Of a stretch of 64,000 nt of DNA, positions 1 to 64,000 are shown piece after piece. This DNA is from Frigidibacter mobilis (GTDB taxonomy: Bacteria > Pseudomonadota > Alphaproteobacteria > Rhodobacterales > Rhodobacteraceae). A model generated the notes under the pieces. That model saw only the letters and a program-made list of their open reading frames with translations, did no database searches and had not been told where the DNA came from. How positions within the stretch are numbered: position 1 is the stretch's first letter; the number at the start of each line of letters is the position of its first letter. The stretch is taken from the NCBI RefSeq assembly GCF_001620265.1, contig NZ_CP012661.1, forward strand, positions 1,984,001 through 2,048,000, given 5' to 3'. A program made the position numbers and the translations under genes.

Positions 1-1
1 G

Positions 2-406
2 GCGGTGATGCGCGAATACGCCGAGAATGACAGCCTCGAAGTGCGCGTCGTCAAGCAGGCGGCCGTGATGGCCGCCCCGGCGCCGGTCTATGCCGCAGCG
101 CCCGCCGCCCCGGCCGCGCTGGCGGCCCCTGCTGCTGCTGCTGCGGCCCCGGCCGAGGATCCGGCGCGCCATCCCGGCGCCGTCGCCTCGCCGATGGTCG
201 GCACGGTGTATCTGGCGGCCGAACCCGGTGCCACGCCCTTCGTGGCGGTGGGCGACGCGGTCAAGGAAGGCCAGACGCTGCTGATCGTCGAGGCCATGAA
301 GACCATGAACCACATCCCGGCGCCCAAGTCCGGCACCGTGAAGCGCATTCTCGTCGAGGACGGCAGCGCGGTCGAATACGGCGCCCCGCTGATGATCGTC
401 GAGTAA
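2..406 (+). CDS. accB: Acetyl-CoA carboxylase biotin carboxyl carrier protein (5' end missing)
   Basis: The frame is open to the left window edge, so the N-terminus is missing. The visible 134 residues show the usual BCCP layout: a short N-terminal piece, an Ala/Pro-rich linker (about residues 22-60) and a C-terminal biotinyl domain. The biotinylation motif EAMKTMN is present, with the target lysine at bases 299-301. BCCP carries the biotin carboxylated by AccC and hands the carboxyl group to the AccAD transferase in the first step of fatty acid synthesis. accC follows 23 bases later on the same strand, as in most proteobacteria, so the two are surely co-transcribed. Confidence 0.96.
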
Positions 407-429
407 GGCCCCGGAAGGTGAACAAACCG

Positions 430-1776
430 ATGTTCGAGAAGATCCTGATCGCCAACCGGGGCGAAATCGCGCTCCGCGTCATTCGCGCCTGCCGCGAGAT
501 GGGCATCAAGTCGGTGGCGGTACATTCCACCGCCGACAGCGATGCCATGCATGTGCGGATGGCCGATGAATCGGTCTGCATCGGCCCGCCGCCCTCGTCG
601 GAAAGCTACCTCTCGGTGCCCGCCATCGTCTCGGCCTGCGAGATCACCGGCGCCGATGCGATCCATCCCGGCTATGGCTTCCTGTCGGAAAACGCCTCCT
701 TCGTGCAGGTGCTGGAAGATCACGACATCGGCTTCATCGGCCCTACGGCCGAGCATATCCGGGTGATGGGCGACAAGATCACCGCCAAGGACACGATGAA
801 ACGGCTGGGCGTGCCCTGCGTGCCCGGCTCGGATGGCGGCGTCGCCACGGTCGAGGAGGCCAAGCGCGTCTCGGCCGAGATCGGCTATCCGGTCATCATC
901 AAGGCCACCGCCGGCGGCGGCGGACGCGGCATGAAGGTGGCGCGCGATGCCGAGGCGCTGGAAGTCGCCTTCCGCACCGCGCGGGCCGAATCCAAGGCCG
1001 CCTTCGGCAATGACGAGGTCTATATCGAGAAATACCTGCAGCGCCCCCGCCATATCGAGATCCAGGTCTTCGGCGATGGCAAGGGCCGCGCCGTGCACCT
1101 GGGCGAGCGCGACTGTTCGCTGCAGCGCCGCCACCAGAAGGTGTTCGAGGAAGCCCCCGGCCCCGCCATAGACGCCGAGACCCGCGCCCGCATCGGCAAG
1201 GTCTGCGCCGATGCCGTGGCCGCCATCAACTACACCGGCGCCGGGACCATCGAATTCCTCTACGAGGATGGCGAGTTCTACTTCATCGAGATGAACACCC
1301 GCCTGCAGGTGGAACATCCGGTGACAGAGGCGATCTTCGGTGTGGACCTCGTGCGCGAGCAGATCCGCGTCGCCTCGGGCCTGCCGATGTCCTTCGAACA
1401 GAAGGACCTGGTGCTGAACGGCCATGCCATCGAGGTGCGGATCAACGCCGAAAAGCTGCCGAACTTCTCGCCCTGCCCCGGCCGGGTGAACGTGTTCCAC
1501 GCGCCGGGCGGGCTCGGGGTGCGGATGGATTCGGCGCTCTATGCCGGCTATACGATCCCGCCCTATTACGACAGCCTGATCGGCAAGCTGATCGTGCATG
1601 GCCGCGACCGGCCCGAGGCGCTGGCCCGGCTCAAGCGGGCGCTGGCCGAGCTGATCGTGGACGGCGTCGACACCACGGTGCCACTGTTCCATGCGCTGCT
1701 GGAGGAACCCGATATCCTGAAGGGCAATTACTCGATCCATTGGCTGGAACGGTGGCTGGCAGAGACCTTCGCCTGA
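430..1776 (+). CDS. accC: Acetyl-CoA carboxylase, biotin carboxylase subunit
   Basis: This 448-residue ATP-grasp enzyme carboxylates the biotin of AccB using ATP and bicarbonate. The N-terminus [16 protein letters not shown] is the classic start of the family. The glycine-rich ATP loop [10 protein letters not shown] lies near residue 162, and the catalytic stretch [13 protein letters not shown] near residue 288. I chose the ATG at 430 over an in-frame GTG at 418 because it matches the family N-terminus and has a purine-rich GGAAGG about 12 bases upstream. The length is normal and all visible active-site motifs are intact. Confidence 0.97.
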
Positions 1777-1822
1777 TCGCGGGGCGCATTCGCGCCCTGC
1801 CTTCCCCATCGGGCCCTGCCCG

Positions 1823-2464
1823 ATGACGGCGGCGCCGCTGCGCGAGGTGCCGCCGCTGCTGATGCTGGAGGTCTATGCCGCCGGCGCCTTCCCGATGGCC
1901 GAAAGCCGCGACGATCCGACCTTCGGGCTGATCGAGCCGCGCATCCGCGGGATCCTGCCGCTGGACGGCTTCCACATCTCGCGCTCGCTGGCGCGGCGGA
2001 TGCGGCGCGGCAGCTTCACCGCCAGCGCCGATACCGATTTCGCCGAGGTGGTCAGCGCCTGCGCGAACCGCGAGGAAACCTGGATCAACCCGGCGCTGAT
2101 GCGGCTTTACGCGGCACTGCACGCGGCAGGTCATGCCCATTGCATCGGCGTGCGGCAGGAGGGCGCGCTGGTCGGCGGCGTCTTCGGGGTGGCGGTCGGC
2201 GCGGCCTTCTTTGCCGAAAGCATGTTCTCGACCCGCACCGATGCGTCCAAGGCGGCGCTGGTCTGGCTGGTGGACCGGCTGCGGGGGCAAGGCTTCACCC
2301 TGCTCGACACCCAGTTCCTGACCCCGCATCTGGCGAGCCTCGGCGGGATCGAGCTGCCGCGCGTCGCCTTCCGCAAGCTGCTGGACCCGGCCGTGGCGCG
2401 GCGCGAGGTGCAATTCGGGGCCCCGGGGCCGCTGCCGGACGCTGCCAGCCTGGTACCGCGCTAG
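1823..2464 (+). CDS. aat: Leucyl/phenylalanyl-tRNA--protein transferase
   Basis: Aat transfers Leu or Phe from aminoacyl-tRNA to proteins with N-terminal Arg or Lys, marking them for ClpAP in the N-end rule pathway. The 213-residue protein is a usual length. It shows the family signatures FAESMFSTRTDASK (around residue 130), the LLDTQFLTPHLASLGG stretch and the early GILPLDGFHISRSL segment. It follows accC by 46 bases on the same strand, a common alphaproteobacterial order. Its stop lies one base from the stop of the convergent DUF2155 gene, so no terminator fits between them. Confidence 0.95.
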   Translation: MTAAPLREVPPLLMLEVYAAGAFPMAESRDDPTFGLIEPRIRGILPLDGFHISRSLARRMRRGSFTASADTDFAEVVSACANREETWINPALMRLYAALHAAGHAHCIGVRQEGALVGGVFGVAVGAAFFAESMFSTRTDASKAALVWLVDRLRGQGFTLLDTQFLTPHLASLGGIELPRVAFRKLLDPAVARREVQFGAPGPLPDAASLVPR

Positions 2465-2465
2465 C

Positions 2466-2942
2466 TCAGCCCTCGCTGCAGCCCAGGACCCAGACGTCAT
2501 AGCGCGGATGGTCCAGCGCCGACAGCGCCGGGCTTGCCGCCGTCATCCAGCCGTTGAACACCACCTCGCCGCGGTCGCGGATGGTCAGGTGCGCGAAGGC
2601 ATCGGAACTGGGGTCGTTCACCGGATAGCGGCAATCGGTCAGGCTCACCTCCAGGCGGAACACCGGCTGGGTCTGGCCATTGGCCAGCGTCACATCCGTG
2701 GTCTGCCCCGTCACCCGGTCCAGCCCGCGCAGCACAGCGCCGGGGGCAGAGGCTACCGCACCGGCGGTCTCGGAATCGACCGAGCTTTCGGGCTGCAACG
2801 CCTCGGGCGTCACCGGCAGCGCCGGCAGCTCCTCGATGCCGAACTCCTCCAGCGGCAGCGGCTCGCCGTCCTGCTGCGCCGCCAGCGGGGCCGACAGCAG
2901 CAGCGCCGCCAGCAGCGGGGCCGCAAACCGGCTGCGGATCAT
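2466..2942 (-). CDS. DUF2155 secreted protein
   Basis: The 158-residue protein starts with a clear signal peptide (MIRSRFAAPLLAALLLSAPLAAQ) followed by an acidic Pro/Glu-rich linker. Its C-terminal domain, from about residue 70 (VLRGLDRVTGQTTDV) to the end (YDVWVLGCSEG), matches my memory of the DUF2155 family, whose function is unknown. Two conserved-looking cysteines (DCRYPV and LGC near the C-terminus) could form a disulfide in the periplasm. The start overlaps the stop of the upstream mlaD-like gene by an ATGA, so the two are translationally coupled. A role at the envelope is an inference from location and neighbours. Confidence 0.85.
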   Translation of the reverse strand: MIRSRFAAPLLAALLLSAPLAAQQDGEPLPLEEFGIEELPALPVTPEALQPESSVDSETAGAVASAPGAVLRGLDRVTGQTTDVTLANGQTQPVFRLEVSLTDCRYPVNDPSSDAFAHLTIRDRGEVVFNGWMTAASPALSALDHPRYDVWVLGCSEG

Positions 2943-3412
2943 TCCGTGGTCCCCTCGGCCGGCGCCGCATCGCCGCTGCCGCCTGCGAATTTCATCATCA
3001 GCGACACCACGCTGATCGCGCCCTGGGTATCCTCGATCTCGGCCCCGGGCTCGAGGTTGATCGGGCTGCCGCCGGGCAGAAGCTCGATGAACGACCCGCC
3101 CAGAAGCCCTTCGGACGACACCAGGATCGCGCTGTCTTCGGGCAGCAGGATATCCTTGCGCAGCGCCACCGTCGCATCGGCAAAGAACGTCGCCGGGTTC
3201 AGCGCCAGCGAGGTGACGCTGCCGACCTTGACCCCGGCCAGCCGTACGTCGCTGCCGATCTCGATACCCTCGACCGACCGGAAGCTGGCCTTCAGCTCGT
3301 AAGTGCCGGCAGAGGGGCCAAGGCCGGACCCCAGCCCCGCATAGATGGCAAAGCCGAGGGCGGCGGCCAGCACCGCGGCGCCGGTCAGGATTTCTGCGCG
3401 TGCTTCGGACAT
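2939..3412 (-). CDS. mlaD: MlaD family (MCE domain) lipid-transport protein
   Basis: The 157-residue protein has one N-terminal transmembrane anchor (about residues 6-24) and then a single MCE domain, including VRLAGVKVGSVTSLAL and GLLGGSFIELLPGG. MlaD forms a hexameric ring in the inner membrane and works with MlaFEB in retrograde phospholipid transport that maintains outer-membrane asymmetry. The rest of a mla operon is not in this window; here the gene lies between NDUFA12 (4 bases upstream) and DUF2155 (overlapping). The start at 3412 was chosen because it begins directly before the membrane anchor. The family is clear; the symbol is less certain because the partner genes are not adjacent. 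Confidence 0.85.
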   Translation of the reverse strand: MSEARAEILTGAAVLAAALGFAIYAGLGSGLGPSAGTYELKASFRSVEGIEIGSDVRLAGVKVGSVTSLALNPATFFADATVALRKDILLPEDSAILVSSEGLLGGSFIELLPGGSPINLEPGAEIEDTQGAISVVSLMMKFAGGSGDAAPAEGTTE

Positions 3413-3416
3413 GGGA

Positions 3417-3791
3417 TTATTCCGGTTGCCAGGCCTCGTAATCGCGCCGCTCGGCCGGGGCCGCGCGGCGGATCGAGCCGATGGGAGCATAGGCGGCGGC
3501 GGTGCCGGTCAGGTTTTCGACATGCGGCTTTTCCCAGGCCTTGCGCGGCAGCGGCGCATCGACCGGGCTCTCGTCCCAGGTGAAATGCAGCCAGCCATGC
3601 CAGGCGGGAGAGATCCGGCTTGCCTCGGATTCGCCATTGTAGATCACCCAGCGGCGCTTGCCGTCGGCGGTGCGGTAGAAGATGTTGCCCTGATCGTCCT
3701 CGCCCACCTTCACCCCGCGGCGCGCAGTGAAGATCTGGGTGCCAAGCGTCTGGCCGTTCCACCAGGTCAGCAGGCGAAGCAGGAATTTCAT
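3417..3791 (-). CDS. NADH:ubiquinone oxidoreductase accessory subunit NDUFA12
   Basis: The 124-residue product belongs to the NDUFA12/B17.2 family, an accessory subunit of respiratory complex I found in mitochondria and many alphaproteobacteria. Characteristic stretches are [16 protein letters not shown] at the N-terminus, [15 protein letters not shown] in the middle and [15 protein letters not shown]. The C-terminal half is rich in Pro, Arg and Trp, as usual. A far-upstream in-frame start at 4055 would add 88 unrelated residues running through an intergenic repeat; the ATG at 3791 gives the normal family length. It heads a tight group with mlaD and DUF2155, but no other complex I genes are present. 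Confidence 0.93.
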
Positions 3792-4107
3792 CGGGGACTC
3801 TCCGCAAGAGGGGGCCACAAACAGGCTGGTTCCCTTATACAAGAGCGCGGGCCGAGGTCCAGAGCCTAGGAGCCGGCGCGCGGGTCGCCGCCGCCAGCCC
3901 CTCACGAAAGAGGCGGGGGGCCTTCTGCCCCCCTCCCCCCCCCGAGGATATTTGAGCCAAAACGAAGATGAAGAAACCCCGCCCTCATTCGTTCTGGTGG
4001 AAATATCCCGGGGGTCCGGGGGCAGCGCCCCCGGCGCCGGCCCGGGGCGCCACATAAAAAAGGCGGCCCCCTGCGGGACCGCCCTTTCAACACCTTCGAG
4101 ACGCCGA
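3792..4107. other. Gene-free stretch with two inverted GAGGATATTT-type repeats
   Basis: This 316-base gap separates clpX from the NDUFA12 gene. It holds a plus-oriented repeat copy (about 3915-3954: a GC hairpin, a run of nine Cs, then GAGGATATTTG) and a minus-oriented copy (about 4001-4032: AAATATCCCGGGGG plus a hairpin). The clpX terminator follows. The remaining sequence (3792-3910) probably holds the promoter of the NDUFA12-mlaD group, but I see no convincing -35/-10 pair. Confidence 0.6.
4056..4083 (-). terminator. Rho-independent terminator of clpX
   Basis: Read on the minus strand, a hairpin with arms GGCGG..CCC and GGG..CCGCC (one internal mismatch) ends in a run of six Ts, placed 24 bases after the clpX stop codon. 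This is a standard intrinsic terminator. Confidence 0.8.
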
Positions 4108-5382
<1,275 letters not shown>

Positions 5383-5536
5383 CGGTATCCTCTGCGGCCT
5401 GCCTGTATGCCCTGTGCTGGGGTCTGGCGCCGGCGGTTCCGGGCTGCCCTTTTCCAGAAAGTCTAGGACAGGCCCACGTTCATCACAATGTCAAAATTCC
5501 CGCCGCCCCGAAGCTGCCCGGGCGCGGCGGAAACGC

Positions 5537-6166
5537 TCACTTGGTCTCTTCGGCCTTGCCGCGATCGGCGAGGATATCGTCGATCAGGCCCCATTCCTTG
5601 GCGTCTTCGGCCGACATGAAGTTGTCACGCTCTAGCGCCGCCTCGACCGTGGCGAGGTCCTGCCCGGTATGCTTCACATAGATTTCATTCAGCCGGCGCT
5701 TCAGCTTCTCGGTCTCGCGGGCGTGGATCATGATATCCGTCGCCTGGCCCTGATAGCCGCCCGAGGGCTGGTGCACCATCACCCGGCTGTTGGGCAGGCT
5801 GAAGCGCATCCCCTTTTCGCCGGCAGTCAGCAGGAGCGAGCCCATCGAGGCCGCCTGCCCGATCACCAGCGTGGAAACCTTGGGCTTGATGTACTGCATC
5901 GTGTCATAGATCGACAGGCCGCTCGTCACCACGCCGCCCGGGCTGTTGATGTACATGCTGATTTCCTTGGACGGATTCTCCGCCTCGAGGAACAGCAGCT
6001 GCGCGCAGATCAGGGTCGACATGCCGTCATGCACCGGGCCCGACAGGAAGATGATCCGCTCCTTCAGCAGGCGCGAGTAGATGTCATAGGCCCGCTCGCC
6101 CCGGCTGGTCTGTTCGACCACCATCGGCACGAGGGTGTTCATGTAAAGATCGATCGGGTCTTTCAT
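5537..6166 (-). CDS. clpP: ATP-dependent Clp protease proteolytic subunit ClpP
   Basis: This 209-residue serine peptidase forms the tetradecameric chamber used by ClpX and ClpA. The catalytic triad is visible: Ser107 in GQAASMGS, His132 in VHQPSGG and Asp181 in ERDNFM, each shifted by the same offset from the E. coli residues. The glycine-rich INSPGG strand is present near residue 73. It begins the clpP-clpX pair on the minus strand. The upstream gap to the DUF1194 gene is only 62 bases, so read-through from that gene is possible. Confidence 0.98.
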
Positions 6167-6228
6167 CGCGCTCGCCTGCCTCTTGCTTCCCTCGCGGGGA
6201 CCATACCCACTTGTTCCTTGCCGGAGTC

Positions 6229-6996
6229 TTAGTTGTCCGGGCGGGGGGCTGCAAGGGGCGCGCCTGCGAAGGGTTGGCGCGCGGCCACCACCGGCAGCCC
6301 GTGCAGGCCCGAGATTTCGAGGATCAGCTTGCGTTTCACCGCGGCGGCAAAGGCCGGCGCCAACTCTGCCGTCACCACGAAGGCCCCCGGCCCGCCGATG
6401 ATCCGGTCGCGGAACCCGGCCTCGATATCGCCGCCCCCGTCGCCCCAGCCCGCGCTGCAGCCGCGGCAGGCGATGGCCAGCCCGTTGATGGTGATCCCCG
6501 CCGCCAGCACCTCGGCCCGCGCCTCATCGGTCGAGGGGCCGTTGAAATTGCCGGTGCTGTCGGCGGAAAAGTCGATGATCCGCCGCCAGCCCCGGATGTC
6601 ATTCTCCTCGATCAGCGCCTTGCCGAACAGCAGCGCGGCCCCGATGGCGTTGCGCCCGAAGGCGATGCGCGGCGGCTCCATCAGGGCCGCAGCAAAGCCC
6701 GCGGCCTCGGACTCGCCGGCGATCACCGTCCAGGGCACCACCACCTCCTGGCTGTCGAACTGGCCCCATTCGACATAGGTCACCGCGATGCTGCCATAGG
6801 CGGTGCCGGCAATCGCCGCCAGCACCTCGGGATCGGTCAGCGCCTGCGCATAGCCCTGGCGCTGGAACAGGATCTCCTCGTTGCTGATCGAGCCGGAGGC
6901 ATCGGCCATCAGCACCAGCTCCAGATCGACCTCCTGCGCCGCGGCGGGCAGCGCGGCAAGGCTGGCGACAAGCGCAAGCAAGGGGGCAAGACGCAT
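6229..6996 (-). CDS. DUF1194 secreted protein with a VWA-like metal-binding motif
   Basis: A 255-residue protein with a signal peptide (about residues 1-20, ending PAAAQ) and a von Willebrand A-like fold. The first strand carries a MIDAS-type DASGS motif ([15 protein letters not shown], about residues 28-42), which in VWA domains binds a divalent cation and mediates protein contacts. I recognise the DUF1194 family; its function is not established. Three cysteines ([11 protein letters not shown]) could form a disulfide outside the cytoplasm. It is on the minus strand between purS and clpP with no obvious functional link to either. The annotation is firm for the family and open for the function. 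Confidence 0.85.
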
Positions 6997-7103
6997 CGGC
7001 GATCCTCCGGCAAGGGCCTGGGGATCGAGTTAGGGCCGATGGCAGCGGGGTAAAGGCCAAGCGGGGCGCTTCCAGGCGCCGGCGCAAGGCTGGATCATGA
7101 ATT

Positions 7104-7142
7104 TACATGAAGAACAGCGCATTACGGCCCGTTCTTCATGTA
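7104..7142. repeat. Perfect 12-bp inverted repeat downstream of purS
   Basis: TACATGAAGAAC (7104-7115) is repeated as its exact reverse complement at 7131-7142, around a 15-base spacer. It starts 12 bases after the purS stop and lies 108 bases upstream of the DUF1194 start. It could be the pur terminator hairpin, though no clear T run follows on the minus strand, or an operator. The arms are AT-rich compared with their surroundings. Confidence 0.75.
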
Positions 7143-7153
7143 TCACATTAACT

Positions 7154-7393
7154 TCAGGCAATCTCGATGGTGTATTTCTCGATCACCGTATTCGCCAGCA
7201 GCTTCTCGCACATCGCCTTGACCTCGGCTTCCGCCGCGGCCTTGTCGGTTGCCGCCAGCTCCAGCTCGATCACCTTGCCCTGCCGGACAGCCTGGACCCC
7301 TTCGAACCCCAGCGAGCCAAGCGCATGTCGCACCGCCTCGCCCTGCGGGTCCAGAACCCCGTCCTTCAGCATCACATGCACGCGCGCTTTCAT
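7154..7393 (-). CDS. purS: Phosphoribosylformylglycinamidine synthase subunit PurS
   Basis: PurS is the small subunit of the three-part FGAM synthase (PurLQS) that catalyses the fourth step of purine synthesis. The 79-residue protein begins MKARVHVMLKDGVLDPQGEA, the typical PurS start, and has VIELELAATDKAAAEAEV in the second half. The start at 7393 is chosen over an in-frame upstream codon because it gives the family N-terminus. It is the third gene of a minus-strand run purC - RraB-like gene - purS, with 16 bases before it. purQ and purL, often next in related genomes, are not here. Confidence 0.94.
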   Translation of the reverse strand: MKARVHVMLKDGVLDPQGEAVRHALGSLGFEGVQAVRQGKVIELELAATDKAAAEAEVKAMCEKLLANTVIEKYTIEIA

Positions 7394-7409
7394 CAGCCAG
7401 CCTTCCTTG

Positions 7410-7760
7410 TCATTCCGCCGGCAAGACGGCGCAGTCCCAGCCGTCATATTGCCAGCCCAGTTGGTCCATCGTCTCGATCAGCCCCGCCACCTCGGCGTCG
7501 AATGCGGCCGAAGCCACCTCACGCTCATGCTCGAGGATCAGCCCGTCGCCCGCCGCGGTAAAGCGCGCGGAAAACCCGTAGCCCGCCACCGCCGCCTTCA
7601 GCGCGCCGTCGCTGGCAGCCTCGCCGGCAAGGTCGGGGAAGACGTAATGCGACACCTGCCGCACCCGCCGCCCGTCATCGCCCTGCCCGGCCAGCGCCTC
7701 CCGGATCATGCCGTTGCGCGCCGCCTGCCCGCGCTGGCGCGCTGCAAGGTCCCCTGCCAT
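7410..7760 (-). CDS. RraB-like (ribonuclease E inhibitor family) protein
   Basis: The 116-residue product shows the RraB-type pattern: a central RRVRQVSHYVFPD strand, an acidic Ala-rich middle and the C-terminal signature LGWQYDGWDCAVLP, which parallels the EYDGWGT end of E. coli RraB. RraB binds RNase E and changes which transcripts it cleaves; whether this homologue does so is not known. It starts 2 bases after the purC stop and ends 16 bases before purS, so it is embedded in the purine operon. The ATG at 7760 is the first start after purC. Identity rests on remembered family features, not on a search. Confidence 0.75.
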   Translation of the reverse strand: MAGDLAARQRGQAARNGMIREALAGQGDDGRRVRQVSHYVFPDLAGEAASDGALKAAVAGYGFSARFTAAGDGLILEHEREVASAAFDAEVAGLIETMDQLGWQYDGWDCAVLPAE

Positions 7761-7762
7761 CG

Positions 7763-8527
7763 TCAGTTGATGAGCGTCGGCTTGGTCATCGCGGTCGCGT
7801 TGCCCGGCAGCACGCCAAGCCGGCGCGCGACTTCGGAATAGGCGTCGGTCAGGCTGCCCAGGTCGCGGCGGAACACGTCCTTGTCCAGCTTCTGCCCGGT
7901 CTTCACATCCCACAGCCGGCAACTGTCGGGCGAGATTTCGTCGGCGACGATCAGCCGCATGAAATCACCATCCCAGACCCGGCCAAGCTCGATCTTGAAG
8001 TCGATCAGCTTGATGCCGACGCCGTAGAACACGCCCGACAGGAAATCGTTCACCCGCAGCGCCAGCGCCACGATGTCATCGAGATCCTGCTGGTTGGCCC
8101 AGCCGAAGGCGACGATGTATTCCTCGGAAACCATCGGATCGCCAAGCTCGTCATTCTTGTAGCTGTATTCGACGATCGGCCGCGGCAGCGCCGTACCCTC
8201 TTCCAGCCCCAGCCGCTTGGAGATCGACCCGGCGGCGAAGTTGCGCACGATCACTTCCAGCGGCACGATTTCCACCTGGCGGATCAGCTGCTCGCGCATG
8301 TTCACGCGGCGGATGAAATGGTTGGGCACGCCGATATTGGTCAGCCCGGTCATGAAGAACTCCGACAGGCGGTTGTTCAGCACGCCCTTGCCCTCGATCG
8401 TCGCCTTCTTCTGGGCGTTGAAGGCGGTCGCATCATCCTTGAAATACTGGATCAGCGTTCCCGGCTCGGGGCCTTCGTACAGGATCTTGGCCTTGCCTTC
8501 GTAGATCTTCTTGCGACGCGGTGCCAT
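7763..8527 (-). CDS. purC: Phosphoribosylaminoimidazole-succinocarboxamide synthase (SAICAR synthetase)
   Basis: PurC joins aspartate to CAIR using ATP in purine synthesis. The 254-residue protein has the family start [16 protein letters not shown], the [20 protein letters not shown] core segment (about residues 92-111), and the stretches [10 protein letters not shown] and [13 protein letters not shown] near residues 175-206. Length and motifs are normal for the short bacterial form. It is the first gene of the minus-strand purC - RraB-like - purS run. The 260-base gap to the divergent ATPase inhibitor gene must hold both promoters. Confidence 0.97.
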
Positions 8528-8787
8528 ATGCGCTTCCTTTGGTCAGCAGTCGAGGGCGGCGCGGACGGGCCGCGCCCCGGCTGGCAGGGGCCACCGGGGT
8601 TGTTTCGGCCCCTATTAGGACAAGGCCGCCCCCACTGCAAGATGGACCGCATCCTCGGGCCGGCGCAATCCGCGCAATCCGCGCAGGCAGGGCGTCTGAC
8701 AGCGCTACCGGCGCGATCCAGGGGTTGCAGCGCGGGCCTCGCGCGGGCATATGAAGGCAACGGATCTTGCAGCAGGATGGGCGAGCC

Positions 8788-9102
8788 ATGACCACGTTCG
8801 ACGACCGGGAAAATGCGTTCGAAAACAAGTTCGCGCATGACGCCGAGCTTCAGTTCAAGGCCGAGGCGCGGCGCAACAAGCTGGCGGGCCTCTGGGCGGC
8901 CGGGCTTCTGGGGAAATCGGATGCCGAGGCTGCGGCCTATGCCTCCGAGGTGGTGATGGCCGATTTCGAGGAAGCGGGCGACGCCGATGTGGTGCGCAAG
9001 CTGGCCGCCGACCTGGGTAGCCTCGCCGATGAGGCCACGATCCGCGCCAAGCTGGCGGAATGTATGGCCGAGGCCAAGCACCAGCTGATGACCGAGATCT
9101 GA
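8788..9102 (+). CDS. F1-ATPase inhibitor subunit zeta (DUF1476)
   Basis: The 104-residue protein belongs to DUF1476, shown in Paracoccus denitrificans to be the zeta subunit that blocks ATP hydrolysis by the F1Fo-ATP synthase. The N-terminus MTTFDDRENAFENKFAHDAE is the inhibitory region, followed by a four-helix bundle (RRNKLAGLWAAGLLG, EEAGDADVVRKLAADL, EATIRAKLAECMAEA). The start at 8788 fits the family; seven extra upstream codons in frame are not needed. It is a single-gene unit: promoter in the 8528-8787 gap, strong hairpin terminator at 9147-9179. Confidence 0.92.
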   Translation: MTTFDDRENAFENKFAHDAELQFKAEARRNKLAGLWAAGLLGKSDAEAAAYASEVVMADFEEAGDADVVRKLAADLGSLADEATIRAKLAECMAEAKHQLMTEI

Positions 9103-9146
9103 CCGGCCGGGCCGGCCGGCCCCTTTAGCCCATGTGATTGCCTTGC

Positions 9147-9179
9147 AAGGCCGCGCGGACCCGCCTCCGCGCGGCCTTT
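9147..9179 (+). terminator. Terminator after the ATPase inhibitor gene
   Basis: A perfect 13-bp stem (AAGGCCGCGCGGA / TCCGCGCGGCCTT) with a six-base loop is followed by TTGCGTTT, 44 bases after the stop codon. The stem is strong and the T tract is weak. Confidence 0.7.
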
Positions 9180-9288
9180 GCGTTTGCGGCCCCCCCGGCC
9201 CCGGCCGCGTTAAGGCGCCGTGAACCCCTGGCCGGTATTGCTGCCGCCAGGGCGTGGGGCTCGGGGTTCAAGGGCGGGGAAGACGGCA

Positions 9289-11214
9289 ATGCAGGGACGG
9301 GGACAGGCCGCGCGCATCGGCGCCGCGGCATATGGCGCGCTGGCGCCGTGGCGGGGCGCGCTGCGGCATCTGCTGCCGCTGGGGCTGATGGCGCTGTTCG
9401 TGCTGGCGCTGCGCGAAAAGGCCGCGGCACTGGACCTTGCCGCGGTGGGCGCCGCGCTGGCAGCGGTCTCGCCGCTGCAATGGCTGGCGGCCACCCTGGC
9501 CACCGCGGTCAGCTTCGCCGCGCTGGCGCAGTATGACGTGCTGATCCACCGCCAGTTGGGCTCTGCCCTGCCCGAGGCGCAGACCCGCCGCGCCGGGGCG
9601 GCAGCCATCGCGCTCAGCCAGACGCTTGGTTTCGGCATCGTCACCGGGGCGCTGGTGCGCTGGCGGATGCTGCCGGACACCAGCCTGGGCCAGGCGACGC
9701 GGATCACCGCGCTGGTGGCGCTGGCCTTCCTGGCGGGATGGGCGGTGGTGACGGCGGCGGTGGTGGCGCTGCTGCCGGTGGCGGTGCCCGGCGCGCGCGC
9801 TCTGGCGCTGCTGGTGCTGGCCGCGGCCGGCGCGCTGGCGGCGCTGGCGATCTGGCGGCCCCGGGGCAGGCTGCGGCTGCCGCCGCTGGCGCTGGCCGGG
9901 CGCATCCTGGCGCTGACGGCGCTGGATACCGCTGCCGCGGCACTGGCGCTGTGGCTGCTGCTGCCCGGCGGGGTGGAGACCGGGGCGGTGCTGCTGCCCG
10001 CCTTCCTGCTGGCGCTTGGCGCGGGGATGGTCTCGGGCACGCCGGGCGGCGTCGGCGCGTTCGAACTGGCCCTGCTGGCGCTGCTGCCCGATCAGCCGGC
10101 AGAGCCGCTGCTGGCCGCGGTGCTGGCCTGGCGCGCGGTCTATTACGCGCTGCCCGCCGCGCTTGGCCTGCTGGCAATGGCGCGGCCGGCCAGGGCGGGC
10201 ATAGCCCCGCCGCGGCCGAAGCTCCGGCGCGGCGGCCCGGTCCCCGAGGCGGCGCGCGCCGAGATCGGCCTGCTGGCGCAGGGCGAACACGGGCTGTTGC
10301 TGGCCCAGGGCGGCGCCCCCGGCTGGCTGCTGGCGGAAACCGGACAGACGGTGACGGCGCTGCTGGACCCGCTGGCCCCGGGCATGCTGGGCCGGCTGCA
10401 GGCGCAGGCGGCGCAGCGGGGGCGCATCCCCTGCCTCTATAAGATCGGCGCCCGCACCGCCCTGCAGGCCCGCGCCGCCGGCTGGACGGTGCTTCCCGTC
10501 GCCTGCGAGGCGGTGATCGACCCGCTGCGCTTCGATCTGGCCGGAGCGGCCCATGCCGGGCTGCGCCGCAAGCTGCGCCATGCCGCCCGCGCGGGGGTGA
10601 CGGTAAGCGCCGTGCCCCCCGGCGGCGCACTGCCGGTAGCGCAGATGGCGGCGCTCTCGGCAGCCTGGGTAGCGGCGCGGGGCAGCGAGCGCGGCTTCTC
10701 GATGGGGCGCTATGCGCCGGGATATGTGGCGGGGCAGCCGTGCCTGCTGGCCTGGCAGGCGGGGCGGCTGGTGGCCTTTGCCAGCTTCCATGCCGGCGCG
10801 CGGGAATGGGCGCTGGACCTGATGCGCAGCGGCGCCGGGCTGCCGGACGGCACCATGCAGGCGCTGGTCGTCGAGGCGATCGCACAGGCCGCCACCGCCG
10901 GGGTGCCGCGGCTGTCATTGGCCGCCGTGCCGCCCGATCCGGCACGGCTGCGGGGCGCCGCGGCCCGGCTCTGGCGGCTGGGGAACCGCAAGCCCTGCGG
11001 CCTTGCCCGGTTCAAGGCCGGGTTCGCGCCGCGCTGGCAGACGCTGTATATTGCGGCGCCGGGGCCGCTGCGGCTCGCCCTCGCCGCGGCCGACATCGCC
11101 GGCGCCATCCGCCGGCCGCCGCCGCTGCCGCGCAGCCCGGAATATGGATTTGCCTCGGCCCGCCCGGCATGGCAAGGATCGGCAAGCCCCAGCCCAGAAA
11201 GGTTGCCCCGATGA
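9289..11214 (+). CDS. MprF/LpiA-like phosphatidylglycerol lysyltransferase domain protein
   Basis: The 641-residue protein combines an N-terminal membrane region with a C-terminal DUF2156-type aminoacyltransferase domain. The membrane part (about residues 20-310) has hydrophobic helices such as LLPLGLMALFVLAL and a GMVSGTPGGVGAFELALLALL flippase-like segment. The soluble domain (about 335-640) includes ACEAVIDPLRFDL, RKLRHAARAGV and RGSERGFSMGRY. Known members add Lys or Ala from tRNA to phosphatidylglycerol and lower surface charge, giving resistance to cationic peptides and acid. It is shorter than full MprF proteins (about 840-880), with fewer helices. The ATG at 9289 was preferred to a GTG at 9220. 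Its stop overlaps the start of the methyltransferase gene (ATGA). Confidence 0.8.
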   Translation: MQGRGQAARIGAAAYGALAPWRGALRHLLPLGLMALFVLALREKAAALDLAAVGAALAAVSPLQWLAATLATAVSFAALAQYDVLIHRQLGSALPEAQTRRAGAAAIALSQTLGFGIVTGALVRWRMLPDTSLGQATRITALVALAFLAGWAVVTAAVVALLPVAVPGARALALLVLAAAGALAALAIWRPRGRLRLPPLALAGRILALTALDTAAAALALWLLLPGGVETGAVLLPAFLLALGAGMVSGTPGGVGAFELALLALLPDQPAEPLLAAVLAWRAVYYALPAALGLLAMARPARAGIAPPRPKLRRGGPVPEAARAEIGLLAQGEHGLLLAQGGAPGWLLAETGQTVTALLDPLAPGMLGRLQAQAAQRGRIPCLYKIGARTALQARAAGWTVLPVACEAVIDPLRFDLAGAAHAGLRRKLRHAARAGVTVSAVPPGGALPVAQMAALSAAWVAARGSERGFSMGRYAPGYVAGQPCLLAWQAGRLVAFASFHAGAREWALDLMRSGAGLPDGTMQALVVEAIAQAATAGVPRLSLAAVPPDPARLRGAAARLWRLGNRKPCGLARFKAGFAPRWQTLYIAAPGPLRLALAAADIAGAIRRPPPLPRSPEYGFASARPAWQGSASPSPERLPR

Positions 11215-12221
11215 CCGACGCGCTTTCCCGCATGCTTGCCAGCCGCGACTGGATCCTGGCCGATGGCGCGACCGGCACCAACCTGTTCAACATGGGCCTC
11301 AGCTCGGGCGAGGCGCCGGAGATGTGGAACATCGAGCGGCCCGACGCGATCCGCAGCCTCTATCGCGGCGCGGTCGAGGCCGGGTCGGACCTGTTCCTGA
11401 CCAACTCCTTTGGCGGGAATGCCAGCCGGCTGAAGCTGCACGGCGCGCAAGGCCAGGTCCATGAGCTGAACCGCATCGCCGCCGCCCTTGGCCGCGAGGT
11501 GGCCGATGCCGCCGGACGCGAGGTGATCGTGGCGGGCTCGGTGGGCCCGACCGGAGAGATCATGCAGCCGATGGGCAGCCTGACCCATGCCATCGCGGTC
11601 GAGATGTTCCACGAACAGGCCGAGGGGCTCAAGGCCGGCGGCGCCGACCTGCTCTGGGTGGAAACCATCTCGGCCCCCGAGGAATATGCCGCGGCGGCCG
11701 AGGCGGCGGCGCTGGCGGGGATGCAATGGTGCGGCACCATGAGCTTTGACACGGCGGGGCGCACGATGATGGGCGTCACCTCGGCGCAGATGGCGGCGCT
11801 GGTCGAAAAGCTGCCGAACCCGCCGCTGGCCTTCGGCGCCAATTGCGGCGTGGGCGCGTCCGACCTCTTGCGCACCGTTCTGGGCTTTGTCGCAGCGGGG
11901 ACCGAGCGGCCGATCATCGCCAAGGGCAATGCCGGGATCCCGAAATACCATGACGGCCATATCCACTATGATGGCACCCCGGCGCTGATGGGCGAATACG
12001 CCGTGCTGGCCCGCAACGCAGGCGCCCGGATCATCGGCGGCTGCTGCGGCACCATGCCGGACCACCTGCGCGCCATGCGCGCCGCGCTGGAAGCCACCCC
12101 GAAAGGCCCCCGCCCGACGCTGGACGAGATCACCGCCGCGCTTGGCGCCTTCTCGTCGGCCAATGATGGCACCGGCGAGGGAGAGGGGCCGACCCGCCGC
12201 ACGCCGCGCCGGAGGGGATAA
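11211..12221 (+). CDS. bmt: Betaine-homocysteine S-methyltransferase
   Basis: This 336-residue zinc enzyme moves a methyl group from glycine betaine to homocysteine, making methionine and dimethylglycine. The N-terminus ILADGATGTNLFNMGL and the zinc-ligand segments FGANCGVGA and RIIGGCCGTMPDH are the signature of the homocysteine methyltransferase family. The size and the SGEAPEMWNIERPDAIRSLY stretch fit the bacterial betaine-type enzymes. It overlaps the stop of the MprF-like gene by four bases, so the two are co-translated, an unusual pairing. It ends with a basic tail (TRRTPRRRG). A BCCT betaine transporter at 28.7-30.3 kb and a choline-dehydrogenase-like gene at 51.5-53.1 kb could supply its substrate. 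Confidence 0.88.
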   Translation: MTDALSRMLASRDWILADGATGTNLFNMGLSSGEAPEMWNIERPDAIRSLYRGAVEAGSDLFLTNSFGGNASRLKLHGAQGQVHELNRIAAALGREVADAAGREVIVAGSVGPTGEIMQPMGSLTHAIAVEMFHEQAEGLKAGGADLLWVETISAPEEYAAAAEAAALAGMQWCGTMSFDTAGRTMMGVTSAQMAALVEKLPNPPLAFGANCGVGASDLLRTVLGFVAAGTERPIIAKGNAGIPKYHDGHIHYDGTPALMGEYAVLARNAGARIIGGCCGTMPDHLRAMRAALEATPKGPRPTLDEITAALGAFSSANDGTGEGEGPTRRTPRRRG

Positions 12222-12323
12222 GCGGCGCTGAGCCCGGCCCTCGGACGGCGCATCCCGCTGTGATCTCCCCCTGCGGCCAATCGTTCGGGAGCGGCCCAGA
12301 CCGCCAGCACCGGCCGCACATGA

Positions 12324-12361
12324 CAAAACCACCCCGGCGCGGGACGCGGCGCCGGGGTGGT
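12324..12361 (-). terminator. Terminator of the cytochrome bd operon
   Basis: A perfect 13-bp stem (12328-12340 with 12349-12361: ACCACCCCGGCGC and its complement) around an 8-base loop is followed on the minus strand by TTTTG. It sits 47 bases after the cydX stop. In the plus direction it could also end the bmt transcript. Confidence 0.85.
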
Positions 12362-12407
12362 CTCTGGCCCGCGCCTGCTGGGGCGCGGGATCCGGGGTCG
12401 CGCGGGG

Positions 12408-12518
12408 TTACTTCCCGGCGATGATCTCCTGGTCTTCCTTCATCTCCAGCCACATCGCGTTGAGGGCGGCGAAGATTGCGGCCAGCGGCAGGCCGAGCAG
12501 CCAGGCGAAATACCACAT
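12408..12518 (-). CDS. cydX: Cytochrome bd oxidase small subunit CydX
   Basis: A 36-residue single-helix membrane protein. The N-terminus MWYFAWLLGLPLA is nearly the same as in E. coli CydX (MWYFAWILG), and the helix is followed by a charged tail (MKEDQEIIAGK). CydX binds CydA and stabilises the heme centres of cytochrome bd. It begins 23 bases after the cydB stop and is the last gene of cydDCABX; the terminator follows. It is too short for default gene callers, but position and sequence make it firm. Confidence 0.93.
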   Translation of the reverse strand: MWYFAWLLGLPLAAIFAALNAMWLEMKEDQEIIAGK

Positions 12519-12541
12519 GATATCAGTCCTTTCAGAACGGG

Positions 12542-13705
12542 TCAGTAGACGGAATGGGCGTTGTCGGTGACATCGGCCTCGGTGACCTTGCCCCACAGAA
12601 CCCTGTAGACCCAGGCGGTGTACATCAGGATCAGCGGCATGAAGATCAGCGTGCAGATCAGCATCACGAACAGCGTCAGGTGCGAGGAGGAGCTGTTCCA
12701 CACCGTCAGCGAAGAGCGCGGGTCCGACGAGGAGGGCATGATGAAGGGGAACATCGTCAGCCCGACCGAGGAGATGACGCCCAAGATCGCCATCTTCGAG
12801 AACAGCAGCGTCGAGACCTCGCGCCCGGCCCGCAGGCCCAGGAAGGTCAGCAGCCCGCCAAGGATGCCCATTGCCGGGGCGATGGCGATCCAGGGCCGGT
12901 CCGCATAGGCGGTCAGCCAGCTTGCGGTACGCTCCACCTCAAAATGCAGCGGGTTCGAGGGGCCGCCGGTGGCATAGTCGCCGACAATGCGGAAACCCTC
13001 GATCCCGAAGGCCAGCCAGAGCCCGGCCAGCGCATAGGCCGCCACCGCCGCCAGTGCCGCGGCAGAGCCGATGGCGCGGGCGCGGATCTGCACCGGGCCT
13101 TCCGCCTTCAGCGTCAGCCAGGCGGCGCCGTGCATCACCAGCATCGTCAGCGACACGAGCCCCGCCAGCAGCGAGAACGGATCCAGCAGGCCGATGAACT
13201 TCATGTACCACGCACCCTCATAGATCGTGTGCAGGTCATCGGTGAAGTGGAAGGGCACACCCTGGATCACGTTGCCGACCGCCACGCCAAAGAGCAGCGC
13301 CGGAATGGCTCCGCTGGCGAACAGCGCCCAGTCCCAGGCCGCCCGCCAGCGCGGGTCGTCGCGCTTGGAGCGGTACTTGAACGCGACGGGGCGCACGATG
13401 AAGGCCGCCAGCACCACGAACATCGCCAGGTAGAATCCCGAGAAGCTGACCGCGTAGAGTGGCGGCCAGGCGGCGAAGATCGCCCCCCCGCCCAGGATGA
13501 ACCACACCTGGTTGCCTTCCCAGACCGGGCCGACGGTGTTGATGGCGATCCGGCGCTCCACATCCGTGCGCCCGACGAAGGGCAGCAGCGCGCCGACCCC
13601 CATGTCGAAGCCGTCGGTCAGGGCAAAGCCGATCAGCAGCACCCCCAGCAGGCCCCACCAGATCACGCGCAGCAGCTCATAGCTCAGAAGATCATGCAAG
13701 ATCAT
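12542..13705 (-). CDS. cydB: Cytochrome bd ubiquinol oxidase subunit II
   Basis: CydB (387 residues from the start at 13705) is the heme-free structural subunit of the bd quinol oxidase, which reduces oxygen at high affinity and resists NO, cyanide and peroxide. Recognisable segments are GFALTDGFDMGVGALLPF (about residues 22-39), TVGPVWEGNQVWFILGGGA (about 55-73) and many hydrophobic helices. The ATG at 13705 is preferred to an upstream in-frame codon because the protein then begins directly before helix one. It starts 4 bases after the cydA stop, so the pair is tightly coupled. Confidence 0.97.
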   Translation of the reverse strand: MILHDLLSYELLRVIWWGLLGVLLIGFALTDGFDMGVGALLPFVGRTDVERRIAINTVGPVWEGNQVWFILGGGAIFAAWPPLYAVSFSGFYLAMFVVLAAFIVRPVAFKYRSKRDDPRWRAAWDWALFASGAIPALLFGVAVGNVIQGVPFHFTDDLHTIYEGAWYMKFIGLLDPFSLLAGLVSLTMLVMHGAAWLTLKAEGPVQIRARAIGSAAALAAVAAYALAGLWLAFGIEGFRIVGDYATGGPSNPLHFEVERTASWLTAYADRPWIAIAPAMGILGGLLTFLGLRAGREVSTLLFSKMAILGVISSVGLTMFPFIMPSSSDPRSSLTVWNSSSSHLTLFVMLICTLIFMPLILMYTAWVYRVLWGKVTEADVTDNAHSVY

Positions 13706-13709
13706 GATA

Positions 13710-15320
13710 TTACTCCGCCGGCATGGCGATGGCGTCGGCATTTTTCCGACCGGCCAGCCGATTTTGGTGACGTTTGACCCAGGCCTCGGTTTCCTCGACG
13801 TCCTGGAACGGGCCCTTGCGGATGTATTTCAGCATCAGGCCCATCTCGATGATGAACAGCACCGTGTAGAACAGCACGAACCCGGCCAGCGTCATCGAGA
13901 CCTCGGTGATCGACAGCGCGCTGACCGACATGGCGGTGGGCAGGATGCCGTCCACCGTCCAGGGCTGGCGGCCGAACTCGGCCACGAACCAGCCCATTTC
14001 GGCGGCGATCCAGGGCGCGGGGATCATCCACACCGCCAGGTGCAGCGACCAGCGCGGGTAGTGCATCTGCCGGAACGAGGCGCGCCAGAAGAAATAGGCC
14101 ATCGTGCCGATGAAGCCGAAGCCGAGCCCCACCATGATGCGGAAGGCCCAGAACAGCGGCCAGACCTTCGGCACGGTATCGTTCGAGGCCGCCACGATCT
14201 GCTCTTCGGTCGCGGTGCGCGGATCCTCGACATATTTGCGCAGCAGGAAGGCAAAGCCCAGGTCGGCCGAATGCTCCTCGAAGACCGCCATCACTTCCGG
14301 ATCGGCGGCGTCGCGTGCCTCGCGGATATGCATCAGCGCGTCATAGGCGATGATGCCCGAGCGGATGCGGGTCTCGGCGCTGGCGACAAGCTCGGTGATG
14401 CCCGGAATGTCGGTGGTCAGCGACCTCGTGCCGATCAGCCCCATCACGACGGGGATGTGCAGGGCATAACGGGTCTCGCGCGCCTCCTGGTCCGGCAGGC
14501 CGATCAGGGTGAAGGAGGCGGGCGCGGTTTCGGTGTGCCACATGCCCTCCATAGCGGCGAGCTTCATCTTCTGGCTGTGGGTGGCCGAATAGCCCGACTC
14601 GTCCCCCAGCAGCACCACCGAGAAGGCCGAGGCAAGACCGAAGGCCGCCGCGATGGTGATCGAGCGGCGCGACATCTCGATATGCCGGCCCCGCAGCAGG
14701 TACCAAGACGACACGCCAAGCACGAAGACCGAGGCGGTGACATAGCCGGCCGAGACGGTGTGCACGAACTTGGCCTGGGCCACCTCGTTGAACAGCACCT
14801 CGAAGAAGTTGGTCATCTCCATCCGCATCGTCAGCGGGTTGAACTCGGCCCCGACCGGGTTCTGCATCCAGCCGTTTGCGATCAGGATCCACAGCGCCGA
14901 GAAGTTGGAGCCGATGGCGACCAGCCAGGTGACGATCAGGTGCGCCTGCTTGCTCAGCTTGTCCCAGCCAAAGAAGAACAGGCCGACGAAGGTAGCCTCG
15001 AGGAAGAAGGCCATCAGCCCCTCGATGGCCAGCGGCGCGCCGAAGATGTCGCCGACATAGTGGCTGTAATAGCTCCAGTTCATGCCGAACTGGAACTCCA
15101 TCGTGATCCCGGTGGCGACCCCCAGCACGAAGTTGATGCCGAACAGCGTGCCCCAGAACTTGGTCATCTGCCGCCAGACCGGGCGATTGGTCATGACATA
15201 GACCGTCTCCATGATCGCCACGATGATCGACAGACCCAGCGTCAGCGGCACGAAGAGGAAGTGATACATGGCGGTCATGGCAAATTGCAGCCGTGACAGC
15301 TCTACGATCCCGAATTCCAT
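13710..15320 (-). CDS. cydA: Cytochrome bd ubiquinol oxidase subunit I
   Basis: CydA (536 residues) carries hemes b558, b595 and d and the quinol site. The axial His near the N-terminus (AMYHFLFVPLTLG, residue 20), the GDESGY..QKMKLAAMEG segment holding the quinol-site Lys and Glu, and the GRQPW motif are all visible. The Q-loop is of the long type, like E. coli CydA, not the short CIO type. The start codon ATG at 15320 has GGAG about 10 bases upstream. An FNR box at 15407-15420 and a palindrome at 15338-15358 lie just upstream, so cydABX probably has its own oxygen-controlled promoter within the larger cydDCABX group. Confidence 0.98.
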   Translation of the reverse strand: MEFGIVELSRLQFAMTAMYHFLFVPLTLGLSIIVAIMETVYVMTNRPVWRQMTKFWGTLFGINFVLGVATGITMEFQFGMNWSYYSHYVGDIFGAPLAIEGLMAFFLEATFVGLFFFGWDKLSKQAHLIVTWLVAIGSNFSALWILIANGWMQNPVGAEFNPLTMRMEMTNFFEVLFNEVAQAKFVHTVSAGYVTASVFVLGVSSWYLLRGRHIEMSRRSITIAAAFGLASAFSVVLLGDESGYSATHSQKMKLAAMEGMWHTETAPASFTLIGLPDQEARETRYALHIPVVMGLIGTRSLTTDIPGITELVASAETRIRSGIIAYDALMHIREARDAADPEVMAVFEEHSADLGFAFLLRKYVEDPRTATEEQIVAASNDTVPKVWPLFWAFRIMVGLGFGFIGTMAYFFWRASFRQMHYPRWSLHLAVWMIPAPWIAAEMGWFVAEFGRQPWTVDGILPTAMSVSALSITEVSMTLAGFVLFYTVLFIIEMGLMLKYIRKGPFQDVEETEAWVKRHQNRLAGRKNADAIAMPAE

Positions 15321-15337
15321 ATGTGTGGCTCCAGTTA

Positions 15338-15358
15338 TCGGGAGCGAACCGCTCCCGA
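15338..15358. promoter_or_regulatory. Perfect palindrome just upstream of cydA
   Basis: TCGGGAGCG - AAC - CGCTCCCGA: nine-base arms around three bases, 18-38 bases before the cydA start. If the AT-rich AATATA at 15361-15366 (minus strand) is the -10 box, this palindrome covers the transcription start, a typical repressor position. It could also form an RNA hairpin before the ribosome site. Confidence 0.55.
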
Positions 15359-15406
15359 AATATATTCCAATGCGGGCATGTTTGAGCCGGTTGGGTGGCG
15401 GCGGCC

Positions 15407-15420
15407 TTGATGCAGATCAA
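15407..15420 (-). promoter_or_regulatory. Perfect FNR-type box upstream of cydA
   Basis: TTGAT-gcag-ATCAA matches the FNR/Anr/FnrL consensus at all ten fixed positions. Its centre is about 93 bases from the cydA start and about 50 bases from an AATATA -10 candidate, close to class I activator spacing. Low-oxygen or NO control of cydABX is the likely meaning. Confidence 0.85.
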
Positions 15421-15442
15421 TAACTGGCATCCATGATGCTAC

Positions 15443-17080
15443 TTATCGCAGCGCCAGCACCCGGTCCGCGATGTCGATCTCTGCGTGGCGATGCGCAGCG
15501 ATCAGGATCGCGGCCTCGGGCAGCAGCCGGCGTATTCCCTGCAGGACGGCGGCCGCGGTGGCGTCATCCAGCCCCTCGGTCGGCTCGTCCAGCAGCAGCT
15601 GCTGCGGGCGGCGCAAGAGGGCGCGGGCCAGCGCCAGCCGCCGCGCCTCGCCGCCCGAAAACCCCTCTCCGCGCGGGCCGATCCGGGCCGAAAGCCCGCC
15701 CTTGGCGCGGATAACGCCCTCAAGCTGCACCGCCGCCAGCACCTGCCACAGCTGCGCATCATCGGCCTCCGTGGCAAGGCGCAGCGCCTCGGCCACCGTG
15801 CCTTCCATCAACGCGCTGCGTTGGGGCAGCAGGGTCAGCACCGCCCGCAGGCTGGCCTCGGGCCAGTCCGCGACCGCCAGCCCGCCAAGCGCGATCCGCC
15901 CCGCAGCCAGCGGATGCAGCCCTGCCACTGCCAGCAGCAGCGACGATTTGCCCGACCCGCTGGCCCCGGTAATCGCCACCGTCTCGCCCGCCGCCACCCG
16001 CAGCGACAGCCCCGACAGAATCGGTTGATCCGAGCCGGGGCGGTGCAGCGTGACATCGGCGACGCAGAGCGCGGTGCCCTCCGGCACGCCGTCGGCCACC
16101 AGCAGCGGCGGCGGGGCCAGATCGCGCGCCACCCGGCGGGCGGCATCGGCCATGCGGCCCAGATCGGCCGCGGCCCGGCGCAGCGGCATCAGCGTTTCGG
16201 CCAGTGCCAGCGCCGCGAAGAAGCCAAGCGCGGCAAAGGCCGGTTGGATCCGCCCCGCCTGCACCAGCGCCATGCCGATCCCGAGCGCCCCGGCGGCAAC
16301 AAGGCTGGCCAGCGCCGCAAGGGCGGCGCCGGTCCAACGCTCGGCGCGGTCCAGCCCGCGGCGCAGCGCCTGCCGGCGTGCCTCGGCGGCCATCGCCGCG
16401 GCGGCCTGCGCTTGCAGGCGGCCATAGACCGCAAGGTCGCGCCGGGCGCGGATCAGGTCGATCATCCGGCTGCGGAAGGCCTGCGCCGCGGTTTCCGCCC
16501 GGCGCGACAGCGGCACCGAGACCGCGGCCATCCGCCAGAAAATCACTGCCGCACCAAGCATATAGCCACCCACCACCCAGAGCGCGACGCCGGGCGCCAC
16601 CAGCAGCCACAGCGCCGCCAGCGCCAGTATCTGCGCCAGCGCCCCGGCGATCAGCGGCAGCACCAGCCGCAGCGGCACCCCGTCCAGCGCGTCGATATCG
16701 GCGGTCAGCCGGTTCAGCGCCTGCGCGCCGCGGATGCGGATCATCCTGGCATGGGGCGCGGCCAGATGCGCCACCAGCAGCCGCGCCCGCAGGGTTTCCA
16801 GCGCGCGCAGGGTGGCGTCATGGGTCAGCACCCTTTCCCCATAGCGCGCCGCCGCTCGGCCAAGCGCCAGGAAGCGCACCATCGCCGAGGGACGGAACAC
16901 GTCGAACACCGCGCCGGTGCCGGCCAGTCCCGCAGCGGCCGCTGCGGTGATGAACCAGCCCGACAGCCCCAGCAGGGCCACCCCCATCGCCAGCACCACA
17001 AGGCTCAACGCAGCCCCGCGCAGCAGGGCGGTGCGCTGGTCGTGCAGGATCATTGCAAATACGGCCCAAAGCGCGGTCAT
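15443..17080 (-). CDS. cydC: Thiol reductant ABC exporter subunit CydC
   Basis: CydC (545 residues) and CydD form a heterodimeric ABC exporter that moves cysteine and glutathione to the periplasm, which is needed to assemble cytochrome bd. The protein has a six-helix domain (about residues 1-310) and a nucleotide-binding domain with Walker A ITGASGSGKSSLLLAVAG, signature FSGGEARRLALARALL and Walker B QLLLDEPTEGLDD. Its start overlaps the cydD stop (ATGA), so the two are made together. A 122-base gap carrying the cydA promoter signals follows it. Confidence 0.94.
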   Translation of the reverse strand: MTALWAVFAMILHDQRTALLRGAALSLVVLAMGVALLGLSGWFITAAAAAGLAGTGAVFDVFRPSAMVRFLALGRAAARYGERVLTHDATLRALETLRARLLVAHLAAPHARMIRIRGAQALNRLTADIDALDGVPLRLVLPLIAGALAQILALAALWLLVAPGVALWVVGGYMLGAAVIFWRMAAVSVPLSRRAETAAQAFRSRMIDLIRARRDLAVYGRLQAQAAAAMAAEARRQALRRGLDRAERWTGAALAALASLVAAGALGIGMALVQAGRIQPAFAALGFFAALALAETLMPLRRAAADLGRMADAARRVARDLAPPPLLVADGVPEGTALCVADVTLHRPGSDQPILSGLSLRVAAGETVAITGASGSGKSSLLLAVAGLHPLAAGRIALGGLAVADWPEASLRAVLTLLPQRSALMEGTVAEALRLATEADDAQLWQVLAAVQLEGVIRAKGGLSARIGPRGEGFSGGEARRLALARALLRRPQQLLLDEPTEGLDDATAAAVLQGIRRLLPEAAILIAAHRHAEIDIADRVLALR

Positions 17081-18747
17081 TGCGCCCCTCCCAGTTCGAT
17101 GACCCGGTCCATCCGCGCCGCGAGCTGCCGGTCATGGGTCGCCACGATCAGCGTCGCCCCCCGCGCCGCCTCTGCCAGCAGCCCCGCGGTCACGATCCGC
17201 GCGGTGGCGGCATCGAGATCGGCGGTCGGCTCATCGGCAAGGATCAGATCCGGCGCGCCATAGACGGCCCGTGCAAGGGTGATCCGCCGCGCCTCGCCGC
17301 CCGAAAGCCCGCCGCCGGTTTCGCCAAGCCGGGTGGCGAGGCCCTGCGGCATCGCCGAGACCACCTGCCCCACCGCCGCCGTGTCCAGCGCCGCGCCCAG
17401 ATCGCCGGCGCGGCCAAGGGTCAGGTTCTGGCGCAGGCTGCCGGCCAGGAAATGCGGCGCCTGCGGCATCCAGCCAAGCCGCGCCCTCCAGGCATCGGCG
17501 TTGTCCGCCGTCAGCGCCTGCCCCGCCACGATCACCTGCCCCGCCGACGGCAACTCCAGCCCCGCCATCAGCCGCAAGGCCGAGGTCTTGCCGGCGCCGC
17601 TGGCCCCCACCAGCGCCACCCGCTCGCCTGCCGCGATGCGGATGTCGGGCAGCGCCACGCCCGCCGGGGTCAGGCAGCCCAGCAAGGCCAGGCTGGCCGG
17701 CCCGGCAAGCCGCGGGGCGGCCGCGCCCATGCCGGGCAGCTGCGGGCCGGGATCGGCGGCCCAGGCCTCGATCTCGTCGATCACCGCGGTGGCGGCGGCC
17801 CTGTCATGCCAGGCCGCCGACAGGTCGCGCAGCGGCTGGTAGAAGTCGGGCGCCAGCAGCAGCAAGAAGATCCCGGCCCGCGGGCTGACCGCGCCGCCCC
17901 AGGCGCCGAAGCTCAGCGCCCCCAGCAGCGAGAAGCCGACATAGACCGCGACCATCGCCACGCCGATCGCCGCAAACAGCTCCAGCACCGTCGAGGAGAG
18001 GAACGCCACGCGCAGCACCGCCATCGTGCGGGCGCGCAGGTCGCTGGCCTGCCGCGAGAACCCCGCCATCACCGTGCCCCCTGCCCCCAGCAGCCGGATA
18101 TCCACCAGCGCCGAGAGCCGTTCCACCAGAAGATCGTTCAGCGTGCCGATCTCGGCCATCTGCCGGACGCTGGCCTCTTTCGCGGCCATCCCGATCAGGG
18201 CCATGAACAGCGGGATCAGCGGCCCCGACACCAGCAGGACGAGCCCCGCGGCCCAGGAGTGCCAGAAGGCCAGCGCGAGGATCACCAGCGGCACCGTCAT
18301 CACCCGTGCCCGCGCCGGGGCATAGCGGGTGACATAAGGGGCCAGAAGGTCCAGCTTCTCGCCGGCCAGCGCGGCGATACTGCCCGCTCCGCCGAAGCGG
18401 GCGTCCTGCGCACGCGCCGCCTCGGCCGCCACGATCCGGGCCCGCGCCGCAGCCACCACCGCCTCTGCCGCCGCCTGCGCCTGCGCTTCCGCCAGCAGGC
18501 CAAGGCCGGCCCGCAACAGCCCAAGGCCGGCAAAGGCCAGCGCCACCAGCACCGGCGAGGCCGCGGCGCCGGTCAGCAGCGCGCCAATGGCCCAGGCCAC
18601 GAGCGCCGCCTGCACCGGCCAGAGCAGGGCAGCCAGCACCGACAGCGCGGCAGCACGACGCTGCATCCGACGGCCGGGGGCCAGCGGGTCGGCAGCGCGT
18701 TGGGTCGGGGCGCTCGAGGCGGAAGCTTGGGCCAAGGTCTCTCTCAA
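17077..18747 (-). CDS. cydD: Thiol reductant ABC exporter subunit CydD
   Basis: CydD (about 550 residues) is the other half of the CydDC exporter. It has an N-terminal membrane domain and an ATPase domain with Walker A LVGASGAGKTSALRLMAG, signature LSGGEARRITLARAVY and Walker B DLILADEPTADLDA. The start is uncertain. The longest frame begins with TTG at 18747, which lies inside an inverted repeat; a second TTG at 18735 has a purine-rich GAGAGAG just upstream; the first ATG is at 18666, close to helix one. It is divergent from the NsrR-like regulator gene, with FNR-like and dyad sites between them. Confidence 0.93.
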   Translation of the reverse strand: MRETLAQASASSAPTQRAADPLAPGRRMQRRAAALSVLAALLWPVQAALVAWAIGALLTGAAASPVLVALAFAGLGLLRAGLGLLAEAQAQAAAEAVVAAARARIVAAEAARAQDARFGGAGSIAALAGEKLDLLAPYVTRYAPARARVMTVPLVILALAFWHSWAAGLVLLVSGPLIPLFMALIGMAAKEASVRQMAEIGTLNDLLVERLSALVDIRLLGAGGTVMAGFSRQASDLRARTMAVLRVAFLSSTVLELFAAIGVAMVAVYVGFSLLGALSFGAWGGAVSPRAGIFLLLLAPDFYQPLRDLSAAWHDRAAATAVIDEIEAWAADPGPQLPGMGAAAPRLAGPASLALLGCLTPAGVALPDIRIAAGERVALVGASGAGKTSALRLMAGLELPSAGQVIVAGQALTADNADAWRARLGWMPQAPHFLAGSLRQNLTLGRAGDLGAALDTAAVGQVVSAMPQGLATRLGETGGGLSGGEARRITLARAVYGAPDLILADEPTADLDAATARIVTAGLLAEAARGATLIVATHDRQLAARMDRVIELGGAQ

Positions 18748-18773
18748 ACTGATAACTCAGATGTCAGTTAGAG
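18743..18773. promoter_or_regulatory. Dyad between cydD and the NsrR-like gene
   Basis: AACTGA-N11-TCAGTT (18747-18769) extends to ten-base arms with one mismatch (18743-18773). The 23-base core has the size and symmetry of Rrf2/NsrR operators. It overlaps the longest possible cydD start, which argues for a cydD start further downstream. Confidence 0.6.
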
Positions 18774-18792
18774 GGATTTCGACGCCGCAGAT

Positions 18793-18806
18793 GTGATCTG
18801 GATCAA
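18793..18806. promoter_or_regulatory. Near-perfect FNR-type box in the cydD/nsrR gap
   Basis: GTGAT-ctgg-ATCAA differs from the TTGAT-N4-ATCAA consensus at one position. It lies 59 bases upstream of the regulator start at 18865 and 46 bases from the longest cydD start, so it could serve either promoter. Confidence 0.7.
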
Positions 18807-18864
18807 ATACAGAACGCCTCGACCCGATTACGCCTGCATAAGTTGTACAAAGGATCAGAGTTTC

Positions 18865-19338
18865 ATGCGCCTGACCACCAAGACCAACCTTGCGACCCGG
18901 GTGCTGATGGCCTGCGCGGTGAATGAGGGCCGCACCCTGCGCACCTCGGAAATCGCGGTGAAATGCAACGCCTCGCTGAACCATCTGCTGCAGATCGTGA
19001 ACGCATTGCAGGCTGGCGGCTATATCGAGACGATCCGCGGGCGCTGCGGCGGGCTGCGGCTGGCACGCGCGCCGGGCCAGATCTCGATCGGCGAGGTGTT
19101 CCGGCTGTTCGAGGCCGGGTTGCCCTTTGCCGAATGCTTCGATGCCACGACCAATACCTGCCCACTCTTCGCCGCCTGCCGCCTGCGCGGCTTTGTCACC
19201 CGCGCGCTGGAGGCGTTCTATCACGAGCTAGACATGGTCACGCTGGCCGACCTCGTGAAGGGGAATTGCGGGCTGAACACATTGCTGGAGGTGCCGCAGA
19301 TCCTCCGCCGTGATTGCCCGGAAGGTACGCCAGCCTGA
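18865..19338 (+). CDS. Rrf2 family transcriptional regulator, NsrR-like
   Basis: The 157-residue protein has an Rrf2 winged-helix domain (MRLTTKTNLATRVLM, then SEIAVKCNASLNHLLQIVNALQAGGYIETIRGRCGG). Three cysteines follow at positions 91, 99 and 105, spaced C-x7-C-x5-C as in NsrR proteins, where they bind an NO-sensitive Fe-S cluster. IscR would have a different spacing and RirA more distant sequence. The ATG at 18865 gives the family N-terminus; 24 extra upstream in-frame codons read through the promoter area and are rejected. It is divergent from cydDCABX, so it most likely represses or tunes cytochrome bd in response to NO. The target is an inference from the dyad between the genes. Confidence 0.82.
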   Translation: MRLTTKTNLATRVLMACAVNEGRTLRTSEIAVKCNASLNHLLQIVNALQAGGYIETIRGRCGGLRLARAPGQISIGEVFRLFEAGLPFAECFDATTNTCPLFAACRLRGFVTRALEAFYHELDMVTLADLVKGNCGLNTLLEVPQILRRDCPEGTPA

Positions 19339-19342
19339 AGGA

Positions 19343-21730
19343 TCAGCCGGGGGTGGCAGGCGCAACTGCCGCCTTGGCCCCTGCATCGCCGCCCGCCGCC
19401 ATGCTGACCGAGCTGCGCAGCCACAGGTCGCGCTGCGGGAATGGAATCTCGATCCCCTCGGCAGCGAAGCGTTCGGCGATGGTGTGGTTCATGTCCGATT
19501 TCACCCGCAGCCCGAAAGTGATGTCGGACAGCACGGCGCGGATCTCGAAATCCATCGAGCTTTCGCCGAAGCCGGTGAAGAGCACGAAGGGCGCCGGGGT
19601 CAGCATCACCAGCGGATGCGCGGTGACGATCTCCAGCAGCACCCGTTCCACCTGCCTTGTGTCCGACCCGTAGGCCACGCCCACCGGCACGATGATGCGG
19701 CCCGACATGTTGAACCGCGTCCAGTTGGTCACCGGGTTGGCGATCAGGTCGGCATTGGGCACGATGACGTCGGTGCGGTCGAAGGTCTCGATCCGGGTCG
19801 CGCGCACGGAAATGGCACGCACGATGCCCTGCTGGCCACCGACCTCGATCCAGTCGCCTTCGGAAATCGGCCGCTCGATCAGCAGGATGATGCCCGACAC
19901 GAAGTTCTGCACGATGGTCTGCAGGCCGAAGCCGATGCCCACCGACAGCGCGCCCGCGACGATGGCCAGCGAGGACAGGTCGATCCCCGCCGCGGTGATC
20001 GCCAGCACGGCCGCCGTGAACACCCCCACATAGCCAAGGCCCGACACGATGGCGGTCTGCCCGCCCTTGTCGAGCTTGGTCTTGGGCAGGATCGTGCTGC
20101 GCATCGCGCCCTGCACCATCCGCGTCGCCATGTAGCCAAGCGCGAAGACGATGCCGAAGGTCAGGAACACCGCAGGTGACAGCCGGATTCCGCCCAGGTC
20201 GAAGCCGGTCTGCACCCGGGTCCAGACCTCGGCCAGATCGGTCAGCCGCGCGCCCCAGATCAGCGCCAGCAGCGGCATCGCCGCCAGCAGCAGGCCAAAG
20301 CCCGCCAGCACCGGTACCAGTGCCTCTTCCGCCCGCTCGTCGGCGGTGACGAGGCCATAGATATCGGTCGCCCCCCGCTGCAGCAGCAGCACCAGCCCCA
20401 GCAGCGCCAGCGACAGCGTGGTCGACCAGGTCAGGACATTGCCCGCCTCGACATAGCCGACGCCGCCCAGAAGCGGCCCCACGATGGCCACTGCAGCGGT
20501 CAGCCCGCCCGCCAGCCCGATCATCTGGGCGCGGGTGCCACGGGCCTCGGGCTCGGTGGCCTCGGTGCGCGAATGGGCCAGCAGCAATTTGCCCAGCCGG
20601 AACAGCGAGGCCCCCGCCGCCACCTGGACCAGGAAGGACAGCGCCGCAACGGTCGCCGGCGCCGCATCGGCCAGCAGCACCCTGCGGCACAGTTCCAGCG
20701 CCAGCAGCAGCCCCAACACCGTCACATGCACCCGCGCCTCGGCATGGCGCGCGGGGGCGACGAGGGGCGGGGCGACATCGGGAGCGACCGGCCCGGCGGG
20801 GAACAGCCAGTCCCCCAGCCAGCGCGCGATGAACAGCGGCGCGGTCAGCATGGGCAGCGCGGCGATCCCGGCGCCGCCGCCGGTCCCCAGCATCCCCGTC
20901 GCGTCAAACGCCAGCGAGATCAGCACCGTGCCCGTCACCGGCAACAGGATCCGCCCGAAGGACACCGCGCCCTCGGCCAGCCGGCGCGAGCGCGGCCGGT
21001 CAGACCGGCGGAGCCGCCGCGTCAGCCAGGCGATCCAGCCGCCGCCGCGCCAGATCAGGATCGCCGCGGCGGCAAGATAGAGCCCGATCACCGGCAGGTT
21101 GCCGGTCAGCGTGGCGCGGTTGCGCTCGCTGGCCCAGGCGACGACCATATCCCTGCCGATCCCGGCAAAGGCCGCATGGACCCCGGACACCGCCGCCGGC
21201 CAGTTCGCCGGGTTCAGCGGCGCCGGGGCGGTGGTCAGCAGCGCCTGGGTCTGGCGTTCGCGCAGCAGCCGGTCGATTTCGCGCACGATGCCGTCGGCGC
21301 GGCTATGCGCCTCGACCGCAGCGATTCGCGGTGCCTGGATGGCGGCGATCTGCGCGGACAGTTCGGCCCGGCGCGCGGCGATGTCTGCCGCCTCGGTGGC
21401 GCCGTCGGTCGGCGCGGCGCCAAGCGCCGCCAACTGGCTGCGCAGGGTATCGAGCCGCAGGTCATCGCCGCTTTGCGCCGCCACGAAGCGGTCGCGCCAG
21501 CCGACGATCTCGGCCCGCAGATCCTCGATGGCCCGGTTCGAGGCGCGCCCCGCCCCCACCGCCTCTTCGGCGCGGCGGGCGACGGATTCCCATGCCGCAT
21601 AGTCCGGCGCCTCGGCCGTCTGGGCCAGCGCCGCGCCGGGTCCGATCCCCCCGGGCACCACTGGCAGCGCCAGCAGCAGCGCCAGCGCGAGGGCCTTCAG
21701 GCTACCGCCGATGCGCGCCGATATCTGCAA
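19343..21730 (-). CDS. Mechanosensitive ion channel, MscS family with DUF3772-type N-terminus
   Basis: A 795-residue member of the large MscS class (like MscK/MscM). It starts with a signal peptide (ALALALLLALPVV...AALAQ), then a periplasmic helical domain (about residues 40-220), about ten membrane helices, and the MscS core with the pore helix and beta domain (GGQTAIVSGLGYVG, LSVGIGFGLQTIVQNFVSG, ERPISEGDWIEVGGQQGIV, VRATRIETFDRTDVIVPNADLI). It releases solutes upon membrane tension. No ATG fits: TTG at 21730 with GAGGG seven bases upstream is the best start, two bases after the cysK stop. It closes the phr-cfa-trgA-trgB-cysK-mscS run. Confidence 0.88.
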   Translation of the reverse strand: MQISARIGGSLKALALALLLALPVVPGGIGPGAALAQTAEAPDYAAWESVARRAEEAVGAGRASNRAIEDLRAEIVGWRDRFVAAQSGDDLRLDTLRSQLAALGAAPTDGATEAADIAARRAELSAQIAAIQAPRIAAVEAHSRADGIVREIDRLLRERQTQALLTTAPAPLNPANWPAAVSGVHAAFAGIGRDMVVAWASERNRATLTGNLPVIGLYLAAAAILIWRGGGWIAWLTRRLRRSDRPRSRRLAEGAVSFGRILLPVTGTVLISLAFDATGMLGTGGGAGIAALPMLTAPLFIARWLGDWLFPAGPVAPDVAPPLVAPARHAEARVHVTVLGLLLALELCRRVLLADAAPATVAALSFLVQVAAGASLFRLGKLLLAHSRTEATEPEARGTRAQMIGLAGGLTAAVAIVGPLLGGVGYVEAGNVLTWSTTLSLALLGLVLLLQRGATDIYGLVTADERAEEALVPVLAGFGLLLAAMPLLALIWGARLTDLAEVWTRVQTGFDLGGIRLSPAVFLTFGIVFALGYMATRMVQGAMRSTILPKTKLDKGGQTAIVSGLGYVGVFTAAVLAITAAGIDLSSLAIVAGALSVGIGFGLQTIVQNFVSGIILLIERPISEGDWIEVGGQQGIVRAISVRATRIETFDRTDVIVPNADLIANPVTNWTRFNMSGRIIVPVGVAYGSDTRQVERVLLEIVTAHPLVMLTPAPFVLFTGFGESSMDFEIRAVLSDITFGLRVKSDMNHTIAERFAAEGIEIPFPQRDLWLRSSVSMAAGGDAGAKAAVAPATPG

Positions 21731-21732
21731 GA

Positions 21733-22764
21733 TCAGCCCTCGTAGACTTCGGGAAGCTCCGCCGGCCCGCGGTCGAGCCAATGCGGCACCGGCAGGCCCT
21801 TGGCCTTCAGGAACTCGGGATTGAACAGCTTGGACTGGTAGCGGGTGCCGTAGTCGCACAGCACGGTGACGATGGTATGCCCCGGCCCCATCTCCTGCGC
21901 CATCCGCACCGCGCCGGCGATGTTGATGCCGGACGAGCCGCCCAGGCACAGCCCTTCCTCCGACAAGAGGTCGAACACCACCGGCAGCGCCTCGGCATCG
22001 GGGATGCGGAAGCTCATGTCCGGGGTCAGGCCTTCGAGGTTGGCGGTGATCCGGCCCTGCCCGATGCCCTCGGTGATCGACGAGCCCTCGGATTTCAGCT
22101 CTCCGGTGGTGTAGAAGCTGTGCAGCGCCGCACCCTCGGGATCGGCCAGCGCGATCTTCACGCCCCTGGGCTGCAGCGCCATCGCCACACCGGCAAGGGT
22201 GCCGCCCGAGCCGACGGCGCAGATGAAGCCATCGACCCTGCCGCCAGTCTGCTCCCAGATCTCGGGGCCGGTGGTCTCGACATGCGCCTGCCGGTTCGCC
22301 ACGTTGTCGAACTGGTTGGCCCAGATCGCGCCGCGGGCTTCGGTCTTCGCCAGCGCCTCGGCAAGGCGGCCGGAATAGCGGACATAGTTGTTGGGGTTGG
22401 AATAGGGCGCGGCGGGCACCTGCACCAGTTCGGCCCCGGCAAGGCGCAACATGTCCTTCTTTTCCTGGCTCTGGGTTTCCGGGATCACGATCACGGTGCG
22501 AAAGCCCATGCTGGCCCCCACCAGCGCCAGCCCGATGCCGGTATTGCCGGCGGTGCCCTCGACAATGGTGCCGCCCGGCTGCAGCAGGCCGCGGGCCACT
22601 GCATCGCGGATGATGAACAGCGCGGCGCGGTCCTTGACCGACTGGCCGGGATTCATGAACTCGGCCTTGCCGAGGATCTCGCAGCCGGTGGCCTCGCTGG
22701 CCTTCTTGAGGCGGATGAGCGGGGTGTGACCGACCGCAGCGGCCAGATCGGGACAGATGCGCAT
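21733..22764 (-). CDS. cysK: Cysteine synthase A (O-acetylserine sulfhydrylase)
   Basis: This 343-residue PLP enzyme makes cysteine from O-acetylserine and sulfide. The PLP lysine is Lys44 in NPGQSVKDRAA; the asparagine loop EGTAGNTGIGLA, the GSGGTLAG phosphate site and GGSSGINIAGAV are all present. The C-terminal extension (YQSKLFNPEFLKAKGLPVPHWLD) fits a bacterial subgroup. In Rhodobacter sphaeroides cysK is linked to trgAB and affects tellurite resistance; here trgB lies 134 bases upstream on the same strand, the same arrangement. Confidence 0.95.
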   Translation of the reverse strand: MRICPDLAAAVGHTPLIRLKKASEATGCEILGKAEFMNPGQSVKDRAALFIIRDAVARGLLQPGGTIVEGTAGNTGIGLALVGASMGFRTVIVIPETQSQEKKDMLRLAGAELVQVPAAPYSNPNNYVRYSGRLAEALAKTEARGAIWANQFDNVANRQAHVETTGPEIWEQTGGRVDGFICAVGSGGTLAGVAMALQPRGVKIALADPEGAALHSFYTTGELKSEGSSITEGIGQGRITANLEGLTPDMSFRIPDAEALPVVFDLLSEEGLCLGGSSGINIAGAVRMAQEMGPGHTIVTVLCDYGTRYQSKLFNPEFLKAKGLPVPHWLDRGPAELPEVYEG

Positions 22765-22898
22765 GACAAAGTCTCCCTGTTCGTGCCGTTCTTTCTATGC
22801 CGGGGCCGCCCGGGTCTCAAGCCCGGTAGTGTAGTGGCGAGAATGCGTGGCGCCCGTCCTGTTTCCGGCGCGGTCAGGTGTCAGGGAGGCGCGCCGCG

Positions 22899-24041
22899 CT
22901 ACTCCGCCGCCTGCAGCGCCTCTGTCGCCGCCTCGGCGCGCAGGCGCGGGCGCTGGCGGTCGAGCCAGTAGGCCAGCACGATCAGCGGCGCGAGATCGAC
23001 CTCGCCGCTGTCGATCAGCGCGATCAGCCGCTCGAACGGCATCACATGGCCGCGGATATCCTCGGTCTCGATATCAAGGCCGGCAATGCCGCCGGTGCCA
23101 TCGGGCAGGTCGGCGAGGCCGACGAAGGTGTAAAGATATTCGGTCTTCGCCCCCGGCGAGGCATAGCAGCTTGGCCCCGCGACCAGCCCGCGCAGGGTGA
23201 GGCCCGCCTCTTCCTCGGTCTCACGCAGCGCGCAGGTTTCGGGGGTCTCGCCGCCGTCGATGCGGCCCGCCACCGGCTCCAGCAGCCAGGGTTGCGCATC
23301 GCCGCGCACGAAGGGGCCCATGCGGAACTGCTCCACCACCAGCACCCGGTCGCGGACCGGATCATAGGGCAGCACCACCACCGCATCGGCCGACACGAAG
23401 GTGGCGCGCGTCACCGGCTCTGTCATCTCGCCATTGAAGCGGCGCCAGGAGATGTCATGCTCCTCCACCGCAAAGAACCGCGCATAGGGCTGGCGGAACG
23501 CGGCCACCTGCACATCGCCCGGGCCGGCGGTCCGCCGCTGCAGCGTCGGCTTGACCTGCCGCGCCCGCACCCGCGCACCGCCGCGCACCAGCATCTGCGG
23601 ATAGCGCGCCAGCACCGCCGCCGGGTCGGCATGACCATAGAGCGCCATGAAGTCGCCCGCGGCCTCGGTCACCGTATCGCCCCAGCGGTCCAGCCAGGCG
23701 GCAAAGTCCCAGGGCCCGCCATCGTGCCAGCGCCCCTCCTCGGGCCAGAACACCGCCGCCCGCACCTGCCCGCCAGCCTCGACCATCACCTCGCGCGTCA
23801 CAAAGGCGAAACCGCCTTCGTAAAACGCCAGCCGCGCCCGATCACCCTCGGTCAACCCCTCGGCCAGAACGCCCTGCACCGACGCGCCGGGCGCCGCCAC
23901 CAGCATCGGGAAATCCTCGCCAGCCGCCAGCCGCACCGCATGATCTGCCAGCACGGCGGGGCGCACGGGCAGATCGCGCCCCAGCACGGCGGCGCGCAAC
24001 GGCGCATGGCACAGGGTGCCGTAAAAGAACATCGCGGTCAT
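22899..24041 (-). CDS. trgB: TrgB-like protein: gamma-glutamylcyclotransferase domain fused to NUDIX hydrolase
   Basis: The 380-residue product has two domains. Residues 1-155 look like an AIG2/gamma-glutamylcyclotransferase fold (MFFYGTLCHAPLRAAVLG). Residues 190-360 form a NUDIX hydrolase with the box G259..E265..R273-E274..E277-E278..G280. This fusion is TrgB, first described in the tellurite resistance locus of R. sphaeroides; the NUDIX half resembles ADP-ribose pyrophosphatases. Which substrate it uses in tellurite resistance is not established. It starts 8 bases after the trgA stop, so the two are coupled. Confidence 0.86.
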   Translation of the reverse strand: MTAMFFYGTLCHAPLRAAVLGRDLPVRPAVLADHAVRLAAGEDFPMLVAAPGASVQGVLAEGLTEGDRARLAFYEGGFAFVTREVMVEAGGQVRAAVFWPEEGRWHDGGPWDFAAWLDRWGDTVTEAAGDFMALYGHADPAAVLARYPQMLVRGGARVRARQVKPTLQRRTAGPGDVQVAAFRQPYARFFAVEEHDISWRRFNGEMTEPVTRATFVSADAVVVLPYDPVRDRVLVVEQFRMGPFVRGDAQPWLLEPVAGRIDGGETPETCALRETEEEAGLTLRGLVAGPSCYASPGAKTEYLYTFVGLADLPDGTGGIAGLDIETEDIRGHVMPFERLIALIDSGEVDLAPLIVLAYWLDRQRPRLRAEAATEALQAAE

Positions 24042-24049
24042 CGGTCTTG

Positions 24050-24490
24050 CTATCTCCAGCTGCGGGCGGCCCGGTGTGCCAGCCCCCCGGCCAGCATCCC
24101 GCCGACCAGTAACACGCCGGCGACATCGGGATGCAAGAGCAGCGCGCCATTGTCCAGCATCAGACCGAACATGCTTTGCAGCGCATGCACCGGCCCGTCA
24201 TAATGCCTTTGAAGCGAGCGCTGGATCATCTGGGCAAAGGACACGATCATCAGAACGATCAGCACCATGATGACCGTTGCCCGCAGCCCGGCCGAGACAG
24301 CAGCCAGCGGCGTTCCGCGCGCATCCGGCCCCAGCACGCGCCAGCCCGACAGCAAGCCGACGCCCGAGGCGATTGCCCAGAGGTAGCCCGGCCCGGTGTT
24401 CGCCGGCAGATGCCCCGCCACGGTGCCCGCTGCAAAGAACCCCACCGCGGCCAGGACAATCGCGGCGATGAGCTTGGCGGCGGTGGGCAT
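24050..24490 (-). CDS. trgA: TrgA family membrane protein (tellurite resistance)
   Basis: A 146-residue protein with four likely membrane helices (about residues 6-26, 33-50, 68-90 and 121-140). The AIVLAAVGFFAAGTVAGHLP start and PGYLWAIASGVGLLSGWRVLG segment match what I recall of TrgA. In R. sphaeroides the trgAB operon raises resistance to tellurite; the mechanism is unknown. Its position directly before trgB supports the assignment. The cfa gene ends one base upstream of this start, so the genes are surely co-transcribed. Confidence 0.82.
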   Translation of the reverse strand: MPTAAKLIAAIVLAAVGFFAAGTVAGHLPANTGPGYLWAIASGVGLLSGWRVLGPDARGTPLAAVSAGLRATVIMVLIVLMIVSFAQMIQRSLQRHYDGPVHALQSMFGLMLDNGALLLHPDVAGVLLVGGMLAGGLAHRAARSWR

Positions 24491-24491
24491 G

Positions 24492-25706
24492 TCAGTATGC
24501 GGGCCTTCTGACGGTGATCTGGGTCACGTCGCAGTTTCCGCCCTGAAACGCCCCGGCGCAAGAGGCGAGATAGAGGTTCCACATCCGGCGAAAGCGGTCA
24601 TCGAATCCCAGCTGCGCCACCTCGTCCCAGCGGTCGTTGAAGCTATCGTGCCAACGGCGCAGGGTCTGGCTGTAGCTTTGCCCGAACTCGACGCTGCCCG
24701 CGACCGACAGCCCCGCCCGCTCCACCTCGCGGCGCAGGACCGAAGGCGAGGGCAGCATCCCGCCCGGGAAGATGTGCTTCTGGATGAAATCGACGCCGCG
24801 GCGGTAGATCTCGAAGCGACGGTCCTCCACCGTGATGATCTGCAGGCAGGCGGCCCGCCCCGGCTTCAGCGCACCCTTCAGCGTGTTGAAATAGACCGGC
24901 CAGTACTTTTCGCCCACCGCCTCGAACATCTCGATACTGCCGATGCCGTCATATTGTCCGGCCTCGTCGCGGTAATCCTGCAGCTTGATCTCTACCCGGT
25001 CCGCCAGCCCGGCCCGCGCGATCCGCGCCACGGCATAGTCGTGCTGCGCCTTCGAGATGGTGAGCCCCGTGACCCGCAGCCCGCGCTCCCCCGCCGCATA
25101 TTCGGCAAAGCCGCCCCAGCCGCAGCCGATCTCCAGCACATGCTCGCCAGGCTGCACATCCATGCGGTCCACCAGGCTTGCATATTTCGCCCGCTGCCCC
25201 GCCTCGAGGCTCTCCTGCCCGGTGGTGAACAGCGCCGAGGAATAGGTCATGCTGTCATCCAGCCACAGCCCATAGAACGCATTGCCCAGATCATAATGCG
25301 CCTCGATGTTCTTGCGGGCCTGCGCGCGGGTGTTGCGGCGCAGCCAGTGGCGCAGCCCCTCCCAGGCGCGCACCAGCCGCATTCCCGGAAAGCCGTCATA
25401 GATCTCGTCATTGCCGGCATGCAGCAGGTCCATGAAGGCCATCAGGTCGGGGCAGGTCCAGGCGCCATCCATATAGGCCTCGCAAAACCCCAGATCGCCC
25501 TCGCGCACCAACCGGGCAAAGATGTCGGGGTCATGCACGCACAGCGTGGCGACCGGCCCCGGTGCGGCGCCGCTGGCGCGGAACACCCGGCCATCGGGCA
25601 GCACGAAATCCAGCCGCCCCCGCGCCATCCGGCTGGTGGCCTCGAACACATGTGTGAAATAGCGCGGCAGGCCCGTGTGCCCGGCCGTGGTCGTCAGATA
25701 GTCCAT
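24492..25706 (-). CDS. cfa: Cyclopropane-fatty-acyl-phospholipid synthase family methyltransferase
   Basis: The 404-residue enzyme carries an SAM-dependent methyltransferase fold of the CFA synthase type: the KNIEAHYDLGNAFYGLWLDDSMTYS stretch (about residues 132-156), SAM motif VLEIGCGWGGFAEYAA, and the IEMFEAVGEKYW and DFIQKHIFPGGMLPS segments. CFA synthases add a methylene bridge to unsaturated acyl chains in phospholipids; in R. sphaeroides such genes (cfaA) belong to the RpoE singlet-oxygen response. It lies 55 bases after phr on the same strand, and I see no separate RpoE-like promoter in the gap, so it is probably read from the phr promoter. Confidence 0.88.
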   Translation of the reverse strand: MDYLTTTAGHTGLPRYFTHVFEATSRMARGRLDFVLPDGRVFRASGAAPGPVATLCVHDPDIFARLVREGDLGFCEAYMDGAWTCPDLMAFMDLLHAGNDEIYDGFPGMRLVRAWEGLRHWLRRNTRAQARKNIEAHYDLGNAFYGLWLDDSMTYSSALFTTGQESLEAGQRAKYASLVDRMDVQPGEHVLEIGCGWGGFAEYAAGERGLRVTGLTISKAQHDYAVARIARAGLADRVEIKLQDYRDEAGQYDGIGSIEMFEAVGEKYWPVYFNTLKGALKPGRAACLQIITVEDRRFEIYRRGVDFIQKHIFPGGMLPSPSVLRREVERAGLSVAGSVEFGQSYSQTLRRWHDSFNDRWDEVAQLGFDDRFRRMWNLYLASCAGAFQGGNCDVTQITVRRPAY

Positions 25707-25761
25707 GTTTCCCCCTGCCCGAAGCAGTCTAGCCCGTTACCCGCGCGTTGCAATTGTGCTG

Positions 25762-27174
25762 TTAACTCTTGTGCCCCGCATAGGCCGCCAGCGCCCGCGC
25801 GCGCCCCTCGGCCAGCGAGATCACCGGCGCGGGATAGCGCTGGCCCGGGGACAGTCCCCAAGCCTCCGGGCAGGCCGCAAAGAAATCGAGCGCGGTCTGC
25901 GGTGGCCTTGCCTGCCCCTCGGCGATCCAGCGGTCCCGGTAGGCGCGGTCCGGGTCGAATTTGTCGGCCTGCCCCGCCGGGTTGAACACCCGGAAATAGG
26001 GCGCGGCATCGGGGCCGGACCCTGCCACCCATTGCCAGCCCATCGCGTTCGAGGCCGGGTCCCAGTCGATCAGGCAGTCCTCGAACCAAGCGAGTCCCAG
26101 ACGCCAGTCAGTCATCAGATGCTTGGTCAGATAGCTGGCCGCGATCATCCGGGCGCGGTTGTGCATGGTGCCGGTCACATACATCTCGCGCATGGCCGCA
26201 TCCACGAAGGGCTCGCCGGTCATGCCGCGCCGCCAGCGCTCTGCTGCATCGCTGTTCCCGCGCCAGGGGAAATCGTCCCAGCCCTCGCGCCAGTTGCGGC
26301 TGGCAAGCTCGGGGCTGTGCTGCATCAGATGCGCGGCAAACTCGCGCCAGACCAGCTCCTTCAGGAAATGCTCCGCCCCCGCCGCGCCCGCGTGCAGCGC
26401 CCGCATCCCGCCCTGCCAGATGCTGCGCGGCCCGATCTCTCCCCAGGCCAGGTTTTCCGACAGGCCAGAGGTCGCCTCGCGCCCCGGGAAATCGCGCGCC
26501 GCGCGGTAGTCCTGCACCCGTGTGCCGAGGAATGCGTCCAGCCGGGCCAGCGCCCTGGCCTCGCCGACACAGGCATGTTTCGCCACAACCTCCGCCCCGC
26601 GCCGCATGCCCGCCCCAAGCGCCCAATCCTGCAGCCGGTCACTGGCGGGCCACGCCTCGGGCGGGCGCAGCGCCTTCGGCGGCGCGGCGGGCAAGCCCGG
26701 ATCCCGCCCCTTCACCGCGTTCCAGAACGGGGTATAGACCTTGTAGAACCCGCCCTGCCCCGTCTCCACCTCCCAGGGCTCGAACAGCAGCGCGCCGGCA
26801 AAGCTGCGCGCCTCGACCCCCTCCGCCTTCAGCGCAGCCTTCACCGCAGTATCCCGCGCCTGCGCCGCCGGGTCATAGAGGCGCTGCCACCAGACCGCGC
26901 CCGCCCCGGTTTCGGCCACCAGCGCCCGCAGCACCGGAAGCGCCGGACCGCGCCGCAGGATCAGCCGGCTGCCGATCCCCTCCAGCGCGCGGGCATGGGC
27001 CGCCAGCCCCTCCCCCAGCCGCCATTTAGGCGCCGCGCCATAGCCCTCCACCACCTCGTCGAGCACGAAGACCGGGATCACCGGCCGCCCGGTCGCAGCG
27101 GCTTCCGCCAGCGCAGGATGGTCGGCCAGCCGCAGATCACGGCGGATCCACAGGATCAGGGGGGTGTCGGTCAT
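25762..27174 (-). CDS. phr: Deoxyribodipyrimidine photolyase (cryptochrome/photolyase family)
   Basis: The 470-residue flavoprotein repairs UV-made pyrimidine dimers using blue light. The N-terminal domain starts LILWIRRDLRLADHPALAEA; the FAD-binding domain includes WREFAAHLMQHSPE, the TGEPFVDAAMREMYVTGTMHNRARM stretch and the Trp-rich SNAMGWQWVAGSGPDAAPYFRVFNP. These are the marks of class I CPD photolyases. The ATG at 27174 is best: TTGAGG lies six bases upstream. An RpoE-like promoter is placed 24-53 bases upstream. In R. sphaeroides phrA is an RpoE target, which supports the reading. Confidence 0.94.
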   Translation of the reverse strand: MTDTPLILWIRRDLRLADHPALAEAAATGRPVIPVFVLDEVVEGYGAAPKWRLGEGLAAHARALEGIGSRLILRRGPALPVLRALVAETGAGAVWWQRLYDPAAQARDTAVKAALKAEGVEARSFAGALLFEPWEVETGQGGFYKVYTPFWNAVKGRDPGLPAAPPKALRPPEAWPASDRLQDWALGAGMRRGAEVVAKHACVGEARALARLDAFLGTRVQDYRAARDFPGREATSGLSENLAWGEIGPRSIWQGGMRALHAGAAGAEHFLKELVWREFAAHLMQHSPELASRNWREGWDDFPWRGNSDAAERWRRGMTGEPFVDAAMREMYVTGTMHNRARMIAASYLTKHLMTDWRLGLAWFEDCLIDWDPASNAMGWQWVAGSGPDAAPYFRVFNPAGQADKFDPDRAYRDRWIAEGQARPPQTALDFFAACPEAWGLSPGQRYPAPVISLAEGRARALAAYAGHKS

Positions 27175-27197
27175 GGTCATCCTCAAGGCATGTCAAA

Positions 27198-27227
27198 GGC
27201 TTACGCGCCACCCCCGCCCCCGGATCA
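27198..27227 (-). promoter_or_regulatory. RpoE (ECF sigma)-type promoter before phr
   Basis: On the minus strand: TGATCC (27222-27227), an 18-base GC-rich spacer, then TAAGCC (27198-27203). This is the form described for Rhodobacter RpoE promoters. The distance to the phr ATG (24 bases from the -10 box) is right for a short leader with a ribosome site. Confidence 0.65.
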
Positions 27228-27250
27228 TTCCCTTGCCCTTTGCCTTTTCC

Positions 27251-27332
27251 AAATATCCTCGGGGAGGTTTCTCAAGGAGGGGTGGAAAACCCCTCCTTGA
27301 GCGAGGGGGCGCGGGGGAGCAGGCTCCCCCGC
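27251..27332 (-). repeat. GAGGATATTT-type element with two hairpins
   Basis: Read on the minus strand: hairpin 27311-27332 (GCGGGGGAGC arms, two-base loop), hairpin 27271-27301 (13-base perfect arms, five-base loop GGAAA on the plus strand), then CCCCGAGGATATTT (27251-27264). It lies directly downstream of the class V aminotransferase gene and may end its transcript, although no T run follows the hairpins. Confidence 0.65.
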
Positions 27333-27334
27333 CT

Positions 27335-28564
27335 CTACAACACCGCGTCCAGCGCCCGGATCACCCGCGAGACCTCCTCCGCCGTGGTGTAATGCACGAA
27401 CGAGAGCCGCAGCACGCCGCGCCCCAGATCGACCCCCATCGCCGTCAGCGGCCGCACCGCGTAGAAATCCCCCGCCCCGCAGCCGATACCGTGCTCCGCC
27501 AGCGCCGCCGCCACCGGCTCTGCCGGCCGGTCCAGCGCCACGGCGACGGTCGGCGCGCGGCGGGTGGCATCGCGCGGGCCGATCAGCCGCAGGTCGTTCC
27601 GCGCCGCCAGATGGTCCAGCAGCGGCTGCAGCAGCGCCGCCTCATGCGCGCGGATCAGGTCATGCACGGCGGCGCCGCGGCGGGCGGCATCGGGTTCCGG
27701 CGCGAAATGGTGGGCGTGCAGCGCGTCGAAATAGTCGGCGATCCCGGCGCAGGCGGCGATCTGGGCATGGTCCGGCCCGGCCGGGGTGAAGCGTTTGTAA
27801 AGCGCGTCCCCGTTGAAATAATGCCCCTGGTTGGGCAGCTTGAATCCGACCTCGCGGCGGATCACCATGATGCCCTGATGCGGCCCGTAGACCTTGTAGG
27901 CCGAGAAGAGGTAGATGTCGGCGCCAAGCGCGCCCACGTCCGGCACCCCGTGCGGCGCGTAGCTGACCCCGTCGACGCAGGCAAAGGCCCCCGCCTCATG
28001 GGCCATCGCCACGATCCTTGCCACCGGGTTGATCTCGGCCACCACGTTGGAGCAATGCGGGAAGCAGACCAGCCGCACCCGCCCGTCGGCCAGCAGCGGC
28101 GCCAGCGCGGCCGGGTCCAGATGACCGGTCTCGGGGTCGATCTGCCATTCGCGGACCTCGACCCCTTCCTCTGCCAGCCGCCGCCAGGGGCCGCTGTTCG
28201 CCTCATGGTCCTGATTGGTCACCACGATGGCCGCCCCCGGCTCCAGTCCGCGCAGGAAGGCCTGGGCCAGCACATAGGTATTGGCGGTGGTCGAGGGGCC
28301 GAAGCTCACCTCCTCGGTCGCCACCCCCAGCATCGCCGCCATGCGCGCCCGTGCCTCGTCCATCTCGGCGCCGCCCAGGGTCGAGGGCGCATAGGGCGCG
28401 TAGGGCTGCACCTTGCGCTGCCGGTAGAACCGCGTCAGCCGGTCGATCACCGGGGCGCAGGCATAGCTGCCGCCGGCATTCTCGAAGAAGGCCAGCCCCG
28501 CCAGCGAGGGTTCGGCAAAGGCCGGAAACTGGGCACGGACGAAATCTGTATCAAGCGCGGTCAT
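27335..28564 (-). CDS. Class V aminotransferase, cysteine desulfurase-like
   Basis: The 409-residue PLP enzyme belongs to the SufS/CsdA-like branch of fold-type I. The N-terminal FFENAGGSYACAPVIDRL, the GPSTTANTYVLAQAF helix, FPHCSNVVAEINPV, ACVDGVSYAPHGVPD and the PLP-lysine segment YLFSAYKVYGPHQG are visible. Family members remove sulfur from cysteine or act on related substrates; the lack of adjacent suf or isc genes leaves the substrate open. A short gap of 92 bases separates it from the upstream BCCT gene on the same strand. The double hairpin at 27271-27332 lies just after its stop. Confidence 0.85.
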   Translation of the reverse strand: MTALDTDFVRAQFPAFAEPSLAGLAFFENAGGSYACAPVIDRLTRFYRQRKVQPYAPYAPSTLGGAEMDEARARMAAMLGVATEEVSFGPSTTANTYVLAQAFLRGLEPGAAIVVTNQDHEANSGPWRRLAEEGVEVREWQIDPETGHLDPAALAPLLADGRVRLVCFPHCSNVVAEINPVARIVAMAHEAGAFACVDGVSYAPHGVPDVGALGADIYLFSAYKVYGPHQGIMVIRREVGFKLPNQGHYFNGDALYKRFTPAGPDHAQIAACAGIADYFDALHAHHFAPEPDAARRGAAVHDLIRAHEAALLQPLLDHLAARNDLRLIGPRDATRRAPTVAVALDRPAEPVAAALAEHGIGCGAGDFYAVRPLTAMGVDLGRGVLRLSFVHYTTAEEVSRVIRALDAVL

Positions 28565-28656
28565 GGCAAGCCCCTTGCAACGTGAACGGGGCCCCGCCTG
28601 AACGGGGCCCCGATGATGGGACGAAACCTAGACCGCGTGCTTGCGGATTGGCAAGC

Positions 28657-30294
28657 TCAGGCCGGCCTGGCCGGGCCGTCCAGTTCAGACCGCAGCCCCT
28701 GCACGATGGTGTAGCACAAAGCCAGCAGCACCAGCGTGAACGGCAACCCGGTGGAGATCACCATCGACTGCAGCGCCGCAAGCCCGCCGCCAAGCAGCAG
28801 CACGATGGCCACCGCGCCCTCGAAACAGGCCCAGAACACCCGCTGCGCCGCGGGGGCATCGACCTTGCCGCCCGAGGTAATGGTGTCGATGACAAGGCTG
28901 CCCGAGTCCGACGAGGTGACGAAGAACACCACCACCAGCACGATGCCGATGATCGAGGTGAGCCCCGCCAGCGGCAGCACCTCCAGCATCTTGAACAGCT
29001 GCACCGGCAAGTCCGCCTCCTGCGCGGCGGTATAGGCATCGGCCACCACCTGCTGCAGGGCGGCGCCGCCAAAGACGCTCATCCACAGCACGCAGACCAG
29101 GCTGGGGATCAACAGCACCGAGATCAGGAACTCGCGCACCGTGCGACCGCGGCTGACGCGGGCGATGAACATGCCCACGAACGGGGACCAGCTGATCCAC
29201 CAGGCCCAGTAGAACGCCGTCCAGCCCTGCACGAAGTTGGTGTCGCTGCGCCCCACCGGGTTCGACAGCGCCGGCAGGTAGACAAGATAGGCCCCCAAGC
29301 TGTCGAAGAACCCGGCCAGAAGCGCCAGCGTCGGGCCGGTCAGCAACACGAAGAGCAGCAGCACGATGGCAAGGCCCATGTTGATCTCGGACAGGCGCTT
29401 GACCCCCGCCTCCAGCCCGCGCACGACCGAGACCAGCGCAATCGCGGTGATGCCGGAAATCAGCAGCACCTCGGACACCGGGCCGATGGGCAGGCCGAAC
29501 ACGGCGTTCAGCCCGGCATTGGCCTGCGTCGCGCCGAAGCCAAGCGAGGTGGCAAGCCCGAACAGCGTGGCAAACACCGCCAGGATGTCGATCACATGCC
29601 CCGGCCAGCCCCAGACCCTGTCCCCCAGCAGCGGGTAAAAGGCGGATCGGATGGTCAGCGGCAGGCCCTTGTTGTAGCTGAACAGCGCCAGCGCGAGGCC
29701 GACCACGGCATAGATCGCCCAGGGGTGCAGGCCCCAGTGGAAGATCGTCGCCGCCATCCCCAGCCGCATCGAGGCCTGGGCATCGCCCTCGGCCCCGCCA
29801 AGCGGCGCCCAGTCGGTGCGCAGCCCGTCCTCGCCCACGCTCACGCCGCCGAAGGACGAGGTGAAATGGCTCAGCGGTTCGGAGACGCCATAGAACATAA
29901 GGCCGATGCCCATGCCCGCGGCAAACAGCATCGCAAACCAGCCGACATAGCCGAAGTCCGGCGTGGCATCGGGCCCGCCCAGACGGATCTTGCCCCAGGG
30001 CGAGACGATCAGCACAAGACAGAACACAACGAAGATGTTGGCAGCGCTCAGGAAGAACCAGTCGAAACGGTGGGTCACCCCGGCAAACAACGCATCGAAC
30101 AGCGCCGCGGCCTGTGTCGGAAGCGCCAGCGTGTAGAAGACGAAGGCCACTACCGCCAGGCCCGATATCGCAAAGACCGGGTTGTGAACGTCGAACCCGA
30201 TCGGGCCGAGGCTGCCGGTGACATTGTCCTGCCCCAGCTCGTATTCGGTGTCGATGGGGCTTGGAACGGGCTCTGGAAGGCCTTGATCTGTCAT
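28657..30294 (-). CDS. BCCT family transporter (betaine/choline/carnitine)
   Basis: A 545-residue membrane protein with 12 predicted helices. The BCCT marks are GMGIGLMFYGVSEPLSHF (glycine-rich helix), FYWAWWISWSPFVGMFIARVSRGRT (aromatic substrate helix) and the TSSDSGSLVIDTIT segment. BCCT carriers move quaternary amines with Na+ or H+. The ATG at 30294 has AAGGAA five bases upstream; an upstream in-frame start adds residues with no family match. Betaine as substrate is an inference, supported by the betaine-homocysteine methyltransferase in the window. The short C-terminal tail (GLRSELDGPARPA) suggests no osmosensing extension as in BetP. Confidence 0.92.
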   Translation of the reverse strand: MTDQGLPEPVPSPIDTEYELGQDNVTGSLGPIGFDVHNPVFAISGLAVVAFVFYTLALPTQAAALFDALFAGVTHRFDWFFLSAANIFVVFCLVLIVSPWGKIRLGGPDATPDFGYVGWFAMLFAAGMGIGLMFYGVSEPLSHFTSSFGGVSVGEDGLRTDWAPLGGAEGDAQASMRLGMAATIFHWGLHPWAIYAVVGLALALFSYNKGLPLTIRSAFYPLLGDRVWGWPGHVIDILAVFATLFGLATSLGFGATQANAGLNAVFGLPIGPVSEVLLISGITAIALVSVVRGLEAGVKRLSEINMGLAIVLLLFVLLTGPTLALLAGFFDSLGAYLVYLPALSNPVGRSDTNFVQGWTAFYWAWWISWSPFVGMFIARVSRGRTVREFLISVLLIPSLVCVLWMSVFGGAALQQVVADAYTAAQEADLPVQLFKMLEVLPLAGLTSIIGIVLVVVFFVTSSDSGSLVIDTITSGGKVDAPAAQRVFWACFEGAVAIVLLLGGGLAALQSMVISTGLPFTLVLLALCYTIVQGLRSELDGPARPA

Positions 30295-30635
30295 GAATTT
30301 CCTTTGGGTCGGGTTTGATCTGCGAAAGCAGGGCGCGGATTGAGGGCGCGGATATGCCCGCACTCGCAGGCAGGGGATCGTGGCGGGGCGCGGGATGAAA
30401 CGCAGCGCGCCGGGCCGATTGCGACATTCACGTCGCTTTCAGACCATACCAACGAAAACGTGAAGATGCAACCGCAGCGCCCAGAATGGCCGCAAGGCGC
30501 CGATCAGCGGAGTTGTCAGAGACTAAACATCGGCCCCGCCGCCCGAAAGCGCGGGGCAACTGGCGCATCTGGCCCGACGGCGCCAAAGTCTGCCGGGCGC
30601 CTTCTACAGAAGGTTTCCGGGCGGAGAAACGCCCC
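30295..30635. other. 341-base gap: promoter region of the BCCT gene and 3' flank of ispG
   Basis: No coding frame with family features. It contains a spaced inverted pair TTCACGT / ACGTGAA (about 30426-30432 and 30459-30465), which could be part of a regulatory site, and a weak hairpin GGGCG/CGCCC just after the ispG stop (30617-30634). No -35/-10 pair is convincing. Confidence 0.45.
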
Positions 30636-31784
30636 TCACCCCGCCTGCACCAGTTGTGCAGCCGCCTCGGCCTCGGCCTCGGCCGCTTGGATCTCTGCGG
30701 CCTTCGCCTCGACCAGTTCGACGATATGGTCGATCATCTTCTCGTTGCCCAGTTTATGGACCTGCTTGCCGGCCAGATAGACCATGCCCGACCCGGCACC
30801 GCCCCCCGTGAATCCGATATCGGTCATCAGCGCCTCGCCGGGGCCGTTGACCACGCAGCCGATGATGCTGAGGCTCATCGAGGTGGTGACATGGGCCAGC
30901 CGGTCCTCCAGCGCCGAGACGGTCTTGATGACGTCGAAGCCCTGCCGCGCGCAGCTGGGGCAGGAGATGATGGTGACGCCGCGGTGGCGCAGGCCGAGGG
31001 ATTTGAGGATCTCATACCCAACTTTCACTTCCTCGACCGGATCGGCCGAGAGCGAGACGCGGATGGTGTCGCCAATGCCCATCCAGAGGAGGTTGCCAAG
31101 GCCGATGGCGGATTTCACCGTGCCCGAGACCAGCCCCCCTGCCTCGGTGATGCCCAGGTGGATCGGCGCGTCGGTCACTTCCGCCAGCGCCTGATAGGCG
31201 GCGGCGGCGAGGAACACGTCACTGGCCTTCACGCTGATCTTGAACTCGTGAAAATCGTTGTCCTGTAGCAGCTTGATATGGTCCATGCCGGATTCGACCA
31301 TCGCATCGGGGCAAGGCTCGCCGTATTTCTCCAGCAGATGCCGCTCCAGCGAGCCGGCATTCACGCCGATGCGGATGGAACAGCCGTGGTCCTTGGCCGC
31401 CCGCACCACCTCGGCCACGCGGCGGGCATCGCCGATATTGCCGGGGTTGATGCGCAGGCAGGCGGCACCGGCCTCGGCAGCCTCGATGGCGCGCTTGTAG
31501 TGGAAATGGATGTCAGCGACGATCGGCACCGGACTTTCGCGGCAGATCTCGCGCAGCGCCCGGGTGCTGGATTCATCAGGGGTCGAGACGCGGACGATAT
31601 CGGCGCCCACATCGGCGGCGGCGATCACCTGCGCCAGCGTGGCGCGCACATCCGACGTGTCGGTATTGGTCATCGTCTGCACCGAGATCGGTGCATCGCC
31701 CCCCACCGCCACCTTGCCGACCATGATCTGGCGCGAGGTGCGGCGATAGATGTTGCGCCAGGGGCGGACGTGGTTGAGCGACAT
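30636..31784 (-). CDS. ispG: 4-hydroxy-3-methylbut-2-enyl-diphosphate synthase (flavodoxin)
   Basis: IspG (382 residues) is a 4Fe-4S enzyme that makes HMBPP in the MEP isoprenoid pathway. The [4Fe-4S] ligands are in [14 protein letters not shown] and [12 protein letters not shown]; the N-terminal [10 protein letters not shown] and the [10 protein letters not shown] segments are standard. The Ala/Glu-rich C-terminal tail ([14 protein letters not shown]) is typical of alphaproteobacteria. The start at 31784 matches [20 protein letters not shown], and the 21 residues upstream have no family match. It follows a rodZ-like gene on the same strand, the same neighbourhood as in E. coli. Confidence 0.97.
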
Positions 31785-31869
31785 CGAGGGGCCTCGTGTT
31801 CTGCGGTCACCGCCTAGATAGGCGCAGCCTCGATCCGAGGCAACCACAAGGGGGCCGGAAAGGTCCGCA

Positions 31870-33099
31870 TCACTCTGTCAGGGCGGCGCCGGGGATCTGT
31901 GCCTCGGCCACGGCCACGATCTTGGCCAGGTCGGGATCCTGGGTCAGATCGGCCACCGCAAAGCTGCCGGTCAGATCGGCGGGCGAAAGCTTGAGGTTCT
32001 TGACCACCTGCGCGCCGGGTGCGGCCGGGCCATAGGTCTGACCGTTGACCGCGAAATAGACCGACCCGGAATTGCCAGCGCGCAGCACGGGGGGCTGCTC
32101 CATCGCCGGTACGGCATAGCGCTCGCCGGCATCCAGGATCTTCTCGAACAGCACCGACCCATCCGCCGCCTGCACCCGCACCCAGGAAGGGCGCACGGCG
32201 ACAATCTCGACCGCCGGGGCGCCTTCGGCCACGGTACGCACTGCCGGTTCGGCATCGGCATTGGCCTCGGCCACCGCCGCCTCGATCCCCGCAGTCACGC
32301 CGGCAAAACTGCCCGGAATACTGGCTGCAGCCGACAGGCCCGCCAGCGCGCCCACACTTTGCGGGTCGATGGAGGCAATCGGCCCGTCCCGCGCCACCAG
32401 TACCGGCACATCCAGCGCCTCGGGGCGATAGAGCCGGTCCAGCGCATCGGTCTGCGGCAAGGAGACATCGGCCTCGACCGTCAGCGCATTGCCCTGCGAG
32501 AGGTTGGCCACCGGGTCAAGCTCTGCCACCACGCCGGGCGCCTGATCGACGGGCGAGAGCCGCACCTTCTGCACCTCCTGCAGCACCGACCAGCCGCCAA
32601 AGCCGATCGCCGCCGCCAGCGCCAGCAGCACCAGAACCGAGCCGACGGCACCAGGCTCGACATGGCTGAACATCGCCTTGCCGCGCGGCACAAACAGCGC
32701 ATTGGGGTTGGCCAGCGGATCGCCGTATTCGGCGGCCTTCTTCTGCACCGAAACCGGCTTGGGGCCCGAGGCGCCCGGTGCAAGGCCATGCCCGGGCACG
32801 AACCCGGACTCCGCGCAGAAGCGGGCAAAGGCCCAGTCGGAGTCCAGCCCCAGATAGCGGGCGTAAGAGCGGACATAGCCAGAGATGAAGCCGGGCGTCT
32901 CGAATGCGGCAAGATCGGCATTTTCGATGGCGGCGATGTAGCTGGCCTTGATCTTCAGCTCACGCTGAACATCAAGCAGGGATTTTGAGAGTGTGGCGCG
33001 TTCACCGCGCATCACATCCCCCAACCGCAACTCGAAACCGTCAAACCCCTTGGGCTTGTCGATCTCCTGCGTCGAAGGAGAAGTCCTCCGCCCGATCAT
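31870..33099 (-). CDS. RodZ-like helix-turn-helix membrane protein (DUF4115)
   Basis: The 409-residue protein has a cytoplasmic HTH domain (about residues 15-100: [33 protein letters not shown] is the core region), one membrane helix ([19 protein letters not shown], about 185-203) and a periplasmic part ending in a DUF4115 domain ([27 protein letters not shown]...[13 protein letters not shown]). This layout is that of RodZ, which links MreB to the cell-wall elongation machinery. It precedes ispG by 85 bases, as rodZ does in E. coli. Sequence outside the domains is too divergent for me to use the symbol with confidence. The ATG at 33099 was chosen over a longer frame to 33198. Confidence 0.82.
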
Positions 33100-33210
33100 G
33101 CGCCTGCCCCGTTCTGTCCCAACGATCGACGATTCGTCGTCGCCTGATTTCGCCCGACCTATTGAGCTTTCCTTAGCACAGGGCAAGCCTTCTTGCACAT
33201 GCAGAAGGGG

Positions 33211-34440
33211 TCAGGCCGACATCTCGGCGCGATTTAGCGCACAACGGGACCAGAGCGCATCCATTGCCCGCACTAGATGGTCGATCTGCTTTGGATCATG
33301 CACCGGCGAGGGTGTGAAGCGCAGACGCTCGGTCCCGCGCGGCACTGTCGGGAAGTTGATCGGCTGCACATAGACGCCGAAGTCTTCCAGCAACATGTCG
33401 GACAGCATCTTGCAATGCACCGGGTCGCCCACATGCACCGGCACGATATGGCTGCCGTGGTCGATGATCGGCATTCCCAGCGATTTCAGCCGCATCTTCA
33501 GGATCCGGGCATGCAGTTGCTGGGCATCGCGCAGCTTCTGCCCCTCGGCCGATTTCAGCACCGCGATCGAGGCGGCGGCCCCGGCGGCAACGGCCGGCGG
33601 CAGCGAGGTCGTGAAGATGAAGCCCGGTGCGTAGGACCGGATAGCGTCAACCATTCTTGCCGATGCAGCGACGTAGCCGCCGAACACGCCAAAGGCCTTG
33701 CCAAGCGTGCCGTTGATGATGTCGATCCGCCCCGCAAGTCCGTCCCGTTCGGCAATGCCGCCCCCGCGCGGGCCATACATGCCCACCGCATGGACCTCAT
33801 CGAGATAGGTCAGCGCGCCGAATTCTTCGGCCAGGTCGCACAGCCCCTCGATCAGGCCGAAATCGCCATCCATCGAATAGATCGACTCGAATGCGATCAG
33901 CTTCGGCGCTGCCGGGTCGTCAGCTGCCAGCAAGGCCCGCAGATGCGCCAGGTCATTGTGGCGGAAGATGCGCTTGGCGCCGCCGTTGCGGCGGATGCCC
34001 TCGATCATGCTGGCATGGTTCAGCGCGTCGGAATAGATGATGAGCCCCGGAAACAGCACCGGCAGCGTCGACAGTGTCGCGTCATTGGCGATGTAGGCGC
34101 TGGAGAAGACCAGCGCGGCCTCCTTGCCATGCAGGTCTGCCAGTTCCGCCTCCAGCCGCTTGTGATAGACGGTGGTGCCCGAAATGTTGCGCGTGCCGCC
34201 CGAGCCGGCGCCGGTCGCATCCAGCGCCTCATGCATCGCGGCCAGAACCGTCGGATGCTGGCCCATGCCCAGGTAATCGTTGCCGCACCAGACGGTAATC
34301 GCCTGCTCCTGCCCGTCAGGGCGCCGCCAGACCGCGTTCGGATAGGCCCCCTTGCGCCGTTCGATATCGATGAAGGTGCGGTAACGCCCTTCGCCATGCA
34401 GCCGCTGGATCGCCGTGTCGAGCGCCTTGTCGTAGTCCAT
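33211..34440 (-). CDS. hemA: 5-aminolevulinate synthase
   Basis: ALAS condenses glycine and succinyl-CoA into 5-aminolevulinate, the first step of heme and tetrapyrrole synthesis in alphaproteobacteria. The 409-residue PLP enzyme has the standard start [32 protein letters not shown], the [11 protein letters not shown] loop, [15 protein letters not shown] and the PLP-lysine motif [14 protein letters not shown]. The ATG at 34440 gives the family N-terminus; the long upstream extension in frame is not real. A perfect FNR box lies 60 bases upstream of the start. R. sphaeroides hemA is known to be under FnrL control. Confidence 0.98.
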
Positions 34441-34500
34441 CGTTCCGTCTCCTGGCCCGTTCGCTGGGGGATGGACTAGGCTCTCCATCCGCGTTCTGCC

Positions 34501-34514
34501 TTGATACCGATCAA
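34501..34514 (-). promoter_or_regulatory. Perfect FNR-type box upstream of hemA
   Basis: TTGAT-accg-ATCAA matches the consensus at every fixed base. Its centre is about 67 bases from the hemA ATG. With R. sphaeroides hemA as a known FnrL target, oxygen-responsive control is very likely here. Confidence 0.88.
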
Positions 34515-34689
34515 CATGGGGCAAAGTCATGCTGCAAATTGCCGCAAAGCCGGAAAAAGACTGTGAAGCCCTGCAAGGCGGATCGGATTTTCCGAAGATT
34601 GCGGGCCGCAATGGATGGCGGCCGCCGGGTCTGGACAGTGCGGGCGGGGCTGCTAGGCTCCGCGCCAACCCGACATGAAGGAGACGGTG

Positions 34690-36060
34690 ATGACCCTCGA
34701 TGCCGTATTGGCCCGTATCGACGAAACCCTGCCCGAGGCGGTGGACCGGCTGATGGAGCTGCTGCGCATCCCCTCCGTCTCCACCGATCCAGCCTATGCC
34801 GAGGCCTGTTCCAAGGCTGCCGACTGGCTGGTCGAGGACCTTCGCGCGCTTGGCTTCGACGCCTCGGTCCGCCCCACGCCCGGACATCCGATGGTGGTGG
34901 CGCGGTCGGAAGGCGCGGGCAGGCACATCCTGTTCTACGGGCACTATGACGTGCAGCCCGTCGACCCGCTGAACCTGTGGGACCGCGACCCTTTCGACCC
35001 CGAACTGCAGGACGGCCCCAAGGGCAAGCTGATCCGCGGCCGCGGCGCCAGCGATGACAAGGGCCAGCTGATGACCTTCCTGGAGGCCTGCCGGGCCTGG
35101 AAGGCGGTACATGGCACCCTGCCCGGCAACCTGACCATCTTTCTGGAGGGCGAGGAGGAATCCGGCTCCCCCAGCCTGGTGCCGTTCATGGAAGAGAACG
35201 CGGATGAGCTGCGCGCCGATCTGGCGCTGATCTGCGACACCGGCCTGTTTGCGGACAAGCCCGCCATCGTCACCATGCTGCGCGGGCTGGCGGGGGATGA
35301 GGTCACCATCACCGGCCCTTCCAAGGATCTGCATTCGGGCATGTATGGCGGCCTCGCCATGAACCCGCTGCGGCTGCTGACCAGGATCCTCGGCGGCATG
35401 TTCGACGATCAGGGCCGCATCACCATCCCCGGCTTCTACGATGACGTGCGCGACCTGCCCGACGAGATCCGCGCCCAGTGGCAGGGGCTTGGCTTCGACC
35501 ATGCCGGATTCCTCGGCGAGGTCGGCCTGTCGGTTCCGGCCGGTGAGCAGGACCGCACCCCGCTGGAAATGCTCTGGTCACGGCCCACGGCGGAAATCAA
35601 CGGGCTCTGGGGTGGCTATCAGGGCGCGGGCTCCAAGACGGTGATCCCGTCGCAGGCCCATGCCAAGCTGACCTTCCGGCTGGTGCCGGGGATGGACCCG
35701 GACAAGGTGCAGGAGCTGTTCCGGGATTGGGTCCGCGCCCAGGTTCCGGCCGATTGCACCGTCAGCTTCACCCCCAAGGCCGGCGCCCCCGCCTCGGAAA
35801 TGGCTATCGATGACCCGGCCTTCGAGGCGGCGCGGCAGGCGCTGTCCGAGGAATGGGGCCAGCCCGCGGCCTTTGTCGGCTGCGGCGGATCCATCCCCAT
35901 TGCCGGGCATTTCAAGACCGTGCTGGGGATGGACGCGATGCTGATCGGCTTTGGCCGCGACGATGACCAGATCCATTCCCCGAACGAGAAGTACGACCTT
36001 GACTGCTTCCACAAGGGCATCCGCTCGTGGGCGCGGGTGCTGGACCGGATCGCCGGGTGA
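34690..36060 (+). CDS. M20 family metallopeptidase (dipeptidase)
   Basis: A 456-residue zinc exopeptidase of the M20 family. Metal-ligand regions are visible: [16 protein letters not shown] (first His/Asp), [10 protein letters not shown] (bridging Asp), and [11 protein letters not shown] (catalytic and ligand Glu). The dimerisation domain follows ([15 protein letters not shown]), and the last ligand His is in [13 protein letters not shown]. Members hydrolyse dipeptides or acyl-amino acids; the substrate cannot be told. The ATG at 34690 has AAGGAGA eight bases upstream; an earlier ATG at 34675 overlaps that site and is less likely. Confidence 0.9.
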
Positions 36061-36069
36061 TGGCGGGAT

Positions 36070-36124
36070 GGGGGGCGCCTGCCCCCCGCTTGCGGAAGGA
36101 ACGGGCCCGCTTGCGAAAGGAACG
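36070..36124. repeat. Hairpin and tandem 17-bp repeat between the peptidase and acetyltransferase genes
   Basis: A GGGGGGC-GCCT-GCCCCCC hairpin (36070-36087) is followed by two 17-base copies (36087-36103 and 36108-36124, one mismatch, 21-base period) that each contain AAGGAA. The second copy supplies the acetyltransferase ribosome site, so the site is effectively duplicated. Confidence 0.7.
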
Positions 36125-36127
36125 AAA

Positions 36128-36571
36128 ATGCCCCTGATCGTGCGAGAGGCGCAGGCCGCCGATGAAACCGCCTGGCGCGCGCTGTGGGACGCATACCTCG
36201 CGTTCTACCAGATGGACCTGCCGCCCGAGGTGACCGCCGCCACCTGGGCGCGGATCCTCGATCCAGCCGGCGGCATCGGGATGCGCGTGGCGGAGGAGGA
36301 CGACACCCTGCTCGGCTTCGCCACCTGGCTCACCCATCCCTCGACCTGGACCCTCACCCCCGATTGCTACCTCGAAGACCTGTTCGTGGACGCAGCCGCC
36401 CGCGGCAAGGGCGTGGGCCGCGCGCTGATCGAGGATCTGGCCGCCCTTGGCCGCGCGAACGGCTGGTCGCGGCTCTACTGGCACACCGCCGAGGGCAACA
36501 CGCAGGCGCGCCGGCTCTATGACAGCTTCACGCCCGCCGACGGGCATGTGCGGTATCGGGTGGGGTTGTAG
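36128..36571 (+). CDS. GNAT family N-acetyltransferase
   Basis: A 147-residue GNAT protein. The acetyl-CoA loop is visible in VDAAARGKGVGRALIEDLAALG (about residues 82-103, the R/Q-x-x-G-x-G/A pattern), preceded by the LEDLFVD strand and followed by SRLYWHTAEGNTQARRLYD. Such enzymes acetylate amines or small molecules; no substrate can be given. It lies 67 bases after the M20 peptidase and may be read with it; a GC hairpin and a duplicated ribosome-site repeat lie between. Upstream in-frame codons would overlap the peptidase and are rejected. Confidence 0.85.
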   Translation: MPLIVREAQAADETAWRALWDAYLAFYQMDLPPEVTAATWARILDPAGGIGMRVAEEDDTLLGFATWLTHPSTWTLTPDCYLEDLFVDAAARGKGVGRALIEDLAALGRANGWSRLYWHTAEGNTQARRLYDSFTPADGHVRYRVGL

Positions 36572-36673
36572 GGGGGCGGGGCTGGCCACCCGGCCCGCAA
36601 GGCGCCCGCCCTGCCCCGGCCGCTATGGCATCGGGGCAGGCCTTGGGCGCATTCGTTCGAGGCAAGGAAGAAG

Positions 36674-36750
36674 TGGCGCGGTTGACGGGGCTCGAACCCG
36701 CGACCCCCGGCGTGACAGGCCGGTACTCTAACCAACTGAGCTACAACCGC
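36674..36750 (-). tRNA. tRNA-Asp (GTC), copy 1
   Basis: The 77-base gene folds as a normal tRNA with seven-pair acceptor (GCGGTTG / CAACCGC), anticodon stem CCGGC/GCCGG, loop CTGTCAC with anticodon GTC, T arm with TTCGAAC, discriminator G and an encoded CCA. It is the same, base for base, as the copy at 38770-38846. It is on the strand opposite to the LRR gene that follows. Confidence 0.96.
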
Positions 36751-36862
36751 GCAATGGGGGGCTACCTAGACGCTGAGGCTGGGGGCGTCAAGCCCGAATG
36801 CGCGGGGGATTGCGGGAGGGATGCGGGCGCGTCAGGGTGGGGCAAGTGGCGAGGAGCGGGTG

Positions 36863-38716
36863 ATGGAGGAAACGGCGGCAGAGGCGGCGTATGCGGCGGC
36901 GCTGGACGAGATCGAGCGGGTGAAGCGGGAAGGCGGACGGGAGTTGGACCTAAGTTCGGAGCCCTACCGCGCTTTGGATCGCATTCCGCCTGAGGTGGCG
37001 GGGATCGAGGGATTGCAAGAGTTCTCGCTTAGCCAAACTGAAATTTGCGACCTTGCCCCCCTCGCGGGCCTCACCGCGCTGAGAAAACTCGTTCTCAACC
37101 AGACCGCGGTTGCTGATCTCACACCGCTCGCAGAAATTGCCTCTCTGCAATGGCTTGAGCTTAGCCAGACCGCGGTTGCCGACGTTACCCCAATCGCGGG
37201 TCTTACCGGACTGCGCTGGCTCGAGTTCAACCAGACTGCGGTTGCCGATCTCGCGCCCCTCGCAAGCCACACCGCGTTGCAAGGCCTTTATTTTGCCACA
37301 ACCGCCGTTTGCGACTCAACCCCGCTTTCTGGCCTCACCGCGCTAAGGGGGCTTGGCTGCAACCAGACCAAAGTAGCAGACCTTCAACCCATTGCGAGCC
37401 TCACCGCACTGCGATGGCTCTGGCTCAGCGACACAGCGGTTGCGGACATCTCACCAATTTCCAACCTTATCGGACTGGAGGGACTCGGGCTTAGCCAAAC
37501 CTCGGTGACCGACCTTGCACCTCTCGCACGACTTACCGCGTTGCAGGTACTCTGGCTCGACAGAACCGCTATCTTCGACCTCGCCCCCCTTCGGAACCTG
37601 ACTGCGCTTGCTGATTTGACGCTAAATACCAGCAACATCTCAGACCTGCGGCCGATCAGTAAAATGGTAATGCTAGGGACAAACCGCCCTCCCGGCCTGA
37701 GCTTCGCGGACACACCGGCCACACGTCTCGACGCGGAACTGGCGCGGCTCGCGCTGGTAGAGGACGAAGAAGACCGCGCCCGCCAGACCCTCGCCTATCT
37801 CAACTCCCTGCCGCCTTGGCCGGAACCCTACACTCCCAAGGCCCGCCCCGACGGCCTGCCGCCGGAGCCGATTGGCGCTCTACCGGCACCGCCGGAGCAG
37901 GACGCCGCGCTGCCGCTGATCTGGGGCGAAAAGGGCTTTGCCTTTCTCGCCGCGCAGATCGGGGCCGATTCGGTGACCGAGGCGGTGCTGGGGGACCTGC
38001 TGCCGCTGATCGAGGACCTGCGCCGCAAGGGCAACCGGCATGACGACCTCTACCGTCTTGCGGGCGAATTGCAGGAGCGGGCGACGGGCGAGATTTCCAC
38101 GCTCAACATGGTCAAGCTGCATCTGAGCTATCAGAAGCTGCGCCGGGTCTACCTGGGGCGCGAGGGGCGGGCCGAGCGGTTCGATGACGAGACGGTCAGC
38201 GCCATCGCCGGGGTGCTGGAGATCGTGCCGGGGGTGACGCTGGCCGATGCGGGCGTGCAGGTGCTGATCGAGCGGCAGGAGCAGGAGCGGGCGCGCAAGG
38301 TCGCCCCCGAGGTGGCAGCGGCCGAGGCGCAGGTGCTGGTCTCGGTGCAGGCAGAGGACGCGCCCTTCGACCCTGCGGTGAAGGATGCGGCCCGGGTGAT
38401 CCTGCTGCCCGGGATGGATGACAGGCTGTCGGCCAGCCGGGGGATTCTCTCGCGGAATACCGTGGTCGTGGTGCTGAAGCACGTCCGTGGGGCAGTAGCA
38501 GCCGGCGCTATCGGCGGCCCCGTCGGCAACTACGTCTATGACCACGGCCCCCAGCTTCTGGCGCTTGCACAGACGATGGGCGACGACGCCTTCTTCTGGG
38601 CGCAGATGATCCTGGCGAAGTTCAAGGGCCAGTATGAGCTGGCAATGGGGATCGCGCGGGAAGTCGCACAGGCGGGCCCCGTCCGTCTGCGCCGGGACAG
38701 GCCTGACAAACCCTGA
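36863..38716 (+). CDS. Leucine-rich-repeat protein with a C-terminal domain of unknown function
   Basis: A 617-residue protein with no signal peptide. After a charged N-terminus (1-50), residues 51-270 form ten 22-residue repeats with consensus LxxLxLxQTAVADLxPLAxLTA, the internalin-like LRR type. Then comes a Pro-rich linker (about 310-350) and a helical C-terminal region to residue 617 that I do not recognise, with a hydrophobic stretch near 535-560 (TVVVVLKHVRGAVAAGAIGGPVGNYV). LRRs bind proteins, so this is likely a recognition module joined to an effector or anchor part, but function is unknown. The ATG at 36863 has GAGGAG six bases upstream. The LRR coding part has visibly lower GC than its neighbours. 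It lies alone between two identical tRNA-Asp genes, which suggests a mobile or hotspot origin. Confidence 0.85.
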   Translation: MEETAAEAAYAAALDEIERVKREGGRELDLSSEPYRALDRIPPEVAGIEGLQEFSLSQTEICDLAPLAGLTALRKLVLNQTAVADLTPLAEIASLQWLELSQTAVADVTPIAGLTGLRWLEFNQTAVADLAPLASHTALQGLYFATTAVCDSTPLSGLTALRGLGCNQTKVADLQPIASLTALRWLWLSDTAVADISPISNLIGLEGLGLSQTSVTDLAPLARLTALQVLWLDRTAIFDLAPLRNLTALADLTLNTSNISDLRPISKMVMLGTNRPPGLSFADTPATRLDAELARLALVEDEEDRARQTLAYLNSLPPWPEPYTPKARPDGLPPEPIGALPAPPEQDAALPLIWGEKGFAFLAAQIGADSVTEAVLGDLLPLIEDLRRKGNRHDDLYRLAGELQERATGEISTLNMVKLHLSYQKLRRVYLGREGRAERFDDETVSAIAGVLEIVPGVTLADAGVQVLIERQEQERARKVAPEVAAAEAQVLVSVQAEDAPFDPAVKDAARVILLPGMDDRLSASRGILSRNTVVVVLKHVRGAVAAGAIGGPVGNYVYDHGPQLLALAQTMGDDAFFWAQMILAKFKGQYELAMGIAREVAQAGPVRLRRDRPDKP

Positions 38717-38719
38717 CCC

Positions 38720-38765
38720 CCCAAAGCCAAAAGCCCCCGCTTGCGCGAGGGCTTTTGGCTTTGGG
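38720..38765. terminator. Bidirectional hairpin terminator between the LRR gene and tRNA-Asp copy 2
   Basis: A perfect 17-bp stem (CCCAAAGCCAAAAGCCC, 38720-38736, with 38749-38765) around a 12-base loop. It follows the LRR stop by 3 bases and the tRNA 3' end by 4 bases on the other strand, so it can end both transcripts. The CTTTT inside the arms replaces a separate T run. Confidence 0.8.
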
Positions 38766-38769
38766 AAGG

Positions 38770-38846
38770 TGGCGCGGTTGACGGGGCTCGAACCCGCGAC
38801 CCCCGGCGTGACAGGCCGGTACTCTAACCAACTGAGCTACAACCGC
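38770..38846 (-). tRNA. tRNA-Asp (GTC), copy 2
   Basis: The same 77 bases as copy 1 at 36674-36750, including the encoded CCA. Flanking bases on both sides differ between the copies, so the duplication is the gene itself, not a longer segment. Confidence 0.96.
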
Positions 38847-39294
38847 AAACTTCCCGAATGGCACCGTAGCGTGGCGCCGAACGTGGAGCGTGTAATAGGC
38901 ATAGCCGGGGGGGACGTCAAGCGGCGGAGTGCGGAAATCGGCGGGGGTGCTCGGGGTTGCGGATCGGGGCGCGCGGGCCTGTGGTGGCAGGGGGAAATGC
39001 CGGTCTCAGGGCGCTGCGCGGGGCGGGGCGCGGGCGGCGGCGCAGAAACATTCTGCCCTGCGGGCGGGTATTTCTTCTTCCGCGAAAGATGCCGGGGGGA
39101 ATCGGAGCCCGTCGGTCTGTGCTCCGCCCGGCAGACCATGCCGCATCTTGCGCGGATGGGCGCCCGGCCTTGCGCGGCAGACTGCGGGGCCTGAGCCGCG
39201 CATCTGCCCCACACCGCGGGGGCACTGCGCCCCTGCGCGGAACATCTGCCCGCCCCGGAGCGGCGCGTGCACGCCCCCCGCGCCGCTCCGCCGC
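38847..39294. other. 448-base gene-free stretch between tRNA-Asp copy 2 and the pirin gene
   Basis: The first part must hold the promoter of tRNA-Asp copy 2. No coding frame with family features was found on either strand; frames that stay open here are GC-rich shadows. A strong hairpin at 39257-39289 (GGAGCGGCGCG arms) lies just after the pirin stop on the minus strand. Confidence 0.5.
39257..39289 (-). terminator. Possible terminator of the pirin gene
   Basis: Eleven-base perfect arms (39257-39267, 39279-39289) with an 11-base loop, six bases after the pirin stop. No T run follows, so this is a weak call. Confidence 0.45.
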
Positions 39295-40233
39295 CTACCG
39301 CTCCGGGGCCGGGATGAACTCGGCGTCATCGCCGGGTGGCAGCTGGAAGCGGCCGTGCTGCCAGTCCCCGGCCCGCCAGGCCTCCTTGGCTGCCTCGATG
39401 CGCTCTTTCGACGAGGCGACGAAGTTCCACCAGATGTGGCGCGGCCCGTCCAGCGTGGCGCCCCCCAGCAGCATCACCCGCGCGCCCTGCGGGCCGGCCT
39501 TCATGGAAATGCGGTCGCCGGGGCGGAAGACCATCATCCGCCCCGCCTCGAAGCTCTGCCCGGCAATCTCCACCGCGCCCTCCAGCACATAGGCGCCGCG
39601 GTCCTCATGGTCGTCGGGCATCGGGATTGCCGCGCCGGGATCGAGCAGCGCATCGGCATAGAAGGTCTCGGACGGCAGCGCCATGCCCGCGCGCTCGCCC
39701 CAGCCGGTGCCCAGGATCAGCCGCAGCCGCTTGCCCTCGGCTTCCAGCACCGGCAGGTCGGCGGCGGCGGTGTGCGAGAAACTGGCCGGGTCATCCTCGT
39801 TCGCGCGGGGCAGCGCGAACCAGGTCTGGATACCATAGAGCCGCTGGCCCGCGGCGCGCACCGCACCATCGGTGCGCTCGGAATGGGTGATCCCCTGCCC
39901 CGCCAGCATCCAGTTCACCGCCCCGGGCTCGATCCACTGGTCGGTCCCGAGCGAGTCGCGGTGGTGCATCTTGCCCGAGAACAGGTAGGTGACGGTGGCG
40001 AGCCCGACATGCGGATGCGGGCGCACGTCGAGCCCCTGCCCGGTCAGGAACTCGGCCGGGCCCATCTGGTCGAAGAAGATGAAGGGGCCGACCATCTGGC
40101 GGGCGGGCGCGGGCAGCGCCCGGCGCACCTCGAACCCGCCGATGTCGCGGGCGCGGGGGATGATGACGGTCTCGATGGCATCGACCTGATCGCCGGTCGG
40201 GCAATGCGGGTCGAGAGCGGGGTTCCAACTCAT
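39295..40233 (-). CDS. Pirin family protein
   Basis: A 312-residue bicupin. The N-terminal cupin carries the metal ligands in RPHPHVGLATVTYLFSGKMHHRDS (three His and a Glu-equivalent position) and the VNWMLAGQGITHSER strand; the second cupin is at about residues 185-285. Pirins are Fe-binding proteins; some E. coli homologues (YhhW) break down quercetin, others act as co-regulators. Which applies here cannot be told. The C-terminal tail (WRAGDWQHGRFQLPPGDDAEFIP) is typical of bacterial pirins. No operon partner. Confidence 0.9.
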   Translation of the reverse strand: MSWNPALDPHCPTGDQVDAIETVIIPRARDIGGFEVRRALPAPARQMVGPFIFFDQMGPAEFLTGQGLDVRPHPHVGLATVTYLFSGKMHHRDSLGTDQWIEPGAVNWMLAGQGITHSERTDGAVRAAGQRLYGIQTWFALPRANEDDPASFSHTAAADLPVLEAEGKRLRLILGTGWGERAGMALPSETFYADALLDPGAAIPMPDDHEDRGAYVLEGAVEIAGQSFEAGRMMVFRPGDRISMKAGPQGARVMLLGGATLDGPRHIWWNFVASSKERIEAAKEAWRAGDWQHGRFQLPPGDDAEFIPAPER

Positions 40234-40348
40234 GGCGGCCTCCTTCGGGGGAAAGATGCCACCAGACTGCCCGAAGCGGGCCTGCCTGCACAGGGAGATG
40301 CAGGCAGGGGGTCTGTGCGCGGGGGCACAGCCGGCCCCCGCGCAGGGG

Positions 40349-41638
40349 TCAGCCGCGCGCGGCGAGCACCGAGGCTTCCAGGATCTCCAGCGCCTCGTCG
40401 AATACCGCGTCGGGGATGGTTAGCGGCGCAAGGAAGCGGATCACATTGCCATAGACACCGCAGGTCAGCAGGATCAGGCCGCGCGACAGCGCCTCCTCGC
40501 GCACCCGGTTCGCAAACCCGGCATCGGGGGCGCCGGTGCCGGGCACCGCGAATTCCACCGCATTCATGAAGCCCGGGCCGCGGATATCGGCGATCTGCGG
40601 CACCGCCTCCTGCAGCCCCGCCAGCCGCTGTTTCAGCCGCTGGCCAAGGCGCATGGCGCGGTCGCAAAGCTGTTCCTCCTCGATCACGTCCAGCACCGCA
40701 TTGGCGGCGGCGATGGCCAGCGGGTTGCCGGCGTAGGTGCCGCCCAGACCGCCGGGGTTGGGGCTGTCCATGATCTCGGCCCGGCCCGTCACCGCCGAAA
40801 TCGGCAGGCCGCCGCCAAGGCCCTTGGCCATCGTGGTGATATCGGCGGCGACCCCGTGATGCTCCATCGCAAACAGCTTGCCGGTGCGGGCAAAGCCGGT
40901 CTGCACCTCATCGGCGATCAGCACGATGCCATGCGTGTCGCAAATGGCGCGCAAGCTGGCCATGAAGCCGGCCGGAACCTCGTAGAAGCCGCCCTCGCCC
41001 TGCACCGGCTCGACCAGGATCGCCGCCACACGGGTCGGCTCAAGGTCGGCCTTGAACAGGCGGTCGAGCGCCGCGAGCGAGTCCTCGGCGGTGACCCCTT
41101 GCAGCGCGACCGGGAACGGCAGGTGCCAGACATCGGCCATCATCGGGCCGAAGCCGGCCTTGTAGGGCTGCACCTTGCCGGTCAGCGCCATGCCCATGAA
41201 GGTGCGGCCGTGAAAGCCCCCCGCGAAGGCGATGACGGCGGCGCGCCCGGTGTGATGGCGGGCGATCTTCACCGCGTTCTCCACCGCCTCGGCGCCGGTG
41301 GTGGCGAAGAGGGTCTTCTTGGCAAAATCGCCCGGCACCTTGTCATTCAGCCGCTCGGCCAGGGTCACGTAATTCTCGTAGGGCACGACCTGGTGGCAGG
41401 TATGGGTGAAGCGGTCGAGCTGCGCCTTGACCGCGGCGATCACCCTGGGATGGCGGTGGCCGGTATTCACCACCGCGATGCCGGCGGCGAAGTCGATATA
41501 GCGGGTGCCGGTCTTGTCCCAGATTTCCGCATTCTCGGCCCGGTCAGCATAGACCTGCGTGGTGACGCCGACACCGCGGGCGATGGCGGCGGTGCGGCGG
41601 GCCGAAAGGGCGGCGTCGGTGATCGTGCTGTGGGTCAT
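40349..41638 (-). CDS. gabT: 4-aminobutyrate aminotransferase
   Basis: A 429-residue class III PLP aminotransferase that converts GABA and 2-oxoglutarate to succinate semialdehyde and glutamate. GabT-like features are the TTGAEAVENAVKIARHHTGR stretch, FAGGFHGRTFMGMALTGK, DEVQTGFARTGKLFAMEH and the PLP-lysine region TTMAKGLGGGLPISAV. The start MTHSTITDAALSARRTAAIARGVG at 41638 was chosen because the in-frame stretch upstream crosses the promoter. It faces away from the MerR-XRE-cupin regulator, with a dyad between them. With the polyamine transporter and aminoaldehyde dehydrogenase nearby, it fits the end of putrescine breakdown. Confidence 0.93.
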   Translation of the reverse strand: MTHSTITDAALSARRTAAIARGVGVTTQVYADRAENAEIWDKTGTRYIDFAAGIAVVNTGHRHPRVIAAVKAQLDRFTHTCHQVVPYENYVTLAERLNDKVPGDFAKKTLFATTGAEAVENAVKIARHHTGRAAVIAFAGGFHGRTFMGMALTGKVQPYKAGFGPMMADVWHLPFPVALQGVTAEDSLAALDRLFKADLEPTRVAAILVEPVQGEGGFYEVPAGFMASLRAICDTHGIVLIADEVQTGFARTGKLFAMEHHGVAADITTMAKGLGGGLPISAVTGRAEIMDSPNPGGLGGTYAGNPLAIAAANAVLDVIEEEQLCDRAMRLGQRLKQRLAGLQEAVPQIADIRGPGFMNAVEFAVPGTGAPDAGFANRVREEALSRGLILLTCGVYGNVIRFLAPLTIPDAVFDEALEILEASVLAARG

Positions 41639-41665
41639 GGCGGAATGTCCTGAAGGGGTTGCCGG

Positions 41666-41692
41666 AATCCTTGCAGTTTTCCTGCAAGAATT
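41666..41692. promoter_or_regulatory. Dyad between gabT and its divergent regulator
   Basis: CTTGCAG-ttttc-CTGCAAG (41670-41688), extending to AAT..ATT with one mismatch (41666-41692). It lies 28-54 bases upstream of gabT and 68-94 bases upstream of the regulator ATG, as expected for an operator shared by divergent promoters. Confidence 0.65.
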
Positions 41693-41759
41693 GTCGGTGA
41701 CACTATACAAAAGCCGGAACCGTGCAATATCTCTCTTGAGGCAATCGCAAGGAGAGCTG

Positions 41760-42578
41760 ATGCCCGAGGACATGACCCCAGACCCGCCGCGCTACCGCGT
41801 GGCAGAGGCGGCGCGCGCGGCCGGCGTCGCGCCCTCGACCCTGCGGCTGTGGGAGACGCAGGGGCTGATCGCGCCGGCACGCCTTGCCTCGGGCCAGCGG
41901 GTCTATTCCGAGGCGGATGTGGAACGGCTCTGCCGCATCGCCTTCCTGCGCCGCGAGGACGGGCTGAACCCCGCCGCGATCCGCGCCGCGCTGGCGGGGG
42001 AGGCCCCGGCCCCATCGCCCTCCTCATCGCCCGCCGCCGCGTCCGACCTCGGCCCGCAGCTGCGCCGGTTGCGGCAGGCGCGCGGCGAGACGCTGGAGCA
42101 GGCGGCGGCGGCGCTTGCGGTCTCGGCCTCGGCGCTGTCGACGCTGGAGCGGACCGGCGCCGGCGTGTCGTTCAAGACCCTGCACGACATCGCCCGCCAT
42201 TACGGTACCACGGTGTCGAGCCTGTCGGGCCAGGATGCCCCCGGCGGCGCGGTGGTGCGGGCGGGGGCGCGGCGACGCTGGCCGATGCCGGTGCCGGGGG
42301 TGACGGTGGAACTGCTGGCCGAGGGCCGCAACCAGATGGATTGCCACCTGTTCCGCCTCGCCTCCGGCGCGGCCAGCGAGGGCGGCTATGGCCATGAGGG
42401 CGAGGAGTTCCTGCACCTGCTGGAGGGTCGCTTCCGCATCGTGCTCGACGGCACCGAGGCGCATGACCTCGGCCCCGGGGATTCCATCTATTTCGCCAGC
42501 CGCCGGCCCCATGCCTGGATGAACCTTGGCGAGACGGACTGCGTGCTGATCTGGGTGAACACGCCGCCGAGTTTCTGA
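41760..42578 (+). CDS. MerR-type and XRE-type HTH regulator with a cupin domain
   Basis: The 272-residue regulator has three domains in order. Residues about 10-78 are a MerR-type winged helix (YRVAEAARAAGVAPSTLRLWETQGLI, QRVYSEADVERLCRIAFLRRE). Residues about 95-155 are an XRE-type HTH (LRRLRQARGETLEQAAAALAVSASALSTLERTG). Residues about 190-268 are a cupin (HEGEEFLHLLEGRFRIVLDGTEAHDLGPGDSIYF). XRE-cupin proteins such as PuuR sense small molecules in polyamine and amino acid pathways; a MerR front is less usual. It is divergent from gabT. The ATG at 41760 has AAGGAG six bases upstream. Control of gabT is inferred from the layout and the dyad. Confidence 0.87.
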   Translation: MPEDMTPDPPRYRVAEAARAAGVAPSTLRLWETQGLIAPARLASGQRVYSEADVERLCRIAFLRREDGLNPAAIRAALAGEAPAPSPSSSPAAASDLGPQLRRLRQARGETLEQAAAALAVSASALSTLERTGAGVSFKTLHDIARHYGTTVSSLSGQDAPGGAVVRAGARRRWPMPVPGVTVELLAEGRNQMDCHLFRLASGAASEGGYGHEGEEFLHLLEGRFRIVLDGTEAHDLGPGDSIYFASRRPHAWMNLGETDCVLIWVNTPPSF

Positions 42579-42586
42579 CGGAAGAC

Positions 42587-42624
42587 GGGGGGCCTTCTGC
42601 CCCCCGCACCCCCCGAGGATATTT
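42587..42624 (+). repeat. GAGGATATTT-type element downstream of the MerR-XRE-cupin gene
   Basis: GGGGGGC-CTTCT-GCCCCCC hairpin, then CACCCCCCGAGGATATTT. The leading GACGGAAG-CGGGG (from about 42578) is also found in the copy at 49354-49392, so the conserved unit is at least 45 bases long. It begins directly at the stop codon of the gene. Confidence 0.75.
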
Positions 42625-42739
42625 TTCCAGCAAGAAGCGCAAGTCGGGGGGGATGGACGGGCGGCACTCGGCCCTTTCGCCCCGGGCGCGCGCTGCCTAT
42701 CCTCGGGCGCGCGGATCGCCCGCCCGGAGCCCCAGCCAG

Positions 42740-43642
42740 ATGGCCTTCACCCTGCGCCAGTTGCAGTTCTTCGTCGCCGCTGCCGAGGCCGGGTCGGTGT
42801 CGGGCGCGGCTCGGGCGCTGTCGATCTCGCAATCCTCCGTCACCGAGGCGATCCGCGGGCTGGAGGAGGATCTGGGCGTGCCGCTGTTCGAGCGGCGGGC
42901 GCGCGGGCTGGACCTGACCCATCGCGGCAGCCTGTTCCTGCGCCATGCCAGCCAGATCCTCGGCGATGTCGTCACCGCGCGCCAGGCCTTCCGCGAAGAG
43001 CCGGGGATGGAAGGCGGGCGGCTGAGCCTTGGCGTCACCTCGCTGGTCGCGGGCTATGTGCTGTCGGACATGCTGAGTCGCTTCCGCCGCGCCTTTCCGG
43101 CTGTCGAGGTCAGCGCGCTGGAGGAGACGGGGGAATACCTGCAGCATCTGCTGATCGGCGGCGAGCTGGATGTGGCGGTGCTGATGACCTCCACCATCCG
43201 CGAGCGGGCGGCGCTGAATGTGGAAACGCTGCTGGTGTCGCCCTACCGGCTGTGGCTGCCGATGGGGCACCCGCTGGCCGAGGCCGAGGCGATCGCGCCC
43301 GAGGATCTGGCGGGCGAGAACTTCATCATGCTGACCGTGGACGAGATCGAGGAGAGCACCCGCAAGCTGATGGCGGGGTTTTCGGTGCGTCCGCGCATCG
43401 CGTTCCGCACAAGGTCGGTCGAGGCGGTGCGCAGCCTGGTTGCCACCGGCGCCGGGGTGGCGCTGCTGCCGGGGCTGGTCTACCGGCCCTGGTCGCTGGA
43501 GGGCGACCGGATCGAGATCCGCGACGTGTCGGGCGATCTGCCCTCGGTGCAGGTGGGGCTGGCCTGGCGCAAGGGGGCGCCGCTGCCGGGGCCGGCGCGC
43601 AGCTTCATCAAGGCGGCGCAGGCGGCGGTGCCGGTCCGCTAG
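42740..43642 (+). CDS. LysR family transcriptional regulator
   Basis: A 300-residue LTTR with the N-terminal HTH (FTLRQLQFFVAAAEAGSVSGAARALSISQSSVTEAIRGLEEDLGVPLFERRARGL) and the effector-binding region (about 90-295). The start at 42740 matches the family; upstream in-frame codons run through the repeat. It lies 171 bases before the transporter binding-protein gene on the same strand, and a T-N11-A dyad sits between them, so it probably controls that transporter. The inducer is not evident; a polyamine or a product of its oxidation is an inference from neighbours. Confidence 0.92.
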   Translation: MAFTLRQLQFFVAAAEAGSVSGAARALSISQSSVTEAIRGLEEDLGVPLFERRARGLDLTHRGSLFLRHASQILGDVVTARQAFREEPGMEGGRLSLGVTSLVAGYVLSDMLSRFRRAFPAVEVSALEETGEYLQHLLIGGELDVAVLMTSTIRERAALNVETLLVSPYRLWLPMGHPLAEAEAIAPEDLAGENFIMLTVDEIEESTRKLMAGFSVRPRIAFRTRSVEAVRSLVATGAGVALLPGLVYRPWSLEGDRIEIRDVSGDLPSVQVGLAWRKGAPLPGPARSFIKAAQAAVPVR

Positions 43643-43659
43643 GCTGCCGGTCAGGCAGG

Positions 43660-43688
43660 AAGCCATCGGTAATTCCGATAGATGGCTT
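43660..43688. promoter_or_regulatory. LysR-type binding site before the transporter operon
   Basis: Two nested dyads: ATCGG-taatt-CCGAT (43665-43679), which includes a T-N11-A core, and outer arms AAGCCATC (43660-43667) and GATGGCTT (43681-43688). It is 126-154 bases upstream of the binding-protein ATG and 18 bases after the lysR stop. Confidence 0.65.
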
Positions 43689-43813
43689 CATTCTTTTGCA
43701 TTTGCGAAAGGTCGGCCGCGCGCCTTACCGTTCGCGCATCACCGGAAAACCGGGCCCGCCGGAACGTCGGCGCAAATGGCCGCCCCGCGCGGCGCTGCAA
43801 CAGGGAGTTGCCC

Positions 43814-44985
43814 ATGAACCGCCACATAACCACACACATAGTCCGCCTCGCCGGCACCACCGCGCTGGCGCTGATCGTAACCCTGCCCCCCGCGCTGGCG
43901 CAGGTCGCCGCGCTTGGCACGCCCGAGGGGCAGGTCAACATCGTCGCCTGGCCCGGCTATATCGAGCGCGGCGAGACCATGCCGGAATTCGACTGGGTGA
44001 CCAAGTTCGAGCAGGCCTCGGGCTGCAAGGTCAATGTCAAGACCGCCAATACCTCGGACGAGATGGTGGCGCTGATGAACGAGGGCGGGTTCGACCTTGT
44101 CACCGCCTCGGGCGATGCCTCGCTGCGGCTGGTCGCCGGCAAGCGGGTGCAGCCGGTGAATGTGGACCTGATCCCGTCCTGGTCTGCCGTCGATGACCGG
44201 CTGAAGGACGCGCCTTGGCACACGGTGGGCGGCGTGCATTACGGCGTGCCCTATGCCTGGGGGCCCAACGTGCTGATGTACAATACCGAAGCGTTCGGTG
44301 ACACGCCCCCACCTCGTGGAACGTGGTGTTCGAGGAGATGACCCTGCCCGACGGCAAGTCCAACAAGGGCCGGGTGCAGGCCTATGACGGGCCGATCCAT
44401 GTGGCCGATGCCGCGCAATACCTGATGGCGCATCAGCCCGAGCTTGGCATCACTTCGCCCTACGAGCTGACCGAGGACCAGTACAAGGCGGCGCTGGACC
44501 TCTTGCGCGGGCAGCGCGAGCTGGTGGCGCGCTACTGGCATGACGCCTTCATCCAGATGGACGACTTCAAGAACGAGGGCGTCGTGGCCTCTGGCTCCTG
44601 GCCGTTCCAGGTGAACCTGCTGCAATCCGAAGGTTTCCCCGTCGCCAGCATCATTCCCGAAGAGGGCGCGACCGGCTGGGCCGATACCACGATGATGCAT
44701 GTCGACGCCGCGAACCCCACCTGCGCCTATCTGTGGATGGAGCATACCCTGTCCTCGAACCTGCAGTCCGACCTGTCGGTCTGGTTCGGCGCCAACCCGG
44801 TGGTGCCCGCCGCCTGCACCGATGGCTCGGGGATGCAGACTGCCGAGGGCTGCACCAAGAACGGGCTGGATGATTTCGACCGTATCCGGTTCTGGACCAC
44901 CCCCGTCTCCAGCTGTCCGGGCGGCGAGTGCGTGCCCTATTATCGCTGGGTGTCGGATTACATCGGGGTGATCGGCGGGCGCTGA
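43814..44985 (+). pseudogene. Polyamine-type ABC transporter substrate-binding protein, frameshifted
   Basis: Reads as one PotD/PotF-like periplasmic binding protein broken by a single-base loss. The first frame runs from the ATG at 43814 (signal peptide LALIVTLPPALAQ) to about 44310; the second continues to the stop at 44985 with no homology gap. At the break, five Cs (44306-44310) stand where six would restore GDTPPTSWNVVFEEM. If the indel is real, the transporter lacks its receptor; if it is a read error, the gene is intact (390 residues). Domain features such as VNIVAWPGYIERG, SWPFQVNLLQSEGFP and VPYYRWVSDYIGVIG fit the polyamine class. The ribosome site AGGGAG lies before 43814. Confidence 0.85.
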
Positions 44986-44992
44986 TCGTGCC

Positions 44993-45017
44993 GGGGCGGC
45001 GCCACCGCCGCCCCTTT
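44993..45017 (+). terminator. Intercistronic hairpin after the binding-protein gene
   Basis: GGGGCGGCG-CCAC-CGCCGCCCC followed by TTT, 8 bases after the stop. Such hairpins partly stop or protect transcripts so that the binding protein is made in excess over the ATPase and permeases. Confidence 0.65.
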
Positions 45018-45081
45018 CCGCTCCCCACATCCCGCGGGCGCGCTGCTGCCTGCCCCCTGCCCTTTGCCTCTGGATAACCTG

Positions 45082-46083
45082 ATGACCGCTGCCGTCGACT
45101 TCACCCATGTCTCGCGCCAGTTTGGCAGCGGCGCCGCGGCGGTCCGCGCCGTCGATGACGTGTGCCTGACCATTGCCGAGGGCGAGTTCTTTGCGATGCT
45201 CGGGCCTTCTGGATCGGGCAAGACCACCTGCCTGCGGCTGATTTCGGGGTTCGAGAGCCCCAATGACGGCACCATCCGCATCTTCGGGCAGGACATGGGA
45301 TCGGTGCCCCCAAACCGGCGCCATGTGAACACGGTGTTTCAGGATTACGCCCTCTTCCCGCATATGACCGTGCGCGACAATGTCGCCTATGGGCTGATGG
45401 TGCGCGGCGTGGACCGGCGCACCCGGCTGGCGCGCGCCGAGGAGATGCTGGCGCTGGTGCATCTGCCGGAGTTCGGCGGCAGGAAGCCGGGGCAGCTGTC
45501 GGGCGGGCAGCGGCAGCGGGTGGCGCTGGCGCGGGCGCTGGTGAACGAACCGCGGGTGCTGCTGCTGGACGAGCCGCTTGGTGCACTGGACCTGAAGCTG
45601 CGCGAGGCGATGCAGGATGAGCTGAAGAGCCTTCAGAAGCGGCTTGGCATCACCTTCGTCTTCGTCACCCACGACCAGGGCGAGGCGCTGAGCATGGCAG
45701 ACCGGGTGGCGGTGTTCAGCCGCGGCAAGATCGTGCAGACCGGCAGCCCGGCCGAGGTTTACGAGCGCCCCGCCACCCGTTTCGTGGCCGATTTCGTCGG
45801 CTCGTCGAACGTGCTGGACCCTGCGCAATCGGCGCGGCTTGGCGGCCCGGCGCGCTGGACCAGCCTGCGGCCAGAGGCGATCCGGCTGGCTGGCGAAGGC
45901 ACCCCCGGCACCGTCATCGCGCTGCGCTATCTGGGCGCGGGCACGCGGGTTTCCGTGGCGCTGGCGGCGGGCGGCGATCTGGGCGTGCTGCTGCCCGCGG
46001 GCGCGCCACTGCCGAACCCCGGCGCGCCCGTGCATCTGGCCTGGGAGCGCAGCGCCATGCACGCGATGGAGGGCGAGGCATGA
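45082..46083 (+). CDS. Polyamine-type ABC transporter ATP-binding protein
   Basis: A 333-residue PotA-like ATPase. Walker A (LGPSGSGKTTCLRLISG), Q-loop (VFQDYALFPHMTV), signature (LSGGQRQRVALARAL), Walker B (VLLLDEPLGALD) and switch His (FVTHDQGEAL) are all intact. A C-terminal TOBE-type domain (about residues 250-330, SLRPEAIRL) regulates the pump. The ATG at 45082 is preferred to an upstream TTG. Its stop overlaps the first permease start (ATGA). Confidence 0.93.
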   Translation: MTAAVDFTHVSRQFGSGAAAVRAVDDVCLTIAEGEFFAMLGPSGSGKTTCLRLISGFESPNDGTIRIFGQDMGSVPPNRRHVNTVFQDYALFPHMTVRDNVAYGLMVRGVDRRTRLARAEEMLALVHLPEFGGRKPGQLSGGQRQRVALARALVNEPRVLLLDEPLGALDLKLREAMQDELKSLQKRLGITFVFVTHDQGEALSMADRVAVFSRGKIVQTGSPAEVYERPATRFVADFVGSSNVLDPAQSARLGGPARWTSLRPEAIRLAGEGTPGTVIALRYLGAGTRVSVALAAGGDLGVLLPAGAPLPNPGAPVHLAWERSAMHAMEGEA

Positions 46084-47024
46084 GTGCCTCCCTGCAGCCC
46101 GCCCATCCCGCCCGCGGCCCCGGCGACCGGCTGACCGGCCTGTTCTGGCGCAAGCCTTGGGTGCTGCTGGCGCTGCTGCTGGCGCCGCCGCTGCTGTGGC
46201 TGGGGGTGGTCTATGTCGGCTCGCTGGTCGCGCTCTTGTGGCAGAGCTTCTATTCCATCGACGAGTTCAGCGGCATGGTGGTGCCCGAGCTGACACTGAA
46301 GACCTATGCCGAACTGCTGCGCCCCTCGAATGCCGACATCATCCTGCGCACCGCCACGATGGCGGCGGCGGTCACTCTTGCCTCGGCGGTGCTGGCCTTC
46401 CCCATTGCCTATTACGCCGCCCGCTATGCCCGCGGCCGCTGGAAGGCCGCCTTCTACCTGGGCGTGATGCTGCCGCTGTGGTCGAGCTATCTGGTCAAGG
46501 TCTATGCTTGGAAGCTGATCCTCGCCAAGGAGGGGATCGTGACCTGGGCCTTCGAGGGGCTCGGCGCCGGGAACCTCCTGAACGCGGTGCTGGCGATCCC
46601 GGTGATCGGGGGCAACTCGCTGTCCACCAGCTATATCGGCACGTTCCTGGTGTTCCTCTATGTCTGGTTGCCGTTCATGATCCTGCCGATGCAGGCCTCC
46701 CTGGAGCGGGTGCCGGCGACGATGCTGGAGGCCTCGAGCGATCTGGGCGCGCGGCCGGGGCAGACCTTCCGCCATGTGATCCTGCCGCTGGCGATGCCGG
46801 GGGTGATTGCGGGGTCGATCTTCACCTTCTCGCTGACGCTGGGGGATTACATCATCCCGCAGATCGTCGGATCGTCGCGGCTGTTCATCGGGCAGGCGGT
46901 CTACACATTGCAGGGCACCGCGGGCAACATCCCGCTGGCGGCCGCCTTTGCGGTGGTGCCGATTGTCATCATGCTGGTCTATCTCGCCGTGGCCCGGCGG
47001 CTGGGGGCGTTCGATGCCCTCTGA
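46080..47024 (+). CDS. ABC transporter permease (PotB-like)
   Basis: A 314-residue membrane protein with six to seven helices. It carries the EAA loop [31 protein letters not shown] that docks on the ATPase. The segment [20 protein letters not shown] is typical of PotB/PotH. Coupled by overlap to the ATPase gene upstream and by 11 bases to the second permease downstream. Confidence 0.92.
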
Positions 47025-47823
47025 GCGCCGCGCCCCCCTGATGCTGAAGCTGGCCGCGGTGGCGGGGCTTGCCTTCCTGCACCTGCCTATCCTCTTGATC
47101 TTCCTTTACGCCTTCACCACCGAGGAGCGGACCTATCAGTTCCCGCCCCCAGGCCTGACGCTGAAATGGTTCGCCGTGGCCTGGGAGCGGCCCGACATCT
47201 GGCCGCCGCTCTACCTGTCGCTGAAGGTCGCCGCGATCTCGACCGCGATGGCGCTGGTGCTGGGAACGCTGGCCGCCGCCGCGATGGCGCGGGCGCGGTT
47301 CTTCGGGCGCGATTCCATTTCGCTGCTGGTGATCCTGCCCATCGCCCTGCCCGGCATCATCACCGGCATGTCGCTGCGGTCGGCCTTCGCCATTGCCGAC
47401 ATCCCGTTTTCCACCCTGACCATCGTGCTCGGCCATGCCACCTTCTGCGTGGTCATCGTCTACAACAACGCCGTGGCCCGGTTCCGCCGGCTTGGCGGGT
47501 CGATGCTGGAGGCAAGCGCCGACCTCGGCGCCAACGGTTTCCAGACCTTCCGCCATGTGGTGCTGCCCAACCTTGGCTCGGCGCTGCTGGCGGGCGGGAT
47601 GCTGGCCTTCGCCCTGTCCTTCGACGAGGTGATCGTCACCACCTTCACCGCCGGCCAGCAAAGCACCCTGCCGATCTGGATGCTGAATGAACTCGTGCGC
47701 CCGCGGCAGCGCCCGGTCACCAATGTCGTCGCCATCGTCGTGTTTGCGGCCACCTTCGTGCCGATCCTGATCGCCTATACCCTGACCCGCGGCGGCGCAG
47801 ACACCGCCGGGGGCGGCAAATGA
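47014..47823 (+). CDS. ABC transporter permease (PotC-like)
   Basis: A 269-residue membrane protein with six helices and the EAA loop [31 protein letters not shown]; the [17 protein letters not shown] and [18 protein letters not shown] segments match PotC/PotI. The ATG at 47014 overlaps the end of the preceding gene by 11 bases, and its stop overlaps the start of the dehydrogenase gene (ATGA), so all four are one operon. Confidence 0.92.
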
Positions 47824-49295
47824 AAGAGAGTGCCATGACCGAGGACCAGACCCATACCCCCGCCATCGACACCGATCTGCTGATCGGCGGCAGTTTCGAG
47901 CCGGGGCAGGAGCCCGGCGAGCCGGTGCTGAACCCGCGCAGCGGCAGGCTGATCCTCGATCTGCCCGAAGCCTCTACCGATCAGGTGGACCGCGCCGTTG
48001 CCGCCGCCCGCGCCGCCTTTGCCGACTGGTCGCGCACCACGCCGGCCGAACGCTCGGCCGCCCTCCACGCCATCGCCGACCGGATCGAGGCAGAGGCGGG
48101 TGGCTTTGCCGCGCTGGAGGCGCTGAACTGCGGCAAGCCGATCAATGCCGCAACCAATGACGAGCTGCCCGCCATCGTCGATTGCTTCCGCTATTTCGCG
48201 GGGGCAGTGCGCTGCCAGTCGGGCACAGTCGCGGGCGAGTATCTTGCGGGTCATACCAGCATGATCCGCCGCGATGCGGTGGGGGTGATCGCCAGCATCG
48301 CGCCCTGGAACTATCCGCTGATGATGATGGCCTGGAAGCTGGCCCCGGCCATCGGCGGCGGCAATACCGTGGTGTTCAAACCCTCGGAACAGACGCCGCT
48401 GACCGCGCTGAAGCTGGCGCGGGTGCTGGCCGATGTGCTGCCCGCGGGCGTGGTCAATATCCTGCCCGGGCGCGGGCAGACGGTGGGCAGCTACCTCATC
48501 AATCATCCGGGCGTCGACATGATCTCGCTCACCGGCGATGTGGCGACCGGGCGCAAGATGCTCGATGCCGCAGCGAAATCGGTCAAGCGCACGCATCTGG
48601 AGCTTGGCGGCAAGGCCCCCGTCGTGGTGTTCGACGATGCCGACATTTCCGAGGTGGTCGAGGGGCTGCGCGCCTTCGGCTATTACAACGCCGGGCAGGA
48701 CTGCACCGCCGCCTGCCGGATCTATGCCGGCAAGAAGGTTTATGAGCGGCTGGTGGCGGATCTGTCCTCGGCAGTGTCGGGCATCGCGCTCGGGCTGGAG
48801 GATGACACCCAGAACGAGATCGGCCCGCTGATCTCCTTGCGCCAGCGCGACCGGGTGGCAAGCTTCGTGGAGCGTGCCCGCGAGCAGAGCCATATCGAGG
48901 TGACCGCCGGCGGCGAGGCGATGGGCAATGGCGGCGGCTTCTTCTACCGCCCCACGGTGATCGCCGGCGCGCGGCAAAGCGACGAGATCGTGCGGCGCGA
49001 GGTGTTCGGGCCGGTGGTCTCGGTCACGCCCTTCGACGATGTCGACCAGGCGGTGGACTGGGCCAATGACAGCGATTACGGGCTGGCCAGCTCGGTCTGG
49101 ACCCGCGATGTCGGCCGCGCGATGGCGACGGCGGCACGGCTGCGCTATGGCTGCACCTGGGTGAACACCCATTTCATGCTGGTCAACGAGATGCCGCATG
49201 GCGGGCTGAAACAGTCGGGCTATGGCAAGGACCTGTCGGCCTATGCGCTGGAGGATTACACCGTGGTGCGGCATGTGATGGTCAAGCACGGGTAG
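47820..49295 (+). CDS. Aldehyde dehydrogenase, gamma-aminobutyraldehyde type
   Basis: A 491-residue NAD(P)-dependent aldehyde dehydrogenase. The catalytic Cys ([15 protein letters not shown]), active-site Glu ([12 protein letters not shown]), Asn (APWNYPLMM) and the SLTGDVATG cofactor loop are all visible. The sequence fits the PatD/YdcW group that oxidises 4-aminobutanal to GABA in putrescine breakdown, and its operon with a polyamine-type transporter agrees. GABA would then go to GabT at 40.3-41.6 kb. The start is ATG 47820 (overlapping the permease stop) or ATG 47835, which has AAAGAGAG upstream; the protein differs by five residues only. Confidence 0.88.
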
Positions 49296-49353
49296 CACGG
49301 GGCCTCTGGCCGGCGCCGGGGGACCGTCTGTCCCGCGGCTCTTGACGGAAGCC

Positions 49354-49392
49354 GGGGGGCCGTCTGCCCCCCGGGCCCCCCCGAGGATATTT
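49354..49392 (+). repeat. GAGGATATTT-type element between convergent genes
   Basis: GGGGGGC-CGTCT-GCCCCCC hairpin, then a C-rich run and CCGAGGATATTTGG. It lies between the stops of the aldehyde dehydrogenase (+) and hydantoinase (-) genes. Another partial hairpin lies just before (about 49310-49337). Confidence 0.75.
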
Positions 49393-49410
49393 GGAACAAG
49401 GCAAAGGGGA

Positions 49411-51395
49411 TCAGTCCCTTGTCTGCCTTGGGCGGCCTGAGGCGGTGATGCGCAGGCGGGCTTCGATGAACACCGTTTGCCCCTCGATCAAGGCCTCGCG
49501 GCGCTGTTCGTCGCGGGTGATCTGCGGATCGGGCAGGCCGGCGGCACGGGCGGCGGCGCGAGCCTCGGCCTCCAGCGCGGGGGCGAGGGCTGCGAGCGCG
49601 GCTTCGGATCGGGATAGGCGGCGGGGCCGTCCGGCAGGTGGGCCACGAAGCGGCCTGGCCCGGGGCTGGAGACCAGCGCCTCGGCGTGCATGGAGACGCG
49701 CCCCACCACTGCGCCGATGGCATTGGCGACATCGCCATCGGCGGGCAGGATCACCGGCATGTGCAGCCGCGCGCCCACCGCGCCATAATAGCTGGCAGCC
49801 GAGGCGCCGAGGCCGATCAGCGGCACGCCGAGCGCGGCTTGCAGGCGCAGGGTGCCGCTGTGCCCGGCCAGCGCGGCGCGCAGCAGCGGGTCGGCGGGGG
49901 CGGCGGCAAGGCCGTCCTCGGCCAGCGCCGTCTCCAGCAGGCAGTCCACCGTCTGCGCGGTCAGCTGGTCGATGATGCGGGCGGCCAGCGCCGCGGCCCC
50001 CGCCGCGATCCGCTCCCCCCGGGCGCTGCGGCGGCGGGCGATCAGCGCCAGCGCCTTTTCGGCAGCCTCGCCGTCCCACGCGCTGAGCCGCCCCAGCACA
50101 TGCGCGGCATCGGACGGCGTGGCCCCGGCGATCATCACGAGGCCCCGCGACCACAGCCGCTGCAGCGCCGCCTGGTCCATCCGGCTGCCAAGCGCGGCGA
50201 CCAGCGGCTGCACCCGCCCGGCCAGCCGCGCCAGCAGCGCCGCCTCGCGCGCGTCCAGCCCCGGCGCCCCGGCCGCCATCGGCAGCACGAAGCGCCCGGC
50301 CTCGGCTGCGGGGAGCTCGCTGGCCAGCGCCGCATCGAGCGCCGCATGGACCACCCCGCCGTGATCCACAGCCAGCAGCGACACCGGGATCAGCCGGCGC
50401 GGGCCAAGGCGCAGCCCGGTGTCGCCGGGCTCGGTGAGCCCCTCCACCAGATGCATCTCGCTGTCACCGCCAAGCCCGGTGGTTCGCATCGCCACCGCCT
50501 CGACCATCGTGCGCCAGGGGCCGACGCGGGCACCGTCCGGGTCTATCGCCGGGCGCCCGCCGCGCAGCAACGCCACATCGGTGGTGGTGCCGCCGATATC
50601 TGCCACCAGCGCCTCGGCCGCGCCGGTCAGCCAGCGCGCGCCCTCGATGGAGGCGGCGGGTCCAGAGAGGATGGTCTCGATCGGGCGCTCGCGCGCCTGG
50701 CCTGCCGAGATCAGCGCGCCATCGCCGCGCACCACCATCAGCGGCGCGGTGATGCCGCGGCGGGCGAGGTGGCTTTCGCAGGCGTCGATCAGCCGGGCGA
50801 TCATGCCCAGAAGGCGCGCGTTCAGCACCGCCGTCAGCGCCCGCTTCGGCCCGTTCAGCCGCGCCGAAAGCTGGTGCGAGCAGGTGACGGGCCAGCCCCG
50901 CGCGCCAGCCAGCGCAGCGGCGGCCAGCTCATGCGCGGGATTGCGGGTGGCGAAGGCGGCGGCCACGGCGACGGCCGACACCTCCAGCCCCTCCAGCGCG
51001 GCCGCCAGCGCGGCAAGGTCCAGCGGCGCGGCCTCGGTCCCGCCCGCGCCGTGGCCGCCGGCAATGCGGATCACCGGGTCGCCGCGCATCGCCTCGGCCA
51101 GGCCCGCCCGGGCGAGGTCGGCCTCGGAAAAGCCGATGGCAAGCAGGGCGACGCGGCCGCCCTGCCCTTCGACCAGCGCATTGGTGGCAAGCGTGGTGGA
51201 GAGGGAAACCATCGCCACCTCGGCCGGATCGGTGCCCGCCAGCACCGCGTCGATGGCGGCGCCAATGCCCTGCGACAGGTCGGCCCGGGTGGTCAGCGCC
51301 TTGGCCTTGGCCAGAACCCCGCCTTCCGCCCCGTCCTGCAGCAGCACCGCATCGGTATAGGTGCCGCCGGTATCGACGCCAAGAAGCACTGCCAT
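49411..51395 (-). pseudogene. Hydantoinase/oxoprolinase family protein, frameshifted near the C-terminus
   Basis: A protein of about 660 residues of the HyuA/oxoprolinase A type: N-terminus LLGVDTGGTYTDAVLLQDG (phosphate loop), VSLSTTLATNALVEGQGG, an ADIGGTTTDVALLRGG second phosphate loop (about 280-300) and GLGGDSEMHL. Members cleave cyclic amides with ATP. The main frame reads to about base 49606, where one base seems lost (TTCGGA instead of TTCCGGA on the plus strand); the restored frame continues as EAALAALAPALEAEA to a stop at 49411. The break affects only the last 65 residues, so even a true mutation might leave partial function. It follows the GMC gene by 62 bases on the same strand. 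Confidence 0.75.
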
Positions 51396-51457
51396 TCGCT
51401 GCCCTTTCCGTGGTCCTGCACGCCCTTGCGACAGATCGCGCCGCCGGGCAAGCAGTC

Positions 51458-53084
51458 TCAGCCCGCATCCTCAAGGATCATCTCTGCGCCCTTCCAGCCC
51501 ATCAGGATCGCGGGCGCATTGGTATTGCCGCCGATCAGCGCCGGGAAGGCCGAGGCATCGCAGACCCTGAGCCCCGCCAGCCCGTGCACGCGCAGCCGCG
51601 CATCCACCACCGAGGAGGCCGGATCGGGGCCCATCCGCGCCGTGCAGCTGGCATGATAGACGGTGCCGCTGCGGGCGCGGAAATCGGCGATCAGGTCATC
51701 GTCGCTTTGTACCAAGGGGCCGGGGCGCAGTTCCTCGGCGATCAGCGCGGCCAGGGGCGGCTGCGCGGCGATGCGGCGCAGCATCTTCACCGCCGCCAGC
51801 ATCTCGGCCACGTCCGCCTCGGTTGCATAGGCATTGGCAGTGATGCGGGGGCGGCGAAGGGATCGGCGCTGTGCAGGGAGATGCGGCCGCGGCTGGTGGG
51901 GCGGCAGTTCGACAGGCCGAGCGAGAGGCCGGGGAACGGGTCGGGCGTCAGCACCGGGCGCTCTCCCGCGCGCGGCAGCAGGGTCGAGAAGGCCTGCATG
52001 TAAAGCTGCATGTTCGGGCGCGGCAGCCCCGGATCGGTGCGGAAGAACCCGCCGCCCTGGTTGATCGACATCGCCAGCGGCCCGCGCCCGGTCAGCAGCC
52101 AGCGCGCGCCGAGCAGCGCCTTGCCCCACCAGGGGCGCAGCACCTCGTTCAGCGTGCGGGTCTTCATCCGCCAGGTGTAGTTCAGGCCCTGATGGTCGCA
52201 GAGGTTGCCCCCACATTGGCATTGGCCAGCAGCACCGGCAGGCCGAGCGCCGCCAGCTCCGCCCCCGGCCCCACGCCCGACAGCATCAGGAGTTGCGGCG
52301 TATTGACCGCGCCGCCCGACAGGATCACCTCGCGCCCCGCCTGCGCGACATGCAGCGCGCCCTTGTGGCGGTACTCGACGCCGATGGCGCGGCGCCCGTC
52401 GAACAGCACGCGGGTGGCCTGGGCATGGGTGAGAACCCTCAGGTTGGCGCGCCCCATCGCCGGGCGCAGGAAGGCGCGGGCCGCCGACATCCGCCGCCCG
52501 CCCTTCACCGTCAGCTGGTAGACCCCGGCGCCCTCCTGCTGCGCGCCGTTGAAGTCCGGTGTTTCGGGCAGCCCTGCGGCAGCGCAGGCGCGCAGATAGG
52601 CATGGGTCAGCGGATGCAGGTCGCGGCGGTTGGCGCCGATGTGCAGCGGGCCGCCGGTGCCGCGAAACGCATCGCTGCCGCCCTCCCAATCCTCGATGGC
52701 GCGGTAGGCGGGCAGCACGTCCTGCCAGCCCCAGCCCGGATTTCCCGCTGCCTGCCAGTCGTCATAGTCGCTGGCATGGCCGCGGATCCACACCATCGCG
52801 TTGATCGAGGACGAGCCCCCCAGCAGCTTGCCCCGCGGCCAGTGATCGGCCTGCCCGGCAAGGCCCGGGTCCGGCTCTGTCCGGTAGCACCAGTTCACGG
52901 CGGGGTCGTGGAACAGCTTGCCGTATCCCAGCGGCATCTGCACGAAGAGCCGCCGGTCCGTGCCCCCCGCCTCCAGCAGCAGCACCCGGTGCCGGCCCGA
53001 GGTCGTCAGCCGCTCCGCCAGCACGCAGCCCGCCGAGCCGGCACCGACGATCACATAGTCATAGCCCGCCGCGTCCTGTGCCAC
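51458..53084 (-). pseudogene. GMC oxidoreductase (choline dehydrogenase-like), two frameshifts
   Basis: Three consecutive frames join into one FAD-dependent GMC protein of about 540 residues: YDYVIVGAGSAGCVLAERL (FAD site), GGSSSINAMVWIRGH and SGGAVNTPQLLMLSGVGP in the first; NLCDHQGLNYTWRMKTRTL in the second; TVYHASCTARMGPDPASSVVD and NTNAPAILMGWKGAEMI (C-terminal signature) in the third. The breaks are at five Cs (52208-52212) and five Gs (51847-51851), where six each would restore the frame. It resembles choline and other alcohol dehydrogenases. GTG at 53084 has GGGAGG just upstream and is the best start; ATG 53102 is an alternative. Confidence 0.85.
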
Positions 53085-53253
53085 CGCGCCCCCTCCCAAC
53101 ATCCAGCGGGGCCGAATGCACCACCGCGCGCGCGCCGCGGCACTTCCGTTTGCGACGCGACGATGCCGCTTTCGGATCGCCCCGCTGTGCAAGGGGGTCC
53201 TGCGCCCGCACAAGAATCTTGCGCGAAGCAGGGCAAGGACTTACGCCATTCAC

Positions 53254-54226
53254 ATGTCCGACATCGCCCCCTTTCCTGCCCCGCAGGTCTTTGCCCTGCT
53301 TGTGCTGCCGCAGACGCCGATGCTGGCGATTGCGGCGGTGATCGAGCCGTTGCGCGAGGCCAATGCGGTGCTGGAGCGCAGGGCCTATGCCTGGCGGTTG
53401 CTGGCCACGGCTGCTGCGGGGGTGCCGCTGGCAGATGGCAGCCAGCCGGCCTATGCGGGCAGCACCCCGGATGCGGCGGGCGCCGATGCGCTGATCGTGC
53501 TGGCGGGCCCCTGGCAAGACTGGATGGACTCACGGGCGATGATGCGGCCGCTGCGGCGGGTGGCACCGCAGATCGACTGCCTGGGCGCAGTCTCGGGCGG
53601 CGTGCGGGTGCTGGCTGCGACGGGCCTGCTGGACACGCAGAAGGTGGCCTGCGCGCCCGAGGCCGCCGCAGAACTGATCGCGGCCCATCCGGCCGTCGGC
53701 CTGACCGACGCGCCCTGGGCCAGCACCGAGCGCCGGATGACCGCCGCAACCCCGCTTGGCGGCACCGGGATGCTGCTGCAGATGCTGCGCGCCCGGCATG
53801 GGGCAGAGCTGGCCGATGCCGTCGCCGTCCGGCTGGGCTGGCCTGCACCCGCAACAACCCCGGCCGCTGCGGCGGGACCGGGCGGCGGCGATCCCCGGGT
53901 GGCCGCGGCCATCGCGCAGATGCGGGCCAGCATCGCCGCACCGCAAAGCGCCGCTGCCATCGCGCAGGGCTTGGGCATCTCGCCGCGCCGGCTGGAAGGG
54001 CTGTTCCGGGCCGAGCTTGGCACCGGCCCGGGCCTATGCGCTCGACCTGCGGCTGGCGGCGGCACGGGGCCGGATCGAGGCGGGGACAGAGCCCCTTGCC
54101 GCCGTTGCCCGGGCCACGGGATTCTCGTCGGCCGGAACCTTGGCGCGGGCGTTTCGCAGCCGCTATGGCATCAGTCCCTCGGCCCTGCGGCGCGAGGCTG
54201 ATTCCCGAACGCTTCCACAGGGTTAG
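53254..54226 (+). pseudogene. GlxA-type AraC family regulator, frameshifted
   Basis: A DJ-1/PfpI-like domain (about residues 8-180: FALLVLPQTPMLAIAAVIEPLREANAV) is followed by an AraC HTH domain. The HTH is split by a frame change near 54027-54033 in CCCGGGCC: the first part ends AQGLGISPRRLEGLFRAELGTGP, the second continues AYALDLRLAAARGRIEAG and ends FSSAGTLARAFRSRYGISPSALR, stop 54226. Two bases lost (or one gained) would explain it. Relatives such as GbdR and CdhR control betaine or carnitine genes; this gene is divergent from the GMC dehydrogenase and probably controls it. Confidence 0.8.
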
Positions 54227-55619
<1,393 letters not shown>

Positions 55620-55648
55620 GATCAGGGCAGGTTATGGCATGAGATGGC

Positions 55649-55677
55649 CCCCGGAGCGCTTGACGCTCCGGGGTTTT
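55649..55677 (+). terminator. Rho-independent terminator of takP
   Basis: CCCCGGAGCG-CTTGA-CGCTCCGGGG followed by TTTT, 30 bases after the stop codon. Ten-base perfect stem. Confidence 0.92.
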
Positions 55678-55793
55678 CGTTGGGGGTCAACATAAATGAT
55701 CTTGAACGGAGGTGTTCTCAGTGCTCACCACCACCTCAACATTTATCTGGAAGCGTGTCCGCCTAAGACCGCATGGCACAGAGCGCCCCAAGT

Positions 55794-56396
55794 CTACAAT
55801 GAGGACCTCTGGAGGCTAGGAAGCCTATACCCATTGCTTTCGCAGACCAGCAGCGCTTGGTGGATACGCAAAACTTCATTAACGATGGGCGCCATTTCAA
55901 AGGACTGTCCGAGCAGCACAAATATCATCGATTTGGTGTAGAAACCCTTAAAAATATGCAGGTAGGTCCCAGGTTCTTCTGGAACGTATCCCACATGCTG
56001 CACTACGAACTCACCGGACTGGTGTTTTGTCAAATATTTGTCCAAGTGTTCATCGAAATGCTCGATAGCGTTTCTTAGATCCTTCATCGAAAGAGGGTTA
56101 CCTACATCTACATCAAATGCTTTCCTAAGTTGCATTGCTCGACCGATGTGCAATGCATCAGGTTTACGACCTCCGGGAAAGAAATATCGCGCAATACATC
56201 CTGCTTGATGTAGAATACTTTGCAGTTGCCTGAGTAGCTCTGATCTATCAAGATCCAACGCGCGCTTGTCTTCGACCGAGACGAGCTTCAGCCATTTGCT
56301 GACTATCTCAATCGAATCTCGAGCTGATTTGGTATGCTGGAGCATGCTGCTTATATAGAGCGCCTCATGAGGCGGTTGAATTGTATCAAAGCTCAC
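55794..56396 (-). CDS. Hypothetical protein with a HEPN-like RNAIEH motif
   Basis: I do not recognise this 200-residue protein from a named family. It is mostly helical and charged. Residues about 108-122 (MKDLRNAIEHFDEHLD) contain R-N-x3-H, the Rx4-6H motif with a polar residue after Arg that marks HEPN-type RNases and toxins. No signal peptide or membrane helix. The GTG start at 56396 has AGGGG six bases upstream; a TTG at 56411 is less likely. Base composition is far lower in GC than its neighbours, with AT-rich flanks, a sign of recent transfer. It lies alone between the convergent takP and TRAP permease genes. A stress or antiphage role is possible but unproven. Confidence 0.7.
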   Translation of the reverse strand: MSFDTIQPPHEALYISSMLQHTKSARDSIEIVSKWLKLVSVEDKRALDLDRSELLRQLQSILHQAGCIARYFFPGGRKPDALHIGRAMQLRKAFDVDVGNPLSMKDLRNAIEHFDEHLDKYLTKHQSGEFVVQHVGYVPEEPGTYLHIFKGFYTKSMIFVLLGQSFEMAPIVNEVLRIHQALLVCESNGYRLPSLQRSSL

Positions 56397-56728
56397 AGGC
56401 GCCCCTTTCAATAGCTACGCATAAACTTGTATTGCTGACCCAAGTTCAGAAATAGAATAATAGGAGAAAACTCAGATCGCGTCTTTCGATCCAATCGCGC
56501 TCACCAGCTCCGTCCAAACTTTCAATAAATGACTACGCAAGATCAAGACCATGAAAAACGTGCCCGAGTTGGTCTGGGCACGGCTCAGCTTAACAAGGTG
56601 GCCTAACAAATCAACCGTGATTGGCGCTTAACCCCACCGTCGGTCCTTTTGGCACGGCCCAACTTGAGCCAAACAAACACCGGCGACCCTTTCGGGCCGC
56701 CGGTCCTGTCGCAGGGGCCGAAGCCCGC
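56397..56728. other. Low-GC gap upstream of the HEPN-like gene, with the permease terminator
   Basis: 332 bases, AT-rich up to about 56600, then returning to high GC. It contains the presumed promoter of the HEPN-like gene (no clear boxes) and the terminator at 56671-56704. No repeat, att site or integrase trace was seen at the composition borders. Confidence 0.5.
56671..56704 (-). terminator. Terminator of the TRAP permease operon
   Basis: On the minus strand, ACCGGCG and CGCCGGT arms with an inner CCC/GGG pair (one mismatch) are followed by GTTTGTTT, 25 bases after the dctM stop. Confidence 0.75.
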
Positions 56729-58498
56729 TCAGTTCGTGGGTGCAGGCGCCTGCAGCCCGGGCGGGAGCCCGAGGCCCGGGGTTGCCGGCGCGGGGGCCGG
56801 GGCAGCGCCGGGTGCGCCGAGGCCGCCTCCAAGACCGCCGCCCAAGCCACCCCCGAGCCCGCCGCCAAGTCCGCCGGCGCCAAGGCCGGGCATCTGCGGC
56901 AGGGTGATGGTCACGTTCGAGGTGTCGATCGCCGGCCCCTTGTAATGCATGACCAGCTGCGGGAACGAGATCACCACCGCGATCATCACGATCTGGATGA
57001 ACACGAAGGGCACCGCCCCCCAGTAGATCTGCGCCGTCGTCACCGGCTGCATCGTCAGGCCCGTCACCTTGTCGATATAGGGCGACTTGGGCGCGACCGA
57101 GCGCAGGAAGAACAGCGCAAAGCCGAAGGGCGGGTGCATGAACGAGGTCTGCATGTTCACCCCCAGGATCACCCCGAACCAGATCAGGTCGATGCCAAGG
57201 CTGGCGGCCGCGGGGGCCAGCAGCGGCACGATGATGAAGGCCAGCTCGAAGAAGTCGAGGAAGAAGGCCAGGAAGAACACCAGCACCGACACCGCGATCA
57301 GGAAACCGGTCTCACCGCCCGGCAGCGAGGTCAGCAGATGCTCGACCCAGATATGGCCGTTGACCCCGTAGAAGGTCAGCGAGAACACCCGCGCCCCGAT
57401 CAGGATGAACATGACGAAGGCCGAGAGCCGCGTGGTCGAGGCCAGCGCCTGGGTGATGACCCCAAGGTTCAGACGGCCCTTGACGCCCGCCAGCACCAGC
57501 GCCCCCACTGCGCCCATCGCGCCGCCTTCGGTCGGCGTGGCAACGCCGAGGAAGATGGTGCCAAGCACGAGGAAGATCAGCGCCAGCGGCGGGATCAGCA
57601 CGATGATGACCTGCTGCGCCAGCCGGGACATGAGGTTGACCTTCAGCGACTTGTCCAGCAGCGCGACGATGTAGATGAAGATCACCGCCGCCGCCGCGCC
57701 CAGAATGTCGGCATTGGCGCCGTGGGTCGGGGACAGCCAGACATGCGCGCCGTAGCCGATCGCCATGCAGGCAGCCAGCGCCACCGCCAGCGAGGTCACG
57801 CCCGAGCCAAGGGTGCGCGCCTCGAGCGGCAGCGCCGGCATCGAGGCGGGGCGGATCACCGACATCACGAACACATAGCCAAGGTAGAGCGAGGTCAGCA
57901 CCATGCCAGGGATCAGAGCGCCCCTGTACATGTCGCCAACCGAACGGCCGAGCTGGTCGGCCAGCACGATGAGAACAAGGCTGGGCGGGATGATCTGCGC
58001 CAGCGTGCCCGAGGCCGCGATCACGCCCGAGGCAATGCGCCGGTCATAGCCGTAGCGCAGCATGATCGGCAGCGAGATCAGGCCCATTGCGATCACCGAG
58101 GCGGCGACAACGCCGGTGGTCGCCGCCAGCAGCGCGCCGACGATGATGACCGCATAGGCAAGGCCGCCGCGGATCGGGCCGAACAGCTGGCCGATGGTAT
58201 CAAGCAGATCCTCGGCCATGCCCGAGCGTTCCAGCAAGATGCCCATGAAGGTGAAGAACGGGATCGCCAGCAATGTCTCGTTCGACAGCACCCCCCACAT
58301 CCGTTCGGGCATCGCGTTCAGAAGAGGCCAGTCAAGGTGGATGGTGCCGCCCGACAGCGGCGCCAGCTCGACCCCGATGAAGAAGAACAACAGGCCGTTC
58401 GCGGCCAGCGCGAAGGCCACCGGATAGCCGATCAGCAGGAAGCCGATCAACGCCAGGAACATGATCGGCGCCATGTTCTGCGCGATGAATTCCATCAT
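56729..58498 (-). CDS. TRAP transporter large permease with a Gly/Pro-rich C-terminal tail
   Basis: A 589-residue DctM-type protein with about 13 helices; key segments are PFFTFMGILLERSGMAEDLLDTIGQLFG, ATTGVVAASVIAMG, IIPPSLVLIVLADQ, GVATPTEGGAMGAVGAL and MQTSFMHPPFGFALFFLR. It is the ion-coupled translocation subunit. The last 55 or so residues are unusual: GGGL units repeated several times, then a Pro/Ala-rich end, coded by a 12-base tandem repeat at about 56790-56895. The start (ATG 58498 or 58495) overlaps the dctQ stop. takP is its probable receptor. Confidence 0.9.
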   Translation of the reverse strand: MMEFIAQNMAPIMFLALIGFLLIGYPVAFALAANGLLFFFIGVELAPLSGGTIHLDWPLLNAMPERMWGVLSNETLLAIPFFTFMGILLERSGMAEDLLDTIGQLFGPIRGGLAYAVIIVGALLAATTGVVAASVIAMGLISLPIMLRYGYDRRIASGVIAASGTLAQIIPPSLVLIVLADQLGRSVGDMYRGALIPGMVLTSLYLGYVFVMSVIRPASMPALPLEARTLGSGVTSLAVALAACMAIGYGAHVWLSPTHGANADILGAAAAVIFIYIVALLDKSLKVNLMSRLAQQVIIVLIPPLALIFLVLGTIFLGVATPTEGGAMGAVGALVLAGVKGRLNLGVITQALASTTRLSAFVMFILIGARVFSLTFYGVNGHIWVEHLLTSLPGGETGFLIAVSVLVFFLAFFLDFFELAFIIVPLLAPAAASLGIDLIWFGVILGVNMQTSFMHPPFGFALFFLRSVAPKSPYIDKVTGLTMQPVTTAQIYWGAVPFVFIQIVMIAVVISFPQLVMHYKGPAIDTSNVTITLPQMPGLGAGGLGGGLGGGLGGGLGGGLGAPGAAPAPAPATPGLGLPPGLQAPAPTN

Positions 58499-59079
58499 TT
58501 GCGGATTTCCTCCACCAGCGCTTCGCCTTCCTTCTCTGCTGCCTCATGGGCAGAGATGAAGGGGGTCGGGTCGTCCATCTGCCCGCGCATGACCGCGATC
58601 TTCTTGATGATCTCGGAAATGCCCTGCAGGAACAGCAGCGAGAAGCCCGCCAGCAGCAACGCCTTGGCCGGCCAGATCACGAGGCCGCCCGAGTTGGTGG
58701 ACACCTCGCCCGAGCGTACCGACATCGAGACATAGGGGATGAACAGATAGAGCATCAGCACCAGGAACGGCATCAGAAAGAACACATGGCCGAACAGGTC
58801 GATCCAGTGCTGGGTCCGGCGCGAGAAGGTGCCATAGACGATGTCGATGCGGATATGCTCGTTCTGCTTCAGCGTGTATGCCGCGGCCAGCAGGAACGCC
58901 GCACCGTACAGATACCATTGCAGTTCCAGCCAGGAATTCGACGACACGTTCATCGTCTTGCGGATCACCGCATTGGTGGCGCTGACCAGCACCGCCACCA
59001 GGATCAGCCAGGACACGGCCTTTCCGATGATCTCGTTCACCCGGTCGATGACTGCAGACAGGGCAAGTAAAACACCCAT
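58495..59079 (-). CDS. TRAP transporter small permease
   Basis: A 194-residue DctQ-type protein with four helices (about 20-40, 55-75, 95-120 and 140-160). The WLELQWYLYGAAFLLAAAYTLKQNEHIRIDI segment is a strong DctQ mark. The ATG at 59079 has AGGGAGG seven bases upstream; a GTG at 59106 overlaps that site and is rejected. It is translationally coupled to the large permease. Its longer form and the segment above resemble subunits paired with TakP-like receptors. Confidence 0.88.
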   Translation of the reverse strand: MGVLLALSAVIDRVNEIIGKAVSWLILVAVLVSATNAVIRKTMNVSSNSWLELQWYLYGAAFLLAAAYTLKQNEHIRIDIVYGTFSRRTQHWIDLFGHVFFLMPFLVLMLYLFIPYVSMSVRSGEVSTNSGGLVIWPAKALLLAGFSLLFLQGISEIIKKIAVMRGQMDDPTPFISAHEAAEKEGEALVEEIRK

Positions 59080-59272
59080 TGCCGTCCTCCCTAAAATCCA
59101 GTTCACCCCTCCGCCACGACGCCGCAGCGGGATCCTGCCTCCCTATGGCCGAGGCATGATTAAGCGTCAATCAGAACGGGCGCAGACGGCCTTGAAAAGA
59201 ACGGTATTCCGGGGCATTGGCTGGCTGCACCGGGGGGTGCGGGCGGCGGCTGCGCCTGCCCGCCGCCCAAGC

Positions 59273-59306
59273 ACGGGGGCGCTGCCCCCGTACCCCCGGG
59301 ATATTT
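59273..59306 (+). repeat. GGGATATTT-type element between opgG and the TRAP permease genes
   Basis: ACGGGGGC-GCT-GCCCCCGT hairpin, then ACCCCCGGGATATTT. A variant of the GAGGATATTT repeat, 27 bases from the opgG stop and in the orientation opposite to that gene. Confidence 0.7.
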
Positions 59307-59332
59307 CCGCCAGCAAGACCCGCAACAGGGCC

Positions 59333-60976
59333 TCAGCGGGCGCGGTCGTATTGGGCGGGCTGCACCTGGCCGAGCCAGGTTTCGGTCAGCGGCGTGCCGT
59401 TGCGCGAGAGATAGGCGCGGATGTCCACCGTCTCGACGCCGGGGGCGGCGATGTCGAAGATCAGCCTCCAGCGATCGGTACCCACCACCGGCAGCGCATA
59501 GGCCTGCACCAGCTTCACCCCTTCGGGCAGCGTGATCTCGGGCGTGACCCCGTCCTGCTGGCCAAGCCCCTTGACCGCGGCCCCCTCGAAATCCACCACC
59601 AGCTTCAGCTGGCCCGCCGGGCGCGGATGGCCGGGAACGCCGCCGGCGCCGATGCGGGTGGCAACGGTGCGTGCCAGCGGGCTTTCCACCGGCGCGTCGA
59701 TGCCCCAGTGCAGGCGATAGTCGAACTGCAGCGCACTGCCGGCCTGCGGCTGTTCGGCCGGGTTCCAGAAGGCGACGATATTGTCATAGATCTCGTCATT
59801 GGTGGGGATCTCGACCAGTTGCACCGCGCCCTTGCCCCAGCCCGACAGCGGCTCGATCCAGACTGCGGGGCGTTTGTCGTAGAACACCCCGTCATCTTCG
59901 TAATTGGCATAGTTCCGGTCGCGCTGGATCAGGCCGAAGCCCTTGATGTCCTGCCCGTAGAAGCTGGAGGTGACGACGCGCGGCGGGTTGTTCAGCGGGC
60001 GCCAGATCTGCTCGCCATTGCCCATCACCATCATCAGACCGTCGGTATCATGCACCTCGGGGCGCCAGTCGAAGCCAAGCACCCGATTGGTTTCCGAGTA
60101 CCAGTACATCGAGGTCAGCGGGCCGATCCCCAGCCGTTCCACCGGGGCGCGGAAGAACAGGCGGCTGGAGATCTCCATGACCTGGCCCTTGCCCTCGGTG
60201 TTCACGATCTTCATCCGGTAGGCGCCGGTGACTGAGGGCCCGTCCATCAGCGCATGGATCACCACGTCGACAGAGCCGTCGGCGGGGTGTTCGATGTAGA
60301 ATTCGGTGAAGCGGGGGAACTCCTCGGGGATCGACATGCCGGTGTTCAATGCCACGCCGCGGGCCGAGAGCCCGTATTGGTGCAGCGCGCCATCGGTGCG
60401 GAAATAGGCACCGCCAAGGAAGCTGATCCAGTCCGTCTTGAGATCCGGGCGCATCAGCCGGAACCCGGCAAAGCCGGCACCCCGGGTCAGGGCGCGGGCA
60501 GGGCTGTCCTCGGGCATGTCGAAGAAGCGCGGATCATAGACCACCTCGCGCGACTGGTCGCCCTCGACCACGCTCATCTTCACCGGGTTGCGGAAATAGG
60601 TGCCGAGATGGAAGAACTGCACCGGCACGTCGCCGACGGTGACGGTCGCCTCGGGGTGGAAGCGGATGCGCCAATGCGCGTCATAGTCGATCCGCTCCAG
60701 CACCTCGGGCTGCGCCACCTGGGGCGGCTGATAGGGCGCGGCGGCCATCGCCTGCGCGCGCGCGGCCAGCAGCTCGAACGAGAAGGGCTGCGGCGCTGCC
60801 AGCGCGGGGGTAAAGGGCGCGGCGCTTTCCGCCGCAACGGGCGTCAGCGTCTCGGCAGCGGCGGCGAGGGGCAGCGCCAGCAGGGCCAGCGCCGAGAGGC
60901 GCAGCAGGGGCAAGAGGCGCACGGTCTGGCGGAACGGGGCGGGAAGGCGCAAGGCGAAACTCCACGGACGGGACAT
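59333..60976 (-). CDS. opgG: Periplasmic glucan biosynthesis protein (OpgG/OpgD family)
   Basis: A 547-residue exported protein: signal peptide about residues 17-41 (LLRLSALALLALPLAAAAE), then the MdoG domain with PFSFELLAARAQAMA, YDAHWRIRFHPEATVTVGDVPVQFFHLG, AGFAGFRLMRP, FLGGAYFRTDGALHQYGLSARGVALNTG and YEDDGVFYDKRPAVWIEP. OpgG is needed for the backbone of osmoregulated periplasmic glucans; OpgD is a paralogue with a Tat signal. No twin-arginine motif is clear, so OpgG is favoured. The glucosyltransferase opgH is not adjacent, unlike in R. sphaeroides opgGIH. The ATG at 60976 gives a proper signal peptide. Confidence 0.88.
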   Translation of the reverse strand: MSRPWSFALRLPAPFRQTVRLLPLLRLSALALLALPLAAAAETLTPVAAESAAPFTPALAAPQPFSFELLAARAQAMAAAPYQPPQVAQPEVLERIDYDAHWRIRFHPEATVTVGDVPVQFFHLGTYFRNPVKMSVVEGDQSREVVYDPRFFDMPEDSPARALTRGAGFAGFRLMRPDLKTDWISFLGGAYFRTDGALHQYGLSARGVALNTGMSIPEEFPRFTEFYIEHPADGSVDVVIHALMDGPSVTGAYRMKIVNTEGKGQVMEISSRLFFRAPVERLGIGPLTSMYWYSETNRVLGFDWRPEVHDTDGLMMVMGNGEQIWRPLNNPPRVVTSSFYGQDIKGFGLIQRDRNYANYEDDGVFYDKRPAVWIEPLSGWGKGAVQLVEIPTNDEIYDNIVAFWNPAEQPQAGSALQFDYRLHWGIDAPVESPLARTVATRIGAGGVPGHPRPAGQLKLVVDFEGAAVKGLGQQDGVTPEITLPEGVKLVQAYALPVVGTDRWRLIFDIAAPGVETVDIRAYLSRNGTPLTETWLGQVQPAQYDRAR

Positions 60977-61372
60977 GTCACCGGCGCTATGTCGCCCGAC
61001 ATGGCAAAAAAGCAAGAGCGATTTGCGCGCAGGCCACGTACCATGCTGCACGCGCAACATTTCGCGCGGGCGCTGTCTTGAAACCGGCCGGGTTCTGCCG
61101 TTTTTGGAACGTCAGGCCTGCCGGACGCCCGTCAGCCAGAAGCGCGCCAGATCGGCATCGAGATCATGGGGGCACCCATGCCCCGCATCGAAACTGTCCA
61201 GCGTGACGGCCACCTGCGCCCATCGTGGCTGCCGGCCAGAATGAGGACCGGCTTCCCAGCCGACAGCAGGGCTATCAATCGACAATCCCCGCGGCGCGGC
61301 CTGCCGCGAAGCCGGGCCTTGCGGCGGTGGCAGCGGTTGGCGATGCTGACCGCGACGCGAGGGAGATTTGCG
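60977..61372. other. 396-base gap with divergent promoters and a hydrolase remnant
   Basis: Between opgG and the alpha/beta hydrolase gene. Apart from the frameshifted remnant at 61112-61280 no coding content was seen. The opgG promoter must lie in 60977-61110. Confidence 0.45.
61112..61280 (-). pseudogene. Possible 3' remnant of an alpha/beta hydrolase gene
   Basis: On the minus strand one frame reads LIALLSAGKPVLILAGSHDGR and, after a one-base shift, the next reads VAVTLDSFDAGHGCPHDLDADLARFW and ends at 61112. Together they look like the last part of an esterase/phospholipase-type hydrolase, with a possible catalytic Asp (SHDG) and His (AGHG). No 5' part is present, since the plus-strand hydrolase gene begins at 61373. 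The call rests on motif likeness only. Confidence 0.35.
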
Positions 61373-62182
61373 ATGCGCGACTGGGACGATGCCTATGCCA
61401 ACGGAGCCTATATCCCGGATGCCGGGGGCTTCGTGCCCCGCTGGCAGGCCGAGGCGGCGGCGTTCCGAAGGGAGGTGGCCGGGTCGGCCCGGCTCGACAT
61501 CGCCTATGGCGCGGGCCCGCGTGCGCGGCTCGACCTGTTCCTGCCGGAGGGTGCGCCGCGCGGGCTCTGCGTCCTCGTGCATGGCGGCTACTGGAAAGCC
61601 TTCGACAAGTCGGTCTGGTCGCATCTGGCGGCAGGGGCGCGGGCGCGGGGATGGGCGGTCGCCCTGCCCTCCTACCCGCTGGCCCCGGAGGCGCGGCTCT
61701 CGCAGATCACTGCCGCCGTCGCCGAGGCGATCACCGTCGCCGCGGGATTGGTGCCGGGGCCGCTGCGGCTGGCGGGGCATTCGGCGGGCGGACATCTCGT
61801 GGCGCGGATGGTCTGTGCCGAGACGCCCTTGCCGGAAGCGGTGGCGGCACGGGTGGAGCATGTGCTGAGCCTCAGCGGCGTGCATGACCTGCGCCCGCTG
61901 CTGGCAACGCAGATGAACGCGACCCTTGGTCTGACGTTGGCCGAAGCGCGGGCCGAGAGCCCTGCCCTTGCCGAACCCCTCGCCGGCACCCGACTGACCG
62001 CCTGGGTGGGGGCGCAGGAGCGGCCCGAGTTCCGCCGCCAGTCGGCGCTGATCGCCAATGCCTGGGCCGGGTTCGACACCGAGACCAGGCTTGTCGAGGC
62101 GCCCGGCCGCCACCATTTCGACGTGATCGCGGATCTGGCGCTGCCCGGCAGCGACCTGACACGCGCCTTCGCGGGGGCGTGA
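61373..62182 (+). CDS. Alpha/beta hydrolase
   Basis: A 269-residue hydrolase of the carboxylesterase/arylformamidase-like group: oxyanion loop LVHGGYWKAFDKS (about residues 64-76), nucleophile elbow LRLAGHSAGGHLVARM (about 128-143), and a C-terminal His in APGRHHFDVIADL. The segment SLSGVHDLRPL is common in kynurenine formamidase-like members. The ATG at 61373 has GAGGGAG about 8 bases upstream; a longer frame from 61166 gives a low-complexity N-terminus and is rejected. It has no operon partner, and substrate is unknown. Confidence 0.85.
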   Translation: MRDWDDAYANGAYIPDAGGFVPRWQAEAAAFRREVAGSARLDIAYGAGPRARLDLFLPEGAPRGLCVLVHGGYWKAFDKSVWSHLAAGARARGWAVALPSYPLAPEARLSQITAAVAEAITVAAGLVPGPLRLAGHSAGGHLVARMVCAETPLPEAVAARVEHVLSLSGVHDLRPLLATQMNATLGLTLAEARAESPALAEPLAGTRLTAWVGAQERPEFRRQSALIANAWAGFDTETRLVEAPGRHHFDVIADLALPGSDLTRAFAGA

Positions 62183-62495
62183 CGGGCGGCGCCGTCAGAC
62201 TCGGACCCGATTCGCCCGCGGCGCGCCGTCGCCCGCGGGTCGCATCCGCGCATTCCCCGCGTGCAGGATCGGCGCCAAGTCCTTGCTCTGGCGCGTCTTC
62301 TGCCCGGAATAGTGGCAGATCGCGGGCACGGTTCCGCTTTCGTTTGCCTGCGAACGAGACTGTTGCCAGATCGCGTGCGAACCGCTTAGCTGCTGTCACA
62401 TGATTGACGTATCGAAGGGATAGGCGTCCGGGCATCGGACCGCCGGACCATGTCGGCGGGCCTGTTCCATTCAACGGACCAATAGGGAGTCTGAG
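62183..62495. other. Promoter region of the last ABC transporter
   Basis: 313 bases with no gene. It holds a direct repeat CAGATCGCG (62316-62324 and 62367-62375) on either side of an imperfect dyad TCGTTTGC-ct-GCGAACGA (62340-62357). These could be a regulator site for the transporter operon; no regulator gene is adjacent in the window. Confidence 0.4.
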
Positions 62496-63602
62496 ATGAA
62501 ATCGACCGTGAAAGCGTCGGGCGCCATTGCCCTCGCCGCGCTGCTGGCCTCGACCGCGATGGTCCAGGCCCAGTCGCTGGCCGAGCTTGAAGCCGCCGCC
62601 AAAGCCGAAGGCATGCTGACCACCATCGCCCTGCCGCATGACTGGTGCGGCTATGGCTCCGTGATCGAGGGCTTCAAGGCGAAGTATCCGGAAATCACCG
62701 TGAACGAGCTGAACCCCGACGCGGGTTCCGCGGATGAACTGGAAGCCATCCGCGCCAACAAGGACAACACCGGCCCGCAGGCGCCGGACGTTATCGACGT
62801 GGGCCTGGCATTCGGTCCGCAGGCGCAGGCCGAAGGGCTGCTGATGCCTTACAAGGTCTCGACCTGGGACGAGATCCCGGCCGAAGTGAAAGATGCCGAT
62901 GGCCACTGGTATGGCGACTATTACGGCGTGATGTCGTTCATGGTGAACAAGGATCTGGTCCCCAACACCCCGACCGACTGGGCCGACCTTCTGAAGCCGG
63001 AATACGCCAACTCGGTCGCGCTGGCGGGTGATCCGCGGGCCTCGAACCAGGCGATCCTTGCGGTTCTGGCCGCCGGCATGTCGACCGGCGCCGAAGCCGG
63101 CACCGCCTCGGGCGGAGCCGGGCTGACCTACTTTGCCGAAATGAACAAGGCGGGCAACTTCGTTCCCGTCATCGGCAAGGCCGGCACCCTGGCCCAGGGC
63201 GCGACGCCGATCGTCGTGATGTGGGACTACAACGCGCTGGCCGCCCGTGACACGCTGGCCGGCAACCCGCCGGTCGACGTCGTGGTTCCGGCCACCGGCG
63301 TTCTGGCCGGTGTCTATGTGCAGGGGATCAGCGCCTATGCGCCGCACCCGAATGCCGCGAAACTGTGGATGGAATACCTCTATTCGGATGAAGGTCAGCT
63401 TGGCTGGCTGAAAGGCTACTGCCACCCGGCCCGCTTCAACGCGATGGCCGCCGACGGCAAGATCCCGCAAGACCTGTTGGACGCGCTGCCGCCGGCGGAA
63501 TCCTACGAGGCCGCCTACTTCCCGACGCTTGCCGAGCAGGACGCGAACAAGTCCGCCGTCACCGCCGGGTGGGACAGCGTTGTCGGTGCCAACGTCCAGT
63601 AA
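62496..63602 (+). CDS. ABC transporter substrate-binding protein
   Basis: A 368-residue periplasmic binding protein with a signal peptide (residues 1-25, ending TAMVQAQ). The fold is of the type II class shared by iron, polyamine and phosphonate receptors: ALPHDWCGYGSVIEGFKAKYP, NPDAGSADELEAIRANKD, APDVIDVGLAFGPQAQAEGLLMPYK and YYGVMSFMVNKDLVP. The ligand cannot be named. The ribosome site AGGGAG lies nine bases before the ATG. A terminator-like hairpin follows, then the permease gene, as usual for such operons. It is distinct in sequence from the broken polyamine receptor at 43.8 kb. Confidence 0.87.
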   Translation: MKSTVKASGAIALAALLASTAMVQAQSLAELEAAAKAEGMLTTIALPHDWCGYGSVIEGFKAKYPEITVNELNPDAGSADELEAIRANKDNTGPQAPDVIDVGLAFGPQAQAEGLLMPYKVSTWDEIPAEVKDADGHWYGDYYGVMSFMVNKDLVPNTPTDWADLLKPEYANSVALAGDPRASNQAILAVLAAGMSTGAEAGTASGGAGLTYFAEMNKAGNFVPVIGKAGTLAQGATPIVVMWDYNALAARDTLAGNPPVDVVVPATGVLAGVYVQGISAYAPHPNAAKLWMEYLYSDEGQLGWLKGYCHPARFNAMAADGKIPQDLLDALPPAESYEAAYFPTLAEQDANKSAVTAGWDSVVGANVQ

Positions 63603-63617
63603 CGGCTGAAAGCCGCC

Positions 63618-63652
63618 GCCCGCTCCGCGCCGATGCGCGGGGCGGGCTTTTT
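63618..63652 (+). terminator. Hairpin terminator after the binding-protein gene
   Basis: GCCCGCTCCGCGC-CGAT-GCGCGGGGCGGGC (one T-G pair) followed by TTTTTG, 16 bases after the stop. It probably reduces transcription into the permease genes. Confidence 0.88.
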
Positions 63653-63750
63653 GTACCAAGTCCGGGGCAGGCTGTCCCCTGCAGGCCGCCTCCGCCTTCG
63701 CAGATTCTTCGTGCAGACCCCTCCCTTCAGCCCCCTTTCACAGGCACCGG

Positions 63751-64000
63751 ATGACCGATACCTCGCCCGCCAAAGGCCCCCGCCGGCGTAGCCCGCCCTA
63801 CTGGCTGGGCCTGTTGCCGTTCACGGCCTTTGCGCTGCTGTTCCTGATCCTGCCGACGATGCAGATCGTGTTCGGCGCGTTCCAGACACCGGAAGGCAGG
63901 CTGACGCTGGCCAACCTGCGCGGCCTGAACGACCCCTCTATCCTGTCGGCCTACTGGACCTCGATCAAGCTGGGGCTCGTCACCGCCGCCATTGGCTGCC
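63751..64000 (+). CDS. ABC transporter permease (3' end beyond the window)
   Basis: The first 83 residues are visible, from ATG 63751: a basic N-terminus (SPAKGPRRRSPPYW), a membrane helix (LGLLPFTAFALLFLILPTMQIVFG) and the start of a second (SIKLGLVTAAIG). This is the usual beginning of a PotB/CysT-type permease. It belongs with the binding-protein gene at 62496, being the next gene on the same strand; the ATPase and a second permease would be expected after the window edge. Confidence 0.85.
   Translation, partial: MTDTSPAKGPRRRSPPYWLGLLPFTAFALLFLILPTMQIVFGAFQTPEGRLTLANLRGLNDPSILSAYWTSIKLGLVTAAIGC

Follow-up and report, generated by a model that had tools for sequence, protein, structure and literature searches.

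The window, a stretch of 64,000 nucleotides from the 4.99-Mb genome of Frigidibacter mobilis (G000), carries two base-identical tRNA-Asp genes of 77 bases each that flank a single gene on the opposite strand. This gene encodes a protein with leucine-rich repeats (LRRs), and it was compared with its counterparts in two further Frigidibacter genomes, those of F. albus SP32 (G001) and of a MAG (G002). The features of the locus are as follows.

36674..36750, minus strand: tRNA-Asp(gtc), second of the pair in transcription order (ARAGORN)
36767..36791, minus strand: presumed promoter of the second tRNA, with TTGACG at -41 (TTGAC is kept across separated pairs)
36863..38713, plus strand: gene for the 617-residue LRR protein, with an ATG start at 36863 (to 38716 with the stop codon)
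36941..37753, plus strand: block of about residues 27-297 (LRR array), apparently replaced by comparison with G002, and also different in the part that G001 has (identity windows, dS)
37013..37672, plus strand: ten 22-residue leucine-rich repeats, residues 51-270 (Pfam, pattern count)
37688..37897, plus strand: conserved linker, residues 276-345, DTPAT...LPPWPEPYTPKARPDG...PIG, common to proteins with different C-termini
37898..38713, plus strand: C-terminal module of type T1, residues 346-617, predicted to be helical, the last three helices (residues 523-603) including a mildly hydrophobic Gly/Ala-rich stretch
38720..38765, no strand assigned: strong hairpin, probably a bidirectional terminator for the LRR gene and the first tRNA (fold -39 kcal/mol, z -7.0)
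38770..38846, minus strand: tRNA-Asp(gtc), first of the pair in transcription order (ARAGORN)

The open frame of the LRR gene begins at 36821 and has 631 codons, and the ATG at 36863 gives a protein of 617 residues. Gaps of just 112 bases before the gene and 53 bases after its stop codon leave no further sizeable gene between the tRNAs, and the remaining listed open reading frames there all overlap the LRR gene. The protein consists of a short N-terminal helix, the ten LRRs, the conserved linker and a C-terminus of 272 residues. A preliminary description of this arrangement is confirmed in its main points: ARAGORN and the ORF coordinates place a single opposite-strand gene between identical tRNAs; a pattern count of 10 (repeat starts at residues 51, 73, 95, 117, 139, 161, 183, 205, 227 and 249) and a Pfam LRR_4 match (E = 7.7e-20) agree with ten 22-residue repeats in 617 residues; and the LRR part does have the lower GC content when compared with the C-terminus (58.6% in residues 45-275 versus 68.5% in residues 346-617, with GC3 of 64% versus 87%). 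A 537-residue database version of the protein (P0004), on a contig of 4,350,424 bases, is identical to it up to residue 528, continues for nine residues in another frame and ends before the last helices are complete; this shortening is either a natural break or an assembly error.

Genes for an M20 peptidase and a GNAT acetyltransferase lie on one side of the locus, and genes for a pirin and a class-III aminotransferase lie on the other. A PADLOC scan of eight neighbouring ORFs left seven without a match, and the eighth, a regulator-like protein, matches generic HTH models, which gives no indication of a defence island around the locus. The regulator-like protein is encoded a few genes off (window 41559-42578), and its matches (mad1, HTH_VI and capH) probably reflect a generic helix-turn-helix. 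The insert consists of the single gene between the tRNA-Asp pair and contains no integrase gene, which sets it apart from integrase-borne tRNA islands.

Comparison across the family indicates that the split tRNA-Asp pair is a hotspot for small cargo. This tRNA is present in 378 of 394 family genomes, and in Rhodobacteraceae it usually occurs as a close tandem pair. The site is empty in another genome of the genus (G004), where a 30-base spacer separates the two tRNA-Asp genes. Because the tandem pair is ancestral across family genomes, the LRR gene sits within an old pair, and we rejected the idea that its insertion created the second tRNA-Asp. Spacers were counted by eye in 179 genomes with copies close on one contig, among the matches listed and with G000 and G009 included; six genomes with copies far apart, on separate contigs or in a single copy were left out. 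The spacer is shorter than 100 bases in 144 of these, between 101 and 544 bases in 25, and longer than 1 kb in 10. Members of the LRR family fill five of the ten long spacers (G000, G009, G226, G240 and G149). The other five hold unrelated genes, which encode a DDE transposase (G169, locus L044), an RCC1-repeat protein (G098, L043), a Hint_2 protein (G325, L047), a DUF418 protein (G204, L048) and a cyclic-nucleotide-binding (cNMP-binding) domain protein (G266, L046). The earlier proposal of a cargo gene in a tRNA hotspot is thus borne out by the neighbourhoods of relatives, in five of which other single genes, a transposase included, replace the LRR gene in the same spacer. Outside the 179 genomes, G002 also has an LRR gene at the tRNA-Asp site, and the contigs of G001 and G314 break inside or next to an LRR gene there. 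In Jannaschia donghaensis, the LRR gene is next to a close tRNA-Asp pair rather than within it. In G355 (L051), a genome in which one copy of this tRNA was found, the LRR gene adjoins that single tRNA-Asp. Tandem arrays with three to five copies of the tRNA occur in G320 (contig C42), G196 (C15), G117 (C72) and G114 (C1).

The second tRNA appears to stay expressed from a promoter that comes with the insertion. A TTGAC element is found at -38 to -41 before the second tRNA in all 14 separated pairs examined, and it is absent in G004, the one unsplit pair examined. Twelve of the 14 pairs are split by more than 1 kb (in one of these, a contig ends within the second tRNA), and the other two have spacers of 381 and 544 bases. 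A scan for consensus promoters and terminators at the cassette found neither element; the promoter is called from the conservation of its position and the terminator from its fold. A search for a tandem DNA repeat found none. If both assignments hold, then the insert would be a single-gene cassette within a split tandem tRNA-Asp pair, with the order terminator, reversed gene, promoter and tRNA-Asp.

The T1 C-terminus is rare. As a single-sequence query, residues 346-617 match 11 of 394 family genomes at E <= 1e-4, which is an undercount because a protein in G035 that aligns with the LRR protein over residues 6-586 (35%) is not among the 11. The gene is therefore not found in most Rhodobacteraceae; presence in most of them is what the preliminary description had taken as the mark of an ordinary core gene. 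Seven of the 11 matches are at tRNA-Asp (G000, G001, G009, G226, G240, G314 and G355), one is at tRNA-Val (G091), and three have no tRNA within the fetched stretch (G154, G270 and G301), as is also the case for G035. In G035, the T1-branch LRR gene (L023:2450-5249) overlaps the beginning of an ORF that by reading is thioredoxin-like (WCGPC), which hints at a possible second insertion site. In a sample of 385 genomes of the class, a C-terminal profile (A2) matches just this genome and G046. No relatives were found in viral contigs, searched with two peptide patterns, or in phage records.

In proteins from different genera, at least five unrelated C-termini follow the same LRR and linker. A linker-only search gave 26 matches, and these, taken with those of a search that used our C-terminus, include relatives that join the same LRR and linker to other C-termini. 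We clustered the C-termini of 59 of 70 proteins, those with a PPWP motif; the 11 dropped for lack of the motif all align over our C-terminus. This gave types T1 (40 proteins), T2 (8), T3 (5), T4 (3) and T5 (3), with T1 over-counted because part of the protein set was collected using our C-terminus as the query. In profile comparisons, the close T1 proteins match a divergent T1 branch with a probability of 100, versus 27.3 or less for all pairs of different types. The same tRNA-Asp site in G149 holds a T5-type protein (56% identical to P0060 over 301 positions) with a C-terminus that has no match to our T1. In every type, a 19-mer hydropathy of 1.5 or more occurs within about the last 100 residues of at least one member, and many members are without such a stretch. 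A Methylobacterium currus plasmid encodes a protein (L071:2425-5936) with a T5-like part and, by reading, no LRRs, the match being weak (27%, E = 6e-5). This protein is near DUF4433 and macro-domain genes, an arrangement known from the DarTG toxin-antitoxin.

The LRR block, on a plain reading of the alignments, appears to have been replaced between Frigidibacter genomes, while the flanks and the C-terminus diverge normally. Relative to G002, dS is 0.31 for the peptidase, 0.36 for the acetyltransferase, 0.27 for the C-terminus and 0.63 for the linker, versus 1.58 for the LRR part. Relative to G001, it is 0.20-0.29 for three flanking genes and 0.37 for the C-terminus, versus 1.67 for the LRR part, of which 120 residues are present. 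For G002 against G001, the linker and C-terminus together give 0.45 and the N-terminal piece gives 1.18. In windows running from the second tRNA as far as roughly codon 25, nucleotide identity to G002 is 0.83-1.0; it falls to 0.53-0.74 between about codons 27 and 297 and returns to 0.79-0.97 over the remainder of the gene, with steps at about residues 27 and 297 that bound the divergent block. Identity is also low (0.26-0.74) in noncoding stretches around the acetyltransferase gene. The short non-repeat N-terminus (44 codons) is divergent too, with a dS of 1.33 to G002 and 0.72 to G001; since the divergence starts upstream of the repeats, it must involve more than repeat slippage. The ten repeats have a mean of 0.60 when compared in register, versus 0.59-0.71 per row for the best pairs of any register, and the best partner is in register for only two of the ten, which indicates that the repeats are not orthologous. 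The low GC3 of the LRR part is common to the differing blocks of G001 and G002 (60-62%) and not to all other genera. By one pattern, the number of repeats ranges from 0 to 16 among the matches listed, 12 of which have 0. Positive selection on the concave LRR face finds no support, with dN/dS near 0.25 and synonymous sites near saturation (LRR dS of about 1.6); dS at the concave positions was not computable. With these values, the divergence reads as block replacement rather than as demonstrated fast amino-acid change.

AlphaFold2 models the whole LRR protein with a mean pLDDT of 91.4 (45 sequences) and the C-terminus alone with 86.3 (11 sequences). The T1 module is predicted to have a short two-strand start and to be helical thereafter, ending in the three helices of residues 523-603. 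The best 19-mer near its end has a hydropathy of 1.45, and residues 451-469 in the middle of the module reach a maximum of 1.65, which weakens the case for a strong transmembrane hairpin. Given this marginal hydrophobicity at the end and the more hydrophobic stretch upstream, action of T1 at the membrane is a tentative guess from composition. The C-terminus had previously been described as unassignable, and it stays so after profile and structure searches: there is no significant relative in Pfam, PHROG, PADLOC or the PDB, and fold searches gave no usable one. A PDB match to a Chelona toxin (E = 0.11, 15.5 bits) is at chance level. Pfam matches to the LRR protein at E up to 1 are to LRR families only, with no NACHT/STAND, Roc-COR, HEPN or RES domain. 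PADLOC-DB 2.0.0 has no match for our protein, for one member each of T2-T5, for another T1 member or for the G046 protein.

The G046 protein (487 residues) is the only class-level match outside the family. Its C-terminus aligns with the A2 profile (E = 2.1e-7 in the genome search, hhalign probability 91.7), and the probability is 91.6 with the divergent T1 branch alone and 0.3 with the close T1 proteins alone. Its N-terminus resembles HEPN_RES_NTD1 (PF18870), with a score of 25.6 bits that is below the cut-off of 27.4. In a published account (PMC3710099), HEPN/RES-NTD1 is reported to occur in fusions with HEPN and RES domains, which are toxin domains. The strongest hint at an effector role for T1 is the G046 fusion, a single protein. 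The earlier suggestion that the C-terminus may be an effector is thus supported indirectly, by its interchangeability with unrelated types and by a distant relative that follows a HEPN/RES-NTD1-like domain. The G046 gene (L064:111-2184) directly follows a 201-residue ORF that by reading resembles a LexA/UmuD-type peptidase. On a Phaeobacter plasmid, a relative of the G046 N-terminus directly follows genes for an ATP-binding protein and a type ISP restriction/modification protein, and the remainder of that relative is unmatched.

These comparisons lend good support to a modular sensor-effector architecture, and the insertion site, the replacement of the LRR block and the exchange of C-termini can be read from the genomes themselves. 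Our preferred explanation as a whole, to which we assign a probability of roughly 0.45, is that the gene product is a cytoplasmic sensor and effector in one protein. Its LRR array would serve as an exchangeable recognition surface, swapped by homologous recombination inside a conserved gene, and the conserved linker would couple it to an interchangeable helical effector at the C-terminus. For the ligand, activation, membrane action and benefit in defence, we infer the following: the LRRs may bind a foreign protein, with phages and other mobile elements as its most likely source, and binding would cause the effector to harm the cell, perhaps when its C-terminal helices insert into the inner membrane. 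The likeliest use would then be defence by self-damage against phage or mobile elements, at slightly under even odds.

A protein of the same modular architecture could instead act in self/non-self recognition or competition, with LRRs that recognize proteins of sister strains rather than of phage. The targets would be delivered effectors or components of a GTA or of conjugation, and the C-terminus would be a killing or arrest domain. The replacement-level LRR dS in each of the three genome comparisons (1.58, 1.67 and 1.18) is what changing partners would produce, and a T6SS sheath is present in four of 14 carrier genomes. However, the sheath is absent in the other ten, including G000, G001 and G002, and no partner or immunity gene lies between the tRNAs. 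We consider this use unlikely.

We give a similarly low chance to a housekeeping or stress scaffold, in which the LRRs bind host proteins, the C-terminus is an anchor, and the LRR variation comes from neutral drift and chance recombination. A dN/dS below 1 in every computable part and the low LRR GC3 common to the G001 and G002 alleles are compatible with such a scaffold. The sparse distribution (11 of 394 genomes, an undercount) at a variable site with other cargo is less so, as is the divergence of the non-repeat N-terminus, and five unrelated C-termini would not be expected of a scaffold.

It is quite improbable that the protein is an exported internalin-like or injected LRR effector that acts on eukaryotic or bacterial neighbours. 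Its LRR part does resemble class 1 internalins (InlH E = 3e-44), and some relatives are labelled internalin A in their source records, but all four NCBIfam internalin models score far under their cut-offs (InlH 151.6 versus 1050 bits, InlA 122.7 versus 1600 bits). Hydropathy gives no N-terminal export signal (the best N-terminal 19-mer is -0.13), and this genome has no T6SS sheath. No T3SS secretin exceeds the YscC cut-off in any of the 14 carriers, a test without a positive control since the control genomes fail it too; matches below the cut-off occur in all 14 (69.2 versus 238.45 bits in this genome and up to 132 in G355). The role in contact with other cells that had been raised earlier is consequently not supported in this genome. 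A selfish tRNA-linked cassette, kept because of the promoter and the copy of tRNA-Asp that it carries and of little use to the host, would account for the TTGAC element in all 14 separated pairs, but it is very improbable given an insert without integrase or transposase (there is no other sizeable ORF), and an intact reading frame and a C-terminal dN/dS of about 0.19 that place the LRR protein under purifying selection.

Returning to the cytoplasmic sensor-effector, we tentatively propose a family of ATPase-less immune receptors in which an LRR cassette is swapped between sister lineages while a constant linker joins it to several unrelated helical effectors, often in a split tRNA-Asp pair. 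This would be a bacterial counterpart, in one polypeptide, of plant R-gene diversification. If this proposal is correct, then free-living bacteria have LRR receptors that exchange both their specificity part and their effector part, often at a defined site open to scanning across many genomes, and receptor diversification could be tested in a one-gene bacterial system. At least five unannotated effector-like C-terminal families would be gained, and the tandem tRNA-Asp spacer would be a place to seek more single-gene cargo in Rhodobacteraceae.

At the level of titles and abstract openings, the literature yields no description of this LRR family, and the Caulobacter CARD-NLR-like system (PMC13236601) differs from it. 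The HEPN/RES-NTD1 proteins are linked to our protein through G046, in which a domain resembling theirs is joined to a C-terminus related to the T1 branch, whereas our protein has LRRs instead and no detected HEPN or RES domain. Class 1 internalins (Listeria InlA/InlH) share 22-residue LRRs of the same subtype, but our protein has no hydrophobic N-terminus, scores far below their cut-offs and has another C-terminus. Among LRR-Roc-COR (Roco) proteins, plasmid-borne COR proteins match the LRR stretch of a T3-type relative (P0064); our protein has neither a Roc nor a COR domain. The swapping of hsdS specificity domains, in which the recognition part is exchanged by recombination between conserved flanks, is a close parallel to the apparent LRR replacement, although the proteins are unrelated and no methylase or nuclease partner is present here. 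The NLR/STAND immune proteins (Avs, bNACHT) combine a repeat sensor with an interchangeable effector, a likeness to our protein in outline. Ours differs in that it has no detected NACHT/STAND ATPase and places its sensor at the N-terminus and its effector at the C-terminus. It is not a member of the NLR family, and on our reading it works like an NLR minus the ATPase.
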